Shown here: one piece after another, positions 1 to 64,000 of the stretch
Numbering within the stretch: position 1 is the first letter of the stretch
Layout: every line of letters begins with the position of its first letter
NCBI GenBank assembly: GCA_000690595.2
Contig: JHUT02000002.1
Coordinates: forward strand, 62,001-126,000
Origin: Natrinema mahii
GTDB lineage: Archaea; Halobacteriota; Halobacteria; Halobacteriales; Natrialbaceae
DNA: 64,000 bases
Direction: 5' to 3'
The notes under the pieces: generated by a model
The model's input: the letters and a program-made list of their open reading frames with translations, nothing else
Told to the model about the DNA's origin: nothing
The model's database searches: none
Position numbers and translations under genes: made by a program

Positions 1-1836
1 GGCACTGACGATACCGACCTCGAGGCGGCGACGACCGACCGTCCCGACGACGAACCGGTCGCGGTCGACGACGCTCCCGCCGACGACGCGGGAGTTACGG
101 ACGCCGATACCGGGACCGACCTCGAGGAGGCCACCGACACTGCCACTGCCGGGGCCGACACCGTCGACGATGTCGAGGCCGACGCCGGTCTCGAGACTGC
201 TGACGCCGACGGCAGTGCTACCGACACCGACGCCGACGCGGCCGACGACTCGTTCGGCGACGCCGACGGGTTCGAGACGGCCGACGACGGGTTCGAGACG
301 GCCGACGACGGGTTCGAGACGGCCGACGCCGACGCCTTCGGCGACGAGTCGATCGACGCCGCTGCCGACTCGTTCGGCGACGACGACGCGTTCGAGGTGT
401 CGGCCGATTCCGTCGACCTCGAGGACGAAACCGACGCGTTCGGCGGCTTCGATGACGACATCGACGACGGACTCGAGGACGACGCGTTCGACGATACCGA
501 CGAGTTCGACGTCGGCACCGACTTCGGCATGTCGACCGAGGGGTCGGCGTCCGGAGGTGATTCGTCGTTCGGTGACGACGCCGACGATGACGAGGACGAA
601 GCCGACGTCGTTCGGATCGTCGAGGAACCCGAGTTCGAGATTCCGGACGTCGAGGTTCCCGACACCGACGTCCAGTCCGACGCCGACGACGAGGCCGACG
701 AGATCCAGTCGGTCCGGGTCGACGTCGAACAGGTCGACTCCCTGCTGAACCTCGTCGAGGGACTGGTGACCAGTCGCGTTCGGCTCCGGCACGCGGCCGA
801 GGCCGACGACGACAACGACGCGCTCGAGACGGAACTCGACGCGCTGTCTGACCTGACGACCGACCTGCAGGAGACGGTGATGGACATCCGACTGGTCCCG
901 CTGCGGACGGTCACGAACCGCCTGCCGCGGGTCGTCCGCGACATCGCCCGCGAGCAGGACAAAGAGGTCGCCTTCGAGATGACCGGTGAGGACGTGGAAC
1001 TCGACCGGAGTATCCTCGACCGGATCGGCGACCCGCTGATCCATCTGGTTCGCAACGCCGTCGACCACGGGATCGAACCGCCCGCCGAGCGCGAGGCCGC
1101 CGACAAGCCCAGCGAGGGCAGCGTCGAAGTCCGCGCCGACCGCGAGAGCGATCGCGTGACGATCACCGTCGAGGACGACGGCGGCGGACTCGACCCCGAT
1201 CGGCTCCGCGACGAGGCGGTCGAGGCGGGGGTCCTCGAGCCCGAGGTGGCCGCCGAACTGCCCGACGAGGACGCCTACGACCTCATCTTCCATCCCGGCC
1301 TCTCGACGGCCAAGGAGGTCACCGACGTCAGCGGCCGCGGCGTCGGGATGGACGTCGTCAAGCGGACCGTCGAGGACCTCGAGGGAACGGTTTCGATCGA
1401 CAGCGAAGCCGGTGTGGGGACGACGGTGACGATGGAACTGCCGGTGACGGTCGCGATCGACGAGATCCTCTTCGTCGAAAGCGGTGGCGAGGAGTTCGGC
1501 GTCCCGACCAAGGCGGTCCGGGACATCGAGTCCGCCGCGGCGATCGAAACCGCGAGCGGCGAGTCGATCCTTCCCGGCGAGGAGGGCGATTATCCCGTCG
1601 TCTCGTTGGCCGACGTCCTCGAGACGCCGGCGGCCGGCGCGAACGGGAACGGCATGGTCGTCCGCATCCGCGACGACGTCCGCGAGGTCGCGCTGCACTG
1701 CGATCGGGTCAGCGGCCAACAGGAAGTCGTCGTCAAGCCCTTCGAGGGCTTCATGAGCGGCGTGCCCGGGATCAGCGGTGCGACGGTTCGGGGACGGGGG
1801 GAGGTAGTCAACATTCTGGACGTGACGACACTATGA
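1..1836 (+). CDS. cheA: Chemotaxis histidine kinase CheA (5' end outside window)
   Basis: CheA autophosphorylates on its P1 histidine and passes phosphate to CheY and CheB. The frame is open from base 1, so the P1 domain and part of the linker lie upstream. Codons 1 to about 220 are a very acidic, Asp/Thr/Ala-rich linker. Then come a dimerisation helix pair (around bases 715-930), an HATPase domain with N box LIHLVRNAVDHG (about 1036-1071), G1 box DDGGGLDP and G2 box GRGVGMDVVK (about 1336-1365), and a C-terminal CheW-like domain (about 1430-1836) that docks to receptors. It is followed after 31 bases by cheC with a strong GGAGGA ribosome site. The family call is secure; the total length is unknown. 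Confidence 0.96.
   Translation, partial: GTDDTDLEAATTDRPDDEPVAVDDAPADDAGVTDADTGTDLEEATDTATAGADTVDDVEADAGLETADADGSATDTDADAADDSFGDADGFETADDGFETADDGFETADADAFGDESIDAAADSFGDDDAFEVSADSVDLEDETDAFGGFDDDIDDGLEDDAFDDTDEFDVGTDFGMSTEGSASGGDSSFGDDADDDEDEADVVRIVEEPEFEIPDVEVPDTDVQSDADDEADEIQSVRVDVEQVDSLLNLVEGLVTSRVRLRHAAEADDDNDALETELDALSDLTTDLQETVMDIRLVPLRTVTNRLPRVVRDIAREQDKEVAFEMTGEDVELDRSILDRIGDPLIHLVRNAVDHGIEPPAEREAADKPSEGSVEVRADRESDRVTITVEDDGGGLDPDRLRDEAVEAGVLEPEVAAELPDEDAYDLIFHPGLSTAKEVTDVSGRGVGMDVVKRTVEDLEGTVSIDSEAGVGTTVTMELPVTVAIDEILFVESGGEEFGVPTKAVRDIESAAAIETASGESILPGEEGDYPVVSLADVLETPAAGANGNGMVVRIRDDVREVALHCDRVSGQQEVVVKPFEGFMSGVPGISGATVRGRGEVVNILDVTTL
268..330 (+). repeat. Three tandem 21-base repeats inside the CheA linker
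   Basis: Three consecutive copies of a 21-base unit starting GGGTTCGAGACGGCC at 268, 289 and 310; the last copy differs near its end. Each encodes the heptad GFETADD. The repeat lies in the acidic low-complexity linker of CheA, where copy number can vary without harming the kinase fold. Confidence 0.9.
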
Positions 1837-1867
1837 ACGAACAACACCCAACCCTACGGAGGAATCA

Positions 1868-2473
1868 ATGACGATGATGGTCGACATTCGAAAGCTGAGT
1901 TTCATAAACGAGATGGCGAAGGTCGGGACGAACGGCGTCGCCGACAACATGAGCAAACTGACCGGCGAAGACTCCCAGATGGAGGTGACCAAGACCAACT
2001 TCATCGACGTCGACGACATCGAGTCACAGCTCGATGCCGGGAAGCGCGTCGGCGTCCGGGTCCGGCTGCTCGACCCCCCACACGGACACATCCTGATCCT
2101 CTTCCCCGAGGCCAGCGCCAAGAAGATCACGGCGATCATGCTGCGTGATGTCGTCGACGACATGGGCGACGTTTCGGGCAAGATGGCCCGCAGTGCCGTC
2201 GAAGAGATGGGCAACATGATGGCCAGTGGCTTCATCGACGGCTGGGCCGACGTGCTGGGCCGGGCGATCGACATCGCCGCGCCACAACTGGTCTACGCCC
2301 CGACGGGCGAGATCGTCACCCGGACCGCGAGCCTCGGCGGCGACGACCTCGCGCTGTTCTTCGACTCCGATCTGTCGGTTCCCAGCTACCAGATCGAGGC
2401 GGAGATCTACGCGTTCCCGGACTTGGAAGAGTTCGTGGAAATGGTCAACGGCATCGAAGTCCAACCCGCATGA
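1868..2473 (+). CDS. cheC: CheC-family CheY-P phosphatase (single domain)
   Basis: 201 aa. CheC proteins remove phosphate from CheY-P and bind CheD. The family helix motif with the catalytic Glu and Asn three residues apart is intact, in the stretch SAVEEMGNMMASGFIDGW. The start at 1868 is chosen because GGAGGA lies 5 bases ahead of it; two further in-frame ATG codons follow closely. The stop overlaps the ATG of the next cheC gene (ATGA). It sits between cheA and a double-domain cheC, the usual euryarchaeal chemotaxis order. Confidence 0.92.
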   Translation: MTMMVDIRKLSFINEMAKVGTNGVADNMSKLTGEDSQMEVTKTNFIDVDDIESQLDAGKRVGVRVRLLDPPHGHILILFPEASAKKITAIMLRDVVDDMGDVSGKMARSAVEEMGNMMASGFIDGWADVLGRAIDIAAPQLVYAPTGEIVTRTASLGGDDLALFFDSDLSVPSYQIEAEIYAFPDLEEFVEMVNGIEVQPA

Positions 2474-3738
2474 AACTCGACGTTAACGCACTCGGCACGT
2501 TCTACCGGATGGCTCGCGAGGGTGCCGGGATCGCGGCCGGCCGACTGACCCACATGATGGGCGTCGAGACGCAGGTCGGCGTCACGAAACTCAACTTCAT
2601 GCGCGGCCAGGAGATCCGGCGCGACTTCGAGGACGCGACCGAGAAGGTCGGCGTCCGCGTCAAACTCACCGGCGCGATCGAGGGCTACTCGGTCGTCGTC
2701 TTTGAGCGCGAGAGCGCGTTCCGCGTCGTCGAGACGCTGCTGGCCGAGGCCGGCCCCGACGCGGAAATCGAGGGCAACGCGGGCGAAACCGACGAGTTCG
2801 ACGAGATGACCGAAAGCGCCGCGACGGAGGTCGGTCACATCATAAACAGCGGGTTCATCGACGGCTGGGCCGACGTCCTCGAGGCCGTCATCGACGTCTC
2901 GACGCCCGAGTTCGTCGAGGGAGTCTCCGCGGAGCCGTTCTTTGGCGACATCGACGAAGCGCCGGGCGACGACGACCTCGCCTTGCTCTTCCAGAGCCGG
3001 ATCGAGACCGTCGGCACCGAGGTCGGGTTTAACCACTACCTGTTCCCGAAACGGGAGTCGATGTCGAAGCTCCTCGAACGGCTCCGCACCAGCGAGGGCA
3101 TCGAGTACGACAAGCTAGACGGGTTCGACCGGATGGCCGAACGCGGCGCGGAGGAAGTCGCCGAGACCGCAACGACGCTGACCGGCATCGACACCAGCGT
3201 CGAGATCCGGCGGCTCAACTTCGTCTCGCTCGAGGCCATTCCCGAACAGGTCGCCGAGGAGAAACTCGTCGGCGTCGCCTTCGAGTTCGACGGGATGCCA
3301 AGCGGCTATCTGCTCTTCCTGTTCGACGAGGAGTCGGCCCACGAGATCGTCGACGCGATGGTCCCGATGGAGGTCGACGAGGACGGCTTCGGCGAGATGG
3401 GGACCAGCGCGATCAAGGAACTGGGCAACATCATGGCCAGTGGCTTCCTCGACGGCTGGGCGAACGTCTTGGACACGACGATCGACCACTCGACGCCCGA
3501 GTTCATCCACGACATGGGTGCCGCGGCCGTCGACCCCGTCATCATCCAACTCGGCGAGAACCAGGACTTCGCGTTCGTCTTCGACACGGTCGTCGTGGCC
3601 GACGGCCGCGAGTTCGACTGTGAAGTGTACGCCATCCCGGACGAATCGGACCTCGAGCGGGCGCTGAACAACTTGGACGTCGATCGGATCGAAGACGCCA
3701 AGACGACGGCCGAGTTCCAGGAAGTCGATACCACATGA
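2470..3738 (+). CDS. cheC: Tandem CheC-domain protein (two CheC modules fused)
   Basis: 422 aa, about twice a normal CheC. Two CheC modules follow each other (roughly residues 1-200 and 215-400). The second keeps the phosphatase motif Glu-x-x-Asn in AIKELGNIMASGFLDGW. The first has AATEVGHIINSGFIDGW, where the Asn is replaced by His, so that site is probably weak or inactive as a phosphatase. The start ATG overlaps the previous stop and the stop overlaps the ATG of cheD, indicating translational coupling. Role in CheY-P dephosphorylation or CheD binding is inferred from family and operon. Confidence 0.9.
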   Translation: MKLDVNALGTFYRMAREGAGIAAGRLTHMMGVETQVGVTKLNFMRGQEIRRDFEDATEKVGVRVKLTGAIEGYSVVVFERESAFRVVETLLAEAGPDAEIEGNAGETDEFDEMTESAATEVGHIINSGFIDGWADVLEAVIDVSTPEFVEGVSAEPFFGDIDEAPGDDDLALLFQSRIETVGTEVGFNHYLFPKRESMSKLLERLRTSEGIEYDKLDGFDRMAERGAEEVAETATTLTGIDTSVEIRRLNFVSLEAIPEQVAEEKLVGVAFEFDGMPSGYLLFLFDEESAHEIVDAMVPMEVDEDGFGEMGTSAIKELGNIMASGFLDGWANVLDTTIDHSTPEFIHDMGAAAVDPVIIQLGENQDFAFVFDTVVVADGREFDCEVYAIPDESDLERALNNLDVDRIEDAKTTAEFQEVDTT

Positions 3739-4256
3739 AGACCTACGGCACCGAACCGGGCGCACCGACGCCGGTCCAGGTCGGCATCTCCGAACTCGTC
3801 GTCAGCGACGGCGACGACACGCTCAAGTCCTACGGGCTGGGCTCGTGTCTGGCGATCGCCCTGTACGACCCACAGTCGGCGATCGGCGGCTTGGCACACG
3901 TCATGTTACCCGATGGCGACGCCGCCGACAACAGCGACCGCAAACCGGGGAAGTACGCCGACACGGCCATCCGGGCGCTACTGCGCCGAATGGTCGAACA
4001 GGGGGCCAACTACACCGCCGTCGAGGCCAAAATCGCCGGCGGCAGCGACATGTTCGAGTTCGAGAGCTTCGGGGACGGCGTCGGCCAGCGCAACATCGCC
4101 GCCGCGAAAGAGGAACTCGAGAAACTCGGCGTTCCCCTCGAGGCCGAAGACGTCGGCGGCGAACACGGCCGCACCGTCGAGTTCACCCCCGGGACGGGGA
4201 GCCTCGTCGTGAAGACCTCGGACGGCGACGACGAAAACGGAGTGACGGAACTGTGA
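3735..4256 (+). CDS. cheD: Chemoreceptor glutamine deamidase CheD
   Basis: 173 aa, family length. CheD deamidates glutamines of methyl-accepting receptors and is held by CheC. The Cys-His core is seen in GLGSCLAIALYD (Cys) followed by GGLAHVMLPD (His), and the later KIAGGSDMF block is also typical. The C-terminal 20 residues are an acidic tail. It lies in the che operon, overlapping cheC upstream (ATGA) and cheR downstream (GTGA). Confidence 0.94.
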   Translation: MKTYGTEPGAPTPVQVGISELVVSDGDDTLKSYGLGSCLAIALYDPQSAIGGLAHVMLPDGDAADNSDRKPGKYADTAIRALLRRMVEQGANYTAVEAKIAGGSDMFEFESFGDGVGQRNIAAAKEELEKLGVPLEAEDVGGEHGRTVEFTPGTGSLVVKTSDGDDENGVTEL

Positions 4257-5140
4257 TCGGCGACGGTGCCGGCGAGATCGATCCCGAGGACCTGGACCTG
4301 CCGCTCGACGACACCGGCGACGACGACGAGGAGACGTTCACGGAACTGCTGGACTTCGTCGAGGAGGAACTCTCCTTCGCGACCAGCCACTACAACGACA
4401 GCTACCTCGACCGGCGCGTCTCCTCCCGGATGCGACGCACCCAGTGTGACTCCTACGAGTCGTACTTCGAGTTGCTCCGGCGGGAGCCGGCCGAACAGGA
4501 GGCGCTGCTCGAGGCGTTGAGCATCAACGTCACGGGGTTCTTCCGGAATCCGGACGTCTGGGAGGGGATCCGGACGGTCCTCCGCCGACTCTCCGGAAAC
4601 GGACCGGTCCGTGTCTGGAGCGCTGCCTGTGCCGACGGGCGCGAACCCTACTCGCTGGCGATGCTCGCCCACGACGATCCCGAAATCGACGAGTCGTCGG
4701 TCTACGTCCTCGGGACCGACATCTCTCGGCCGGCGCTCGAGACCGCCCGCGAGGGCGTCTACGAGGAGTCACGGACGATCGATCTGGACGAGCAACTCTC
4801 CTTTCTCGACGATTACCAGCGGTACGTCGACATCGACGGCCGGCGCTACCGGATCGCCGACGACGTTCGGACGAACGTTCGCTTTCAGCGCCACGACCTG
4901 ATCAACGACGAGCCGAAATCGGGGTTCGATCTCGTGGTCTGTCGGAACCTGTTCATCTACATCGACAACGCGTACAAGCGCTCCATGCTCGAGACCATCG
5001 CCCGGTCGCTCCGGTCGTCGGGCTATCTCGTCATCGGAAAGGCCGAAACCATCCCGCCGAACCTCCAGTCGGCCTTTGCCGTCCGCGAGGCCCGCCTCCG
5101 GATCTACCAGCGAGCGGAGCCGGCCGCGACGGACTACTAG
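4253..5140 (+). CDS. cheR: Chemoreceptor methyltransferase CheR
   Basis: 295 aa. CheR methylates receptor glutamates using S-adenosylmethionine. Visible motifs: INVTGFFRN near the N-terminal/catalytic domain junction, the SAM-binding block VWSAACADGREPYSLAML (family form WSAGCSTGEEPYS) and VVCRNLFIYID. The frame is open far upstream, but GTG at 4253 overlaps the cheD stop and gives a normal length, so it is taken as the start. The first 35 residues are an acidic extension. It is the last gene of the che operon in the window. Confidence 0.93.
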   Translation: MIGDGAGEIDPEDLDLPLDDTGDDDEETFTELLDFVEEELSFATSHYNDSYLDRRVSSRMRRTQCDSYESYFELLRREPAEQEALLEALSINVTGFFRNPDVWEGIRTVLRRLSGNGPVRVWSAACADGREPYSLAMLAHDDPEIDESSVYVLGTDISRPALETAREGVYEESRTIDLDEQLSFLDDYQRYVDIDGRRYRIADDVRTNVRFQRHDLINDEPKSGFDLVVCRNLFIYIDNAYKRSMLETIARSLRSSGYLVIGKAETIPPNLQSAFAVREARLRIYQRAEPAATDY

Positions 5141-5211
5141 TCCATCGAAGCCGTTCTCCTGCCTGCAGTCGACCGGACGTTACATGGCGGTCGACCGACT
5201 ACTCCCGACGA

Positions 5212-6420
5212 ATGCCACCCCTCGACATTCGCTCCTACACCGCTCGCGCCGAGGCACTGGTCGACGCCTCGCCGCCGACCACCCTGCGGGACACCCGCCG
5301 GTGGCTCGTCGAGCCCCTCCTCGAGACGCTCGGCTGGGACGTCCGGGCCGACTCGTGTCTGACCGATCGAGACGTCGACGACGTCCGCCTCGAGTACGTC
5401 CCGACCGTCGACTCGGTGCCGGCGCTGTTCGTCGCCGTCGAGCCCACGACCGACTTGCTGGACGAGCATCGGGTGAACGCCCTTCGACGGGCGATGGCCA
5501 GGACCGGCGTCGATCGGGCGATCTACACGAACGGTTGCGATGCGCTCCTGCTGGCGGGGACGACCGATATCGACTACTGTGGCGTCCGGCTCCCGGACCT
5601 TCCCGACGAGGAGTCGACACTGGCCAGCTACACGCGGGCGACGCTCGGGAGCCGTCTCGAGCGCCACTCGCGGGACCTAGTCGCCAGACAGCTCGCCGTC
5701 GAGCGGCCGACCCTCGTCGCGTCGATCGTCGACCGGCTCACGGCGGCGACCGCACAGGGCGAGGCCTACGCTCCCGAGTTCGAGGCCGCGGCCGAGCGAT
5801 TTCTCGACCAGCTCGTCGTCGCGTTCGCCGAGGGGCAGCCGGCCCCGGACGACGGCCCGAACGTCTCGGTTCGGTTCAGCGAATCGACGATCACCGACGA
5901 CGGTCCGACCCGTGAGAGAACGGCCGACTCACCGACGGCGGCCGGCGACGCCGCGCTCGAGGCGGACGACTCCACCGGAGCCGATCACGACGGGTCGGTG
6001 GACGAATCTCGGGACGGGGGATCCGACACCGAAACTGACGGCCGTTCGGAAAAACGAGACGACAAGCGGGGCGAGAACGGCGAGTACGTCGTTCGGTTTT
6101 TCAACGAGCGCGGGTCGATCGGCGCGATCGGCCATTCGACGTCGGACGGCGCGTTGATCGAGGCCGCGGACTACCTCCTCGATCGCGGTCTCGCCGGGAT
6201 CGATCCGCCGTGGCGTCCCGACGGGAGCGACCGCACGGTCCTCAACGACGCCCCCGTCGGCGCCGACGGCTCACCGATGGCGGCACCGAAACAGCTCTCG
6301 AACGGCCTCGCGCTCGAGACCGCCGGTAGCGTCGACCAGCGGGCCGCCCGCGTGAAAGCACTGGCCGACCGCGCGGGGCTGCGGGCGATGCTGACCGGCG
6401 ACTGGGCCGAAGACCGGTGA
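5212..6420 (+). CDS. Haloarchaeal protein with type I restriction HsdR N-terminal-like domain
   Basis: 402 aa. Residues 1 to about 150 resemble the PD-(D/E)XK-like N-terminal domain of HsdR subunits: a TLRDTRRWLVEPLLETLGWD block, then a beta-rich part (ALFVAVEP) and ARTGVDRAIYTNG. Residues about 225-285 are an acidic linker. The last 110 residues form a second domain (VVRFFNERGSIGAIGH to the end) that I do not recognise. There is no helicase motif and no hsdM or hsdS neighbour, so it is not a complete restriction enzyme. It lies alone between the che operon and the convergent pilus operon. The nuclease likeness is by motif only. Confidence 0.5.
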   Translation: MPPLDIRSYTARAEALVDASPPTTLRDTRRWLVEPLLETLGWDVRADSCLTDRDVDDVRLEYVPTVDSVPALFVAVEPTTDLLDEHRVNALRRAMARTGVDRAIYTNGCDALLLAGTTDIDYCGVRLPDLPDEESTLASYTRATLGSRLERHSRDLVARQLAVERPTLVASIVDRLTAATAQGEAYAPEFEAAAERFLDQLVVAFAEGQPAPDDGPNVSVRFSESTITDDGPTRERTADSPTAAGDAALEADDSTGADHDGSVDESRDGGSDTETDGRSEKRDDKRGENGEYVVRFFNERGSIGAIGHSTSDGALIEAADYLLDRGLAGIDPPWRPDGSDRTVLNDAPVGADGSPMAAPKQLSNGLALETAGSVDQRAARVKALADRAGLRAMLTGDWAEDR

Positions 6421-6433
6421 CGATGTGAGCCGG

Positions 6434-7207
6434 TCAGTAGTTGATGTCGACGGGAACGACGGTGATCACGAGTCGGTCGACCCCGCCACAGGAGAGTTCG
6501 ACGGGATCGTCGCTCTCCACAACGGTCCAGTCGCCGTACGTGGGATTCGACGCCCACGCCCGTTCGTAGTCCGTATCGACGTGAACGGTAACGGTTGCAT
6601 CGGAATACTCCTCGACGCGTCGGACGGCGGATCCGTTCTTGGAGATGGTAAATTCCTGTCCCCCGTCGCTCTGGATCGCTCTCTCGGCCGAATCGACCGT
6701 AACAAACGAGACGATCGCCGTATCCGGACCCGAACCGTCGGTATTACAGCGCAACTGCGGCCGTTTGGCGACGACGCTTCCGGAGTCAGTGCTTCTGATG
6801 ACGCCGCCACCCTCGTATGCGATCCGCGTCGAATCGTGTTCGTACGCGAACGTGCCGAGGTCAGTATCGCCCAGCACGTCATCCCCAGCTGCGGTAACGT
6901 TGACCGTCGTCCCACCGCCACCGATCGCTACCGTTCCGCCCCGAAGTGAAAGCTCGCCATCCCGTTGTTCGACGCCATCGTAGCGCAGCATGTCGTTGAA
7001 GTTGTCCGCGAGCGAGACCATCGCGCGCTCGGCGTTTCGCAACTGTTCGCCCTCCTGATAGTCGGTCATCGCCTGAAAGCCGACCGTCGAGAGCAACCCG
7101 ATCGAGCCGATGATGATCGCGAACACGAGGACGAACGCGATCATGTCCGAGACGGCACGGTCGGCGTCGGACGTCCCGGTCTCCCGAAGGCCGCGGCGCG
7201 GGGTCAT
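6434..7207 (-). CDS. Pilin-like secreted protein (DUF7289-type), last gene of pil operon
   Basis: 257 aa from the ATG at 7207, which overlaps the upstream stop (ATGA). A short charged N-terminus ending in DRAVSD is followed by one hydrophobic helix (MIAFVLVFAIIIGSIGLLS), the arrangement of a class III prepilin signal. The rest is a beta-rich, Thr/Asp-rich extracellular domain. I recall this as a haloarchaeal DUF family always found with PilB/PilC; the number is from memory. Probable minor pilin or pseudopilin. Confidence 0.75.
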   Translation of the reverse strand: MTPRRGLRETGTSDADRAVSDMIAFVLVFAIIIGSIGLLSTVGFQAMTDYQEGEQLRNAERAMVSLADNFNDMLRYDGVEQRDGELSLRGGTVAIGGGGTTVNVTAAGDDVLGDTDLGTFAYEHDSTRIAYEGGGVIRSTDSGSVVAKRPQLRCNTDGSGPDTAIVSFVTVDSAERAIQSDGGQEFTISKNGSAVRRVEEYSDATVTVHVDTDYERAWASNPTYGDWTVVESDDPVELSCGGVDRLVITVVPVDINY

Positions 7208-7677
7208 CGCTCCTCCTCCGTAATCGAGATTTCGTCTCCATCGGACTGTATCTCGATGGCTCCGCCAGTCGACGTCCCCTCGAGGTCCGCGTCGGTCTTG
7301 ATTGGGACGTACACGGTGACGTCCACGCTTTGTGCCGTCAGTTTCAGACACTCGGTCTCACCCTCGATCAACGGTCCACAGTTCGATGGGGCTGCAGTTA
7401 CCGTATATCTCGAACTCCCTGCGGTACGCGGATGAGTGACGGTGGCGTTGACCGTCGTATTCTCGTCTGCGATCTGATCGACGTTACCGATCTCGTTGGC
7501 GAGTCGTTCACCGATCGTCTCGAGGGACGACTCGGTACTGCGTTCGCTCTCGACCTCAAGCATCGTGCTGGCACTGGTCAACAGCATTGCGATCAGGATG
7601 GTCGTGATCCCGACCGTCAGGACGTGCGTGATCGAGATCGAGACCGCACGATCGCGTTCCATTCGTGACTCGATCAT
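7204..7677 (-). CDS. Pilin-like membrane protein (DUF7266-type)
   Basis: 157 aa from the ATG at 7677, overlapping the previous stop by ATGA. The N-terminus MIESRMERDRAVS leads into a hydrophobic helix (ITHVLTVGITTILIAMLLTS), so a prepilin peptidase-type signal is plausible. The outer part is polar, with three NxT/S-type sequons near ENTTVNATVTH. It is in the middle of the run of small pil genes. Function is inferred from the signal and the operon. Confidence 0.72.
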   Translation of the reverse strand: MIESRMERDRAVSISITHVLTVGITTILIAMLLTSASTMLEVESERSTESSLETIGERLANEIGNVDQIADENTTVNATVTHPRTAGSSRYTVTAAPSNCGPLIEGETECLKLTAQSVDVTVYVPIKTDADLEGTSTGGAIEIQSDGDEISITEEER

Positions 7678-8090
7678 GGCTCCTCCGTCGGGCAATCGGA
7701 CGCAGTGATCGTTCGATTTCGTTCGTAACTGCTCTCATGTGAATCGTACGTGATAGTAATGTTGGCTCGTGGATCCGAGCTGTCGATATCCATCTCACTG
7801 ATATTCACGGCCACTGGCCTCGATTCACCCGTCGCGTTTCGATAGGCGTCGTTAAACGCCGACACGTTCGCTTTCCGGTTACCTCCTTTCGCGAGCGCAC
7901 AGCTGACTCCCCGTTCGATCTCGAGGTCGGTGACGGTCGCGTCTGGTCCGCTCTGACTCGCCGGCCCCGAAGAGAGGGTCTCGGTATAGAGTACGCCGTT
8001 GAAGACGACGACGATCCCCAGAATGATGAACGCGAGCGAGATCGCACCGATAAGGATGATCTGTCCGCGGGACTGCCGGTCGGTTACCAT
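7674..8090 (-). CDS. Pilin-like membrane protein (DUF7261-type)
   Basis: 138 aa. Starts MVTDRQSRGQ and then one hydrophobic segment (IILIGAISLAFIILGIVVV). The RGQ-hydrophobic pattern is shared by three of the small proteins in this operon and resembles TadE/pseudopilin N-termini. Two cysteines in the outer domain (SCALAKGG and ASDCPTEE) could form a disulfide. It overlaps the upstream gene by seven bases. Probable minor pilus subunit. Confidence 0.72.
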   Translation of the reverse strand: MVTDRQSRGQIILIGAISLAFIILGIVVVFNGVLYTETLSSGPASQSGPDATVTDLEIERGVSCALAKGGNRKANVSAFNDAYRNATGESRPVAVNISEMDIDSSDPRANITITYDSHESSYERNRTITASDCPTEEP

Positions 8091-8686
8091 GCGATCACCC
8101 GTACTTCGACGACGTTGTAGAGCGTCTCGTCGTTGCCGTCGGCGACATCAGCGATCGGTCCGCTAACGTTCGAAACGGTTTGATCCGACTGGAGGTCGCC
8201 GGTAACGTTTTGATCGTCGTATATCGTGACGGTGTAACTCGCAGTGACGGCCCCCGACGGCGGCGTTCCTTGATCGACCAGGTCGTATGTCTCGTTGGTT
8301 TGCGAGTGCAGTTCCACGTTGTAGCTCCGTCCCTCCCCGAATCGCCGTTCTAGGATCGAACCGAGGACGAACTCGTCGCTGAACGTCGACTCGTCGTACG
8401 TTACGTCGTCGTTATCGGCGTCTTCGAACCCGTCATCATGCCAGTGACGAACCATATACGAGAGATTCTCGTCGTCGGCCGTCGCAGCGACGACCAGCGC
8501 GTCCTGTGTCTCCTGTTGAATATAGGGCTGCACCGCTCGGTCGCCACCCGTCGACGGCGCTACTGCGGCCGATTGCAACGCGAACAGCACGGCCATCAAC
8601 ACGATCATCGCACCGATGAATCCCTCGAGCGTGTAGGCTTGTCCCCGGTCCGTCGTCGACTGATACGGCGGCTCCGTCCCGAGCAT
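8084..8686 (-). CDS. Pilin-like membrane protein (DUF7288-type)
   Basis: 200 aa. N-terminus carries STTDRGQAYTLEGF followed by a hydrophobic helix (IGAMIVLMAVLFALQSAAVA). A Glu sits five residues after the RGQ, reminiscent of the conserved Glu5 of type IV pilins. The outer domain is acidic and beta-rich with several Asn-glycosylation sequons (NLS, NET, NVT, NVS). It starts one base after the stop of the upstream pil gene. Confidence 0.74.
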   Translation of the reverse strand: MLGTEPPYQSTTDRGQAYTLEGFIGAMIVLMAVLFALQSAAVAPSTGGDRAVQPYIQQETQDALVVAATADDENLSYMVRHWHDDGFEDADNDDVTYDESTFSDEFVLGSILERRFGEGRSYNVELHSQTNETYDLVDQGTPPSGAVTASYTVTIYDDQNVTGDLQSDQTVSNVSGPIADVADGNDETLYNVVEVRVIAW

Positions 8687-8687
8687 G

Positions 8688-9218
8688 TTACCAAACCCTC
8701 ACGACGAGCCGACACGCGGGCTCGCAGTCGGTTGATGCGTCGAACGTAACGATACGTGCCGATATTTCGGCCGGCTGGTCGTCGTAGCGGTCACCGCCTG
8801 CCTTGACTCTCGTTCCGTCCTCGAGATTCCAGACGGTCACGTTGACCTTGTCTACCCTGACCTCATCGGACGATCGGAGTCCGAGTTCGGATTGTAAGTC
8901 CGCCGCGGTGAACTTGTCGAATTTGGTATCGTCGATCTCGTTCGGCGTTTCGGTCGAGGCGTTGCTGACGATCCGATCGGCGATCCGATCGGCCTGTGCC
9001 GTCTCCGCGCCGCCGACCGACGAGTCAAAGGGCGTCACGACCGACGGCAAGAACAGAAAGACGAACGCGATCGCCAGCAGGAAGAGACCGATCCCGACGG
9101 CGAAGTCCTGCGTGGTCTGGCCCCGATCGCGCGCGGTTGCCGACCGACTCGAGGCCACCAGCGGTCCGCGGTCGTCCCCTCGATCTTGGCGTCGATCGCG
9201 CGTTCGGTCCCCGGTCAT
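8688..9218 (-). CDS. Pilin-like membrane protein (DUF7287-type)
   Basis: 176 aa, taking the ATG at 9218 (one base downstream of the pilC stop); an in-frame extension of 16 residues upstream lies inside pilC and is unlikely. A basic 30-residue head ends in ARDRGQTTQ, then a hydrophobic segment (FAVGIGLFLLAIAFVFLFL). The outer domain has two close cysteines (DCEPACR). It is the first of five pilin-like genes after pilC. Confidence 0.73.
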   Translation of the reverse strand: MTGDRTRDRRQDRGDDRGPLVASSRSATARDRGQTTQDFAVGIGLFLLAIAFVFLFLPSVVTPFDSSVGGAETAQADRIADRIVSNASTETPNEIDDTKFDKFTAADLQSELGLRSSDEVRVDKVNVTVWNLEDGTRVKAGGDRYDDQPAEISARIVTFDASTDCEPACRLVVRVW

Positions 9219-9219
9219 G

Positions 9220-11283
9220 TTAGGCCACCAGCGTCCAGCCGATGAGTGCGATTGCGGACAGTCCAACCGCGTACTTCAGGCCGCTCAGCAGGTCCGCGTC
9301 CCGGATGTAGCCACAGATGAACCCGGAGATGATCGCCTGCAGCGTCACCGCATGGAAGAACAACACCGACAGCATGTTGACGTCGATGTTCTCGCTCAGG
9401 TTCGCACCCTGCATCGCACCGCCGCCAGCGGCCCCGCCACCGCCACCGCTGTCGCCGGTCTCGAGCCCGGCCATCGTGTCGATAAACTGGGTCTTGAGGA
9501 TCGCGATCACCGCGAGCACGGTCATGAACGTCATGATGATGATCACGATCTGCATGCGGGTTCGGGATTTGCGCTCGCGTTCGATGTCGTCGTGGTTCTC
9601 GCTGGCGGTTGCGGCCGTCCGGAGGACGTCCGAAATCTGGTTTGACGCTTCCTGGGCCTCGGTGATCAGCCGCGTCGTCCGGGCCAGCCGCGGGATGTGA
9701 TACTTGTTGTTGAATTCGATGAGCGCCTCCGTCAGGCTCATCCCGTAGTTGACCTTGGTGTGCATCATCTCGAACTCCCGCGCTAATTTGCCGCTCGTGG
9801 TGTCCGAGACGGCCTTGAGCGACTCCAGCAACGTCAGCCCCGTGTCGTTGGAACTCGAGAGCTTCCGGAGGTCCTCCGAGAGCTTGTTGACGACGGCGTT
9901 TCTGTGCCGGACGTTCCACTCCCGGAAGATCGAGAGCGGCAGCGCCGTGATATACAGCGGCACGTAGAGATAGATGAACGTCCCCCAGATCGGGGCGTCG
10001 AGCATCTCGTCCCACGAGGTCGGGGCGGAGCCGTTTACCATCGCCGTGACGACGATGACCAGTGCGAGCGGGACGGTCAGTACGAGGGTGACGAGCGGAT
10101 GGTCCCGGAAGAAGAGGTGGGGTTGGCGCAGGACTTCGATCGTCTCGTGGGTTCCCTCTCGGTTCTTGATCCGGTCGAAGACGCTGTGTTCGCCGGTGAA
10201 CTGCTCGACGAGGCCGAGACTCAGCAGGCCGCCCTCCTGTCCCGTTTCGGTCCGCTGGTCGGTGTTGCCCATCGTGAGATAGCCGTCACCGGGCTCGTCG
10301 TGTTTGACCGTCGAGACCAACACCATGAACCCCACCCCGATCATCGGGATCAGGCCGTAAACGACCATATACAGCATCTGGTCCGAGACGTCGGCGTTCG
10401 GGATCATCTGCATGATCACCATGATGATGATCAGCAACAGCGGGAACAGCGACAGCGTCATGTACATCTCGCCGAACAGCTCGAGCGTCTCGAGGGTCAG
10501 CTCCTGTTCCTGCTTGGCGGTCCGCATGTGCTTTTCCTTCTTGTCCTCGAGGAAGCTCTCCATGTCACCGCCGCTGTTGACGATCGAGAGCATGTCGGTC
10601 AAAAACTGCGAGAGATCGTCGCTGGGCGTTTCCAGGGCCTGCTTGCGGATCGCCGTCCGGTAGTCGATATCGAAGTACTCGGTCTCCTTGACGATGCTTT
10701 GGAACTCCCGGGCGACTTCGCCGTAGGTGTCGTCGGCCTCGGCCATCGCCTCGATGATCTCGAGTTGGTTCAGGCCGCCGACCGAGAGGGCATACATGAA
10801 CGAGACCGAGTCGGTCAACAGCATGTTGATCTCGCGTTTCCGGCTCGAGGCCCGCGAGTAGGGGATCGCGACCATCGAGCCGAACCCGAACGCGAAGCCG
10901 ATCGAGCCGAAGATGAGACCGCTGAAGAAGACGACCGCGGGGACCCGAAGAAGGTTGATGAGATCGAGTAACAGTCCCTCCCCGACCGGAATCCCGATCA
11001 GCGGCTCGTTCGCGAGGAGGCCGAGCGCGAAGAGCCCGTAGCCGATCATCAGCCCGATCAACCAGAGGCTCAGTCCGCTGATGAAGCCGATACCGAGCGC
11101 CCGGGAGAGGTAGAGTTCGACCGTGTCGGTCATCCGGGCCTGCGCGAGTTTCGTCTCGACGTCCGCGACGAACTCGCTGTCCTCACCGAATAGTCGGTCG
11201 TAGAGCGGGTAGAACCGATCACCGAGGGCGTCGGAACTCGCCGACATCCCCGTCCCGCCGCTGTCGTCCCGTTGGAGGCTCAT
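9220..11283 (-). CDS. pilC: Archaeal pilus assembly membrane protein PilC (TadC/GspF family)
   Basis: 687 aa. The polytopic platform protein on which PilB acts during pilus assembly. Two GspF-type cytoplasmic helical domains are present (about residues 175-265 and 475-570), each followed by hydrophobic segments; further hydrophobic segments lie near the N-terminus and C-terminus, about nine in all. The duplicated-domain architecture and length match haloarchaeal PilC proteins. Its ATG overlaps the pilB stop (ATGA), so the two are translated together. Confidence 0.92.
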   Translation of the reverse strand: MSLQRDDSGGTGMSASSDALGDRFYPLYDRLFGEDSEFVADVETKLAQARMTDTVELYLSRALGIGFISGLSLWLIGLMIGYGLFALGLLANEPLIGIPVGEGLLLDLINLLRVPAVVFFSGLIFGSIGFAFGFGSMVAIPYSRASSRKREINMLLTDSVSFMYALSVGGLNQLEIIEAMAEADDTYGEVAREFQSIVKETEYFDIDYRTAIRKQALETPSDDLSQFLTDMLSIVNSGGDMESFLEDKKEKHMRTAKQEQELTLETLELFGEMYMTLSLFPLLLIIIMVIMQMIPNADVSDQMLYMVVYGLIPMIGVGFMVLVSTVKHDEPGDGYLTMGNTDQRTETGQEGGLLSLGLVEQFTGEHSVFDRIKNREGTHETIEVLRQPHLFFRDHPLVTLVLTVPLALVIVVTAMVNGSAPTSWDEMLDAPIWGTFIYLYVPLYITALPLSIFREWNVRHRNAVVNKLSEDLRKLSSSNDTGLTLLESLKAVSDTTSGKLAREFEMMHTKVNYGMSLTEALIEFNNKYHIPRLARTTRLITEAQEASNQISDVLRTAATASENHDDIERERKSRTRMQIVIIIMTFMTVLAVIAILKTQFIDTMAGLETGDSGGGGGAAGGGAMQGANLSENIDVNMLSVLFFHAVTLQAIISGFICGYIRDADLLSGLKYAVGLSAIALIGWTLVA

Positions 11284-14200
11284 GTGTCACCGTCCTCGTT
11301 CGCATCGTCCGCGTCGAAGATGCCGTCTTCGTCGCTCGATTCGTCTTCCTCATCCCTGAATATCGTCTCGTCATCGTCGTCACCGCCGTCGAAGAGCGAG
11401 CCGTCGTCATCGTCGTCGTCGGCCTCGTCGCTGAAGATCGAGTCCGACCCCCCGCCGAAGATCGACTCCTCGTCCGCCGCGGAGTCGTCGCCCCCGGCAG
11501 ACGGGTCGGTCGGCGTCGAGCCGTCCGTTGACGACGCCGTCTCGTCCGACGACTCGAGTGCGTCGTCGCCGGGACCGGTGTCGGTCTCGCCCGCGGGCTC
11601 GTCGTTCGTATCCGCGGCAGTCGAGTCGGAAGCGGTTTCGTCCCCGTCGCCGCTATCGGGGTCGTCCGGCGGGTCCGAACCGCTTTCGTCGATCTCGATC
11701 GTCGGCGGTTCGACCGCCGTTGCGTCCGCGGGCGCGTCGTCGGTCCCCTCGTCGGCGGCGTCGGTCGCTCCCGCGTCGTCCGACGACGGCTCGCCGACGT
11801 CGATCGTCGGTGGCTCCGGCTCCGACGGTGACGACTCGTCGGCGTCGGTTTTCCCCGACTGTGCGGCCGTCTCGCTCGAGGCGGTCCCATCGGTCGCCGA
11901 TGCGTCCGTCGATGTGGCCGACGCGGTGTCGCTGTCGGGGGCGTCCGAGGGGGCGTCGCCCTGCGGGCTTCCCTCGCGTCCCCCGCCGTCGTCCGATTCC
12001 GGATCGAAGATCGAGTCGAGATCGTCCCCGGGGAACATCGAATCGAAGCCGGAGGTGTCGGGCCGGCCCGCGGCGGCCCCGTCCTCACCGGCCGGCTCTC
12101 CCAGTTCGTCGATCGTCTCGCCCATATCGTCGAACAGGCCGCCCAAGTCGCCGTCTTCGGCGTCTTCGGTCGGCAGCAAGGTCGAGTCGCCGTCGGATTG
12201 TCCCGCCGACATCGCGCTGTCGGCGGCGGCCGACCGGCTCGCGGCCCGCGATCGATCCGATCCACTGTCCGCGGCCGCCGTCGACGCCTCGGCGTCGGCT
12301 CCGGCTGTGACCGGCGATTCATCGCTCGAGGGGGCGCCGCTGCCTGCCGCCGCGTCGTCGGTACTCGGTTCGGGCCCGGCAATTCCGCCGGCATCGGAAG
12401 CCGTGTCCGCCGAGGAACCGGCGGCGTCGGCCTCGATACCGTCACCGCCCGTCCCGGTCCCGTCGTCATCCCCGATCTCGAAGCCGGTGTCTTCGCTGAG
12501 CCACGCCGGTTCGTCGACGGCCTCGTCGTCGCCTTCGACGGCGAACGTCGCGTCGCTGTCGCCGAGTTCCCACTCCGTGTCGTCGACGTTCTCGTCGACA
12601 TCACCCTCGAAGTCGAACTCGTCGCTGTCGGCCCGGTCGACCTCGATCGTGCGTTCCTCCTCGACGTCGCCGAGCGCGCTCGCGAGTCCGCTCGGTACCT
12701 TGCCGCGGTACTCCTCGAACAGCGACTCTTCGGCGCGTTCGAGGATGTCCATCGAGAGGTTGTACGTCTCGTCGGTCGCCTCCGGCCGGGGGACCAACTC
12801 CTCTTTCTCCTGGTCGACGTCGATCAGGACGCTCTCCATCTCGCGGAGGTCTTCGAGGCTGTCCTCGAGTTGACCGTTCGCGATCAGCGTCAGGATTGTG
12901 TCCGGATCGTTGATAAAGGCCTGCACGGTCGCGGCGACCTGCGCGTAGGTGTTCAGTCCGTTCTTGATGAGATAGGCGAGGATGACCTCTCGCTTGAACA
13001 GTTCCTCCTCGAGCTTCTCCGTACTCCACCCGCGGTCGAACTGGATCTCCTCCAAGGTGTTCGAGTCCCCCATCTTGAGGAACTCGTCGGTCTCGGCCTG
13101 CCACTGATAGACGTCCTGAACGTTGATCTCGTCGTGTTCGGCCTCGTAATGGTTGATCTCGGTCAGGGACTTGTTCCGGCGGACCTTGCGTCCCTGCACC
13201 CGGGTCTGGGTCTGGATCGAGACCAGGTCCAGGGCGGTGAACATCGTCTTCGAGACGTTGATCGGATCCGTGGTGAACCGCTTGAGGACCTCGTCGACGG
13301 AGTCGGCGTGGAAGGTCGTATACGTGGTGTGACCGGTCGACATGACCTGAAACAGCGTTCGACCCTCCTCGCCCCGGATCTCACCCATGACGATGTAGTC
13401 GGGTCGCTGTCGGAGCGCGGCCTCCAGCAGGTCGAACTCGTCGACGTCGCCCTGCTCGTCGTCGGCGAACGACGGGCGGGTCACGCTGGCGATCCAGTTG
13501 CGCTGTGGCAGTTCGACCTCACGGGTGTCCTCGATCGAGACGATCTTCGCGCTGCTTGGGATAAATAGCGAGACGGCGTTCAGCGAGGTGGTCTTCCCCG
13601 AGGCGGTACCCCCGGCGAAGATCAGGCTCTTGTGGTTCTCGATGGCCAGCCAGAGGAAGGCCATCTCGTCCAGGCTAAAGGTGTTCCAGTTGATGAGGTC
13701 GATCGGCGTGAACGGGACGTCCTTGAACTGGCGGATGGTGTAGTTGGTCCCGTGGTCAGACACCTCCTCGCCGAGGGTCAACTGGGCGCGCGAGCCGTCG
13801 GGCAGGGTCGCGTCGACCTGCGGGAGCCGCTTACTGATACCTTTCCCCGAGCGCTGGGCCAGTTTGACGACGAAGTCGTCGAGTTCGTCTTTCCCGTGGT
13901 AGATGTTCGTGATGATCTGTTCGTACTCCGAGTGATAGACGAACACCGGCGAGTTGTAGCCGTCGACGGAGATGTCCTCGACGTTGATGTCGTGTTTGAT
14001 CCCGTCGATCCGTTCGTAGCCGATGAAGTCGCGTTTGAGCAGGTACAGCAGCTTCTCGACCTGATACTCGCTCAACGTGTCCGGATCGTCCGCGAGAATC
14101 GCCGGCTCGGGCCGGACTTCGATCCCCTCGAGTTGACTCGGACCGACGTCTTCGATTTCGACGTCCTCCGGATCGTCGAAGAGGCCACGGAGCGTCTCGA

Positions 14201-15242
14201 GCATGCTTTTCGACGCCTTCTCGGAGGTCGCCTCGAAGAGATCGTACCGCTCGAGCAGCCGCCGGGTTTCGTCTTCGATGACCGTCCGCCGGCCGTCCTC
14301 GGTCGCTTTCTCCTTGATTCCGTCCTCGGAGTACTTGATGGCCGTCCTGAGTTTGCCCGAGAGGAACTCCTTGAGCTCCGTCTCGATCTCGTTCTGGTAG
14401 GGCTCGACCATGTAGTACTTCTTCTCGTTTTCCTTCTCCGAGTGGAAGATGACGACGAAGGCGTAGGGTTTGTTGACCCAGTAGCGCTCGACCTCCTGGA
14501 AGTGGGTCTTCTTCTCGAAGGGGACCGCTTTCTCGAGATCGTATCGGTTCGAGACGGTCGTGTTGCCAGCCGCCGTCGAGAAGAACTCGTCTTCCTCGAT
14601 CTCGTCCTGAATGTTGACGGTCCGTTCCTCGACGATGTCGTCGAGTTCCAATGCGGCGTCGTTGCCCGCCGCGAGCCGGTTTGCGAGGATCTCGGGATCG
14701 AAACCGAGCGCGTCCTCCTCGTCGTGACGGACGATCTCGCCGTCGCCGTCCCGCGGCCGGCTCCCGTCATCCTCGTAGTAGTACTCCCACTTGTAGTGTT
14801 CCCAGGTCCAGGTGTCCTTGACGACCGGCGTCGTCTCGGGGTTGGCGTACTCCCAGTAGGCGTCCCAGATCGCCTCGCCGTTGTCCCCCGCGGTCGGCAG
14901 GACCGTCTCGTCGAGGTCGTCGGGGTGGTGGCCGAGGTATTCCTCGGGATCGAACGCGACGTCGTTCCAGTCGTCCCCGCTCGGGACGACCGATCTCACG
15001 TCCTCGTCGGTGTCGAGCCCGAGCTGGTCGTCACCCTCAGCGGGCTCGTCCGGGTACAGGTCGGCGACTTCGTCCCCGTGCCCGTGTTCCTCCATGAACG
15101 CTTCCCACGTGTACTCGCCAACGCGGACCCGCGAGTCTCGTTCCGACGGCTCGTGGGCCCGCTCGTCCTCCGACGCAGGGTCGGATGCCTCCCCCTCAGA
15201 AAAGTCCCCGGCATCCGATTGGTCGGCCTCGTCAATAGCCAT
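11280..15242 (-). CDS. pilB: Pilus assembly ATPase PilB with long acidic C-terminal tail
   Basis: 1320 aa from the ATG at 15242; a GTG seven codons further up is also possible. Secretion-superfamily ATPase that powers pilus extension. Walker A GGTASGKTT near residue 541, Asp box SIEDTREVELP, Walker B DYIVMGEIRGEE near residue 615 and His box STGHTTYTTFHADS are all intact. Residues 1-110 are acidic. From about residue 870 to the end runs a 450-residue tail of Asp, Ser, Glu, Gly, Ala and Thr with no evident fold, much longer than the ATPase needs. First gene of the pil operon. Confidence 0.93.
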   Translation of the reverse strand: MAIDEADQSDAGDFSEGEASDPASEDERAHEPSERDSRVRVGEYTWEAFMEEHGHGDEVADLYPDEPAEGDDQLGLDTDEDVRSVVPSGDDWNDVAFDPEEYLGHHPDDLDETVLPTAGDNGEAIWDAYWEYANPETTPVVKDTWTWEHYKWEYYYEDDGSRPRDGDGEIVRHDEEDALGFDPEILANRLAAGNDAALELDDIVEERTVNIQDEIEEDEFFSTAAGNTTVSNRYDLEKAVPFEKKTHFQEVERYWVNKPYAFVVIFHSEKENEKKYYMVEPYQNEIETELKEFLSGKLRTAIKYSEDGIKEKATEDGRRTVIEDETRRLLERYDLFEATSEKASKSMLETLRGLFDDPEDVEIEDVGPSQLEGIEVRPEPAILADDPDTLSEYQVEKLLYLLKRDFIGYERIDGIKHDINVEDISVDGYNSPVFVYHSEYEQIITNIYHGKDELDDFVVKLAQRSGKGISKRLPQVDATLPDGSRAQLTLGEEVSDHGTNYTIRQFKDVPFTPIDLINWNTFSLDEMAFLWLAIENHKSLIFAGGTASGKTTSLNAVSLFIPSSAKIVSIEDTREVELPQRNWIASVTRPSFADDEQGDVDEFDLLEAALRQRPDYIVMGEIRGEEGRTLFQVMSTGHTTYTTFHADSVDEVLKRFTTDPINVSKTMFTALDLVSIQTQTRVQGRKVRRNKSLTEINHYEAEHDEINVQDVYQWQAETDEFLKMGDSNTLEEIQFDRGWSTEKLEEELFKREVILAYLIKNGLNTYAQVAATVQAFINDPDTILTLIANGQLEDSLEDLREMESVLIDVDQEKEELVPRPEATDETYNLSMDILERAEESLFEEYRGKVPSGLASALGDVEEERTIEVDRADSDEFDFEGDVDENVDDTEWELGDSDATFAVEGDDEAVDEPAWLSEDTGFEIGDDDGTGTGGDGIEADAAGSSADTASDAGGIAGPEPSTDDAAAGSGAPSSDESPVTAGADAEASTAAADSGSDRSRAASRSAAADSAMSAGQSDGDSTLLPTEDAEDGDLGGLFDDMGETIDELGEPAGEDGAAAGRPDTSGFDSMFPGDDLDSIFDPESDDGGGREGSPQGDAPSDAPDSDTASATSTDASATDGTASSETAAQSGKTDADESSPSEPEPPTIDVGEPSSDDAGATDAADEGTDDAPADATAVEPPTIEIDESGSDPPDDPDSGDGDETASDSTAADTNDEPAGETDTGPGDDALESSDETASSTDGSTPTDPSAGGDDSAADEESIFGGGSDSIFSDEADDDDDDGSLFDGGDDDDETIFRDEEDESSDEDGIFDADDANEDGDT

Positions 15243-15458
15243 TGCCCCTACTCGAACGCTCACCCCTCAAAAAATTCATCCGCCCATTACCAGTTCTGAT
15301 AATTCACTGACCAGCCGTTTTCTATCGGTTACGGGTCGCTCGAGGCCGATTTAGGTTTGCCGGTTGACACGCGTACAACGCGACCCTTGGCTGCAGACGC
15401 CGGTCGACGGCCGGCGGCGCGAAAAGCTTGACGTGGCTACCCACGAAACGGAGGACCG
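15243..15458. promoter_or_regulatory. Divergent promoter region between pilB and the SDR gene
   Basis: 216 bases with no gene. It is locally AT-richer near 15270-15320. For pilB (minus) a TATA-like GAATTATC lies near 15297-15304. For the dehydrogenase (plus) GAAAAGCTTG at 15421-15430 is a TATA-like site and GGAGGA just ahead of the ATG is a ribosome site. No clear inverted repeat operator was found. Confidence 0.45.
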
Positions 15459-16226
15459 ATGAGCGAACTCTTCGATCTCGAGGGGCGAGTCGCAGTGGTA
15501 ACGGGCGGCGGCCGCGGCATCGGCCGCGCGATCGCGGTCGAACTGGCCAATGCCGGTGCGGCGGTCGTCCCGAGCGCCCGGTCGACGGACGAGATCGAGG
15601 CCGTGACGGCGGATATCGAGGACGCGGGCGGTGACGCCCTCGCCGTCCCCGCGGACGTGACCGACGCCGATGCCGTGGGCGACGTGATCGATCTGGCCGC
15701 CGACGAGTTCGGCGGCGTCGACATCGTCGTCAACAACGCCGGCTTCAATCCCGACGACGCACTGGGTCGACCCGAGGACGTCGAGACTGAGAGCCTCGAT
15801 CGGGTGCTAGACGTCAACCTGAACGGGGCCTACGAGGTCACTCACGCCGCCGCCGACCACCTCCTCGCAAGCGATGGCGGCTCCGTCATCAACGTCGCCA
15901 GCGTCGGCGGGTTGGTCGGTCTGCCGCGCCAACACCCCTACGTCGCCTCGAAACACGGACTGGTCGGCCTCACGAAGAGCATGTCGCTGGACTGGGCCCC
16001 CGAGGTTCGGGTCAACGCCGTCGCGCCGGGCTACGTCTCGACGGAGCTGACCGCGGACCTCGAGGGGAACGATCGGCTCCGCCAGTCGATCATCGACCGC
16101 ACGCCACTGGATCGGTTCGCCGATCCCGAGGAGATCGCCGGCCCGGTCGTCTTTCTCGCGAGCGACGCCGCCAGCTACGTGACCGGCTCCGTCCTCGCGG
16201 CCGACGGCGGCTGGACGGCCCGATAG
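15459..16226 (+). CDS. Short-chain dehydrogenase/reductase (FabG-like)
   Basis: 255 aa classical SDR. NAD(P)-binding motif TGGGRGIG at residues 15-22, NNAG at about residue 90, catalytic Ser in INVASVGG and Tyr/Lys in PYVASKHG (YxxxK). The C-terminus ends in TGSVLAADGGWTAR, the usual SDR closing motif. The start is preceded by GGAGGA. A 3-ketoacyl reductase or polyol/alcohol dehydrogenase role is possible; the substrate cannot be read from sequence. The next gene, 156 bases on, is an acyl-CoA dehydrogenase. Confidence 0.9.
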   Translation: MSELFDLEGRVAVVTGGGRGIGRAIAVELANAGAAVVPSARSTDEIEAVTADIEDAGGDALAVPADVTDADAVGDVIDLAADEFGGVDIVVNNAGFNPDDALGRPEDVETESLDRVLDVNLNGAYEVTHAAADHLLASDGGSVINVASVGGLVGLPRQHPYVASKHGLVGLTKSMSLDWAPEVRVNAVAPGYVSTELTADLEGNDRLRQSIIDRTPLDRFADPEEIAGPVVFLASDAASYVTGSVLAADGGWTAR

Positions 16227-16382
16227 CCCCGCTTCCGTCGTCCAAGCCATCGCGGGACGATACCACCGTTCCCGAACCGATCACGTTCGGCTCGCATAAC
16301 TCTTCATCAAAAATCATGGGGGTAGTTGTGACCGCGTGGGGGTTCTCCAAACCCTTAGCCGTCGATCGGGGGTATCCCCACT

Positions 16383-17624
16383 ATGCGCTACAATGACAGT
16401 GACCAAGCACGCGAGGTCGCATCGCGTGCCAACGACTTGATGGAGGAGGTCGTCCTCCCGATCGAACGCGACCGAGCCGGCGGGATGGCCGTCTCGAGCG
16501 GCACCATCGCGGAACTTCGCGAAGCCGCCCGCGAGTACGACGTGTATGCCCCCCAGATCCCCGAGGAGTACGGCGGCATGGGGCTTTCCTTCCGCGATTC
16601 GCTGCCGGCCTTCGAAGAGGCGGGCCGAAGTCTGCTCGGACAGATCGCGATGCGGGTCGACGCTCCCGACGAGGGGAACATGCACCTGCTCGAGCTGGCC
16701 GGCGACGAACTGCAGAAAGAGACCTACCTCGAGCCGCTCGTCCAGGGAGAGATCAAGTCCGGCTTCTCGATGACCGAACCGATGCAGGGCGCGGGCTCGG
16801 ACCCGAAGATGATCCAGACGACCGCCGAGAAAGACGGCGACGAGTGGGTCATCGACGGCCACAAGTGGTGGACGACCCAAGGCGTCGAGGCCGACGTGCT
16901 GATCGTCCTCGCTCGAACCGATCCCGAGGCTCACCCCTACGAGGCTTGTTCGCTCTTCCTCGTCCCCGCCGACGCCGACGGCGTCGAGGTCATCCGCGAC
17001 GTTCCCCACATGGGCGGCGGCAATCACGGCACGTCCCACGCCGAGATTCGCTACGAGAACGTCCGCGTCCCCGAGGAGCACCTGCTGGGCGAACTGAACG
17101 AGGGCTTTACCCACGCACAGGAACGGCTCGGTCCCGCCCGGCTCACACACTGTATGCGCTACTCCGGGATGGCCCAGCGGTCGCTGGACATCGCGAAGGC
17201 CTACATCAGCGAGCGCCAGGGCTTCGATTCGACGCTGTCGGACAAGCAGTCGCTTCGGCACCGGATCGCCGACGCCGAGACGAAACTCCACATGGCCCGG
17301 ACCGGCATCCGCGACGCCGCCGACCGGATCGCCGCCGGTGACGAGGCCCGCATCCCCGTCTCCATGTGCAAGGTCTTCTCTGCCAACGTCACCCAAGACG
17401 CCATCGACCTCGCAGTGCAGTGTTGCGGTGCCAACGGCATCGGCAAGGACCTCCCGCTGTCGGACTTCTACGAATCCGTCCGCCAGTTCCGCATCGTCGA
17501 CGGTGCCGACGAAGTCCATCGCCGAGTCATCGCCCGCGCCGCCTTCGAGGACGTCCCCGAGGAAGAACTCGAGCCGCTGACCCGCTTTGGCGATCCGAAC
17601 CGGGACCGAAGCGCCGACCACTGA
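16383..17624 (+). CDS. Acyl-CoA dehydrogenase, ACAD10/11-like
   Basis: 413 aa flavoprotein that would oxidise an acyl-CoA to the enoyl-CoA. Flavin/substrate block SGFSMTEPMQGAGSDP and WTTQG are in place. At the position where most family members have the catalytic Glu (YEG), this protein has Asp in RIVDGADEVHRR, the form typical of ACAD10/11-type enzymes. A TATA-like ACCCTTAGCC (16351-16360) stands about 28 bases ahead, and the short inverted repeat GGGG-GTAT-CCCC lies at the expected transcription start. Confidence 0.9.
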   Translation: MRYNDSDQAREVASRANDLMEEVVLPIERDRAGGMAVSSGTIAELREAAREYDVYAPQIPEEYGGMGLSFRDSLPAFEEAGRSLLGQIAMRVDAPDEGNMHLLELAGDELQKETYLEPLVQGEIKSGFSMTEPMQGAGSDPKMIQTTAEKDGDEWVIDGHKWWTTQGVEADVLIVLARTDPEAHPYEACSLFLVPADADGVEVIRDVPHMGGGNHGTSHAEIRYENVRVPEEHLLGELNEGFTHAQERLGPARLTHCMRYSGMAQRSLDIAKAYISERQGFDSTLSDKQSLRHRIADAETKLHMARTGIRDAADRIAAGDEARIPVSMCKVFSANVTQDAIDLAVQCCGANGIGKDLPLSDFYESVRQFRIVDGADEVHRRVIARAAFEDVPEEELEPLTRFGDPNRDRSADH

Positions 17625-17835
17625 CAGGCCGTTCGCTGCGCCGCTTTTCTCCGACCCCCGTCGGATCCCGCTTCCCGCCCTCTCGAGTGGCACGATCGGC
17701 TAGGGGCGGACTCGTTGGTCACGGCCCGAATCCCCTCCCGTGTCGTCGCCTCGAGAGTCGGCCATCGGGGTGCGACTGGCGAGCGATTTCGACCGTGATC
17801 GCCTCGAGGACGTGAACGGCAGGCATAGCGGTTCA
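17625..17835. other. Intergenic stretch before the tRNA-flanking repeat
   Basis: No credible gene, promoter or structured element seen in these 211 bases. Together with the repeat that follows, this makes a 534-base region without a protein gene between the acyl-CoA dehydrogenase and tRNA-Arg. Confidence 0.6.
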
Positions 17836-18141
17836 CTCCCTGTTCGCTGTCTGGGCGGGCGGGATTCGAACCACGCGAACGGCTCGCTTCGCTCGCCGTT
17901 CTCTCATTCGAATTCCGCCACACCGGTTCACTCGCCACTCCCTGTTCGCTGTCTGGGCGGGCGAGACTCGAACCACGCGAACGGCTCGCTTCGCTCGCCG
18001 TTCTCTCATTCGAATTCCGCCACGCCGGTTCACTCGCCACTCCCTGTTCGCTGTCTGGGCGGGCGAGATTCGAACCACGCGAACGGCTCGCTTCGCTCGC
18101 CGTTCTCTCATTCGAATCCCGCCACGCCGGTTCACTCGCCA
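17836..18141 (-). repeat. Three 102-base tandem repeats on the 3' side of tRNA-Arg
   Basis: Three near-identical units begin at 17836, 17938 and 18040 (period exactly 102), ending 18 bases from the tRNA 3' end. Each unit holds an inverted pair of T-arm-like sequences: in the third copy the arms are 18061-18074 and 18111-18123 (12 of 13 pairs), with an inner GAACGGC/GCCGTTC stem between. The outward arm reads GGTTCGAATC on the tRNA strand, the same as the tRNA's own T-loop region, 104 bases away. Open reading frames on both strands here are by-products of the repeat. Possibly tRNA-derived or an integration-site remnant; function unknown. Confidence 0.88.
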
Positions 18142-18158
18142 CTCCGTGGCTCGTTGTA

Positions 18159-18231
18159 CGGGCGTGGCGGGATTCGAACCCACGATCAGAAGGTTAGGAA
18201 CCTCCTGCCCTGTCCGCTAGGCCACACGCCC
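18159..18231 (-). tRNA. tRNA-Arg (anticodon CCT)
   Basis: 73 bases folding into a full cloverleaf on the minus strand: acceptor GGGCGTG/CACGCCC (7 pairs), D stem GCCT/GGGC, anticodon stem GGAGG/CCTTC with loop TTCCTAA (anticodon CCT, reads AGG), 5-base variable loop, T stem GTGGG/CCCGC with loop TTCGAAT. No intron. CCA is not encoded. It lies just downstream of tatA on the same strand. Confidence 0.96.
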
Positions 18232-18247
18232 CGGCGGAAAAAGAACG

Positions 18248-18559
18248 TTAGTTGGTCTCCGTCTCGGTTCCGGACTCGGTGGTCGTCTCGTCCTCGGCGG
18301 TGACGGGCTCGGTGTCGACGAACTCCTCGTCGTCGGCGGTCTCGCCCTCACTGACGGTGCCGCCCTCGCGCATTTCCTCGAGTTCCGATTCGACCTTTTC
18401 ACGGCCTTTCTGGAACTCACCCATCGCCTCGCCGGTCGATCGCGCGAGCTTCGGGATCTTGTTCGCCCCGAAGAGCAAGACCGCGATGACGAGGATGATG
18501 GCGAGTTCCGGAGGCCCCATGCCGCCGGGGATGAACAGCGGTGTGATTTCGGCTACCAT
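18248..18559 (-). CDS. tatA: Twin-arginine translocation protein TatA
   Basis: 103 aa with the ATG at 18559. TatA oligomers open the membrane to folded Tat substrates, the main export route in haloarchaea. One N-terminal hydrophobic helix (PPELAIILVIAVLLFGANKIPKL, written here in part) is followed by the FGxxKIPxLARSxGEAxxEF-like amphipathic helix and an acidic tail of about 45 residues rich in Thr and Glu. The start is fixed by the TATA box at 18585-18594; an upstream in-frame GTG/TTG-type extension would cross the promoter. Confidence 0.94.
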   Translation of the reverse strand: MVAEITPLFIPGGMGPPELAIILVIAVLLFGANKIPKLARSTGEAMGEFQKGREKVESELEEMREGGTVSEGETADDEEFVDTEPVTAEDETTTESGTETETN

Positions 18560-18584
18560 CTCTATGCGTAGCTTACCCGCTGGC

Positions 18585-18594
18585 AATTATAACC
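18585..18594 (-). promoter_or_regulatory. TATA box of tatA
   Basis: GGTTATAATT on the minus strand, centred about 30 bases upstream of the tatA ATG, so the mRNA would be leaderless or nearly so. It is in an AT-rich patch (18580-18605) that stands out from the GC-rich surroundings. Confidence 0.7.
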
Positions 18595-18791
18595 TTTTTG
18601 GAGCAATAAGGTAAGCATGCGGCCGCGACAGTCCGTCTGAGCGCACAGTTCGGTCTTTCCACCGGCCTCGAGTTCGACCGGCGCCGCCCCGATCGATCGG
18701 CCACCGAGTCCCGACGACGAACCGAGCCGATCGGACCGCATCGCTTCCGGGAGCGAAACTGTCTTTCCGGTTTGTACGTAACGGTCAGACG

Positions 18792-19271
18792 ATGGCAGCA
18801 ACCGGAGACGCCGCACCCGACTTCACCGCACCGCTCGCAAACGGCGACATCGAGGAGTTTACCCTCTCGGAACGCCTCGAGGACGAGGCACCAGTCGTCC
18901 TCGCCTTTTTCCCCGGCGCCTTTACCGGCGTCTGTACCACCGAGATGTGTACGTTCCAGGACCGACTGGCCGCGTTCAACGACCTCGACGCCGCTGTCTA
19001 CGGCGTCAGCCGCGACTCGCCGTTTACCCTCAACGAATTCCGCGAACAGAACGGCCTCGAGTTCGGCCTCATCAGCGACTACAACAAGGAGATCATCGAC
19101 GAGTATGGCCTCTCGATGGACTTCGCCGATCTGGGCGTCCACGGCGTCGCCAAGCGCTCGGTGTTCGTCGTCGACGGCGACGGGCAGATCGCCTACTCGT
19201 GGGTCAGTGACGACCCCGGCGTTGAACCCGACTACGACGAGGTCGAGGCCGCCGTCGAGGATCTGTCGTAA
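18792..19271 (+). CDS. Peroxiredoxin (AhpE/BCP-like thioredoxin fold)
   Basis: 159 aa, family length. Reduces peroxides by a peroxidatic cysteine. The active-site block is FPGAFTGVCTTEMC: Pro, Thr and the first Cys in the PxxxTxxC arrangement, with a second Cys five residues later as in many atypical 2-Cys enzymes. The C-terminal half has GVAKRSVFVVDGDG, the usual beta-strand region. Cytoplasmic; single gene with its own promoter region. Confidence 0.93.
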   Translation: MAATGDAAPDFTAPLANGDIEEFTLSERLEDEAPVVLAFFPGAFTGVCTTEMCTFQDRLAAFNDLDAAVYGVSRDSPFTLNEFREQNGLEFGLISDYNKEIIDEYGLSMDFADLGVHGVAKRSVFVVDGDGQIAYSWVSDDPGVEPDYDEVEAAVEDLS

Positions 19272-19322
19272 CGAACCCGAGACCGTCGCAGGGCTTTTTT
19301 AGTCAGCAACCGAGGAGTACGT

Positions 19323-20138
19323 ATGAGCGATTCTGCCGCCGCCGAGGATCCCTACCACGTCTACACCCCCGACGACGCTCACCACTTTCCCGACGGGAAA
19401 CTGAACCGCGTCCTCGAGTTCATCGAGACTGACGAGGAGATCGCGACCTATCTCGAGGCCCAAAACGTCAACGCGGTCGATCGGATGCGGTACAACGATC
19501 ACGGCACCAAACACATCGAGATCGTCCGTAACCGGGCGCTGTGTCTCTACGATCTGCTAAAGGCCGGCGATGTCGACTTCAACGGCGCGCGCCAGCAGGG
19601 ACTCGACGAGGAAGACGAGGCGGTCATCATCGCGCTGGCGGCGACCCTCCACGACGTGGGCCACGTCGTCCACCGCGACAGCCACGCCTACTACTCGATC
19701 CCGCTGGCCGCCGACATCTTGGAGCGGATCCTCCCCGAGTTCTACGGCGTCGCCGACCGCGTCCGGATGAAAGGCGAGATCCTCCACGCGATCCTCTGTC
19801 ATCACACCGCCGAGACGCCCCTGACGACCGAGGCCGGCGTCATCCGCGTCGCCGACGCGCTGGACATGGAAAGCGGCCGCTCGCGGATCCCCTACGAGTC
19901 CGGCGGGCGCGGCATCAACACCCTCTCGAGTCAGGCGATCAAACGCGTCTCGCTCCAGCCCGGCGATACCACGCCCGTGATGGTCGAGATCGCGATGACC
20001 AACGCCGCCGGCGTCTATCAGGTCGACAACCTCCTCAAGGCAAAACTCGAGGACTCGGGGCTCGAGGAGGAGATCCGCATCGTCGCGGTCAACACGAACG
20101 AAAACCACGAACGGTTGGTCGAGCGGATCGAACTCTAA
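19323..20138 (+). CDS. HD-domain metal-dependent phosphohydrolase
   Basis: 271 aa. HD-superfamily metal ligands are seen in order: His in the HGTKHIEIV block, the His-Asp pair in ATLHDVGHVVHRDSH, further His in LHAILCHH, and Asp in VIRVADALDM. The last 90 residues are a separate alpha/beta domain. Substrate unknown; family members hydrolyse nucleotides or phosphoesters. A GGAG ribosome site and a TATA-like CTTTTTTAG (about 19292-19300) precede the start. Three perfect palindromes follow the stop codon. Confidence 0.88.
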   Translation: MSDSAAAEDPYHVYTPDDAHHFPDGKLNRVLEFIETDEEIATYLEAQNVNAVDRMRYNDHGTKHIEIVRNRALCLYDLLKAGDVDFNGARQQGLDEEDEAVIIALAATLHDVGHVVHRDSHAYYSIPLAADILERILPEFYGVADRVRMKGEILHAILCHHTAETPLTTEAGVIRVADALDMESGRSRIPYESGGRGINTLSSQAIKRVSLQPGDTTPVMVEIAMTNAAGVYQVDNLLKAKLEDSGLEEEIRIVAVNTNENHERLVERIEL

Positions 20139-20158
20139 GGACCGAACTTTTGCGCTGC

Positions 20159-20237
20159 GGGCGCGGCGAAGCCGCGCCCTCGGCAAAATCTCGAGAGAGC
20201 TTCGCTCTCTCGGACCTCGCGGGATCTTCGATCCCGC
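20159..20237. repeat. Three consecutive perfect palindromes with 3-base loops
   Basis: Inverted repeats at 20159-20179 (9-base arms, loop GAA), 20192-20212 (9-base arms, loop TTC) and 20219-20237 (8-base arms, loop TTC). Each has a different arm sequence but the same loop size and a GAA or TTC loop. They start 21 bases after the HD gene stop. No poly-T tract follows, so a simple archaeal terminator is not supported; a processing or stability role, or a sequence hitchhiking as a mobile palindrome, is possible. The remaining bases to 20428 have no gene. Confidence 0.85.
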
Positions 20238-20428
20238 TTAGCTTCGATGAAAAGCACTCCTCTCTCCGTTCCGTTCGCGTTGCTCACTCCACATCGGTCG
20301 TCGGCCCGCTCGCTCGGCCTGCGGCCTCGCTCGCGGTGAATTTCGGTGAGCTGCCTGCCCTTCCCCGGGTCGCGAGGTCCTCGCAACGCTCGGACCTCGC
20401 TCCCGGCCGTTCGACACGGTCGAATCCC

Positions 20429-20653
20429 TTACGCGAGTTCGTACCGACCGTCCCGTCGCTCGAGGTAGCCCCGATCCCGGAGGGTCCCCGTAATCGAGAG
20501 GACGGTCCCTTTCGTGACGGCGAGATCGTCACAGAGGTCGTCCGCGGTCGCACCGTCGGTCGCGACGAGATACAGGTACACCAGTTTGGCGCGGGCGGAG
20601 TCGAGATCGGTCGGCAACGATACGTCCGGTGTCGTCGTCGCTGATCGTGTCAT
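20429..20653 (-). CDS. Small winged-helix DNA-binding protein (MarR/TrmB-like)
   Basis: 74 aa from ATG at 20653. Residues 20-74 form one winged-helix domain: helix with AKLVYLYLVATDG, DDLCDDLAVTKGTVLSITGTL as the helix-turn-helix, then the wing RDRGYLERRDGRYEL. Nothing else is present, so it is a minimal regulator. A TATA-like TTTATC lies roughly 30 bases ahead of the start on the minus strand. Target unknown. Confidence 0.75.
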   Translation of the reverse strand: MTRSATTTPDVSLPTDLDSARAKLVYLYLVATDGATADDLCDDLAVTKGTVLSITGTLRDRGYLERRDGRYELA

Positions 20654-20915
20654 ACCGAACCCTGTATTTTTCGACGATGATAAATGTCGTCTACAACGAT
20701 CGTCGAACATTGGCGATGAGCGACCGCCGCTACTGTCGATATCCAATACGTCGATAGTCGAACCCTCGTTCAGATCGGCGGACGGACCCTCGAGCGGCCG
20801 TTCGCCGGTATCGGCGATCGTCGTATTCGCGCCGGATGGTGTCGATGCACGGAGTTACGACGGGCGATACCGACAGACGGACTGCTTTTGTGGCCGGGTT
20901 CGCGAGTAGTAGCAG

Positions 20916-21110
20916 ATGACGACCCAGCTTACCGTCCTCGCGTTGCTGACCGGGCTGGTGACCGGTGCGCTGTTCCGCTTTCTCAACGTTCCGATCCCGG
21001 CGCCGCCGGAACTGCCCGGTATCGTGGGGATCGTAGGGATCTATCTCGGCTACAAACTGATCGAGTACTTCGATCTCGGGATCGATCTCGTCGAGACGCT
21101 CGGCTTGTGA
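20916..21110 (+). CDS. XapX-domain small membrane protein
   Basis: 64 aa, the whole protein being the XapX domain: two hydrophobic segments around the conserved stretch FRFLNVPIPAPPELPGIVG followed by IVGIYLGYKLI. The family is known only by conservation; no biochemical role is established. It stands alone, divergent from the winged-helix gene. Confidence 0.85.
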   Translation: MTTQLTVLALLTGLVTGALFRFLNVPIPAPPELPGIVGIVGIYLGYKLIEYFDLGIDLVETLGL

Positions 21111-21189
21111 CTCGGACGGGCTGTTGTGACCGGCCCCTGCAACCGCCGGACGGTCGCGGTTCACCGGCACTAACTGATAAGGGTCCGTC

Positions 21190-21381
21190 TCAGGACGCGT
21201 CGCCGGTCGCCGAGCGCACCACGAGCCACCGGATCGTCAGCAAGACGAGCGGCGGCGCGACTATCAGTACGGCGAGAGGGCGCAGCGTCGGCGAGAGCTG
21301 GCTGTAGAGAACGTAGCCGACGCCGACGAGGAGACAGCCGACGATCGCGGTCCGCAGGAGACCGGTTCGGTCATCGCTCAT
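21190..21381 (-). CDS. Small two-helix membrane protein, unknown
   Basis: 63 aa with two hydrophobic helices (about residues 8-25 and 32-50) and a polar C-terminus. Codon use is normal for the region. It lies convergent with the XapX gene and upstream of sdhA's end. No family recognised. Confidence 0.6.
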   Translation of the reverse strand: MSDDRTGLLRTAIVGCLLVGVGYVLYSQLSPTLRPLAVLIVAPPLVLLTIRWLVVRSATGDAS

Positions 21382-21462
21382 TGCTTCGATATCGGTCGTG
21401 AGACGTATAAACGGTTCTACTCGAGGCGACAGCGGAAAAAACGCGACCCCGTTAGGGACGGC

Positions 21463-23301
21463 TCAGTAACTGCGCTCTTTGGGCTCGTAGGTCTTGTTCT
21501 CGCCCTCGAGGATCACGGGGCGATAGAAGATCGACGGTTCGCCGTCGTCCCACGAGATCAGCGTGTGCTTGAGCCACTCCTCGTCCTTGCGTTCCTGGTG
21601 TTCCTTTCGCCAGTGCGCGCCGCGGAACTCGTCGCGAACTAGGGCGCCGAGCGCGATCGTCTCGGCGACGTCGATCAGGTTGCGCGTCTCGATAGTCTGC
21701 TGGAGGTCCGTGTTGAACGTTCGCGACGGGTCGTCGACGTAGACGTCCTGGTACTCCTCGCGACACTCCCGGATGATCTCGAGGGCTTTCTTGACGCCCT
21801 CTTCGGTCCGGAAGACGTTGACGTAGTCGGTCATCGCCTTTTGGAGTTTCGCGCGGATCTCGGCGTGCTGGACGCCGTCTTCCTTGTCCATCAGGGTATC
21901 GACGCGCTCGCGGGCGGTCTCGACTTTCCGCTGGAGAACGCCCTCGGCGTCGGCGGTCACACCGCCGTCGGCGGCGACGCTCCCGCTGGTCTCGAGTCCC
22001 GCCTTGCCGGGCGCGACCGGCAGTTCGGTGTCGGTCTCGTCCTCGACGTCGTCGCCGTAGCCGGTCCGGATCTCGGGCTCGCCGAGGTCCTCGCCGGCGG
22101 CGTGTTGACCGGCGCGCTTGCCGAAGACGATCAGTTCCGGCAGGGCGTTGCCGCCGAGTCGGTTGCCGCCGTGGACGGAGACACAGGCACATTCGCCGGC
22201 CGCGTAGAGGCCGTCGACGCAGGTCTGGCCGTTCTCGTCGACCTCAATGCCGCCCATGGCGTAGTGCTGGCCGGGCTTGACCGGCATCGGCTCGACGAGT
22301 CCGTCGACGCCCTCGAAGTCCTCCGCGAGGTGCAGGATGTTCTCGAGGCGGTCCATGATGCGCTCTTCCCCGAGGTGGCGCATGTCGAGGTGGACGTACT
22401 CGTCGTCGACGCCCCGTCCCTCGCCGACCTCGGTGAGTTCGGCGCGGGCGACGACGTCGCGGCTGGCGAGTTCGCCGGAGTTGTTCGCGTAGCCGTACTC
22501 GAACATGAACCGCTCGCCCTCGCTGTTGTAGAGGATGCCGCCTTCCCCGCGGACCCCCTCGGAGATCAGGACCCCCGTCGAGGGCAGCGAAGTCGGGTGG
22601 AACTGGATGAACTCCATGTCCTCGAGCGGCGCGCCGGCACGGTAGGCCATCGCGTGGCCGTCGCCGGTACAGGAGACGGCGTTGGTGGTGTGGTCGAAGG
22701 CCTGGCCGGGGCCGCCGGTCGCGAGGACGACGCCGTTGTTCGCCTTGAACCCTTCAATGGTGCCCGACTGGACGTCGTAGGCGACGACACCGTGACACTC
22801 GCGGTCGTTGGGGTCGTCCTCGTCGGTCGTCGCCAGGTCCATGACGTACCACTCGTCGTAGACCTGGATGCCGCGTTTGACGACCTGTTCGTACATCGTA
22901 TGCAGCAGGTGATGGCCCGTCTCCGCCCCGGCGTAAGTGGTCCGGGGGTAGGAGAGGCCGCCGAACGGGCGCTGGGAGACGGTGCCGTCCTCCTCCCGGG
23001 AGAAGGGCATCCCCCAGTGCTCGAGGTTGATGGTCTCCTCGGGGGCGTTTTGGGCGAGGGTCTCGACCGCCGGCGCGTCGCCGAGGTAGTCCGAGCCCTT
23101 CATCGTGTCGTAGGCGTGGAGTTCCCAGTCGTCACCCTCCTGAAGCGCCGCGTTGATGCCACCCTCCGCCGCGCCGGTGTGGCTGCGGACGGGGTGGAGC
23201 TTCGTGACCATCGCCACGTCGGCTCCCGCTTCGTTCGCTGCGATCGCGGCCCGGAGGCCGGCGCCGCCGGCGCCGACCACGATGACGTCGTGTTCGTACA
23301 T
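21463..23301 (-). CDS. sdhA: Succinate dehydrogenase flavoprotein subunit
   Basis: 612 aa from ATG at 23301, two bases after the sdhB stop. Oxidises succinate to fumarate with covalent FAD. N-terminal dinucleotide fold VVGAGGAGLRAA, the flavin-attachment His region VRSHTGAAEGGINAA, substrate-site HPTSLPSTG and the Arg/His block QHYAMGGIEVDENG are present, as is the C-terminal helical domain. Last gene of sdhCDBA. Confidence 0.96.
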   Translation of the reverse strand: MYEHDVIVVGAGGAGLRAAIAANEAGADVAMVTKLHPVRSHTGAAEGGINAALQEGDDWELHAYDTMKGSDYLGDAPAVETLAQNAPEETINLEHWGMPFSREEDGTVSQRPFGGLSYPRTTYAGAETGHHLLHTMYEQVVKRGIQVYDEWYVMDLATTDEDDPNDRECHGVVAYDVQSGTIEGFKANNGVVLATGGPGQAFDHTTNAVSCTGDGHAMAYRAGAPLEDMEFIQFHPTSLPSTGVLISEGVRGEGGILYNSEGERFMFEYGYANNSGELASRDVVARAELTEVGEGRGVDDEYVHLDMRHLGEERIMDRLENILHLAEDFEGVDGLVEPMPVKPGQHYAMGGIEVDENGQTCVDGLYAAGECACVSVHGGNRLGGNALPELIVFGKRAGQHAAGEDLGEPEIRTGYGDDVEDETDTELPVAPGKAGLETSGSVAADGGVTADAEGVLQRKVETARERVDTLMDKEDGVQHAEIRAKLQKAMTDYVNVFRTEEGVKKALEIIRECREEYQDVYVDDPSRTFNTDLQQTIETRNLIDVAETIALGALVRDEFRGAHWRKEHQERKDEEWLKHTLISWDDGEPSIFYRPVILEGENKTYEPKERSY

Positions 23302-23303
23302 GG

Positions 23304-24176
23304 TTACCAGAATTTCAGGTTCTTCTTGACTGCCTCCCGCTTGAGCTCCTGAATGTGCTCGGTGAGCGGAATGTCCTTCGGACACACCTCGGTACAGGAG
23401 AACTGGGTCTGGCACCGCCAGACGCCGTGTTCCTGCTCGAGAATGCGGAGTCGATGCTCCTTGATCTCCTCGCCCTCGCGGTCGTCCATCGCGAACTTGT
23501 AGGCCTTGTTGATCGCTGCCGGGCCTAGATACTCGTTGTCGCCGGCCGCGATGTTACACGAGGACATACACGCGCCACACCAGATACACCGCGAGGACAT
23601 CTTGATTTTCTCGCGGTTCTCCTGGCTCTGGCGCTGCTCCTCGAGGTCATCGACCGGCGGCGTGTCCTCGTCCTGGAAGTACGGCTCGACCGTGTGCATC
23701 TGGTCGTAGAAGTGGTCCATGTCGACGACCAGGTCCTTGACGACCTCCTGATGGGGCAGCGGTTCGATGCGGACCGGCTGTTCCAGATCGGAGATCTGGG
23801 TCTTACAGCCCAGTCGCTGCTTGCCGTTGACGAAGAAGGCGTCGGAGCCACAGACGGCCTGCCGACAGGAGTGACGGAAGGTTAGCGACGAGTCGTACTC
23901 GTCGCGGGCGTACATGACCGAGTCGAGGACGGTCATCCCCTTCTCGAAGGGGACGTGAAAGTCGTCGAAGCGGGGTTCCTGTTTGCCCTCGACTTCGGGG
24001 TCGTAGCGGAACACCTTGATGTGGACCGTCTCCCCCTCGAGTTCGGCGGCCTTCTCGGCGTGTTCGTCGACCATCCCGCCGCCGTTCTGTTCGTCCGCAG
24101 CCGGCGACTCCGCACCTTTCATCGCCGGGTCTTCCGGTGCTTCCTGGCTCTCGGGTTCGGCTTGTTGTGTACTCAT
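23304..24176 (-). CDS. sdhB: Succinate dehydrogenase iron-sulfur subunit
   Basis: 290 aa. Carries electrons from SdhA to quinone through three clusters: [2Fe-2S] ligands in SCRQAVCGSDAF and the later Cys of RLGCKTQ, [4Fe-4S] in CIWCGACMSSC, and further Cys in WRCQTQFSCTEVCPKDI for the remaining cluster. An N-terminal extension of about 50 acidic residues precedes the ferredoxin fold, as is common in haloarchaea. It starts one base after sdhD. Confidence 0.96.
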   Translation of the reverse strand: MSTQQAEPESQEAPEDPAMKGAESPAADEQNGGGMVDEHAEKAAELEGETVHIKVFRYDPEVEGKQEPRFDDFHVPFEKGMTVLDSVMYARDEYDSSLTFRHSCRQAVCGSDAFFVNGKQRLGCKTQISDLEQPVRIEPLPHQEVVKDLVVDMDHFYDQMHTVEPYFQDEDTPPVDDLEEQRQSQENREKIKMSSRCIWCGACMSSCNIAAGDNEYLGPAAINKAYKFAMDDREGEEIKEHRLRILEQEHGVWRCQTQFSCTEVCPKDIPLTEHIQELKREAVKKNLKFW

Positions 24177-24177
24177 G

Positions 24178-24543
24178 TTAGATCATTCCCCGCATCGCGA
24201 GTGCGACGTAGATTCCCTGCGCGACGAGGCCGACGCCGGCGATGGTCAGCACCGCCAGCACGACCTTCTTCTGGGTCCCCTCGAGTCCCTGGTTGACCAG
24301 CGCGTTGTAGACGCCGTTGACGCCGTGGAAGGCGGCGGTCACCAGGAACAGGACCATCGTGAGGAAGTACCCGATGTTCTCCATTCGGACCTGCGTCTGC
24401 ATGAAGGTTACCTCGTACGCGTGGTTGACGAAGTGCAGAAGGAAGAAGTGGAACGCGAGAACGACCACGAGGAACGCGGCGGTGATGCGCTGGAGGAACC
24501 AGCCGGTGCCGCCGGGCGTGAAGGAGGAGTAGCGCTCCGCCAT
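24178..24543 (-). CDS. sdhD: Succinate dehydrogenase membrane anchor, SdhD
   Basis: 121 aa with three hydrophobic helices. The first carries the His of LAFHFFLLHFVNH, a candidate haem or quinone ligand, and the second has FHGVNGVYNAL, a conserved feature of this anchor family. ATG at 24543 shares one base with the sdhC stop (TGATG). The longer open frame upstream lies within sdhC and is not used. Confidence 0.9.
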   Translation of the reverse strand: MAERYSSFTPGGTGWFLQRITAAFLVVVLAFHFFLLHFVNHAYEVTFMQTQVRMENIGYFLTMVLFLVTAAFHGVNGVYNALVNQGLEGTQKKVVLAVLTIAGVGLVAQGIYVALAMRGMI

Positions 24544-24971
24544 CAGATACCGACCTCCGTCATGAACGTCGGCACGCTGGCGACGGTGATCGCGCCCGTC
24601 AGGAGCAGCGAGGCGTAGAAACTCTTGTCCTGGGACTCGAGGCCGATCCCGAGGTCGACCATCAGCAGCCGCAGGCCGTTCAGGATGTGGAAGACGGCCA
24701 CCGCGAGCAGGCCGATCTCGAGCAGGCGGATGAGGAACAGCCCCTCGAGTCCCTGCAGCGTCGTGGTGTAGACGTCGTTCTCCGCCTGAATGACTGCGGT
24801 ACTTTCGCTCGATGCGCCGATAGACGTACTCAGCACGGCGATGTGGGTGAACAGGTAGCCGATCAGCATCCACCCGGTGAACTTGTGGAAGATCCACGCC
24901 CACATGCCGGCCGAGAACTCCTTCCACCGCCCGAAGTCCTCGATGAGGCCGCGATTGTAAGACTGACTCAT
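24543..24971 (-). CDS. sdhC: Succinate dehydrogenase cytochrome b556 subunit, SdhC
   Basis: 142 aa, ATG at 24971. Three hydrophobic helices; His in [18 protein letters not shown] and [12 protein letters not shown] fit the SdhC haem-binding pattern. First gene of the complex II operon, sharing the sdhCDBA order seen in haloarchaea. A TATA-like TAACTTC region is about 35-45 bases upstream. The frame continues 113 codons further but without promoter or homology support. Confidence 0.9.
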
Positions 24972-25083
24972 GCGCTCATGTGGACGGTTTGACCGCGTCG
25001 GTATAGAAGTTACTTTTATCGCTCCTGTTCTCCCGTTCGGTCCGACAGAACACGGCCGGAAACCAACTCGTTTCGTTGACGCG

Positions 25084-25101
25084 TCCCGAATGAGTTCGGG
25101 A
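25084..25101. terminator. Hairpin between the peptidase gene and sdhC
   Basis: TCCCGAA-TGAG-TTCGGGA, a perfect 7-base stem with 4-base loop, 110 bases after the end of the aspartoacylase-like gene on the minus strand and 113 bases ahead of sdhC. No T-run follows on either strand, so a terminator is only one option; it might also be a regulatory site for sdhC. Confidence 0.35.
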
Positions 25102-25210
25102 AACTCCCAGCGGATGTGGGACAGCCGACAGGACGCCCCGTCGTCGGTCAGGGCCGGCGCAACCGCGAGACGGTCGCGGTTACATCGGGAGACCGGACCG
25201 CCAGTCCGTC

Positions 25211-26293
25211 TCAGTCGTCCCCCTGACGGAGGTCCGACCGCGACCGCTCGGTCGTCCGCTCGCGCTCGAGCGCGGTGAGGGTGTCCGGCGAGAGCCCGAC
25301 CAGGTGACACAGCGGGTTCCCCGGGTAGACGACCGGGTTCTCGAGAACGCCGACGATGAGGCCGGTGAAGGGGGCTTCGACGGTGACGATGTCCTCGTCT
25401 TCCTTGAACGGGTTGGTGATGGTACAGATGACCTCGCCCTCCTCGACGAGCTGGCCGCGGCCGCGTTTCATATCGACGATGCCGCCGGCGTCGGCCCGGA
25501 GCCAGGTCTTCTCGTCGTCGTCGTCGATGACGGTCCGCCAGCCGGGCCAGTGGACCGACGACTCCCGGTGGCAGCCGAACTCGGCGAGAACGCTTGCGAC
25601 CCCGGTGAGCGCGCGGTCGATCAGCCGTCGCTGGAACCGGTGAGCCTCGCCCATCTCGACCGTGATCGTCGGAATTCCGGCCTCGGTCGCCTCCCGGCGG
25701 AGCGTTCCCGACGGCCCCTCACCGGCGATGATGACGTTGGAACTGAACGCCTTGGCGAGTCTGGCCACGGTCGATCGTTCCGTGTTCGCGCGGACGTGGA
25801 GCATGTTCGTTCGGCCCCGCGTCGACGTATGGAAGTCCAGCCCGAGATCGCAGGGCTCGATGAAGTTGGTGAAGATCTGGTTGGCCATCCGTCGGGCGCT
25901 GGTCGACCCCTCGCGACCGGGGAACGACCGGTTCAGGTCCCGATCGTAGATCGGGAGATACCGCTCCTGTGCGAGAAAGCCCGGGACGTTCATCACGGGC
26001 AGACAGACGAGCGTCCCGTGCAGTATCGAGTGGTCCCAGTCGTGGGCCACCTCCCGGACGACCTCGATCCCGTTGAGTTCGTCACCGTGGGCCGCCGCCG
26101 AGAGAAAGACCGTCGGCCCCGGATATTCGCCGTTGACAACCGTTACGGGGATCCGAACGGGGTCGCCGAGATACGTCTCGCTGATGCCGTATCGGATGTT
26201 CGCCGATTCGCCGGGATCGACGCGGCCGCCGTTGTAGGTGAACGCCTCGCTGGCCGACTCATCGGGAGGGTCGCTCGTCTCGTCGTCGCTCAT
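25211..26293 (-). CDS. Succinylglutamate desuccinylase/aspartoacylase-family zinc hydrolase
   Basis: 360 aa, ATG at 26293. M14-like zinc carboxypeptidase fold. Zinc ligands are seen in AAHGDELNG (HxxE) and LDFHTS; the Glu of [10 protein letters not shown] is the likely catalytic base. The C-terminal third is a biotinyl-lipoyl-like beta domain ([14 protein letters not shown] to [13 protein letters not shown]). Members remove N-acyl groups or C-terminal residues; the substrate here is unknown. A RimK-RimB fusion, a family often found with such enzymes, is 2.8 kb away. Divergent from the GNAT gene. Confidence 0.88.
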
Positions 26294-26477
26294 ATCACGT
26301 TCTCCGGGAGCAGTGACGTGAATGTTCCCCCTCGGACCGCGTCGCGTTCCGACTCTCGAGCGCCCGCGACGGGGCCGTGCCACTTTTCCCGGAGAAACGC
26401 CGTTTCGCTCGAACAACCCCTACCAGTGACTGGGAGCGTGGGCATACGTTTTGTATCTGGCAGTGGTATGGACATCC

Positions 26478-27230
26478 ATGGAGATCCGAGAGGCAACCGA
26501 TTCGGACGCCGAAGCGATTCGGACGATCGCCCGCGACTCGCTGGGTTCTACGTACACCGACTTCCTCGAGGCCGAGACCATCGACGAGGCCGTCGAACAG
26601 TGGTACGGCGACCCGCTCGCCGACGAACTCGCGGACGACCGAACGCTGTTCTTGCTCGTCGAACGCGACGGCGAACTCGCGGGCTTTTCCCAGAGCGAAC
26701 TGGTCGGCCAGCGGGCCAACACCGGCCGACTGCTCTGGCTCCACGTCCACCCGGACCACCGCGGCGACGGGACGGGCGTGCGCCTGCTGGTTCGCACCCG
26801 CGAGCGGCTCCTCGAGGAAGGGGCCGACGGGATCCAGTGTTTCGTCCTCGCGGACAACGAGGGCGGCAACGAGTTCTACCGCAGTCACGGCTTCGAGCAG
26901 GCGGGCCAGCGCGAGGTCGAGATCGGCTCGGAAACGTTCACCGAGAACGTCTACGTCGAGTCCGACCTCGAGGACGATGGTGAGTGGGGGACGGTCGACG
27001 AACTGACCGTCGACGGCGAGACGGTCTACGTGAGCTACGGCGAGGCCGCCAGGGGGTCGCAGGCACCGTTTTACGTGGCCTACAGCGACAGCGACCGTCG
27101 CGAGCACTACGCCTGGTTCTGCGGGAACTGCGATTCGATCGACAACGCCATGGACGCGATGGGCCGCATCGAGTGCAACGAGTGTGGCAACCGCCGAAAG
27201 GCGACTCGGTGGGACTCCTCGTACCTCTGA
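26478..27230 (+). CDS. GNAT acetyltransferase with C-terminal zinc-ribbon domain
   Basis: 250 aa, ATG at 26478. Residues 1-160 are a GNAT domain: the acetyl-CoA loop lies in LHVHPDHRGDGTGVRLL (RGDGTG in place of RGxGxG/A) and NEFYRSHGFEQAG is the C-terminal strand. Residues about 170-250 are an added domain with two Cys pairs (WFCGNCDS and IECNECGN), a zinc ribbon that I recall as DUF5816 in haloarchaea. The fusion suggests a protein or RNA-bound acetylation target, but this is inference. Confidence 0.85.
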   Translation: MEIREATDSDAEAIRTIARDSLGSTYTDFLEAETIDEAVEQWYGDPLADELADDRTLFLLVERDGELAGFSQSELVGQRANTGRLLWLHVHPDHRGDGTGVRLLVRTRERLLEEGADGIQCFVLADNEGGNEFYRSHGFEQAGQREVEIGSETFTENVYVESDLEDDGEWGTVDELTVDGETVYVSYGEAARGSQAPFYVAYSDSDRREHYAWFCGNCDSIDNAMDAMGRIECNECGNRRKATRWDSSYL

Positions 27231-27523
27231 TCCGGTTCCGATAGGCGTTCACCGACGGTGTTTTCCCGCGTCGACTGATCGACTTCGAACCCCCGTAGGG
27301 GCACCTTTCTACCGTTTACGGCCGGTTACGAGGTCCGAACCCGGGATCGAGCGTCCTCGGCTCTATCGAGCCGCTCCGCGTGACCCCGGCATCGTCGGAG
27401 CCGTTGTCCGTCCCTTCGGACTGTTGGGTCCGCATTACAATTGCGCGATCCCTCGAGTCGTCAGTCAGTGGGTCGCTGCCGGTGCGGTCGGGCAGCGTCG
27501 CGTGTCTCAGTCGGTCGGCTACT
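27231..27523. other. Intergenic region ahead of the flippase gene
   Basis: 293 bases without a credible gene. The open frame of the flippase extends through part of it, but the first well-placed ATG is at 27524. No strong TATA box or repeat stands out; the CATTACAATTG stretch near 27434 is the only AT-rich patch. Confidence 0.5.
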
Positions 27524-28993
27524 ATGAACAGGGAGGATCACATCGTTCACGGCTTCAAGGCAACGCTCGTCGCGCGCGGGATCTACATGCTCTCGAGCGC
27601 GCTGTTGATGTTCGTACTGGCGCGGTACCTGCTGGACCCGGACGGGTACGGCGCGCTCTACTGGGCGATCGGGGTGTTGGCCATCGTCCAGCTGTTTGCG
27701 GACCTGGGACTGTCCCGGTCGGTCGCACGGTACATCTCCGAGTACCGCGAAACCGACCCCGGGCAGGTTCCCCACCTCCTCGAGACGACGATCACGGTCA
27801 AGGTGATCCTGCTCGCGGTCGTCGGCTACGTCCTGTTGGTCTATCACGAGTGGATCGCGACGGCGCTCGGCGAGCCGGGCTCCGCTCCGTTCCTCGCGGC
27901 CGGCGTCGTCTATCTCGTGGTCTTCTCCGCGAGTACCTTCTCGCAGGTCGCCTTACAGGGCTTTAACCACCTGGGCTACAGCGCCATCGTCCAGGCGGTC
28001 AGCGGCGTGGGGCGGCTGCTCTTTGCCGTCGGGTTCGTCCTCGCGGGCTTCGGCGCGCTCGGTGCCTTCTTCGGCTACGTCGTGGGGTATGCCATCGCCG
28101 GAGCCGTCGGGATCGGCATCCTCTACTCCGGCTTCTACGCCCGCCACGATGCCGCCGCGGAGTACGAGGACGGGCTCTCGAAACGGTTGCTCGAGTACAG
28201 CATCCCGCTGACAGCGACCCGGAGCGCGAACGTCATCGACAAGCAGATCGACATCGTGCTGGTCGGGGTCTTTCTGAACCCCGCCGCGGTCGCGTTCTAC
28301 ACGCTAGGTAAGCAGATCACCGATTTCGTCCTCGCGCCCGCCGAGTCGCTCGGCTTTACCATCTCGCCGAACTTCGGCGAGCAGAAGGCCGCCGACCAGC
28401 TCGAGGAGGCCAGACGGATCTACGAGACCTCGCTGACGAACGTCCTCCTGCTGTATATCCCGGCGGCGGTCGGGCTGGCGATCGTCGCCGAGCCGTTCCT
28501 GACGATGGTGATCGGGCAGAACTACGCCGGTGCGGTCCCCGTGTTGCAGGTGCTTGCCGGCTTCGTCGTGTTGCAGGCGATCACGAACCTGACCAGCGAC
28601 AGTCTGGATTACCTCGGCCGCGCCCGCGCTCGCGCCGTCGCGAAGGGCGGCACGGCGCTTGCTAACTTCGGGCTGAACATCGTCCTGATCCCGGCGATCG
28701 GGGTCGTCGGCGCGGCGCTCGCGACGGTGGCGACCCACTCGGTCTACGTCGCCGTGAACCTCTATATCGTCCACACCGAACTCGGCCTGAACGTTCGGCG
28801 GCTTGCCCGGACGACCGGAATGATCTGTGGGATAACGGGCGTGATGGGCGTGGCCGTGTTGCTGGTGACGCCGCTGGTCTCGAACCTCTTCATGCTGTTC
28901 GGCGCGATCGCAGTGGGTGCCATCACGTGGGGTGCGCTGGCGGTACTGAGCGGGCTGGTCGATCCGGGACAGGTCCGGTCGGTCATCGGATGA
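27524..28993 (+). CDS. Polysaccharide/lipid-linked oligosaccharide flippase (Wzx-like)
   Basis: 489 aa integral membrane protein of the MOP superfamily with about 12-14 hydrophobic segments. It would move lipid-linked sugars across the membrane for S-layer glycosylation or exopolysaccharide. N-terminal HGFKATLVARGIYMLSSALL and the RLLEYSIPLTATRSANVIDKQ-type loop (given in part) are typical of the family. No glycosyltransferase genes are adjacent, so it is not in an agl cluster here. Confidence 0.88.
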   Translation: MNREDHIVHGFKATLVARGIYMLSSALLMFVLARYLLDPDGYGALYWAIGVLAIVQLFADLGLSRSVARYISEYRETDPGQVPHLLETTITVKVILLAVVGYVLLVYHEWIATALGEPGSAPFLAAGVVYLVVFSASTFSQVALQGFNHLGYSAIVQAVSGVGRLLFAVGFVLAGFGALGAFFGYVVGYAIAGAVGIGILYSGFYARHDAAAEYEDGLSKRLLEYSIPLTATRSANVIDKQIDIVLVGVFLNPAAVAFYTLGKQITDFVLAPAESLGFTISPNFGEQKAADQLEEARRIYETSLTNVLLLYIPAAVGLAIVAEPFLTMVIGQNYAGAVPVLQVLAGFVVLQAITNLTSDSLDYLGRARARAVAKGGTALANFGLNIVLIPAIGVVGAALATVATHSVYVAVNLYIVHTELGLNVRRLARTTGMICGITGVMGVAVLLVTPLVSNLFMLFGAIAVGAITWGALAVLSGLVDPGQVRSVIG

Positions 28994-29041
28994 CACCGAC
29001 GCGACCGATAACCACAGACGACTGTCAGTTCGGGAACTATC

Positions 29042-29050
29042 AATACTTAT
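29042..29050 (+). promoter_or_regulatory. TATA box of the RimK-RimB gene
   Basis: AATACTTAT centred 29 bases ahead of the ATG at 29075, so transcription would begin at or next to the start codon. It supports that ATG as the true start. Confidence 0.65.
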
Positions 29051-29074
29051 CTGCCGTCTCGGTGTCGGTTCCGT

Positions 29075-30418
29075 ATGGCTGTTTCCGATCCCGTCACCGT
29101 CGGGGTACTGAGTCTACATACGAGCAAGGAGACCAAAGCGATTCTCAACGCGGCCGAGGAACTCGGCCACGACACCGAGTGGCTCCGGGCCGAAAATACG
29201 TCCGTCAGCGTCACGGATGGAACCCCCGTCCTCGAGCCTGACGTCGACGTGATCGCCAACCGGATGCTGCTGTCGAACACCGAACAGCCAGCGGAGGAAC
29301 TGGGACTTGCCAACACCTTTACCCAGCTCGTACCGATGCTCAACGAGCCGAACACGGTGTTGACCGCGATCCACAAGCTGTCGACGGCGACCGCGCTGGC
29401 GTCCAACGAGATCCGGACCCCGGACGTGACCCTCGCGTTGAGCGGCGACCGGCTGAACGCTGCGCGGGATCGGTACGGCGAAGAGGCCGTGTACAAGACT
29501 GCGATCGGAACCCACGGCGGGGGGACCTGGAAGGTCGGCCCCGACGACCCGATCAACGCGAAGGTCGGCAACCGCTATGCCTTCCTCCAGGAACTCGTCG
29601 ATCAGGAGGACGTCCGTCACCGCGACCTACGGGTGTACGTCGTCGGCGGCAAGGTCGTCGCCGCGATGTATCGCTACGCGCCGGACAACGACTGGCGGAC
29701 CAACGTCGCGCTCGGTGGCTCCGTCGAGGACGCGACCGACGACCTCCCCGAGGAGGCCGCCGAGATGGCGCGGCAGGCGGCCGGCGTCGTCGGTCTCGAC
29801 TACGCCGGCGTCGACCTCGTCGAGGGCGACGAGGGATGGTACGTCCTCGAGGTCAACCCGACGGCGGGGTTCAAGGGACTCTACGAGGCGACGCAAGTGA
29901 GCCCGGCCCCCTACATCGCGAAGCTGGCGATCGAGCGCGCCGGCGGCGAGGTCGACGACGACCGCGTGCGCGACATCGCGAACGTCCTCGACGACTCCCG
30001 GCCGACGGCCCAGCCGCCGGACGCGGTGACGTCGGCGACGGAACCGGCAGTGATCGGGTATACCGAGGAAGTGGTCCTCTCGGGCACGAGCGGCTCGAAG
30101 ACGGTCCTGGCCAAGTCCGACACGGGCGCGACGCGGACGAGCATCGACACCGGGCTGGCCGCCGATATCGGTGCCGGGCCGATCAAATCCATCACCCGCG
30201 TCCGCTCGGGCAGCAGCAAGCAGTCAAAGAGCCGCCCCGTCGTCGACGTCGTCGTCGGCGTCGGCGGGAACCAACACACCGTCACGGCCAGCGTCGAGGA
30301 CCGCAGCCACATGGACTACCCCGTCATCCTCGGCCGGGACATCCTCGAGAACTATCAGGTCGACGTGAGCCGTCGGATCGACGGCGACGCGCCCGACACG
30401 CCCGAAGAGGAGGAATAG
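29075..30418 (+). CDS. RimK-type ATP-grasp ligase fused to RimB-like aspartic protease domain
   Basis: 447 aa. Residues 1-300 are a RimK-like ATP-grasp ligase that would join amino acids to a peptide or cofactor through an acyl phosphate: nucleotide-binding KTAIGTHGGGTWKVG and metal/ATP block YVLEVNPTAGFKG. Residues about 325-435 are a RimB domain (DUF785, retropepsin-like) with the Asp motif AKSDTGATRTSID and VILGRDIL near the end. The two activities are usually on separate genes. A long-chain peptide-tagging and trimming function is plausible but the substrate is unknown. Leaderless promoter. Confidence 0.88.
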   Translation: MAVSDPVTVGVLSLHTSKETKAILNAAEELGHDTEWLRAENTSVSVTDGTPVLEPDVDVIANRMLLSNTEQPAEELGLANTFTQLVPMLNEPNTVLTAIHKLSTATALASNEIRTPDVTLALSGDRLNAARDRYGEEAVYKTAIGTHGGGTWKVGPDDPINAKVGNRYAFLQELVDQEDVRHRDLRVYVVGGKVVAAMYRYAPDNDWRTNVALGGSVEDATDDLPEEAAEMARQAAGVVGLDYAGVDLVEGDEGWYVLEVNPTAGFKGLYEATQVSPAPYIAKLAIERAGGEVDDDRVRDIANVLDDSRPTAQPPDAVTSATEPAVIGYTEEVVLSGTSGSKTVLAKSDTGATRTSIDTGLAADIGAGPIKSITRVRSGSSKQSKSRPVVDVVVGVGGNQHTVTASVEDRSHMDYPVILGRDILENYQVDVSRRIDGDAPDTPEEEE

Positions 30419-32776
<2,358 letters not shown>

Positions 32777-32873
32777 ACGAGCGCTCGCGCCGTCGCTGAC
32801 GCAGCCGACGAACCGTCGCGGTCGCTGGGACCGATCATCGCCCGATCGCGGTCCCCCGCCGCGACCGCCGTCG

Positions 32874-34157
32874 CTATTCGCTGCGGATGACGACCTCGTC
32901 GTCCGTGATCTGCGCTATCTGTGCGGCCTCGACCGGATAGTCGTCGTCGCCGTGACCGCCCCAGTTCATGCGGGCCTTGAGCCGATCGGTGAGCCCGGGC
33001 TCCGGATCGACGTAGACGGTCTGGCCCTCGACTTCTGCGACCATCCCGATCTGCTGGCCCGACTCGTCGACGACGTCTTTCCCTTGGTCGTCCCTCGAGA
33101 GTTCGACCGTCGGCGCTGCCGTCTCGCCGGCCGCCGCGTTCTCGCCTTCTATACCGGTCACGTCGGCGTCCGCCATCGTCTCGTCACCTGCGACACCGGC
33201 GGTCTCGCCGGCCGCCATCGAGCCGTACTCCTCGACATCGATGATCTCACCCTCGAGCAACTCGCTGCTGACGACCTCGGACTCGACCAGTTCGGACTCC
33301 TCGAGGACGTATCGGATCTCCAGCCGTTCGTCGCGTTCCTCCTCGACGGTGCGGCGCTCGATGAGTTCGCTCCGGACGGCGTCACCCTCGGTGCGCTGGC
33401 TCTGGATGACCTCCCGCTCGAGGACGTCGTCGGGGGCCACGCTCGAGCGGACGACGTCGCTCTCGAGGATCGATCGCTGGACGCTCTCGAGTTCGATGTC
33501 GGTCTCGATATCGTCGCGTTCCATCTCCTGGTCCCGCTCGATGTCGACGTCGACGACCCGGCTCTCGACGATGTACCGCTCGATCTCCTCGATCGTCTCG
33601 AGGCGGGTCTCGTCGACGATCACCTCGATGGTGTCGTCGCCGACGAACTCGGTCTCGACGACCTCGCGAGAGCGGCGTTCGGAGTCGACGATATCGCGTT
33701 CGACCAGCTCCGTGTCGATCACCTCGCTCTCGATCGTGTCCCGCTCGACGACCTCGGTCTCGACGACCTGCGTCTCGACGATCTCGGTCGTCACCGTCTC
33801 GCCGCGTCGCAGCGAGTCCTCGAGTTCGTCGCGACCGAGGTCGGCCCGCTCGAAGGCCCGCTCCCGGTCGACGATCTCGAAGAAGCCCAAGCCCTCGCCG
33901 GTTGGCTCCTCTTCGTGGTAGACGAAGACGTAGTCCTCGTCGTCGAACCGTCGCTCGAACTCCTCCCAGGAGTACTCCTCGTGGTCCTCGCCCAGCTCGT
34001 CGCGGCGGGCGAACGAGTGGCCGTGGTCGTCGCCCTCCCGGACCCGGACCGGGACGGCCTCGCGGGCCTCGGCCCACTCCCTGATCCGGTCGGGATCGCT
34101 GGTCATCCGGCGTTGCTCCGGCGCGTCCGTGTCCGTCGGGGACGTGTCGTTTGCCAT
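32874..34157 (-). CDS. Acidic protein with five-residue repeats and PRC-barrel-like C-terminus
   Basis: 427 aa, convergent with katG. Residues 18-110 are an N-terminal domain (DPDRIREWAEAREAVPVRV, YSWEEFERRFDDEDYVFVY). Residues 120-179 are about 12 pentads of the form x-[IV]-[VI]-[ED]-x, such as EIVET, QVVET, EVVER, DTIES, EVIDT; the pattern breaks up and returns at 281-309 (LVESE, VVSSE, LLEGE, IIDVE). Residues 358-427 look like a PRC barrel (KDVVDESGQQIGMVAEVEG). Function unknown; a stress role is suggested only by katG nearby. Period 5 favours a beta-solenoid over a coiled coil. Confidence 0.8.
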   Translation of the reverse strand: MANDTSPTDTDAPEQRRMTSDPDRIREWAEAREAVPVRVREGDDHGHSFARRDELGEDHEEYSWEEFERRFDDEDYVFVYHEEEPTGEGLGFFEIVDRERAFERADLGRDELEDSLRRGETVTTEIVETQVVETEVVERDTIESEVIDTELVERDIVDSERRSREVVETEFVGDDTIEVIVDETRLETIEEIERYIVESRVVDVDIERDQEMERDDIETDIELESVQRSILESDVVRSSVAPDDVLEREVIQSQRTEGDAVRSELIERRTVEEERDERLEIRYVLEESELVESEVVSSELLEGEIIDVEEYGSMAAGETAGVAGDETMADADVTGIEGENAAAGETAAPTVELSRDDQGKDVVDESGQQIGMVAEVEGQTVYVDPEPGLTDRLKARMNWGGHGDDDYPVEAAQIAQITDDEVVIRSE

Positions 34158-34396
34158 CTCCAGTAGAGTCCGGACGCCGCCGCACTTCAGTCGACGTGGC
34201 CGTCCCGTCGGTTCAGTGTCTCGTTTCTCCGGCCCCCGCTAGCGGCCGGCAGGAGCCGGGATGTAACCCCGTCTTGCCCGCATCTCCGTCGTCCGTTTCG
34301 ATCGGTTTCGTCGCTCGAGGCGCGTCCAAGCGGACGTTACCGGCGAACCGGCGGGACCGGGCGAACGAACGGCAGGCCGGACGCGATCAGGGGCGC

Positions 34397-34987
34397 TCAA
34401 CCGGACTCGTACTCGGCCCAGAGATAGCGCGTCGCGACGCTGCGATAGGGCCGCCACGGCTCGGCGATCTCGCGCATCTCGGCACGAGACAGCTCCTCGC
34501 CGTCGGCGTACAACTGCTCGATCCCGCGACGGACGGCGAGGTCGCCAAGCGGGAGGACGTCGGGTCGCTCGAGGACGAACAGCAGATACATCCGCGCGGT
34601 CCACTCGCCGATCCCTTTGATCTCGGTCAGCAGGTCGACGACCGCCGCGTCGGAGTGGTCGGCGAGCCCCGCTCGAGTGTAATCGTTCTCCTGGAAGGCG
34701 CGGGCGGCGTTTCGCACGTACTCGACCTTGCGCCGGGAGAGGCCGGCGTCGCGAAGCGCGGCCTCGTCGGCGGCCAGTACCGAGTCCGGCGTCACCTCTC
34801 CCTCGAGGACCTCGAAGACGCGCTCTCGGACGGCCGCGGCGCTCGCGGTCGAGAGCTGCTGGTTGATGATCGAGATACAGAGCCGCTCGTACTCGGACCA
34901 GTCCGGTTCGACGTAGGGGTCGTGTCGGTCGAGCAGTCCGGCCATCACGGGGTCCTCGCGGAGGACGGTGCGTGCCTCGTCGTTCAT
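34397..34987 (-). CDS. DNA-3-methyladenine glycosylase (HhH-GPD, AlkA-like)
   Basis: 196 aa, ATG at 34987. Base-excision repair enzyme removing alkylated purines. Helix-hairpin-helix LTEIKGIGEWTARMYLLF is followed by the catalytic Asp in VLPLGDLAVRRG. N-terminal IINQQLSTASAAAVRER is the usual family motif. No N-terminal AlkA beta domain, so it is the short form. The open frame extends 45 codons upstream without support. Confidence 0.9.
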   Translation of the reverse strand: MNDEARTVLREDPVMAGLLDRHDPYVEPDWSEYERLCISIINQQLSTASAAAVRERVFEVLEGEVTPDSVLAADEAALRDAGLSRRKVEYVRNAARAFQENDYTRAGLADHSDAAVVDLLTEIKGIGEWTARMYLLFVLERPDVLPLGDLAVRRGIEQLYADGEELSRAEMREIAEPWRPYRSVATRYLWAEYESG

Positions 34988-35051
34988 GCGGGTCGGTGCG
35001 GGTGTAGGGGACCGGAGCCCAATAGCCGTCTCGGTGGCTCGCTCGCGGCCC

Positions 35052-36932
35052 TTACTCGAGGTGGTGATAGTCGAGTTCGTGGTCCGCCTCGAGGGCTGCC
35101 CGGACGGCCGGGCTGGGGTCACCGACGCCGCGCCGACTGAACGAGAGCCCCGCCGGTTCGGCGGCGACGACGAGGTTCACCCGCCAGTCGTCGGCCACGT
35201 CGGGGTAGTCCGTCCGGTAGTGTGCGCCGCGGGACTCGGTCCGCTCGAGGGCGGCCCGCAGCATCGCCTCGGCGACGGTGAGGCTCATCGAGAGGTCCAC
35301 GGCGTACTCGAAGGACTTCGAGGTCCGATCGCCCGCGACGCGGAGGTCGGCGGTGCGTTCCCGCAGGGCGTCCAGCTTTGCGAGCCCCTCCCGGAGCCCC
35401 GCGTCGTCGCGGAGGATGCCGGCGTGGTCCCACAGCAGGTCGCCGAGGTCCTCGAGCAGCGCCGTCGGCGTCACGGTGCCGTCCGAGGCGGCGAGGTCCC
35501 GCAGCGCCGCGAACTCCCGTTCGGCGAGCGCCCGCTGGCTGTCGGTGAGCGCCGGGTCGTCGTCACCGTCGGTCACCGCGGCCGCGACGTGGTCGCCGAC
35601 GAGTTTGCCGATTGCGACGGTCTCGGCCAGCGAGTTCCCGCCGAGGCGGTTCGCGCCGTGGACGCCGGCGACCGTCTCGCCGACGGCGTAGAGGCCGTCC
35701 ACGCCGGTCTCGCCCGTTCGGAAGTCGATATCGACCCCGCCCATCGTGTAGTGGGCCGTCGGCCCGACCACCATCGGTTCCTGCGTGATGTCGACGCCCA
35801 GCGACTCGAAGCGCTCGACCATCGACGGCAGCCGGTCGCGGACGTACTGGTCGTCACGGTGGGAGATGTCGAGGAAGACCCCGCCGTCTTCGGTGCCACG
35901 TCCCTCCCGTACCTCCTGAGCGATGGCCCGCGCGACGACGTCGCGGGCGTCGAGTTCCATCTGGTCGGGGGAGTAGCGCTCCATGAACCGCTCGCCCTCC
36001 GAATTGTAGAGCCGGCCGCCTTCGCCGCGGACCGCCTCCGTGACGAGTCGGCCGTCCCACTCCTCGCCGTAGCGGTCGCCGACCATCCCGGTCGGATGGA
36101 ACTGGACGAACTCGAGGTCGACGAGTCGCGCCCCCGCCTCGAGCGCCAGCGCCTGCCCGTCGCCGTTGTTCTCGTCGTCCCGCGAGGAGTGGCGGTGATA
36201 GAGCGCCGAGAACCCGCCGGCTGCAAGGACGACGTGGTTCGTCCGGAAGAGCAGTCCCTCGCCGGTCTCCATGTCGAAGCCGACGGCCCCGTCGACGCGA
36301 CGGCCGTCCGAGAGCAGGCGCGTGATCATCACGTTCTCGCGGTAGGGCACCTCGAGGTCGCGAGCGCGGTCGACCAGCGTCTCGAGCATGGCCTCGCCGG
36401 TCCGGTCGCCGACGAAGCAGGTCCGACGGAAGGACTGTGCGCCGAAGTAGCGCTGGTTGACGTCGCCCTCTTCGGTCCGGTCGAACGGCATCCCCCACGC
36501 CTCGAGTTCGCGGATGCGGTCGGGCATCTCCCGGGCCGTCAACTCGACCGCCTCGGGGTCGTTCAGGTGGTGGCCCTCGTTAAAGGTGTCCGCCGCGTGG
36601 ATCGTCCAGTCGTCCTCGGGGTCGAGCGAACCCAGCGCGGCGTTGACGCCGCCGGCCGCCCACGTCGTGTGGGCGTCGCCGTGATCGCGCTTGCCGATCA
36701 CGAGCGGGTCGATCCCCGATTCGGCGAGTGCGATCGCGACGCGGGCACCCGCCGCCCCGGCCCCGACGACGAGTACCGGGGTCGTCACGACCTCGTACTC
36801 GAGGTCGCCGGCGAAGCCGGGATCGCCCTCGGTCTCGAGGCGGTTCTCGATCCCGGCAGTCGACCGCTCGCGACTCGTCGCTCGGCGGTCGTCGTCGGTC
36901 GTGTTGCTGTCGTTGGACGGTGATTTTGTCAT
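35052..36932 (-). CDS. FAD-dependent fumarate reductase/L-aspartate oxidase-like flavoprotein
   Basis: 626 aa. Same superfamily as SdhA: VVGAGAAGARVAIAL, THTTWAAGGVNAAL-type flavin block (here DAHTTWAAGGVNAAL), HPTGMVGDRYGEEW and TAHYTMGGVDIDFRTG. It is preceded by 50 acidic residues. No nadA/nadC and no iron-sulfur or anchor subunit genes are adjacent, and sdhA is elsewhere in the window, so it may be NadB-like, a soluble reductase, or part of a separate complex. The residue after the flavin fold's first His (TT) differs from SdhA's HTGAAEGG. Confidence 0.75.
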   Translation of the reverse strand: MTKSPSNDSNTTDDDRRATSRERSTAGIENRLETEGDPGFAGDLEYEVVTTPVLVVGAGAAGARVAIALAESGIDPLVIGKRDHGDAHTTWAAGGVNAALGSLDPEDDWTIHAADTFNEGHHLNDPEAVELTAREMPDRIRELEAWGMPFDRTEEGDVNQRYFGAQSFRRTCFVGDRTGEAMLETLVDRARDLEVPYRENVMITRLLSDGRRVDGAVGFDMETGEGLLFRTNHVVLAAGGFSALYHRHSSRDDENNGDGQALALEAGARLVDLEFVQFHPTGMVGDRYGEEWDGRLVTEAVRGEGGRLYNSEGERFMERYSPDQMELDARDVVARAIAQEVREGRGTEDGGVFLDISHRDDQYVRDRLPSMVERFESLGVDITQEPMVVGPTAHYTMGGVDIDFRTGETGVDGLYAVGETVAGVHGANRLGGNSLAETVAIGKLVGDHVAAAVTDGDDDPALTDSQRALAEREFAALRDLAASDGTVTPTALLEDLGDLLWDHAGILRDDAGLREGLAKLDALRERTADLRVAGDRTSKSFEYAVDLSMSLTVAEAMLRAALERTESRGAHYRTDYPDVADDWRVNLVVAAEPAGLSFSRRGVGDPSPAVRAALEADHELDYHHLE

Positions 36933-37173
36933 CGAGTAAACGTAACCACCGGCCGGGTTTAGGTCTCGCCCCCAACGATGCAGAACGCACTTCTCGAGGC
37001 TACTACCCGCCATATTCGACAGCACCGCTGCTCCGGACAGCGTGTGTGCTGGTCGGTTCGAATACCGGTCTTTCAGTCGTCGCTGACTATCGGCGGGAGC
37101 CGACACGGCCGATCGACCCGGTTGCCGCCGGGGTCGTGTCCGTCCGCGTGCGCGCCGGACGGACGATGCGGCG

Positions 37174-39624
37174 TTACTGGCCGTCGCCGTCCGCGGGCGC
37201 GTCGGGTTCGACGTTCGCGAGTCGCATCGCGTTGCCGGTGACCCCGAGGCTCATCCCCATGTCGCCGACGACGACCGCCAGCGCGACGCTGACGAGCCCC
37301 AGCGGCACGCCAAGCGCGAGCAGAGCCTTCACGCCGAGGCTCGCCCAGACGTTCTGCCGGATGACGCCGTTTGCCGTGTGAGACAGGTCGTACAGGTACG
37401 GCAGCTTCCCGATGTCGTCGCCCATCAACGCGATGTCGGCCGTCTCGAGGGCGGTGTCGGTGCCGGCCGCCCCCATCGCGACGCCGACCTCGGCGGTCGC
37501 CAGCGCGGGCGCGTCGTTGATGCCGTCGCCGACCATCGCCACGTCGCCGTATTGCTCCTGAAGGTCGGCCACGGCGTCGACCTTCTCGTCGGGGAGGAGT
37601 TCGGCGCGGTACTCGTCGACGCCGACTTCCTCGGCGATCGCCCGCGCCGTCCCCTCGTTGTCCCCGGTCAGCATCACGACGCGCTCCACGCCGAGGTCGT
37701 GGAGCCGTTCGACCGCCCGCCCGGAGTCGGGCCGGACCTCGTCGGCGATCGCGATCGCGCCGAGCAGGTCGGTCTCCGTCCCGACGAGGACGACCGTCTT
37801 GCCCTCGCGCTCGAGCGCGGCGAGCGTGTCCGCGGCGACGGCCTCCTCGTCGGCCTCGAGTGCGCTCTCGGACGCGACGCCGCCGTCGGTCCGCGGATCC
37901 GACGCGCCGTCGGCGCGGGCCCGCGAGAGGTCGAAGCCCAACTCCTCGAACAGCGCGGGCTTGCCCGCGTAGTAGGTCTCGCCTTCGATCTCCCCGCGGA
38001 TCCCCCTGCCGGTGAGGCTCTCGAACCCCGTCGGATCGGGGAGGTCGCCCACGTTCGCCTCGTCAGCCCGCGCGAGGATCGCCGCGGCGATGGGGTGTTC
38101 GCTCCGTCGCTCCAGCCCGGCCGCGTAGCGAAGCAGCATCGCCTCGTCGGCTCCGTCGGCCTGGCTCGCGGTTTCACCGCTCGCCTCGTTCACGGCGCTG
38201 GGCGCCGTGCAGGGCACGACGTCGGTGACGGCGAGTTCGCCCTTCGTGAGCGTGCCGGTCTTGTCGAGGGCGACGGCGTCGACCTCGCCCATCGCCTCGA
38301 GATGCGTGCCGCCCTTGATCAGGACGCCGTTTCGCGCGGCGCTTGTGACCCCCGAGACCACCGAGACGGGCGTCGAGATGACGAACGCACAGGGACAGGC
38401 GATCACCAGCAGCGTGAGCCCGCGGACGAACCACGTCCCCCAGTCGCCGGCGAAGGCGATCTCGTAGCCGGCGATCCCCGCGGTGACGGTGTCGCCGATG
38501 AGAAGCGGCGGTACGGCGGCGGTCAGGATCGCCAGCACGACCACGACGGGCGTGTAGTAGCCCGCGAACCGGTCGACGAACTGCTCGGTTTCCGTCTTCT
38601 CGGCCTGTGCGCCCTGGACCATCTCGATGATCCGAGACAGCGTCGAGTCGCCCGCCGTCGAGGTGACCTCGACCTCGAGGTAGCCGCCCTCAGTGATCGT
38701 CCCGGCGTACACCTCGTCGCCGGGCGACTTGTCCACGGGGACGCTCTCGCCGGTGATCGGCGACTCGTCGACCGCGCTCTCGCCCTCGCGGACCGTCCCG
38801 TCGAGCGGGATCTTGTCGCCGGGTCGGACGACGACGGTCTCGCCGACCGCCACGTCGTCCGCGTCGACAGTTACCTCCTCGCCGTCGCGCTTGACGGTGG
38901 CTTCGTCCGGCGAGAGTTCCATCAGTTCGCGCAGGGAGTCCCGCGCCCGGTCCATCGCGTAGTCCTCAAGCAGTTCGGCGATGCTGAAAAGCACCGCGAG
39001 CGTCGCGGCCTCGACGAAGTAGCCGATGCCGGTCGCGGCGACGATCGCCGTCCCCATCAGGAGGTCGATGTCGAGACTCCGGTTTCGCGCGGAGTAGTAG
39101 CCGCTGCGGACGACGGGGATGCCGCTGACCGCGACCGCCCCGAGAAAGAGCAGATCCGCGACGTGGAGGGGATACTCGAGGACGCTCGCCACCGCGACGT
39201 TCCCGCCCGTCAGGAGGAACTCGAAGCCCAGCCCGAGCGTGACGAAGACCGCGCCGAGCCACGTCTTCTTCGCGCGCGGACTCGTCCAGACCTCCGAGGG
39301 CGGCGCGACGTCGACGCCGTCGCCGCTCGAGGCCGATTCCGTCGCCCCGTCGTCGGCCGTTCCCCCGGTGACCTCGTAGCCGGCGCCTTCGATCGCCGCG
39401 ACCACGTCGGCCTCGCTGGTCCGATCGCGATCGTACGTGACCGTGGCCGTCCCGACGGTCGGGTTGAGTTCGACGTCGACCACGCCGTCGACGCGCTCGA
39501 GGCTCTTGTCGACTTTCCCCGCACAGGACGGGCAGTCCATCTCGGGAACGGCGAGTCGGGCGGTCAACTCCCGTCGCTGCCCGCCCCCGTCCGTTTCCCG
39601 CGTCGCGTCCGAGTCAGTACTCAT
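37174..39624 (-). CDS. Heavy-metal P1B-type ATPase (Zn/Cd class, ZntA/CadA-like)
   Basis: 816 aa. Exports divalent soft metals using ATP. One N-terminal HMA domain with MDCPSCAGK (residues 29-37), TGES actuator loop, CPCAFVISTPVSVVSG membrane motif (Zn/Cd/Pb type rather than Cu), phosphorylation site DKTGTLT, SEHPIAAA, and hinge MVGDGINDAPAL. Hydrophobic segments number about eight. It is probably controlled by the HTH_10 regulator upstream and by a palindrome next to its TATA box. Confidence 0.94.
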   Translation of the reverse strand: MSTDSDATRETDGGGQRRELTARLAVPEMDCPSCAGKVDKSLERVDGVVDVELNPTVGTATVTYDRDRTSEADVVAAIEGAGYEVTGGTADDGATESASSGDGVDVAPPSEVWTSPRAKKTWLGAVFVTLGLGFEFLLTGGNVAVASVLEYPLHVADLLFLGAVAVSGIPVVRSGYYSARNRSLDIDLLMGTAIVAATGIGYFVEAATLAVLFSIAELLEDYAMDRARDSLRELMELSPDEATVKRDGEEVTVDADDVAVGETVVVRPGDKIPLDGTVREGESAVDESPITGESVPVDKSPGDEVYAGTITEGGYLEVEVTSTAGDSTLSRIIEMVQGAQAEKTETEQFVDRFAGYYTPVVVVLAILTAAVPPLLIGDTVTAGIAGYEIAFAGDWGTWFVRGLTLLVIACPCAFVISTPVSVVSGVTSAARNGVLIKGGTHLEAMGEVDAVALDKTGTLTKGELAVTDVVPCTAPSAVNEASGETASQADGADEAMLLRYAAGLERRSEHPIAAAILARADEANVGDLPDPTGFESLTGRGIRGEIEGETYYAGKPALFEELGFDLSRARADGASDPRTDGGVASESALEADEEAVAADTLAALEREGKTVVLVGTETDLLGAIAIADEVRPDSGRAVERLHDLGVERVVMLTGDNEGTARAIAEEVGVDEYRAELLPDEKVDAVADLQEQYGDVAMVGDGINDAPALATAEVGVAMGAAGTDTALETADIALMGDDIGKLPYLYDLSHTANGVIRQNVWASLGVKALLALGVPLGLVSVALAVVVGDMGMSLGVTGNAMRLANVEPDAPADGDGQ

Positions 39625-39648
39625 TACGTCGGGATAGGGGCGTCAGTT

Positions 39649-39675
39649 CGATAAGCCTTGGTTGGAATATTCCAA
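39649..39675 (-). promoter_or_regulatory. Metal-ATPase promoter with 14-base palindromic operator
   Basis: On the minus strand a TATA-like GGCTTATC (39651-39658 region) is 28 bases ahead of the ATPase ATG. Directly upstream of it, TTGGAATATTCCAA at 39662-39675 is a perfect 14-base palindrome, centred 44 bases ahead of the start codon, where archaeal regulators commonly bind near the BRE. It lies in the 64-base gap between the regulator stop and the ATPase start. Confidence 0.65.
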
Positions 39676-39688
39676 GAACCCGCGGCCG

Positions 39689-40444
39689 CTAGAGCGGCGT
39701 CGAGGGCCCGTCGGCGAATCGCTCGTCCGCGACGTACCCCTTGGCCAACCGTTCCTCGGCCCGGCGAAGCCGGTAGGTGAGCGTCGACCGGGGCACGTCG
39801 AGGTGATCGGCGAGGTCGCCGACGTCGACCGCCCGGGGCGACTCGTAGTAGCCGTGTTCGACCGCGGCCCGGAGCGCGGCCTCCTGTTCGGGGGCGAGGC
39901 CGCTCGCTTCGCCGTTCGCGTCACGCGTCGGTGCATCGGTCTCCGCCGTCGCCGCCCGGAGCATCTCCATCCGGGCGCTGTCGCCGATCGCCGCCTCGAG
40001 GGCGTCGAAAAAGGCCGCCGCGTTTCCCTCGCCGGAGTGGACGATCCGCCAGGTGTAGTGGCGTCCCTCGTGGCGCGTCTCGAACAGCAGGCCGTCGCCC
40101 AGGTGATCGCGGGCGATGTGGGGGACGGACGCACAGGTCGGCGTCCGCTCCCAGGTCGAGTAGAGAACGAGCGTGTCGTCGCCCCGCTCGAGGACCCGCG
40201 TGGTCTGGGTCGCGCCGCAGTCGTCGGTCGCCAGACAGTCCGCGTAGTAGTCGCTGTCGCGGAAGGCCGCCTCGATATCCGCGAGGGCCGCCGGCGTGCC
40301 GGTGGCGTGATCGACCCGCCAGAGGCGCTCGTCGGTGGCGTGCAGCGACAGCGAGCGGATCCGGGCGTCGGGGTGGTCGGCGAGCGCGTCCGCCACCCTG
40401 TTACAGCCGGGTTCGTACTCGAGGGCGAAGACGAACTCTCTCAT
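39689..40444 (-). CDS. HTH_10 (Bat-type) transcriptional regulator with Cys-rich sensor domain
   Basis: 251 aa, ATG at 40444. The last 65 residues are the bacterio-opsin-activator-type HTH_10 domain (LAPEQEAALRAAVEHGYYES, then VGDLADHLDVPRSTLTYRLR). Residues 1-150 are the domain usually found in front of it, with Cys in PGCNRV, CLATDDCGA and TCASV and several His, which could bind a metal. It sits directly upstream of the Zn/Cd-type ATPase in the same direction, so metal-dependent control is likely by context. Confidence 0.85.
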   Translation of the reverse strand: MREFVFALEYEPGCNRVADALADHPDARIRSLSLHATDERLWRVDHATGTPAALADIEAAFRDSDYYADCLATDDCGATQTTRVLERGDDTLVLYSTWERTPTCASVPHIARDHLGDGLLFETRHEGRHYTWRIVHSGEGNAAAFFDALEAAIGDSARMEMLRAATAETDAPTRDANGEASGLAPEQEAALRAAVEHGYYESPRAVDVGDLADHLDVPRSTLTYRLRRAEERLAKGYVADERFADGPSTPL

Positions 40445-40704
40445 TGCGCCGTCGTAGGCTCCCGCGGGGCAAAGCGTTGCTGGGTGCGAGGACGGCCGGG
40501 AGCGCGACTCGAACGAGTGCGAGAACCGCGCGATCCGGGGGAGAACAGGCGGTCGCCCAACGACGATCACGATCGAAGTGACCGAGAACTCGGGAGACGC
40601 GATGGGCTTCCGGCGCTTGCAAACCCAGCGAGACCGAAGGTACCGCTCTTTTGAAGAGTTTGCCGAGGGCCGTCTTCGGCGGTCCGCAGAGTGAAATTTC
40701 GCTC

Positions 40705-41850
40705 CTATTCGTCCAGCAGTTCCCGCGCGATGACGTTCTTCTGGATCTCGGTGGTCCCCTCGTAGATCTGCGTGATCTTCGAGTCGCGGTAGAACCGCTC
40801 GACGGGGAAGTCGTTGACGTAGCCGGCACCGCCGTGGATCTGGACGGCCTCGTTGGCGACGTCGACGGCGACGCGGGAGGCGTACTCCTTGGCCATCGAG
40901 GCGAGCTTGGTGATGTCGTTGCCCTGGTCGACGTTCCAGGCGGCCTTGTAGGTCAGGTTGCGTGCGGCCTCGGTCTCGGTGGCCATCTCCGCGAGTTTGT
41001 GCTGGATGGCCTGGAACTCCGAGATGGACTGCCCGAACTGCTCGCGGTCCTGTGCGTACTCGCGGGCGGCCTCGAGCGCGCCCTTGGCGATACCGAGTCC
41101 CTGCGCGGCGACGCCGGTCCGGGTGGCGTCGAAGAACTGCATCTGCTGGAGGAAGGCGGCGTCCTCGTCGCCGACGAGGTTCTCCTCGGGGACGCGGACG
41201 TCGTCGAGGATGAGTTCGGCAGTGTCGGAGGCCCGGATGCCGAGCTTGCCGGTGATCTTGTCGGCGGAGAACCCGTCGCGGTCGGACTCGACGATGATCT
41301 GGCTGAAGCCGCCGTAGCGGCTGTCTGCGTCGGGGTCGGTCTTACAGAGGACGACGAAGTAGTCGCCGACCGAGCCGTTGGTGATCCACATCTTGTTGCC
41401 GTTGATCACCCACTCGTCGCCGTCCTTCTCGGCGCGGGTCGACACGGAGGAGACGTCCGACCCGGTGTCGGGCTCGGAGATGGCCGCGCCCGAGATCTTC
41501 TCGCCGGTCGCGACGGGCTCGAGGTAACGCTCTTTCTGGTCTTCGGTCCCGAACTCGCTGATGGCCTCGGTCCCGAACGAGCAGGCCATGATCGACAGCG
41601 CGATGCCGGGATCGTAGGAGAACAGTTCCTCGGCGATGAGCGCCGACTCGAGGGTGGAGTAGCCGGCCCCACCGTACTCCATCGGGATCGACGTGCCGAC
41701 CAGTCCCATCTCGGCGGCCTTGTCGACGATCTCGTGGGGGAACTTCTCTTCGGTGTCGTACTCCTCGGCGTGGGGCACGATCTCGTTCTCGGCGAACCGG
41801 CGAACTTCGTCGCGGATCTGCTCCTGTTCTTCGTTGAGTCCGAATTCCAT
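40705..41850 (-). CDS. Acyl-CoA dehydrogenase
   Basis: 381 aa, family length. FAD-linked first step of beta-oxidation. Substrate/flavin block AAISEPDTGSDVSS, WITNGSVGD, and catalytic Glu in ITQIYEGTTEIQ. It is divergent from the bifunctional dehydrogenase/hydratase gene at 41966, sharing a 115-base promoter region, so the two are probably used in the same pathway. Chain-length preference cannot be read. Confidence 0.95.
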   Translation of the reverse strand: MEFGLNEEQEQIRDEVRRFAENEIVPHAEEYDTEEKFPHEIVDKAAEMGLVGTSIPMEYGGAGYSTLESALIAEELFSYDPGIALSIMACSFGTEAISEFGTEDQKERYLEPVATGEKISGAAISEPDTGSDVSSVSTRAEKDGDEWVINGNKMWITNGSVGDYFVVLCKTDPDADSRYGGFSQIIVESDRDGFSADKITGKLGIRASDTAELILDDVRVPEENLVGDEDAAFLQQMQFFDATRTGVAAQGLGIAKGALEAAREYAQDREQFGQSISEFQAIQHKLAEMATETEAARNLTYKAAWNVDQGNDITKLASMAKEYASRVAVDVANEAVQIHGGAGYVNDFPVERFYRDSKITQIYEGTTEIQKNVIARELLDE

Positions 41851-41965
41851 GAACGACCCTTACGATCGGAACGGTAAAGAGCTTTGTAACCGATAGTAAA
41901 CCAAACTCTAGTTCCCATTAAGTGAGAGGGAAACGTTGAAACGGGTCCGAATAGGATTTTCGAGC

Positions 41966-43939
41966 ATGCAACTCGAGGACATCAACACCATCACAGTTCT
42001 GGGTGCGGGCAACATGGGTCACGGTATCGCGGAGGTCGCCGCGATGGCCGGCTACGACGTGAACATGCGCGACATCAAAGAGGAGTTCGTCCAGAACGGC
42101 TACGAGCAGATCGAGTGGTCGCTTGACAAACTCGCCGAGAACGACCGGCTCAGCGACGAGGAGGCCGAGGCCGCCAAGGAGCGGGTGACGCCGCTGGTCG
42201 ACATGGAGGAGGCCGTCGCGGACACGGACTTCGTCATCGAGGCGGTCCCCGAGCAGATGGGGATCAAGGAAGACGTCTACACCGACCTCGAGGCGGTCGC
42301 GCCCGACGACGCGATCTTCGCGACGAACACCTCGAGCCTCTCGATCACCGACCTCGCCGAGTTCACCGAGCGACCCGAGCGGTTCTGCGGGATGCACTTT
42401 TTCAACCCGCCGGTCCGGATGCAGCTGGTCGAAGTGATCTCGGGTGCCGACACTGCCGAGGAGACGCTCTCGGTGACGGAGGACCTCGCCGAGGACTTCG
42501 GCAAGACGGCCGTCCGGGTCCGCAAGGACTCGCCCGGGTTCATCGTCAACCGCATTCTGGTGCCGCTGATGAACGAGGCCGCGTGGCTCGTCAGCAACGA
42601 CGAGGCGACGATCGCCGAGATCGACTCGACGACGAAATACGACATGGGCCTGCCGATGGGTAGCTTCGAACTCGGCGACCAGGTCGGCAACGACGTCAGC
42701 TACCACGTTCTCGAGTACATGAACGAGGTGCTGGGCGAGGCCTACGAGCCAGCCCCGCTACTCGAGGAGAAAGTCGAGAACGAGGAACTGGGCAAGAAGA
42801 CCGGCAAGGGCTTCTACGACTACGAGGACGGCGACGGCGTCCAGATCCCGACCGACAAGGGATCGGAGTTCGTCGAGCAGCGCCTGCTCGCGACGATCGC
42901 CAACGAGGCCGCGAAGCTGATCGGCGGCGACGTCGCCCCGCCGGCGTCGATCGACGAGGCCGTCAAGCTCGGGGCCGGCTTCCCCGACGGCCCGGTCGCG
43001 CTGGTCGACGACTACGGCCTCGAGACGCTACACGAGACCCTCGAGGACGCCTACGAGGAGACGGGCCACGAGCGCTACGCGCCCGACGACTACCTCGCCG
43101 AGCGGGCCGCTGCCGGCGGCTTCTACGACGACGGCGACGACGCGTCGGGGGTCGACTTCGGAACGATCCGGCTCGAGTACCCCGCCGACTACGTCGGACA
43201 GATCGTCCTCGACCGTCCGCACCGGATGAACACCATCAGCGACGAACTCCTCGAGGAGCTCTCGGACGCGATCGACCACCTCGAGGACGACGACGAGGTG
43301 CGCGCGATCCTCGTCACCGGCGAGGGCGAGCAGGCCTTCTCCGCGGGCGCGGACGTCCAGAGTATGGCCGGCAGCGGTGCCGACCCGATCGAAGGACAGG
43401 AACTCTCGCGACTGGGCCAGCAGACGTTCGGCAAGCTCGAGGCCTGCGATCTGCCGGTCGTCGCCGGGATCGACGGCTTCTGTCTGGGCGGCGGGATGGA
43501 ACTGGCGACCTGCGCGGACCTCCGCGTGGCCAGCGAGCGCTCGGAGTTCGGCCAGCCCGAGATCGACCTCGGCCTCATTCCGGGCTGGGGCGGCACCCAG
43601 CGACTCAAGCACATCGTCGGCGAGGGCCGCGCGAAGGAGATCATCCTCACCGCCGAGCGCTACGACGCCGAGACGCTGGCCGACTACGGCTTCGTCAACG
43701 AAATCGTCGACAACGCCGACCTCGAGGACCGCGCCCTCGAACTGGCGACCGACCTCGCGGGCGGCCCGCCGATCGCCCAGAAGTTCACCAAGCGCGCGAT
43801 GCTGGCCGGCCGCGACGACACCGAGTCCGGCCTCGAGTACGAGGCCTCCGCGTTCGGGCACCTGATGGGAACCGACGACCTGATGGAGGGGATCACGGCC
43901 TTCATGGAGGATGAGGAGCCGGAATTCGAGGGACAGTAA
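41966..43939 (+). CDS. Bifunctional 3-hydroxyacyl-CoA dehydrogenase/enoyl-CoA hydratase
   Basis: 657 aa, ATG at 41966. Residues 1-390 are the dehydrogenase (NAD motif VLGAGNMGHGIAE, catalytic His in CGMHFFNPP and the Asn-rich C-terminal domain). Residues about 400-657 are a crotonase-fold hydratase (oxyanion block AFSAGADVQSM; Glu pair in ELATCADLR and QPEIDLGLIPGWGG). The order is reversed from bacterial FadB/FadJ and is the archaeal form. Steps two and three of beta-oxidation. Confidence 0.96.
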   Translation: MQLEDINTITVLGAGNMGHGIAEVAAMAGYDVNMRDIKEEFVQNGYEQIEWSLDKLAENDRLSDEEAEAAKERVTPLVDMEEAVADTDFVIEAVPEQMGIKEDVYTDLEAVAPDDAIFATNTSSLSITDLAEFTERPERFCGMHFFNPPVRMQLVEVISGADTAEETLSVTEDLAEDFGKTAVRVRKDSPGFIVNRILVPLMNEAAWLVSNDEATIAEIDSTTKYDMGLPMGSFELGDQVGNDVSYHVLEYMNEVLGEAYEPAPLLEEKVENEELGKKTGKGFYDYEDGDGVQIPTDKGSEFVEQRLLATIANEAAKLIGGDVAPPASIDEAVKLGAGFPDGPVALVDDYGLETLHETLEDAYEETGHERYAPDDYLAERAAAGGFYDDGDDASGVDFGTIRLEYPADYVGQIVLDRPHRMNTISDELLEELSDAIDHLEDDDEVRAILVTGEGEQAFSAGADVQSMAGSGADPIEGQELSRLGQQTFGKLEACDLPVVAGIDGFCLGGGMELATCADLRVASERSEFGQPEIDLGLIPGWGGTQRLKHIVGEGRAKEIILTAERYDAETLADYGFVNEIVDNADLEDRALELATDLAGGPPIAQKFTKRAMLAGRDDTESGLEYEASAFGHLMGTDDLMEGITAFMEDEEPEFEGQ

Positions 43940-44131
43940 GGCGACTCCCGTCGTAGCCGGCGGCCGATCAGCGACCATCCGCGCCGTCCCGGCTCGGACC
44001 GATCGATAGCGAATCCCCTATTTGCCCGCTATTGTTGTCTGATATTTGATTTCTGGTCGCGAGATTTATGACCCAGAGGTACCATGAGTGTCCCGTGGCT
44101 GTAACGATGAAGAGAACGGAGGGGTTCCCCT

Positions 44132-44704
44132 ATGAGTGACGGGCCATCGGTCCTCGTCGTCGACGACGAGGCGCGACTCGCGGACCTGTTCGCCGCGTGG
44201 CTCCAGACCGACTGGACCGTCGAAACGGCGTACGACGGAGAGGAAGCGCTCTCGAAAATGGCCGACTCCGTCGAGGTCGTCCTGCTGGACCGACGGATGC
44301 CGGGACTCTCCGGTGACGAAGTCCTCGAGCAGATCCGCGGCGACGGCTACGACTCCCGGGTCGTCATGGTAACGGCCGTCGATCCGGACTTCGACATCAT
44401 CGAGATGGGGTTCGACGACTACCTCGTCAAACCGGTCTCGAAGGACGAACTGGTCGACATGGTCGAAGACGTCGCCGGTCGCTCGGACTACGAGTCCGAC
44501 ATTCAGGAGTACTACGCGCTCGTCTCCAAGAAGGCACTGCTGGAGTCCGAGAAGGCCGACCGCGAACTCGCGGACAACGAGGAGTATCAGGATCTCCGTG
44601 ACCGCGTCGACAGCCTCGAGGAGCGGGTCGACGAGACGGTTTCGGGGATGTCCTCCCACGACGACTTCGTGGGCGCGTTCCAGGACCTCCAGTCCGAGAA
44701 CTAG
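44132..44704 (+). CDS. Response regulator with HalX domain
   Basis: 190 aa. Receiver domain 1-120: acidic pair VVDDEAR, phospho-acceptor Asp in VLLDRRMPG, Thr in MVTAVDP, Lys in YLVKPVSKD. The C-terminal 65 residues are the haloarchaeal HalX module (YYALVSKKALLESEKAD, coiled coil RDRVDSLEERVDETVS). No DNA-binding domain is seen; no kinase is adjacent. The GGAGGGG ribosome site overlaps an AGGGG/CCCCT inverted repeat just ahead of the start. Confidence 0.92.
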   Translation: MSDGPSVLVVDDEARLADLFAAWLQTDWTVETAYDGEEALSKMADSVEVVLLDRRMPGLSGDEVLEQIRGDGYDSRVVMVTAVDPDFDIIEMGFDDYLVKPVSKDELVDMVEDVAGRSDYESDIQEYYALVSKKALLESEKADRELADNEEYQDLRDRVDSLEERVDETVSGMSSHDDFVGAFQDLQSEN

Positions 44705-44776
44705 GTCTCGAATCCGAATCGAGCCCCCTCCGCTCTCGCTCGTGGTGACCGTTCGTCCATTCGGGTAGCTGTTGCC

Positions 44777-45928
44777 TTACTCCGCCTGTCCGTAGATCAG
44801 ATTGCGCTGGATCTCGTTGGCGCCCTCGTAGATGACGGGGATCCTGGCGTCGCGGTAGACGCGGGCGATCCGTCGTTCGTCGAGAACCGATCGGCCGCCG
44901 TGGAACTGCATGCCCTGTTCCGCGACGTCGACGGCCGTCTCGGTCGCCTTCGTCTTCGCCATCGCCGCCCAGTAGCCCGCGTTGTCCTCCTCGGCCACCT
45001 TCTCGCGGGCGCGCCAGACGAGGGTCCGGGCGCTCTCGAACTCGAGCAGCATGTCCGCGAGGCCGTGCTGGACGCTCTGGAAGTCACTGATCGTCTTGCC
45101 GAACTCCTCGCGGCCGTGGGTAAAGTCCCAGGCCTCCTCGATCGCGGCCGCGGCGATACCCAGCCCGTGGCCGGCGACGGCCACGCGGCCGTGGTTGAAG
45201 AAATCAGCCAGCAGCATGAAGCCGTCACCCTCCGCGCCGATCATGTTCTCGGCGGGGACCCGGCAGTCGTCGAATTCGATGTGGGCCTGCTTCGAGGCCC
45301 GCATCGCCATCTTCTCGGGGATGTGTTCGGCCTCGTAGCCGTCGGTGTCGGTCGGGACGATGAACATCGAGTGGTTGCCGTAGCGATTGTCCTCGTCGTC
45401 GCCGGTGCGGGCGTAGAGGGTGATCCAGTCGGCCTCGACGCCGTTACCGATCCAGTACTTCTCGCCGTTGATGACGTACTCGTCGCCGTCTCGCTCTGCC
45501 GTGGTCTGCATCCCGGCGAGGTCGCTGCCGGTGTCGGGTTCCGAGACGGCGAGCCCGGAGCGTTGCTCGCCTTCCGCGACCGGGCGGATGTACTCCTCGC
45601 ACTGCTCGTCGGTGCCGTGTTCGTAGGTGATCTCGCAGCCGAAACTGGCGAGTTGCAGCGTCAGCGCGATCCCCGCGTCCGCCCGGTAGAACTCCTCCGT
45701 CATCGCGAGCAGCTGGGCCAGGTCCAGCCCCCGCCCGCCCCACTCCTCGGGGATGTCCTGTGCCACGAGGTTCGCCTCGCGACCCGCCTCGAGGATCTCC
45801 TCGGGATACTCGCCGGACTGGAAGTACTCCTGGGCGTTGGGTTCGATGTGTTCTCTGGCGAACTCGCGGGCCTCGGCTTTGATCTCGCGTGCGTGCTCGG
45901 GGACGATGTCGTCGTCGAGTAGTTCCAT
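44777..45928 (-). CDS. Acyl-CoA dehydrogenase
   Basis: 383 aa. Same family as the gene at 40705 but clearly distinct: SGLAVSEPDTGSDLAG flavin block, YWIGNGVEADW, catalytic Glu in IPVIYEGANEIQ. Stand-alone gene convergent with the HalX regulator. Substrate unknown. Confidence 0.95.
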   Translation of the reverse strand: MELLDDDIVPEHAREIKAEAREFAREHIEPNAQEYFQSGEYPEEILEAGREANLVAQDIPEEWGGRGLDLAQLLAMTEEFYRADAGIALTLQLASFGCEITYEHGTDEQCEEYIRPVAEGEQRSGLAVSEPDTGSDLAGMQTTAERDGDEYVINGEKYWIGNGVEADWITLYARTGDDEDNRYGNHSMFIVPTDTDGYEAEHIPEKMAMRASKQAHIEFDDCRVPAENMIGAEGDGFMLLADFFNHGRVAVAGHGLGIAAAAIEEAWDFTHGREEFGKTISDFQSVQHGLADMLLEFESARTLVWRAREKVAEEDNAGYWAAMAKTKATETAVDVAEQGMQFHGGRSVLDERRIARVYRDARIPVIYEGANEIQRNLIYGQAE

Positions 45929-46038
45929 ATCTCATTGTACGCTCGCACGGAGGAAATAGCCGCGGGCGAATATTGCAACCTGAGAGCGGTGCGGCCGCCC
46001 CCGATTCGCGGTCGGAAGCGACGCTTTCGACCGGTCGC

Positions 46039-46515
46039 CTACCCGAACGTTTGCGCCAGGTCCTCGACCGAGTCGGCCGCGGCCGCGTGGGCCGCAAGCA
46101 GCCGGCGATCCCAGACGAGATCGGCAAGCAGGTGGGCATAGAGGACCGCGCCAGTGACGACCGCGAGCGGAACGCTCGCCAGCGCGAGCGCGGGAACCGC
46201 GAGGCCGGCGATCGCAACGTGGCTCAACAGCCGCGAGAGGATCCCCACGTCGCCGGGGTCGAAGATTTCGGACTGGTCTGCGAGCGTCGCGCGCGGATGG
46301 GAGAGACAGAACCGAACGGCGTCCCAGCGACCGGTCTTGAGCCGGGCGATCAGGAAGTGATCGAGATCGATCAGGACGCCGACGGCGGTGCCGTAGGCGA
46401 CGACCGCCGCGGCCGGGATCGGTTCGCCGAGCAGGGTAACCCGCGGCAGGAGGACGGCCGCCGCTCCGGCGACGACCAGCGAGATCGCTGCGTGGTGTTT
46501 CGAGTAGATCGGCTC
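46039..46515 (-). pseudogene. Membrane protein gene with no usable start codon
   Basis: The frame from 46515 down to 46039 encodes about 158 residues that look like one membrane protein: hydrophobic stretches (HHAAISLVVAGAAAVLLPR, AAAVVAYGTAVGVL), IDLDHFLIARLKTGRWD, FDPGDVGILSRLLSH, then two more helices. It opens straight after a TGA, and there is no ATG, GTG or TTG in frame until 46248, which would drop the conserved half. The bases GTGAGAGCCG at the head would read GTG-GAG-CCG if one A were absent, so a one-base insertion at the start is a fair reading. Family: haloarchaeal, LexA-binding/DUF457-like at a guess. Confidence 0.55.
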
Positions 46516-46632
46516 TCACCTACGGACGGGGACCACGCCGTCCCACTAAACCGTCCCGCCGGTTCTCGTGCGAGGGTCGCGGTTGCCGATCCCACCGGTT
46601 TCGATTCGGACCGCCCACACGGCGACTCGAGG

Positions 46633-47007
46633 CTAGCCCGCAAAGCCCGAGAGCGACCACTCCTCGTCGCCGTCCTCGTCGGCGATGCTGGGCGCGCTCA
46701 CGAGGACGAACGCGCTCTCGCGGTCCCCGTTGCGGATCTGGCGGGTCGATTCGGGCGGGAGCCACAGGGCGTCGCCGGCCTCCATCGCCACGGGGTCGTC
46801 GTCGACGACGACCGTCGCCGCCCCCTCGATGAGGACGTAGACCTCCTCGTGGTCGTTGTCGGTGTGGTCGTGGGGCTTGCTGTTCCAGCCGGGATCGCAC
46901 CGCGCGACCGTGACCCCGACCTGCTCGGTCTCGAGCGGATCGCTGAGAAAGTGCATCGCGCTCGAGACTTCCTCGACCTCCTCGTAGTTGACCTTCCGGT
47001 ATGTCAT
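46633..47007 (-). CDS. Cupin-domain protein
   Basis: 124 aa single cupin barrel. Metal-binding motif HDHTDNDHEEVYVLIEG (two His, Glu) and the second motif around PPESTRQIRNG, where the usual His is absent. Many relatives are small dioxygenases or sugar isomerases; the ligand is unknown. Confidence 0.9.
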   Translation of the reverse strand: MTYRKVNYEEVEEVSSAMHFLSDPLETEQVGVTVARCDPGWNSKPHDHTDNDHEEVYVLIEGAATVVVDDDPVAMEAGDALWLPPESTRQIRNGDRESAFVLVSAPSIADEDGDEEWSLSGFAG

Positions 47008-47082
47008 ACGGATCCATTCGGGAGACGACAGTAAAACGATACTGACTGCCGAACGGGTTCGGGCCGGTCGGCAGACTCGCCG

Positions 47083-47508
47083 CTAGCCCTGTGCGAGCGG
47101 ATCGAAACTGTCGACCGGAATCACCGAGTAGTCGACCGTCAGCGCGTCCTTGGTCGCGCGGATCTTCCCGACGAACGCCGAGATGTCCTCGAGTTCGCCC
47201 TCGAGGACGAACAGCTCCATACAGTAGTGGTCGCCGACGTGGCTGTGGAAGTTCGACGCGACGAGGTGTTCGTGTTCGTGGCGCAGATGCATCATCCGCT
47301 CCTCGACGCTGGTGGTCTCGTAGTCGAAGAGGACGGTGACGATTCCCATCAGGTCCCGGTCCTCGAGCCGGGTGTCCTCGAACTCCCCGAGCAGGTTGCG
47401 GGAGGCTTCCCTGACGACTTCGCTCCGGCCGGTGTACCCGTGTTCCTCGGCGAACTGGTCGAGTCGCTCGAGGAGTTCGTCGGGCATCGAGACGCTGACG
47501 ACTGCCAT
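47083..47508 (-). CDS. nikR: Nickel-responsive regulator NikR
   Basis: 141 aa. Ribbon-helix-helix DNA-binding N-terminus ([20 protein letters not shown]) and ACT-like nickel domain. The four nickel ligands of the family are at His77, His88, His90 and Cys96, exactly one residue later than in E. coli NikR, so high-affinity nickel sensing should be intact. Start at 47508 is fixed by a TATA box 25 bases ahead. No nickel transporter is in the window. Confidence 0.93.
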
Positions 47509-47527
47509 ATAATAACTCGGCAAGAGC

Positions 47528-47537
47528 TGCTATTAAG
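47528..47537 (-). promoter_or_regulatory. TATA box of nikR
   Basis: CTTAATAGC on the minus strand about 25 bases ahead of the nikR ATG; a leaderless transcript is expected. No NikR-type GTATGA/TCATAC palindrome was found in this region. Confidence 0.6.
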
Positions 47538-47588
47538 GATTATCATTGCCGTGGCCGGGTCGGGAGTGGGACGATCGCAGCCGGCGGG

Positions 47589-48359
47589 TCAGACGTGGTC
47601 CTCGGGAAGCAGGTCGTCGAAGTCCTGCGCGGCGAGCCACTCGCTCAACTGGACGAGCTGGTCGCTCGCGGCCTCGAACAACTGCTCGCCCTTCTCGGCC
47701 GACGCGTCCGTCTGGTCGCCCAACACGCCGTTGTCGGTGTTGTCGGCCGCGTCGAAGAACGTCCGCGAGCCGTGTCTGACCGTGTCGGCGTCCTCGACGC
47801 TCGGAACCCCGGTGTCTCTGGCCTCCTCGAGGCGGTCGTCGTGGACCAGATCGGGCTCGAGGTACTGGATCATCGCGGTCTCCTTTGGCCCGCCGTGGGG
47901 GCCGTTCTGCGCGAATAGGTCGTCGACCAGTTCCGGGATGGACTCGTCCCACATCCACTCGATGGCGTAGGCGACGCCCTCCTGTCGGAGTCGGCTCCCG
48001 ACCTCGCGCAGGTGCGGGACGTTGCCGCCGTGGGCGTTGACGTAGATGACGCGGTCGATCCCGTGGGTCGTGAGATTTCGAGTCAGCGACGCCATGTACT
48101 CGCGAAACGCCGGCGGGTCGACCCACATCGTCCCGTGGAACTGCCGGTGGTGGCCGCTGACGCCGACGTTGATCGTCGGCGTACAGAGATAGCCCGTCCG
48201 GTCGGCCACCTCGCGGGCGAACGCTTCCCCGATCAGGTGGTCGGTCGCCTCCGGCAGGTGCGGCCCGTGCTGTTCGGTCGATCCCAGCGGCACGAGTGCG
48301 AGCGATTCCGCCTCGAAGTACGACTCGAGGTCCGGCCACGCGTGGTCGGCGAGGTACAT
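47589..48359 (-). CDS. Creatininase-family metal-dependent amidohydrolase (possible ArfB)
   Basis: 256 aa, family length. Metal ligands in LGSTEQHGPHLPEATDH, HHRQFHGTMW, NAHGGN and the Glu of GPKETAMIQ. In archaea one creatininase-family member, ArfB, deformylates the product of GTP cyclohydrolase III in riboflavin/F420 synthesis; an arfA gene is at 62370 in this window. That link is suggestive only. Creatininase or creatinine-like amidase remain options. Confidence 0.85.
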   Translation of the reverse strand: MYLADHAWPDLESYFEAESLALVPLGSTEQHGPHLPEATDHLIGEAFAREVADRTGYLCTPTINVGVSGHHRQFHGTMWVDPPAFREYMASLTRNLTTHGIDRVIYVNAHGGNVPHLREVGSRLRQEGVAYAIEWMWDESIPELVDDLFAQNGPHGGPKETAMIQYLEPDLVHDDRLEEARDTGVPSVEDADTVRHGSRTFFDAADNTDNGVLGDQTDASAEKGEQLFEAASDQLVQLSEWLAAQDFDDLLPEDHV

Positions 48360-48655
48360 ACTGACTCTCGTATGCGGATCCCCCTAAGCGTGGGTGTCAC
48401 GGCAGTACGCGAACGCGCCGTGGCGACGGCGGACGCGAGGCGTGACGCCGCCGTTCCGGCGGACGCGGCTGCTGCAGTCCCGGTTTCGGTACGACTGGAT
48501 TACCGAGCGACGGGGCTCGACCCCGGTTGCTGGTGGTTCGTCCGGCACTGATCATCCGGTCGCCGCGTTTCGGCTCGATGACCGGGCCCGCGGCGGCCCT
48601 CACCGTTACAGCCCCCGGCGCTGCACTTATCCGTCGGAGCGGCGTTGCTCTCCCA
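48360..48655. other. Divergent intergenic region, creatininase-family gene and sensor kinase
   Basis: 296 bases with no credible gene. A candidate box for the kinase is CTTATCCG near 48627-48634, about 25 bases ahead of its ATG. The open frame of the kinase runs through part of the region but lacks support. Confidence 0.45.
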
Positions 48656-51600
48656 ATGACCGAACGGGTGGAATCAGCGGGCCCGCCACCGTGGGACGAG
48701 GGCGACGACCGGGCGGCCTGCCAGTGGTACCGAACGCTCGCCGAAACGGTCGACGACGGCGTGCTCCAACTGGACGCCGACGATCGGATCGTCGCCGTCG
48801 ACGACGCCAGCCTCGAGCTGACCGGGTACACGCGCGAGGCGCTCCGCGGCGAACACGTCTCGCGGCTGTTCGAGGGGGCCGGCGCGCTCGACGGCGACGA
48901 CGCCCCGCTCGAGTGCCCCGTTCGGCGGGCCGACGGGGCCGTTGTGCCCTGTACGGTTCGCCTCGGGACGGTTCCGGCCGCCGACGGTAGCCGCGGATCG
49001 ATCGTCCTCGTCCGCGAACGCGACGCCGCGTCCGAAGCGCCGTTCGAACCGATCACGGCCGTCCTCGAGGAGGCCGACGTGGGCGTCTTCGTCCTCGACG
49101 ACGAGTTCGATATCGCCTGGATCAACGAGGCGACGGAGCGGTACTTCGGGCTCGACGCGGCGACCGTCGTCGGCCGGGACAAGACGGCGGTGATCGACGA
49201 CGTGATCAGCGACCGGGTCGCCGAACCGGCCCGGTTCGCCGATATCCTCGGCGCGACCTACGACGACAACAGCGACACCGAACGGTTCGAGTGTCGCGTG
49301 ACGCCGGGCGAGGGCCGCGAGGAACGCTGGCTCGAACACCGGAGCAAGCCCATCCGGTCGGGGCCGTACGCCGGCGGCCGGCTCGAACTCTACTACGACG
49401 TGACCGAGCGACACCGGCGGGCCTACCAACTGCGGCTGCTCAACGAGGCCGTTCGCGAGTGGCTCGGCACCGGTACGCGACGGGCGGTCGCCGAACGGGC
49501 GTGTCACCATCTCGCCGACATCCTCGCGCTCGAGGTCAACGGCGTCTTCCTCCACGAACCGGCCGACGGGACGCTCGAGCCGGTCGCCTGGACCGATTCG
49601 GCCGAGTCCATCCTCGGCGAGCCGCCGACGTTCGAGGCGGGTGAGGGGATCGCCTGGCGGGTCTTCGAGACCGGCGAGCCGGAGATCTACGACGACGTCA
49701 CTGCTGCCGCGGACGTCTACAACCCCGAGACGGCGATCCGCAGCGAAATCTGTCTCCCGATCGGCGACCACGGGATCGTCATCATCGGGTCCGAGGAGCG
49801 AGCGGCCTTCGACGCGGCCGACCTCTCGCTGGCGAAGATCGTCGCCTCGAGTCTGGAGGCGACGTTCGACCGAATCAGCCACGAACAGCGCCTCGAGCGC
49901 GAGCGGCTCCAGACCGAGACGTTGCTCCGGACGATGCCAGTCGCGGTCTCGGTCGAGGACGCCGAGGGCGAGACGGTGCTGGCGAACCGACACGCACAGA
50001 CGGCGCTCGGACTCGCGGATCGCGAGCCGCTCGGCGAGACCGAACTGCTCGCCGAACGGCCCGTCGTCGACGCCGACGGCGAGCCGATCGGCCCCGATCG
50101 CGGCCCGTCGGCGCGGGTCAGGGAGACCGGCGAGCCCGTCCGCGACGCGGAGCTGGCGATCGAGGGGGCGTCGGGCGAGCGGATCTGGCTCTCCATCACG
50201 GCCGTCCCCGTGTTCGGCCCCGACGGCGACGTCGAGCGGGTCGTCTCCGCCGGCGAGGACATCACGGCACTGAAAGAACAGGAGCGCCGTCTCGAGCGTC
50301 GCAAACACGAACTCGAGTCCGAGCTGAGCGAGATCCTCGGGCGCGTCTCGGACGCTTTCTACGCGCTCGACGACGAGTGGCGCTTCACGCACGTCAACGA
50401 CCGCGCCGCGGAGCTACTGGGCCGTTCACGGGACGAACTGCTCGGACGGACCATCTGGGAGGAGTTCCCCAGCGGGACGCGCTCGGATCTCGCCGACCGC
50501 TACCGGGAGGCGATGGCGACCCAGAAGCCGGTCTCGTGGGAACGCTACTCCGAGTCGCTCGACGTCTGGATGGAGATTCAGGCCTACCCCTCCGAGACCG
50601 GGTTGTCGGTGTACTTCAGGGACGTTTCGGAGCGAAAGCGACGGGAACGACAGCTCGAGCAGTACGAACGGATCATCGAGACGGTCGAAGACGGGATCTA
50701 CGTCCTCGACGCCGAGGGGCAGTTCACGATGGTCAACGACGCCTACGTCGAGCTGACGGGCTACGACCGCGAGGAACTGCTCGGGAGCCACGCCTCGCTG
50801 GTCGTCGACGAACGCGTGGTGGCCCTCGCGCGGGAAATCGCCGCCGACGAGCGCGACGAACCGACCGTCGAGGCGGACCTCGAGACGAAGGCCGGCGAGC
50901 GGCGTCCGATCGAGGCGACGGTCACGTCGGTCACGACGGCCGACCGCGGGCGCGAGCGGATCGGCGTCGTCAGGGACGTCACCGAACGGAAGGCGCGACA
51001 GCGCCGGCTCGAGGAGAGCGAACAGCGCTACCGGACCCTCGCCGAGAACTTCCCGAACGGCGTCGTCGCGCTGTTCGACGAGGACCTGCGGTATACAGCC
51101 GCAGGCGGTAGCCTCCTCGGTGAGCTCGGCGTTGACCGGGAGGCCACGATCGGCCAGACGATCCACGAGCGCTACCCCGACGACCTGCTCGCGGAGATCG
51201 AACCCCACTTCCGCGCCGCGCTCGAGGGCGAGCAACGGTCCTTCGAAATCGACTACTGCGGCCGGGAACTCCGCGCGACTACCCTTCCCGTCCGGACCGG
51301 CGGGGCGGTCACCTCGGGCATGCTCGTCATTCAGGACGTCACCGAACGATCGGAGTACCAGCGCAAACTCGAGGAGTCGAACGAACGCCTCGAGCAGTTC
51401 GCCTACGCGGCCTCCCACGACCTACAGGAACCCCTGCGGATGATCTCGAGTTACCTCCGCCTGCTCGAGAGCCGCTACGCCGACGACCTCGATGCGGACG
51501 GGCGGGAGTTCATCGACTACGCCGTCGACGGGGCCGAGCGGCTCTCGGAGATGATCGACGGCCTGCTCGAGTACTCCCGCATCGAGAGCCGCGGGGACCC

Positions 51601-52060
51601 CCTCGAGCCGCTGGATCTCGAGGCCGTCCTCGCGGACGTCCGCGAGGACCTCCAGTTCAGGATCGAGGAGACCGACGCGGCGATCGAGGTCGAGGAATTG
51701 CCCTGGGTCGAGGGCGACGCCGGCCAGCTCCGGCAGGTGTTCCAGAACCTGCTCGCGAACGCCCTCGAGTACAGCGGCGACGAGCCGCCGGAAATTCGCG
51801 TCAGCGCGGAGCGAGCCGGCGACCGGTGGGCGATCTCGGTCCGCGACGAGGGGATCGGGATCGATCCCGAGAATCAAGACCGGATCTTCCGGGTCTTCCA
51901 GCGGCTCCACAGCCACGAGGACCACCCCGGAACGGGGATCGGCCTCGCGCTCTGTCACCGGATCGTCGAGCGCCACGGCGGCGAGATCACCGTCGACTCC
52001 AAGCCGGGCGAGGGCGCGACCTTCACCGTCACCCTGCCGGCCGCCGACGCGGCCGAGTGA
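48656..52060 (+). CDS. Multi-PAS/GAF sensor histidine kinase
   Basis: 1134 aa, ATG at 48656. Order by residue: PAS (about 20-125), PAS (130-258), GAF (258-420), PAS (423-560), PAS (562-677), PAS (677-800), PAS (800-920), HisKA with H box AYAASHDLQEPLRM, HATPase with N box QNLLANALEYSG, DEGIGIDP and GTGIGLAL. No membrane helix, so a cytoplasmic sensor. Each PAS ends in a DVTER-type DIT motif. Signal and partner regulator are unknown; the HalX regulator is 4 kb away. Confidence 0.95.
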   Translation: MTERVESAGPPPWDEGDDRAACQWYRTLAETVDDGVLQLDADDRIVAVDDASLELTGYTREALRGEHVSRLFEGAGALDGDDAPLECPVRRADGAVVPCTVRLGTVPAADGSRGSIVLVRERDAASEAPFEPITAVLEEADVGVFVLDDEFDIAWINEATERYFGLDAATVVGRDKTAVIDDVISDRVAEPARFADILGATYDDNSDTERFECRVTPGEGREERWLEHRSKPIRSGPYAGGRLELYYDVTERHRRAYQLRLLNEAVREWLGTGTRRAVAERACHHLADILALEVNGVFLHEPADGTLEPVAWTDSAESILGEPPTFEAGEGIAWRVFETGEPEIYDDVTAAADVYNPETAIRSEICLPIGDHGIVIIGSEERAAFDAADLSLAKIVASSLEATFDRISHEQRLERERLQTETLLRTMPVAVSVEDAEGETVLANRHAQTALGLADREPLGETELLAERPVVDADGEPIGPDRGPSARVRETGEPVRDAELAIEGASGERIWLSITAVPVFGPDGDVERVVSAGEDITALKEQERRLERRKHELESELSEILGRVSDAFYALDDEWRFTHVNDRAAELLGRSRDELLGRTIWEEFPSGTRSDLADRYREAMATQKPVSWERYSESLDVWMEIQAYPSETGLSVYFRDVSERKRRERQLEQYERIIETVEDGIYVLDAEGQFTMVNDAYVELTGYDREELLGSHASLVVDERVVALAREIAADERDEPTVEADLETKAGERRPIEATVTSVTTADRGRERIGVVRDVTERKARQRRLEESEQRYRTLAENFPNGVVALFDEDLRYTAAGGSLLGELGVDREATIGQTIHERYPDDLLAEIEPHFRAALEGEQRSFEIDYCGRELRATTLPVRTGGAVTSGMLVIQDVTERSEYQRKLEESNERLEQFAYAASHDLQEPLRMISSYLRLLESRYADDLDADGREFIDYAVDGAERLSEMIDGLLEYSRIESRGDPLEPLDLEAVLADVREDLQFRIEETDAAIEVEELPWVEGDAGQLRQVFQNLLANALEYSGDEPPEIRVSAERAGDRWAISVRDEGIGIDPENQDRIFRVFQRLHSHEDHPGTGIGLALCHRIVERHGGEITVDSKPGEGATFTVTLPAADAAE

Positions 52061-52117
52061 GCCCGTCGCGAGGGCGGCGACTCGAGGCCACGGCTCGAGC
52101 CGTCCGCCAGTCAACAG

Positions 52118-52125
52118 CTATATAT
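52118..52125 (+). promoter_or_regulatory. TATA box of the gene at 52154
   Basis: CTATATAT about 32 bases ahead of a GTG start at 52154. It supports that the small membrane protein gene is expressed separately and begins at GTG with little leader. Confidence 0.6.
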
Positions 52126-52153
52126 CCGATCACCCATTCAACCCGGCAAAGCA

Positions 52154-52603
52154 GTGCCTGACGTGATTCCGACACCACGCGGGACGGACCGCTTTCGCCT
52201 CGCCGCCGCGCTGGCCTGTTTCGCCGTCGCCGGCGTCGCGAACGCCACCGTCGACGGACTCGGGCTGACCCTCGCGGCGACGACCGTGGCCGTCGTCGGC
52301 GTCTCCGCCCTCGCCAGCCACGCCGGCTCGGTCAGCCGACGGGCGCTCGCGCGGACCGCGCTCGCCCTCTGGCTCGCGTTTCTGGTGACCGCCGTCGGCC
52401 ACGCCGTCGGCCTCGAGACTCTCGGCGCGGTCGCGCCGGGCCCCGCCGCCGCGACCGTCATCGCCGTGACCGCGGTCACGTGGGCGACGCTGCTCGCCGC
52501 CGCCGGCACCACGCTCTTTCTCGGCCTCCGGGAGTACGGCTCGCCGGCCCCGGCCGACGACGCCGTCCTCGAGGGCGAGACCTCCGACTACAGTAGCCCC
52601 TGA
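52154..52603 (+). CDS. Haloarchaeal four-helix membrane protein, unknown
   Basis: 149 aa beginning with GTG. Four hydrophobic helices (about residues 16-32, 36-52, 66-86, 100-122) and an acidic C-terminus of 20 residues. No conserved motif recognised. The convergent gene is an O-methyltransferase. Confidence 0.75.
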   Translation: MPDVIPTPRGTDRFRLAAALACFAVAGVANATVDGLGLTLAATTVAVVGVSALASHAGSVSRRALARTALALWLAFLVTAVGHAVGLETLGAVAPGPAAATVIAVTAVTWATLLAAAGTTLFLGLREYGSPAPADDAVLEGETSDYSSP

Positions 52604-52636
52604 AACGGGTGCTGGGTCGGTCGCCGCCGCTCGCGG

Positions 52637-53302
52637 CTACGCGACGCGGTAACTCACCGTGATTCCCTCGCCCAGCGGGACGACGACCGTCTCGAACGCC
52701 GGGTCCGTCCGGACCGTCTCGAGGTAGTCGATGACCCCCTGCGTGTGGTCGTTGGTCTCGACGGCGTCGCCCTCGGCCCACGCCAGCAGGTCGTCGAACT
52801 CGACGACGCTGGCGGTGATGGCGTTGTCGGCGACGACGACGCCGCCGACCGAGATTTCGTCGCGAACGGCCTCGAACGCGTCCGCGTAGCGCGTCTTCTG
52901 GTGGTCGATCAGGACGACGTCGAAGGGGCCGTCGAAGCGGCCGATCGCGTCCATCGCGTCGCCGAGTTCGTAGGTCGCGATCCCGTCGTAGCCGCCCGCG
53001 GCCATATACTCGCGGGCGAGGTCGAGTTCCGCCTCGTCGACCTCGGTCAGGACGATCTCGCCGTCCGCGGGCAGGGCCTCGGCGAACCAGTAGGCCGAGT
53101 AGCCGTAGCCCGAGCCGAACTCGAAGACCCGCTCGGCGTCGGTCAGTCGGGCCAGGAGCCGGAGGAAGCCACCGACTTCGGGGCCGACGTGTGGAAAGCC
53201 CTCGGCGGCGGCGTACTCGTCCATCTCGGTCAGCGTCTCGTCAGGTTGGGGACCGACCGCGCGGACGAACCGCGCGATCTCGTCGGAGAGGACGTCGGTC
53301 AT
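52637..53302 (-). CDS. Class I O-methyltransferase (COMT-like)
   Basis: 221 aa. SAM-binding motif VFEFGSGYGYSAYWFAEAL (motif I) and VLTEVDEAELD; metal/catalytic region VVLIDHQKTRYADAF with Asp, and VVVADNAI. This pattern fits the cation-dependent catechol-type family. Substrate unknown. Confidence 0.9.
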   Translation of the reverse strand: MTDVLSDEIARFVRAVGPQPDETLTEMDEYAAAEGFPHVGPEVGGFLRLLARLTDAERVFEFGSGYGYSAYWFAEALPADGEIVLTEVDEAELDLAREYMAAGGYDGIATYELGDAMDAIGRFDGPFDVVLIDHQKTRYADAFEAVRDEISVGGVVVADNAITASVVEFDDLLAWAEGDAVETNDHTQGVIDYLETVRTDPAFETVVVPLGEGITVSYRVA

Positions 53303-53431
53303 ACGCGGCGCTACGGTCGCCGGCCTATTGGGTTCGGGGCCTCGGCAACGGATCGCGCGACCGGTCCGGGTGTCGCGACGCCGCCGGCGACAGTACCCTT
53401 TTTCCCGCTCGAAACCGTCCGTTCACCCGAC

Positions 53432-53884
53432 ATGTCCGACGACCACCCCCTCGCTGACGCTGTCGACAACCTCGTCTACGAACCGGTACAGGTCGACGAG
53501 AACGGAATCGAGCTGACGGTGAGTGCCGTCTACGAGGTGGCCGCGCCGGGCCGGCTCGACTTCGGCGGCGACGAACTCGCCGACGCCGACCTCGAGCCCG
53601 TCCCCACGGAGCTCGAGGCCCCCGACGACGAGTACGGCTGGTGGCACCTCGCGGGCGGCCAGTACGTTATCCAGCACAACGAGTTCCTGACCGACCTCGC
53701 GGAGCCGGTACAGCTCCAGCCGCGCAACGAACTGCTCGCCCGGGGCGGCTCGCATCCGTCGATGCAGGTCCGGGATCACCTGCCGCTGATCCCGCTGACG
53801 GTGGCCGACGGCGGCCTCCGGCTCAAGGAGAACGCGCGGGTCTCGCGGCTGGTTCCGCTGGGCGGTTCGGCTCGGCGCGAGTGA
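53432..53884 (+). CDS. dCTP deaminase/dUTPase-fold protein, divergent
   Basis: 150 aa, ATG at 53432. The beta-rich block WWHLAGGQYVIQHNEFLTDL and QLQPRNELLARGGSHPSM resemble the trimeric dUTPase/Dcd fold, but the usual RSSLGR and GTID motifs are altered. Haloarchaeal relatives are annotated as dCTP deaminase-like. Nucleotide specificity is uncertain. Confidence 0.6.
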   Translation: MSDDHPLADAVDNLVYEPVQVDENGIELTVSAVYEVAAPGRLDFGGDELADADLEPVPTELEAPDDEYGWWHLAGGQYVIQHNEFLTDLAEPVQLQPRNELLARGGSHPSMQVRDHLPLIPLTVADGGLRLKENARVSRLVPLGGSARRE

Positions 53885-53917
53885 CTCGCGTCGGACGTGA
53901 AACCCGGCGTCGGGTCC

Positions 53918-54718
53918 CTACTGTCCCTCGAACTCGGGCTCGCGGTCCTCGAGGAAGGCGGCGACGCCCTCCGCGTGGTCGTCGGTCCCGAAGACGATGC
54001 CCTGTGCGACGGCCTCGTCGGTCAGGGCCTGGTCGAGCGATTTCTCGAGGCCCTCGCCGAGCAGCCGGTTGGCGTGGCGCAGGGCGACCGGCGGCCCGGA
54101 GACGATCTTCTCGACGAACTCGTCGGCCCGCTCGTCGAACTCGTCGGCGTCGTAGACGTGGTTGACGAGCCCGAGGTCGGCCGCGCGCTCGGCCCCGAAG
54201 ATGTCGCCGGTCAGGACGAGTTCCTTGGCGACGTTCTCGCCGACGATCCGGGGCAGCAGATAGGAGGTCCCGGCGTCGACGCTCAGGCCGACCTGTCGGA
54301 AGACGAAGCCGAAGGCGGCGTCCTCGCTGGCCAGTTGGACGTCACACGCGATCGCGAGGTTCGCGCCGGCACCGACGGCGGCCCCGTCGATCAGCGCCAC
54401 CGTCGGGATCGGGAACTCGACCAGTCGCCCGATCAGTTCGTTCGTCGACCGCTCGAGGCGGCGCACCCGATCGTCCGCGGGGACGTCGTCCTCGATGGCC
54501 TCGGTCATCCGCTCGATGTCGCCGCCGGCGGAGAACGACCCGCCGGAGCCCTGCAAGACGACGACGCGGGCGTCGCTGCCCTCGATCTCGTCGAGGGCTT
54601 CGGAGATCCCGGTGCTGATCTCCTCGGAGAGCGCGTTTCGGCGGTCGGGCTGGTTGAGCGTGATCGTCGCGGCTCCGTCCGCCTCGAGATCGAGGAGGAC
54701 CGCGTCACCGAGCGCCAT
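53918..54718 (-). CDS. Enoyl-CoA hydratase/isomerase (crotonase family)
   Basis: 266 aa. Oxyanion block GSGGSFSAGGDIERM, GAGANLAIACDVQLA and DAAFGFVFRQVGLSVD, where the second catalytic Glu of classical hydratases is replaced in the FVFRQ region, so a true hydratase, isomerase or related lyase cannot be told apart. It shares a base with the stop of the upstream acyl-CoA ligase (TGATG), forming an operon. Confidence 0.92.
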   Translation of the reverse strand: MALGDAVLLDLEADGAATITLNQPDRRNALSEEISTGISEALDEIEGSDARVVVLQGSGGSFSAGGDIERMTEAIEDDVPADDRVRRLERSTNELIGRLVEFPIPTVALIDGAAVGAGANLAIACDVQLASEDAAFGFVFRQVGLSVDAGTSYLLPRIVGENVAKELVLTGDIFGAERAADLGLVNHVYDADEFDERADEFVEKIVSGPPVALRHANRLLGEGLEKSLDQALTDEAVAQGIVFGTDDHAEGVAAFLEDREPEFEGQ

Positions 54719-56286
54719 CAGTCGTCACCCTCCTGCTCGCGGAGTTTGAACTTCTGGACCTTCCCGGTGGTCGTTCGGGGGAGTTCGTCGACGAACTCGA
54801 CCTCGCGGGGGTGTTTGTACTCCGCGAGGTTGGTCAGACAGTACTGCTTGAGCTCCTCCTCGGTCACGTCGCCGTCGGGCGTGCGGACGACGAACGCTTT
54901 CACGGTCTCGCCGCGGCGCTCGTCGGGGATGCCGGCGACGGCGGCGTCGGCGACGTCCTCGTGTTCGAAGAGGAGTTCTTCGACCTCGCGCGGGTAGACG
55001 TTGTACCCGCCCGTGACGATCATGTGTTTCTCGCGGTCGACGACGTAGAAGAAGTCGTCCTCGTCGTGGTAGCCGATGTCGCCGGTGTGGAACCACGTCC
55101 GGCCGCCCTCCTCGGTGAACGCCTCCTCGTTGGCTTCCGGCAGGCCGTAGTAGCCTTTCATGACGTTCGGCCCGGCGACGACGATCTCGCCGGTGATCTC
55201 GCGCAGGTCGGCCTCCTCCTCGTCGATCGGTCCCTCTTCGACCGGCGGGACCTCCTCGAAGTCGTCGTCGACGACCTTCGAGTCGACGCCGGGGACGGTC
55301 TTCCCGATGCTGCCGACGCGCCGGCCGTCGATCGGGCTGTTGAAATGGGTGATCGGGCTGGTCTCGGTCAGGCCGTACCCCTCGTAGATCTTCGGCTCGT
55401 AGAGTTCCTCGAACTGGCGCAGGACCTCGACCGGAATGCCAGAGCCGCCGACGCCACAGAGTCGCACCGACGACAGGTCGAATTCCTCGGCGTTGGGCTG
55501 GTTGATGACGTCGTTGTACATCGCCGGCACGCCGTGCATAATCGTCAACTGCTCGTCCTCGATCAGCGAGACGGCGTCCTGTGCATCCCACTCGGGCATC
55601 GGGTAGAAGGCACCGCCGTTGAACAGCGTCGCGTTCATCGTGACGGTCATCCCGTAGATGTGGAACAACGGGAGGACGCCGAGTCCTTTGTCGTCGGCGC
55701 GGATCCCATCGGGAATGAGCTTCGCGGCCGCGTTCGCGTTCGACGCGAGGTTGTCGTGGGTGAGCTGGACGCCCTTCGGCTGGCCCGTCGTCCCGGACGT
55801 GTACGGCTGGACCGCCACGTCGTCGTCGGCCCGATCCGTGACGTCGGGGTCGCCCGGCTCGAGGAACTCCTCGAGCGTGACCGCGCCCTCGGCCTCGCCG
55901 CCGATGCTGACGACGTGTTCGACGCTCGTCTCGTCTTGGACCTCGTTGACGAAGGGAACGAGGTCGGCGAGCGCGACGACGACTTTGGCCTCGCTGTCGC
56001 CGAGCAGGTGGCCGATCTCGCGGGACTTGTACTGCGGGTTCATCGGAACGACGACCCCGCCGGCTCGCAGCGTCCCGTGGAACCCAATCAGGAACGGCGG
56101 CACGTTCGGCAGATAGAGCGCGACGCGGTCGCCCGCGCCGAGCCCTCGCTCCTCGAGCGCGGTCGCGAAGGCACCCGTCTGTCCCCAGAACTCCTCGTAG
56201 CTCGTCTCCGACCCCTGATAGCCGATCGCGGTGTTATCGCCGTGTTCCTCGACGGCGGCCGCGAGATTAGTGACAAGATTTGTCAT
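54718..56286 (-). CDS. Acyl-CoA synthetase/AMP-binding ligase
   Basis: 522 aa. Activates a carboxylic acid to its CoA ester. AMP-binding P-loop YTSGTTGQPKGV, IYEGYGLTETSP, adenine/hinge TGDIGYHDEDDFFYVVDR and the catalytic Lys in TTGKVQKFKL are present. First gene of a two-gene operon with the enoyl-CoA hydratase. A palindrome and a TATA-like box precede it. Long- or medium-chain fatty acid is most likely, aromatic acid possible. Confidence 0.94.
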   Translation of the reverse strand: MTNLVTNLAAAVEEHGDNTAIGYQGSETSYEEFWGQTGAFATALEERGLGAGDRVALYLPNVPPFLIGFHGTLRAGGVVVPMNPQYKSREIGHLLGDSEAKVVVALADLVPFVNEVQDETSVEHVVSIGGEAEGAVTLEEFLEPGDPDVTDRADDDVAVQPYTSGTTGQPKGVQLTHDNLASNANAAAKLIPDGIRADDKGLGVLPLFHIYGMTVTMNATLFNGGAFYPMPEWDAQDAVSLIEDEQLTIMHGVPAMYNDVINQPNAEEFDLSSVRLCGVGGSGIPVEVLRQFEELYEPKIYEGYGLTETSPITHFNSPIDGRRVGSIGKTVPGVDSKVVDDDFEEVPPVEEGPIDEEEADLREITGEIVVAGPNVMKGYYGLPEANEEAFTEEGGRTWFHTGDIGYHDEDDFFYVVDREKHMIVTGGYNVYPREVEELLFEHEDVADAAVAGIPDERRGETVKAFVVRTPDGDVTEEELKQYCLTNLAEYKHPREVEFVDELPRTTTGKVQKFKLREQEGDD

Positions 56287-56295
56287 GGTCCGTGC

Positions 56296-56327
56296 GGTAC
56301 GTTCGCGCGTACCGTAAAAAAGATTTA
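56296..56327 (-). promoter_or_regulatory. Promoter and inverted-repeat operator of the acyl-CoA ligase operon
   Basis: On the minus strand the AT-rich box GTAAATCTTTTTTAC (about 56313-56327) is followed by the inverted repeat GGTACG-N6-CGTACC at 56296-56313, just ahead of the ATG at 56286. A repressor bound there would block initiation; fatty-acid regulators of the TetR type would be likely readers, though none is in the window. Confidence 0.5.
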
Positions 56328-56504
56328 CATCGTTCGGGGAGCGCGCCGGGATTCCTTACCAGCGATAATCGAACTGAGTACTCCGGGTGACTGATACGCC
56401 CGCGTCGGTTCGAGACGGCAGCCAGCGGCCCCAACGGACCGGCATCGATCCGTGGACATCGACTCGAGGGTATTTACGGTCGCGTTCCTAACCCCCGGAC
56501 AGCG

Positions 56505-57125
56505 ATGTATCAGGACATCCTCGTCCCGACGGACGGGAGCGACGGCACCTGCCGGTCGATCACGCACGGGCTGGCGATCGCCGACCGGTTCGACGCGACG
56601 GTCCACGCGCTGTCGATCATCCCCGAGGGCCCGCTCGGCACGCTACAGACCGACGAGGCGATCCCCGCCGCCGAGCGCGCGGTCGAGCGCGTCGCGACCG
56701 AGGCCGACCGCGAGGGCGTGGCGGCCGTGACGGCCGTCGAACAGGGGGTCCCCCACGAGACGATCCTCGAGTACGCCGACGAGACCGATATCGATATGAT
56801 CGTGATGGGGACGCAGGGCCGGACCGGACTCGACCGGGTGCTGGTCGGGAGCGTCACCGAACGGGTCGTCCGCATGGCCGACGTCCCCGTGGTGACCGTC
56901 CGGCTGACCGACGACATCCGCATCGACGACGCTGACGAGGCCGAAGACATCGCCCGCAAAACTGTCGCAAACGAAGGGTACGACGACCTCGCGCTGGCCG
57001 ACCAACCCCACCGGACCAGCGCCTCCTGGATCGTGCCGCTCGAGACCGACGCGGGACCGGTTCACGTCCACGTCGACGCCGTCTCCGGCGAGGCCCGCGT
57101 CGCGACGGGACCGGCCGACGAGTAG
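56505..57125 (+). CDS. Universal stress protein with extra C-terminal domain
   Basis: 206 aa. Residues 1-142 are a UspA fold with the nucleotide-binding GTQGRTGLDRVLVGSV (GxxGxxG(S)-type). Residues 143-206 (EDIARKTVANEGYDDLALAD, HVHVDAVSGEARVATG) are an added PepSY-like beta domain, absent in ordinary UspA. Ligand and role unknown. TATA-like GGTATTTACGG lies about 30 bases ahead. Confidence 0.88.
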   Translation: MYQDILVPTDGSDGTCRSITHGLAIADRFDATVHALSIIPEGPLGTLQTDEAIPAAERAVERVATEADREGVAAVTAVEQGVPHETILEYADETDIDMIVMGTQGRTGLDRVLVGSVTERVVRMADVPVVTVRLTDDIRIDDADEAEDIARKTVANEGYDDLALADQPHRTSASWIVPLETDAGPVHVHVDAVSGEARVATGPADE

Positions 57126-57157
57126 CGCCGGCGGTCCCACCGGGACAGCGCCCCGAC

Positions 57158-58723
57158 TCAGTCCTGTACGAACGCGCCGTCGCAGTCGTACTCGCGCAGT
57201 TTGATGCTGGTGACCGGTTCGGTCTCGTTGTACGGGTCCGACTCCTGGGCCATGTAGTAGAGTTCGAGGCGCTCGATGTCCGTTTGATGGTCGTCGTTCC
57301 AGCGCTCACAGAGGTAGTTCGACACGTACGACTGGTGGTTCTCGTTGTCCCCGCTCTCCACGTTCGCGAGGTACTTCCGCCACCGCGTGGTCGGGTAGAC
57401 GTCCTCGTGACTCGGAGGCGGGTTCCAGTTGATCGCGGACCGGTGCATGGCGTCGACTCGAGAGCCGTTCTCGAGGTCGGCCGGCGCGTGGAACCAGCCG
57501 TCGGTCTGCAGCGGTTCCGGGGCGAACATCCGCCACGACTGGTCGGTCTCGGTGGCCTCGAGGGCGGTTTCGCCGGCGTCGGGCACCTGCGTGTATCCCA
57601 GTGCCTGGGCGTTCGAGAGTAGTATGAGCACGAGAAAGACGGCTGGGACGGCCGTCGATAGCAACGACCGGCCGCGGGCGACGGCGGCGGTGAGGAACCG
57701 ATGCGACGGCACGACGGCGGTCCCGGCCACGTCGGCCATCGATCTTTCGGGACGGAGCCGGCGGAATCGTTCCACCGCGTTTCGGAGCGGCCCGGCGAAG
57801 CCGGCTCTGGCGACCGCCGCCGTCACCCGATCCCAGACGACCGGCGGGAAGAAGGGCACGAGCGCGGCGACGACGACCAGCGGGAACAGCCCGATCCGCA
57901 TCGTCACGAGCATGCCGAGGTGCATGCCGGCGAACGCCGCGGCCAGCGCCGCTCGCGGCCATCCGGTCAGGAGGAGCAACAGCGGCGTACAGACGAGCAA
58001 CGCCACCCACAGATACGTCATGAGCCGCAACAGCCCGGGATAGGCCGTGAGGACATCGCCGAGCAGGTACGTGAACATGTAGTCGAGGCTGAAGACGTAG
58101 GCGACGGCTTCCCCGTCGAACCACAGTGCTCCCCGACTCTTGTGGATAGCGTTCGAGACGTACATGACGACGACCTGGAGCAACAGCGCCATCGTCGCCA
58201 CGTTCGCGACGGTCGCCCGGGCCGCCTCGGGACGGCGCGCGTCGACGGCCCAGCGCTCGCTCAGCGGGAGGAACATCGCCCAGAACACGAGGAGCCGAAG
58301 CAGCGTGTCCCCGCCGTTGAGGACCATCGGGTTCCGGGCGTGCAGGGAGACGAGCAACAGCCACGAGCAGCCCGTCGCGAGCCGCGTCCGGTAGCCGACG
58401 GTCACCGCGAGTGCGAAGCCGCCTGCCAGGACGAACAACAGCGCGATCGCCCACGCCTCGCCGGAGAGGGCATGCAGCGAGTACACCTGCGAGTAGTCCG
58501 AGAACAGGGCCTGTCGCGGAAGGACGCCGGCGTCGGTGTAGAACGCCTCGAGGTTGCGGGCCCGGAGCGCGAGGTCGGCAAGCAACAGGAGTCCGATCGC
58601 GATCCGAAACGCTGCCAGCGCTCGCGCGTCGATCGCGAACCGGCGTTCGATCCCGGCGGCGACTCGGTCGGCGCCGCTCGAGAGCCGCCGGCGGACGGCA
58701 GTGATGGAGAGTTGTCGGGACAT
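57158..58723 (-). CDS. HTTM-domain membrane protein (gamma-carboxylase-like)
   Basis: 521 aa with many hydrophobic helices in the first 410 residues and a soluble tail of 110 residues. The HTTM domain (RIAIGLLLLADLALRARNL, HARNPMVLNGGDTLLRLL) is that of vitamin K-dependent gamma-carboxylase relatives, whose prokaryotic function is unknown. It is divergent from a DCC-family thiol oxidoreductase, a pair common in bacteria. Confidence 0.9.
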   Translation of the reverse strand: MSRQLSITAVRRRLSSGADRVAAGIERRFAIDARALAAFRIAIGLLLLADLALRARNLEAFYTDAGVLPRQALFSDYSQVYSLHALSGEAWAIALLFVLAGGFALAVTVGYRTRLATGCSWLLLVSLHARNPMVLNGGDTLLRLLVFWAMFLPLSERWAVDARRPEAARATVANVATMALLLQVVVMYVSNAIHKSRGALWFDGEAVAYVFSLDYMFTYLLGDVLTAYPGLLRLMTYLWVALLVCTPLLLLLTGWPRAALAAAFAGMHLGMLVTMRIGLFPLVVVAALVPFFPPVVWDRVTAAVARAGFAGPLRNAVERFRRLRPERSMADVAGTAVVPSHRFLTAAVARGRSLLSTAVPAVFLVLILLSNAQALGYTQVPDAGETALEATETDQSWRMFAPEPLQTDGWFHAPADLENGSRVDAMHRSAINWNPPPSHEDVYPTTRWRKYLANVESGDNENHQSYVSNYLCERWNDDHQTDIERLELYYMAQESDPYNETEPVTSIKLREYDCDGAFVQD

Positions 58724-58869
58724 CGTCGTGGAGAGACGTCCGGGCGTCTCGACCGGCCCGGTATATGCTTCGTGAAAGCTGAAACGGCTATTTGTGCGAT
58801 CACTTCTCGTTCGAAGACGGGGCCGATCGGAACGCTGAACTGGCCCCGCGGCCTACTGCGTTCCGTCCG

Positions 58870-59286
58870 ATGAGTACCGAGGTCCCCGACGAGAGTCCGA
58901 TCGTCCTGTTCGATGGGGTCTGTAACCTCTGTAACGGGGTCGTCCAGTTCATCGTCCCCCGGGATCCGGCGGGGAAGATCCACTTCGCGTCCCTCCAGTC
59001 CGATGTCGGTCAGGACCTGCTCGCGGCTCACGACCTGCCGACGGACGCGCTGGAATCGATCGTCCTGATCGAGGGCGACGACTGTTACGTCAAGTCCGCG
59101 GCCGTGGCTCGGATCGCGGCCCACCTCGGCGGCGTCTACGCCCTCCTGTCGGCACTGCGGTATCTCCCGCGCCCGATCCGGGACCGCGCCTACGACTTCG
59201 TCGCGGCCCGTCGCTATCGCTGGTTCGGGCGGAAAGAACAGTGTCTGCTGCCGACCGGTGACGTTCGAACCCGGTTTCTCGAGTAG
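58870..59286 (+). CDS. DCC-family thiol-disulfide oxidoreductase (DUF393)
   Basis: 138 aa, ATG at 58870. N-terminal DxxCxxC motif in LFDGVCNLCNG, followed by FASLQSD and the family block SAAVARIAAHLGG. The active-site cysteines suggest electron or thiol exchange, possibly serving the HTTM membrane protein transcribed the other way. Confidence 0.92.
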   Translation: MSTEVPDESPIVLFDGVCNLCNGVVQFIVPRDPAGKIHFASLQSDVGQDLLAAHDLPTDALESIVLIEGDDCYVKSAAVARIAAHLGGVYALLSALRYLPRPIRDRAYDFVAARRYRWFGRKEQCLLPTGDVRTRFLE

Positions 59287-59354
59287 GCCGTCGGGGCGTC
59301 GCCGACCGCCGTCCCGCGGACAGCTTTTAGTCGTCCCCGTCCGTACCCGCGTGT

Positions 59355-59525
59355 GTGTCACCCGACGAGCGGGCTGATTGGCGCCTCGACCGGACGACCG
59401 GTCGGCCGACGCGCGTCGCTCGAGCCCTGATCACTGCCGTCTCGGCGGAAGCACTGGTTTTGACCCTGCTCGGACTGGCGATGTTCGCGGTCCTCGCGAC
59501 CGGTCGCGCACTCGGACTGTGGTAG
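59355..59525 (+). CDS. Small single-helix membrane protein (not in usual length range)
   Basis: 56 codons from a GTG to TAG. Basic head (SPDERADWRLDRTTGRPTRV) then a hydrophobic helix (SAEALVLTLLGLAMFAVLAT). A TATA-like CTTTTAGT at 59323-59330 stands 28 bases ahead, as at confirmed leaderless genes here. Codon use is normal. No family recognised; it could be a chance frame. Confidence 0.45.
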   Translation: MSPDERADWRLDRTTGRPTRVARALITAVSAEALVLTLLGLAMFAVLATGRALGLW

Positions 59526-59680
59526 GCCGCCGGCGGAACCGACGGCCGAGCAGCCGCGAGACGGCCGTCTTTCGCCCACGAGGCACTGCTCGGTCGCGTC
59601 TCGAGCGCGTGACGTTCGACGGGAGCCGATAGCAACCGACGGTCCGACCCAGTCGGTAGGGAACGTGAACGCGAAGTAGA

Positions 59681-59780
59681 AAGCCAGGGCGGGGATTTGA
59701 ACCACGGTCGCAGCAGCGCTGCTCCCTGATTCAAATCCCAGTCGACGTGGCTGCTGCTCACGAAATCGTTCGCAGCAGCC
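59681..59780 (-). repeat. Palindromic element and tRNA 3'-end copy beside tRNA-Thr
   Basis: 23 bases of the tRNA-Thr 3' end, from the discriminator side to the T-loop (AAGCCAGGGCGGGGATTTGA and three more on the plus strand), occur again at 59681-59703, exactly 100 bases from the tRNA copy at 59781-59803. Inside are a perfect 10-base inverted pair GGGATTTGAA (59692-59701)/TTCAAATCCC (59730-59739) around AGCAGCGCTGCT (59712-59723), and a second hairpin GGCTGCTGC/GCAGCAGCC (59749-59757, 59772-59780). The design matches the repeat at tRNA-Arg. Confidence 0.88.
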
Positions 59781-59781
59781 A

Positions 59782-59855
59782 AGCCAGGGCGGGGATTTGA
59801 ACCCCGGAAGTCTCGATTACAAGTCGAGTGCATGAACCGCCCATGCTCCCCTGGC
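59782..59855 (-). tRNA. tRNA-Thr (anticodon TGT)
   Basis: 74 bases with a complete cloverleaf: acceptor GCCAGGG/CCCTGGC, D stem GCAT/ATGC, anticodon stem CTCGA/TCGAG with loop CTTGTAA (anticodon TGT, reads ACA), variable loop ACTTC, T stem CGGGG/CCCCG, loop TTCAAAT. No intron, CCA not encoded. Confidence 0.96.
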
Positions 59856-59867
59856 GCAGGCCGTGGG

Positions 59868-60383
59868 TTAGCCGTCCTCCTTTGAGTGTGTATCGTTTTC
59901 GTCGCGGTCCGCGAGCGAGCGCGCCATCGACACGCGGAACGGATCGTAGCCGTGGCGGCGGTAGAATCGGCGGGCGGCCTCGTTGTCGGCCATCACCTCG
60001 AGCAGCAGTTCGTCGACGCCGCGGTCGGCAAGCGACGCCTCGGCGGCCTCGAGCAGGGCGGTGCCGATCCCCTGCCCCCGGTAGGCCGGCCGGACGTAGA
60101 TGTTCGAGAGCAGGCCGCGCGTGGTGTCGAGTTCGAGGGTGCCGCGTTCGACCGTCACCGAGACGAAGCCGACGATCGCGCCCTCGAGGCGGGCGACGAA
60201 CAGGCCGTCGCTGACCAGATAGGCCCCGAGCGTCTCCCGCATGGCCTCGCGGTTGGCCTCGGGGCGGACGGCCGACTGGTACCGGCGCTGGTCGCGGGCG
60301 AGGTCGACCCAGAGGTCCGTGAGGGCGTCGAGGTCGGCCCGCGTGGCGAGTTCAATCGTCGGCGGCTGGTTGCTCGGGGGCAT
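59868..60383 (-). CDS. GNAT N-acetyltransferase
   Basis: 171 aa. Acetyl-CoA binding loop in NIYVRPAYRGQGIGTALLEA (motif A, RGQGIG) and MADNEAARRFYRRHGYDP (motif B). It starts inside the last 32 bases of pgk, so the two are co-transcribed. RimI-like or small-molecule acetylation cannot be told apart. Confidence 0.92.
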   Translation of the reverse strand: MPPSNQPPTIELATRADLDALTDLWVDLARDQRRYQSAVRPEANREAMRETLGAYLVSDGLFVARLEGAIVGFVSVTVERGTLELDTTRGLLSNIYVRPAYRGQGIGTALLEAAEASLADRGVDELLLEVMADNEAARRFYRRHGYDPFRVSMARSLADRDENDTHSKEDG

Positions 60384-61575
60384 TCTCGAGTGCGGTCACG
60401 GCGGGCAGCGATTCGGCGGTGAGCATCCGGAGGGCCGCGCCGCCGCCGGTGCTGACGTGTGAAAAGCCCTCGACGCCGAGTTGGCGAAGCGCCGAGGCGG
60501 TGTCGCCGCCGCCGACGATACTCGTGGGAATGTCGGTCGCGGCGTCGTAGAGCTGTCGTGTCCCCGTCTCGAAGCGGTCGTCCTCGAAGACGCCGGCGGG
60601 GCCGTTGAGGATGACGGTTTCGGCGTCCTCGAGGACGCGCCGGTAGTACTCCAGGGTCGACCCGCCGATGTCCATGGCGGATTCGCCGTCGCCCGGCGGG
60701 AGGGCGTTGACGCCGAGTTCGTGGCGGCCGCCGTCCCGGTCGACGGCGACGTCGCGGGGCAGCGCGATCCGGTCGCCGTAGGCGTCGAGCAGGTCCGCGG
60801 CGCGGTCGATCTCGTCCCAGTAGCCCTGGTCGTAGATGAAATCGGAGCTGGCGTCGCCCAGATCGACACCATCGGCGATGAGAAAGACGTTGCCGACGAC
60901 GCCGGCCGTGAGGACGTGATCGGCCAGTCCCTTCTCGAGAACCGACCAGGCGACGTCGATGGAGTCGGAGACCTTTGCCCCGCCGAGGACGTAGACGCGG
61001 GGGTCGCCGGTCTCCTCGATCGAGCCCAGCACGTCGAGTTCGGACTCCATGACCCGGCCGGCGTAGCTCGGCAGGACCGTCGGCAGCCCGACCAGCGAGG
61101 GCTGGGAGCGATGGGCCGCCGCGAAGGCGTCGTTGACGTAGACGTCTAGGACGGGCTCGAGGCCCTCGACCAGATGGGTCCGGGCGGCCCGTTCCGGCTC
61201 GAACTCCATGTACTCCTCGCTGTAGAAGCGGGTGTTCTCGAGGACGACGCAGTCGCCGTCCTCGAGGTCCCTGACGGCCTCGCGGGCGGCGTCGGTGAAG
61301 GTAGCGTCCACGTAGTCGACGGGCTGTCCGAGCAACTCCGAGAGCCGTTCGGCGTGTGACTCGAGGGAGACGAACTCGTCGCCGCCGGGTCGGCCCTGAT
61401 GGGCGAGGACGGCGACCCGACCGTCCCGCTCTAGCAGTTCGGCGAGGGTATCGACGTGGGCGCGCAGGCGGGCGTCGTCCGCGAGCGTGTCATCGTCGTC
61501 GATCGGACTATTGACGTCGACGCGAACACCGACGGTAGTCCCTTCGACGTCCAGGTCGTCGAGGGTCGCGATCAT
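60352..61575 (-). CDS. pgk: Phosphoglycerate kinase
   Basis: 407 aa, archaeal form. Interconverts 1,3-bisphosphoglycerate and 3-phosphoglycerate with ADP/ATP. Substrate block GVRVDVNSPID, LENTRFYSEE, hinge/nucleotide GGAKVSDSID, LNGPAGVFE, VGGGDTASAL and FSHVSTGGGAALRML are all present. TATA-like GAAAGACCTTTC lies about 30-40 bases ahead. Confidence 0.97.
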   Translation of the reverse strand: MIATLDDLDVEGTTVGVRVDVNSPIDDDDTLADDARLRAHVDTLAELLERDGRVAVLAHQGRPGGDEFVSLESHAERLSELLGQPVDYVDATFTDAAREAVRDLEDGDCVVLENTRFYSEEYMEFEPERAARTHLVEGLEPVLDVYVNDAFAAAHRSQPSLVGLPTVLPSYAGRVMESELDVLGSIEETGDPRVYVLGGAKVSDSIDVAWSVLEKGLADHVLTAGVVGNVFLIADGVDLGDASSDFIYDQGYWDEIDRAADLLDAYGDRIALPRDVAVDRDGGRHELGVNALPPGDGESAMDIGGSTLEYYRRVLEDAETVILNGPAGVFEDDRFETGTRQLYDAATDIPTSIVGGGDTASALRQLGVEGFSHVSTGGGAALRMLTAESLPAVTALENAPEQPAADD

Positions 61576-61676
61576 TACCGGTCAGTCCACTGCGGCACCC
61601 GAAAGGTCTTTCTATCGGAGAGATGGCCACGATGAGTGAGGGCATATCGCATGCAGATGCAGGAGTCGAGAGCGGC

Positions 61677-62285
61677 CTAGACCGTTCGGCAGTCCGAACA
61701 GACCAGCTGGCCGTTGGCGTCCCACAGCGCGTCCGCGAGCGAGCCACAGGCCTCGCAGACGCCCTGCGTGGTGTACTCGTCGCCGCCGTTGGGGAGGACG
61801 CCGGCCTCGCCCTCCGCGGCGAGGGACGCGGTCGCAGGATCGGCGACGCCGCGATCGCGATCGATCGGCGGCTCGCTCGAGCGGGCGGGGGTCATCGTCG
61901 CCTGGAAGGAGCTGGCGGCCGCGATGACGTCGCGCTGGGTGACGAGGCCGACGATCCCGTCCGGGCCGTCGACGACGACGTTGCGGATGTTTTGCCGGGC
62001 CATCGTCGTCGCGACGTCGGTCAGCGACGTCTCGGGATCGACCGCGATGACCGGGGTCGTCATCACGTCGTCGACGGTCGTCTCGGTCGGCTCGCCCTCG
62101 TCGGCGATCAGCCCCAGCACGTCCCACTCGGTCACGATGCCGACGGGCTCGCTGCCGCGAACGACAAGCGCACAGCTGGTCCGTTCCTCGCGCATGAGCC
62201 GCACCACGTCGAGTACGGTGTCCGATTCGCTGACGCCGACGTACTCGCTCGTCAGCACGTCCCTGACGGACAGTTCCGATTCCAT
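61677..62285 (-). CDS. CBS-pair protein with C-terminal zinc ribbon
   Basis: 202 aa, ATG at 62285. Two CBS motifs (VRDVLTSEYVGVSESDTVLD and VDDVMTTPVIAVDPETSLTD), each able to bind adenosyl nucleotides, then a linker and a zinc ribbon (CEACGS, CSDC). The TATA box GCTTTTAG (about 62310-62317) is 28 bases ahead. Likely an energy- or nucleotide-sensing adaptor; partner unknown. Confidence 0.88.
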   Translation of the reverse strand: MESELSVRDVLTSEYVGVSESDTVLDVVRLMREERTSCALVVRGSEPVGIVTEWDVLGLIADEGEPTETTVDDVMTTPVIAVDPETSLTDVATTMARQNIRNVVVDGPDGIVGLVTQRDVIAAASSFQATMTPARSSEPPIDRDRGVADPATASLAAEGEAGVLPNGGDEYTTQGVCEACGSLADALWDANGQLVCSDCRTV

Positions 62286-62369
62286 ATGCGTGAAGATCAC
62301 GCGAACGGGCTAAAAGCTACCTCCACCACACTTAAGAAAATCGGGAGCGAAGTTCTCTAACTCCCGAAC

Positions 62370-63140
62370 TCAGGCGTTCTCCCACTCGAGTTCGACTCGC
62401 GTCCCGTCGGCCCGACAGGTCTCGAGGGCGTGTTTGGCGTCGTAGCCGGCCTCGTGGGCGCTCTTGCCGCGGCCGACGCCGACCTGCATCTCGACGTCGA
62501 CGGCCTCCGCGACGTGCGTGATCGCCTCCTCGTAGTCGGCTTCGCCGAGGTCGGGGCAGACGACGATGACGTTGTCGCCGCCGACGAAAAACGAGAGGCT
62601 GTCGTGGGCGTGGCGCATGTGGCGCATGAGTTCCGCATAGCCCTGCTCGATCTCGATGAAGGTGTCGAAGGCGTTGAGTTCGTCCGTGTAGTTGCCGGTC
62701 GCGTTGACGACGTCGAAGTGCGCGATCTGGACGTCGTCGTCGGCCCGGAACTCCTCGTCGATGGCCCGGCCCTCGAGACACTCCCGCCGGTCCTCGTCTT
62801 GGGCGCTGCCGGCGTCTTGCAGGCGTTCGGTCGCGTCCGACAGCGCCTGCACGGGGCTCCGGCCGGTCGCGACGCCGAGACTGAGCGTCACGGGATACCG
62901 GTTCCCGACCGACTCCTGGAGGAGCGCGTGGTCCTCGATCGAGCAGCCGTTCGTGACGGCGATGATGTTGTCGAACCGGGTGAAGAAGGTGTAGCCGTCG
63001 CGGTTGCCGACGAACTGGGAGATGTCGGCGTACAGTCGGGATTGCATAGTCTGGAGGTCCGCTTCCCGGCGGGGTTCCGGGGTCACGGTCCAGGGGCCGT
63101 AGTTGTCGATCTGAACGAGCGTTACCTGCGTGTTAGTCAC
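62370..63140 (-). CDS. arfA: GTP cyclohydrolase III (ArfA)
   Basis: 256 aa from GTG at 63140, fixed by a TATA-like ACTTATAC 30 bases ahead. First archaeal step of riboflavin and coenzyme F420 synthesis. The protein is a duplicated ferredoxin-like fold related to nucleotidyl cyclases: TLVQIDNYGPWTVTPEPRRE at the N-terminus, FTRFDNIIAVTNG, and FFVGGDNVIVVCPD with conserved Asp residues. Confidence 0.93.
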   Translation of the reverse strand: MTNTQVTLVQIDNYGPWTVTPEPRREADLQTMQSRLYADISQFVGNRDGYTFFTRFDNIIAVTNGCSIEDHALLQESVGNRYPVTLSLGVATGRSPVQALSDATERLQDAGSAQDEDRRECLEGRAIDEEFRADDDVQIAHFDVVNATGNYTDELNAFDTFIEIEQGYAELMRHMRHAHDSLSFFVGGDNVIVVCPDLGEADYEEAITHVAEAVDVEMQVGVGRGKSAHEAGYDAKHALETCRADGTRVELEWENA

Positions 63141-63292
63141 TGTGAACGTTCCTTTCGAACGCCGTCGTATAAGTGATACGTAATCCAGATTCGTGATGCG
63201 CCGGGACTCGGTCGGACGGTCTCCCGTCCATCAGTGCCGGTGGACCGCGACCGCCCCGCGTTCCCACCGACGGGTCGGTACAGTAACCCGTC

Positions 63293-63619
63293 TCAGGCGT
63301 GGACCTTCTCCGGGTCCTTGCCGTGTGGGTGGTACGTCCAGAAGCCGCCCTCGCGCATCGCCGCGCCGACGGCCTTGTGCATGTCGACCATCGTTTCGAA
63401 CTCCTCGGGTTCGACGTAGTCGAAGATGTCGCTGAGCGCGACGACCGTCTCGTGGTTGACCCGAACGGGGTAGTCCCCGTACTCCTCGACGAACTCGTCG
63501 CGCACCATCGGGAAGTCCTCCTCCTCGTCGACCTTGTCCGCGATGATCCGCATGTCGAACTTGCGCATCCCCTCGCTGCCCTCCTCGCCGTCGGGATCGA
63601 CTGGCCAATCGTTGCTCAT
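63293..63619 (-). CDS. Conserved haloarchaeal protein of unknown function
   Basis: 108 aa, ATG at 63619. Small acidic protein with a well-formed core (DFPMVRDEFVEEYGDYPVRV, ALSDIFDYVEPEEFETMVDM, FWTYHPHGKDPEKV). It is one of the haloarchaea-only DUF families in the DUF57xx range; I cannot recall which. No cysteine or membrane segment. Confidence 0.8.
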   Translation of the reverse strand: MSNDWPVDPDGEEGSEGMRKFDMRIIADKVDEEEDFPMVRDEFVEEYGDYPVRVNHETVVALSDIFDYVEPEEFETMVDMHKAVGAAMREGGFWTYHPHGKDPEKVHA

Positions 63620-63667
63620 ACCTCGACGTGTGTGGGGGTCCCGCAAAAGGATTTCTCCTCGTCGCCG

Positions 63668-64000
63668 TCACCGGTCGACCGAGTCGACGCCGGCCAGTTC
63701 GAACCGCGCACCGCCGGCCGCGCTCTCGGTGACCGTCGCCGTCCAGCCGTGACCCGTCGCGATCCGCTCGACGATCGCGAGTCCGAGCCCGGTCCCGTCC
63801 CCGTCGCTCGAGTAGCCGCTGTCGAAGACCCGCTCGCGTTCGTCGGGCGGGATCCCCGGGCCGTCGTCCGCGACGTAGAAGCCGTCCCCGCCCTCGAGGT
63901 CGCCGACCGTGATCGTGACGCCGGGGCGGTCCCCGTCGCGTTGTCCCGCGGGGTCGGCGTCGCCGTGGTCCACGGCGTTGCGAAGCAGGTTCTCGAGCAA
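63668..64000 (-). CDS. Sensor histidine kinase, C-terminal ATPase part (5' end outside window)
   Basis: The last 110 residues of a kinase whose start lies beyond base 64000; the window ends inside the N box (LENLLRNAVDHG). G1 box VADDGPGIPPDE and G2 box DGTGLGLAIVERIA are intact. The upstream sensor domains cannot be seen. Confidence 0.92.
   Translation of the reverse strand: MLENLLRNAVDHGDADPAGQRDGDRPGVTITVGDLEGGDGFYVADDGPGIPPDERERVFDSGYSSDGDGTGLGLAIVERIATGHGWTATVTESAAGGARFELAGVDSVDR

Follow-up and report, generated by a model that had tools for sequence, protein, structure and literature searches.

Archaeal tyrosine integrases prefer the 3′ ends of tRNA genes (PMC8371274), and in Haloquadratum a 22-nt duplication of a tRNA is found at the end of a prophage (PMC3119063). 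Here, we describe short repeat units that lie behind tRNA genes in Natrinema mahii and in other haloarchaea of the same order. They resemble the tRNA-targeting elements with a tyrosine integrase (SNJ2, pNOB8 and HF1-like; T-loop sublocation) in having the tRNA 3′ end as the target, in leaving a restored tRNA and in ending in a direct repeat on the far side. Unlike these elements, the units are gene-free and about 100 bp in length, accompany between one third and one half of the tRNAs in a genome and form tandem arrays; they also have an inverted T-arm and a hairpin before the distal repeat, and the attP of HF1 is without such a hairpin.

With integron arrays and their attC sites the units have in common that unrelated units alternate with repeats, that a hairpin with bases left unpaired at the repeat folds preferentially on one strand and that the junction is next to GTT. 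However, the core of the unit is GTTCRAATC and not GTTRRRY (inverse core RYYYAAC), there is no gene cargo and the repeat differs from tRNA to tRNA. The integron integrase (TIGR02249) scored above the cut-off in none of the 27 Natrinema genomes, and the main text of a paper on archaeal integrons makes no mention of haloarchaea (PMC9668308). MITEs, REP/BIME and PATE-type non-autonomous palindromes are likewise short, noncoding, palindromic and multicopy, but the units are confined to the 3′ ends of tRNAs, where each is accompanied by a 21-nt duplication of its cognate tRNA. CRISPR arrays also combine conserved repeats with unrelated spacers; the `spacers' of the units, in contrast, are palindromic modules common to several arrays and the repeats are tRNA ends. 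We found no published description of the units in the open-licence literature.

The tandem array behind tRNA-Arg(CCT)

The DNA analysed (the window) is a stretch of 64 000 nucleotides from N. mahii (contig JHUT02000002.1, positions 62 001–126 000 of the forward strand). TRF finds one array at 17834–18180, with a period of 102 and 94% matches. It consists of three 102-base units on the minus strand, directly 3′ of tRNA-Arg(CCT), with 2–3 base differences between units; the three near-identical units of exactly 102 bases that an earlier note on this DNA had reported are thus recovered, and the slightly different ends given there follow from the arbitrary phase of a repeat. The layout, which recurs behind many different tRNAs, can be written as X-A-X′-B-X, i.e. 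a tRNA ending in X, a hairpin A, an inverted T-arm X′, a hairpin B and a second X. The features in the window are as follows.

18159–18231, minus strand: tRNA-Arg(CCT) (ARAGORN, cmscan), both the origin of the repeated segment and its target
18159–18179, minus strand: X0, G53–N73 of tRNA-Arg(CCT), 21 nt, the segment copied downstream
18124–18158, minus strand: hairpin A of the unit adjoining tRNA-Arg (unduplicated left end and start of repeat 1)
18111–18123, minus strand: X′ (inverted T-arm, 13 nt) of unit 1, GGCGGGATTCGAA
18075–18110, minus strand: hairpin B of unit 1, a member of the GAGAGAA...TTCGCGT family; also present at 17973–18008 and 17871–17906
18056–18074, minus strand: X copy of unit 1, a decayed copy of T54–N73
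18043–18144, minus strand: 102-bp tandem repeat 1
17941–18042, minus strand: 102-bp tandem repeat 2 (X′ at 18009–18021, X copy at 17954–17972)
17839–17940, minus strand: 102-bp tandem repeat 3 (X′ at 17907–17919, X copy at 17852–17870)
17828–17838, minus strand: right flank GAGTGAACCGC, which together with the GG before it has GGAGTG in common with hairpin A
59782–59855, minus strand: tRNA-Thr(TGT), the second tRNA in the window
59740–59781, minus strand: hairpin A of the single unit at tRNA-Thr
59730–59739, minus strand: X′ (GGGATTTGAA) of the tRNA-Thr unit
59702–59729, minus strand: hairpin B of the tRNA-Thr unit, TCAGGGA...GACCGTGG family
59682–59701, minus strand: X copy of the tRNA-Thr unit, 20/20 identical to T54–N73

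Each 102-bp unit has a hairpin between two T-arms, one inverted (X′, 13 nt) and one direct, and the T-arm copies are spaced by 102, 102 and then 104 bases to the T-arm of the tRNA itself; both the inverted pair and the 104-base spacing had been described previously and hold. The three X copies match T54–N73 of tRNA-Arg at 14–16 of 20 positions in register. Calling the tRNA a degenerate fourth member of the repeat is correct for T54–N73 only. There is no tRNA fold in the units, and ARAGORN and cmscan see a single tRNA here (18159–18231), which agrees with the earlier statement that the repeat is not a second tRNA and also excludes decayed tRNA genes; the only Rfam match at gathering score in the array region (cmscan) is this tRNA. 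A protein-coding repeat was rejected as well: several frames are open, yet the repeat is a hairpin element. The long frames over the array (17740–18303 on the plus strand, 17833–18183 and 17468–18142 on the minus strand) are not genes, and they are open on both strands because 102 is a multiple of three. A TatA-family gene (18248–18586, minus strand) lies just upstream of tRNA-Arg on the same strand, and an acyl-CoA dehydrogenase gene (16383–17624, plus strand) converges on the array from the other side. The tRNA-Thr(TGT) locus at 59682–59855 likewise has one such unit, whose X copy is exact.

At the junction of the window array the flank CAGGGAGTG is joined to hairpin A CGGAGTGGCGAG, and the GGAGTG match between them is presumably the point at which the duplication was joined. 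Close relatives have a single unit of the window-array type (for example L004 of G004), and the number of units at Arg-CCT ranges from 0 to 3; near-identical neighbouring units occur at none of the other Natrinema Arg-CCT loci that were parsed (two loci were not parsable). The triplication is a local tandem duplication of one ordinary unit via the 6-bp GGAGTG match. Copy number thus varies, which is not what a static duplication, equal in all relatives, would give. The repeated integration and excision that the earlier note had put forward does not explain the triplication but does fit the single unit, for which precise gain or loss is seen at many tRNAs.

Boundaries of the unit and modules shared between arrays

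The boundaries were derived from 157 distinct units in 117 arrays, a non-random set enriched for Arg-CCT and for loci chosen by pattern. The sequence of X varies by locus and is that of the 3′ end of the preceding tRNA, usually as an exact copy; in 137 of the 157 units the X copy is uniquely closest to its own tRNA. The identity of X to the tRNA is 90–100% over G53–N73 and is at background level at positions 49–51 and immediately past N73. Because identity drops sharply at both ends, the repeat can be placed at exactly G53–N73 (21 bases), and the base preceding the X copy is a G in every unit (157/157). X′, defined by at least seven of nine T-loop bases, is present in 147 units, compared with 15 after shuffling. 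It pairs with X mainly over T54–C63, and the distal half of X keeps 90–97% identity to the tRNA with hardly any fixed-register pairing to X′. The core, read by eye, is GTTCRAATC. The X copies are separated by 32–180 bp (mean 97), leaving no room for a gene, so that any enzyme must act in trans. As in tRNA-targeting integrative elements, a direct repeat of the tRNA 3′ end flanks the insert and the tRNA is intact (157 units); the integrase gene expected within such an element is missing from the units.

Two or more distinct units are present in 32 arrays, in which neighbours are mostly 0.2–0.7 similar and the X copies match at 16–20 of 20 positions. The B hairpins belong to a few families with fixed internal-loop sequences, and B can be identical over 28–37 nt at different tRNAs, even in different families, with an accompanying A that is unrelated. 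Some arrays are instead plain tandem duplications, and the 102-bp array of the window belongs to these. The first copy is better than the last in 13 of the 18 untied arrays, a polarity that is not significant (p = 0.10). Strong copy-number growth is also seen elsewhere in the order: tRNA-Gly(TCC) of G174 (L365) is followed by six or more near-identical 111-bp units, one or two of which are mutated in hairpin A. At tRNA-Arg(CCG) of the same genome (L366) there is a duplicated, broken tRNA-Arg whose T-stem runs straight into an X′-B-X hairpin, an arrangement that recombination of the 5′ T-stem with X′ could have produced.

Distribution of the units and filled and empty sites

A search with the window region gave matches in 40 of 41 related genomes, partly via the tRNA gene itself. 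A census covered the tRNAs located by RF00005 searches in the home genome (that of the window), its congener G020 and a genome from another family (G174). Cognate copies of T54–N73 (at least 17 of 20 matches, within 420 bases downstream) follow 19 of 44, 15 of 44 and 21 of 45 tRNAs, respectively, and are mostly exact; these counts are lower bounds because the window array, with its decayed copies, is below the threshold and the intron-containing tRNA-Trp is missed. In the same three genomes no cognate copies were found upstream of tRNAs, except at tandem tRNA-Asp genes, and none were found in shuffled flanks. Across the order, the pattern GTTCRAATC-N75–105-GTTCRAATC is present in 266 of 293 genomes (243 of the 255 good ones), a proxy for likely units since some tandem tRNA genes are counted too; the reversed control pattern gave one match. 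Outside the order there are few matches, nearly all at one or two per genome (five and six in G420 and G447), and, apart from those in G420 and G447, the matches listed are mostly tandem tRNA genes. The folded pattern X′-B-X is found at 15 places in the home genome: one is inside tRNA-Ser (a chance match), one is after tRNA-Trp and the rest are after other tRNAs. The units of this genome are thus located behind tRNAs only, and a transposon scattered over the genome can be discarded.

Between the home genome and G020 there are precise filled and empty sites. The Leu-CAA locus reads tRNA-unit-X-CTCACCATAGTGCGCGGC in the former and tRNA-CTCACCATAGTGCGCGGC in the latter; Pro-TGG, Val-CAC and Leu-CAG are equally precise. 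A precise empty site in a relative is a property of tRNA-targeting integrative elements; here the differences may reflect either gain or loss, as deletion between the X repeats gives an identical picture. The unit at Leu-CAA is found in two of the 27 Natrinema genomes and that at Pro-TGG in seven; the filled state at Leu-CAA, despite being in the minority, may be ancestral, since its hairpin A is also present in G005. At Pro-TGG the home genome and an empty relative (G006) match on either side of the unit. Nearly the same Pro unit (89/94) is present in G000 and G173, with unrelated right flanks and the junction exactly at X. The tRNA-Pro(TGG) loci (L339–L363) form a rearrangement hot spot, with a 3′ flank that differs among close Natrinema species and a conserved upstream side. 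The home genome has an extra unit at Gly-GCC, which lies on the tRNA side of an older unit that is decayed. Many orthologous tRNAs have no unit.

The folded strand and the origin of the units

The two-by-two internal loops in hairpins A and B are GA/GA in 152 cases and TC/TC in five (about two and one, respectively, in shuffles); the corresponding background counts for the window, 89 to 118, are balanced. Stability is a property of tandem GA pairs and not of their complements; together with the excess of GA/GA this indicates that selection maintains folding of the single strand in tRNA sense, and a purely strand-symmetric palindrome is ruled out by the same counts. The sense strand out-folds its complement with DNA and RNA parameters alike and also out-folds shuffles. 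The B stems of the TCAGGGA...GACCGTGG family show compensatory change, with four of ten pairs changed on both sides (reached by 0 of 500 shuffles). Isolated G–U and A–C mismatches in the stems number 22 and 20, compared with 97 and 23 in tRNA stems (p = 0.0009, which is nominal because the sequences are related), and this lack of a G–U bias leans towards single-stranded DNA rather than RNA. A simple hairpin finder, applied to stable C(GNA)G loops as a DNA signature, yielded no result, as the GA pairs break the stems. Inspection of the B families by eye showed no 3-4-3 motif of bulge–helix–bulge splicing sites.

Our preferred reading, which we put forward tentatively and at slightly less than even confidence, is that the units are small non-autonomous insertion cassettes that are specific for the tRNA T-loop and have a folded, attC-like site, X′-B-X. 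A cassette would comprise X (T54–N73 of the cognate tRNA), hairpin A, X′, hairpin B and the G preceding the next X. Insertion would occur at the start of the T-loop (G53/T54), and the inserted cassette would supply a new tRNA 3′ end and push the old end downstream, leaving the tRNA intact and X duplicated. With further insertions, an array would come to alternate unrelated cassettes with identical X copies, recombination between two X copies would delete a cassette precisely, and ordinary tandem duplication would multiply a single cassette, as in the window array. On the tRNA-sense single strand X′-B-X would fold into a hairpin with conserved internal loops, and this hairpin would be the recognition or recombination site of a putative trans-acting recombinase, similar to attC. 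The observations themselves comprise the anatomy of the unit, the exact ends of the repeat, its identity to the cognate tRNA, the spread over the order, the confinement to tRNAs in the home genome, the precise filled and empty sites and the selection for sense-strand folding; arrival of new units by insertion, the enzyme and the single-stranded DNA form are inferred. Against this reading, a recombinase could not be tied to the cassettes, circular or free forms were not observed, and precise empty sites can also be obtained by deletion between the 21-bp repeats. It also needs an extra exchange step, because a foreign X would spoil another tRNA, yet the B modules cross tRNAs. Two further results count against it: the filled state at Leu-CAA may be ancestral, and plasmid and phage records gave no similar unit, with one real case among the viral contigs. 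The wider proposal, that tRNA genes are integration platforms for tiny hairpin cassettes carrying their own 3′ end, in gene-less integron-like arrays that act through a folded single strand and a putative enzyme, and that this system is unlike any described, is in our view rather doubtful.

The folding data also suit a structured RNA, the second possibility raised in the earlier note, in which the unit would be the 3′ trailer of the tRNA, with hairpins that act in processing, termination or protein binding and an X that is kept for pairing with X′. The strand that folds is the tRNA-sense strand, its folding beats that of shuffles and of the complement, the B stems change in a compensatory manner around invariant internal-loop sequences and a GUU/GUU loop, which suits RNA, is conserved in one B family. 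We nevertheless consider a trailer RNA to be unlikely, if well worth weighing: the G–U to A–C ratio is 22:20 and not the 97:23 of tRNA stems, distal X is 90–97% conserved with hardly any fixed-register pairing to X′, the unit is missing at many orthologous tRNAs and no Rfam family is matched at gathering score. Alternatively, the units may arise and spread with no dedicated enzyme, through ordinary exchange between homologous sequences, through template switching at the palindromic T-arm and through tandem duplication, and may be lost by deletion between X repeats. The window array, as a tandem duplication with a 6-bp junction match, is an example of such a process, the T-loop core is common to all tRNAs and repeat-mediated deletion has been reported in haloarchaea (PMC3119063). 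Template switching should be strand-neutral, however, which conflicts with 152 GA/GA loops against five TC/TC; B modules with identical internal loops recur across tRNAs and families, and the repeat ends are constant at G53 and N73 in all units. We consider this origin unlikely. The units could finally be scars of viruses or plasmids that integrated at tRNA 3′ ends and lost their middle, leaving fused ends between att repeats, as the integrase preference (PMC8371274) and the Haloquadratum duplication (PMC3119063) might lead one to expect. This is very unlikely, as so many tRNAs have units of one conserved anatomy and the attP of halovirus HF1 (a comparison with one virus) is an ordinary truncated tRNA with no X′-B hairpin before X.

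If the cassette reading is right, a large share of the tRNA genes across an archaeal order carry a class of noncoding element that has been overlooked by annotation pipelines. It would connect integration at tRNAs with recombination sites that fold as single strands, would account for the instability of haloarchaeal tRNA 3′ flanks and would provide natural arrays for tracking insertion order and recombination. If the units are RNA instead, they would constitute a large family of trailer RNAs that is new to science.

No similar unit was matched in plasmid and phage records, and two specific B families gave no match in viral contigs. The direct-repeat pattern matched at least 120 stretches in viral contigs, and the hairpin pattern matched three contigs, of which one match is real. 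The latter (L218, 13744–13930) is on an IMG/VR viral contig with tail-like genes, where tRNA-Glu is accompanied by one intact and one decayed unit, and the locus is possibly the edge of a provirus.
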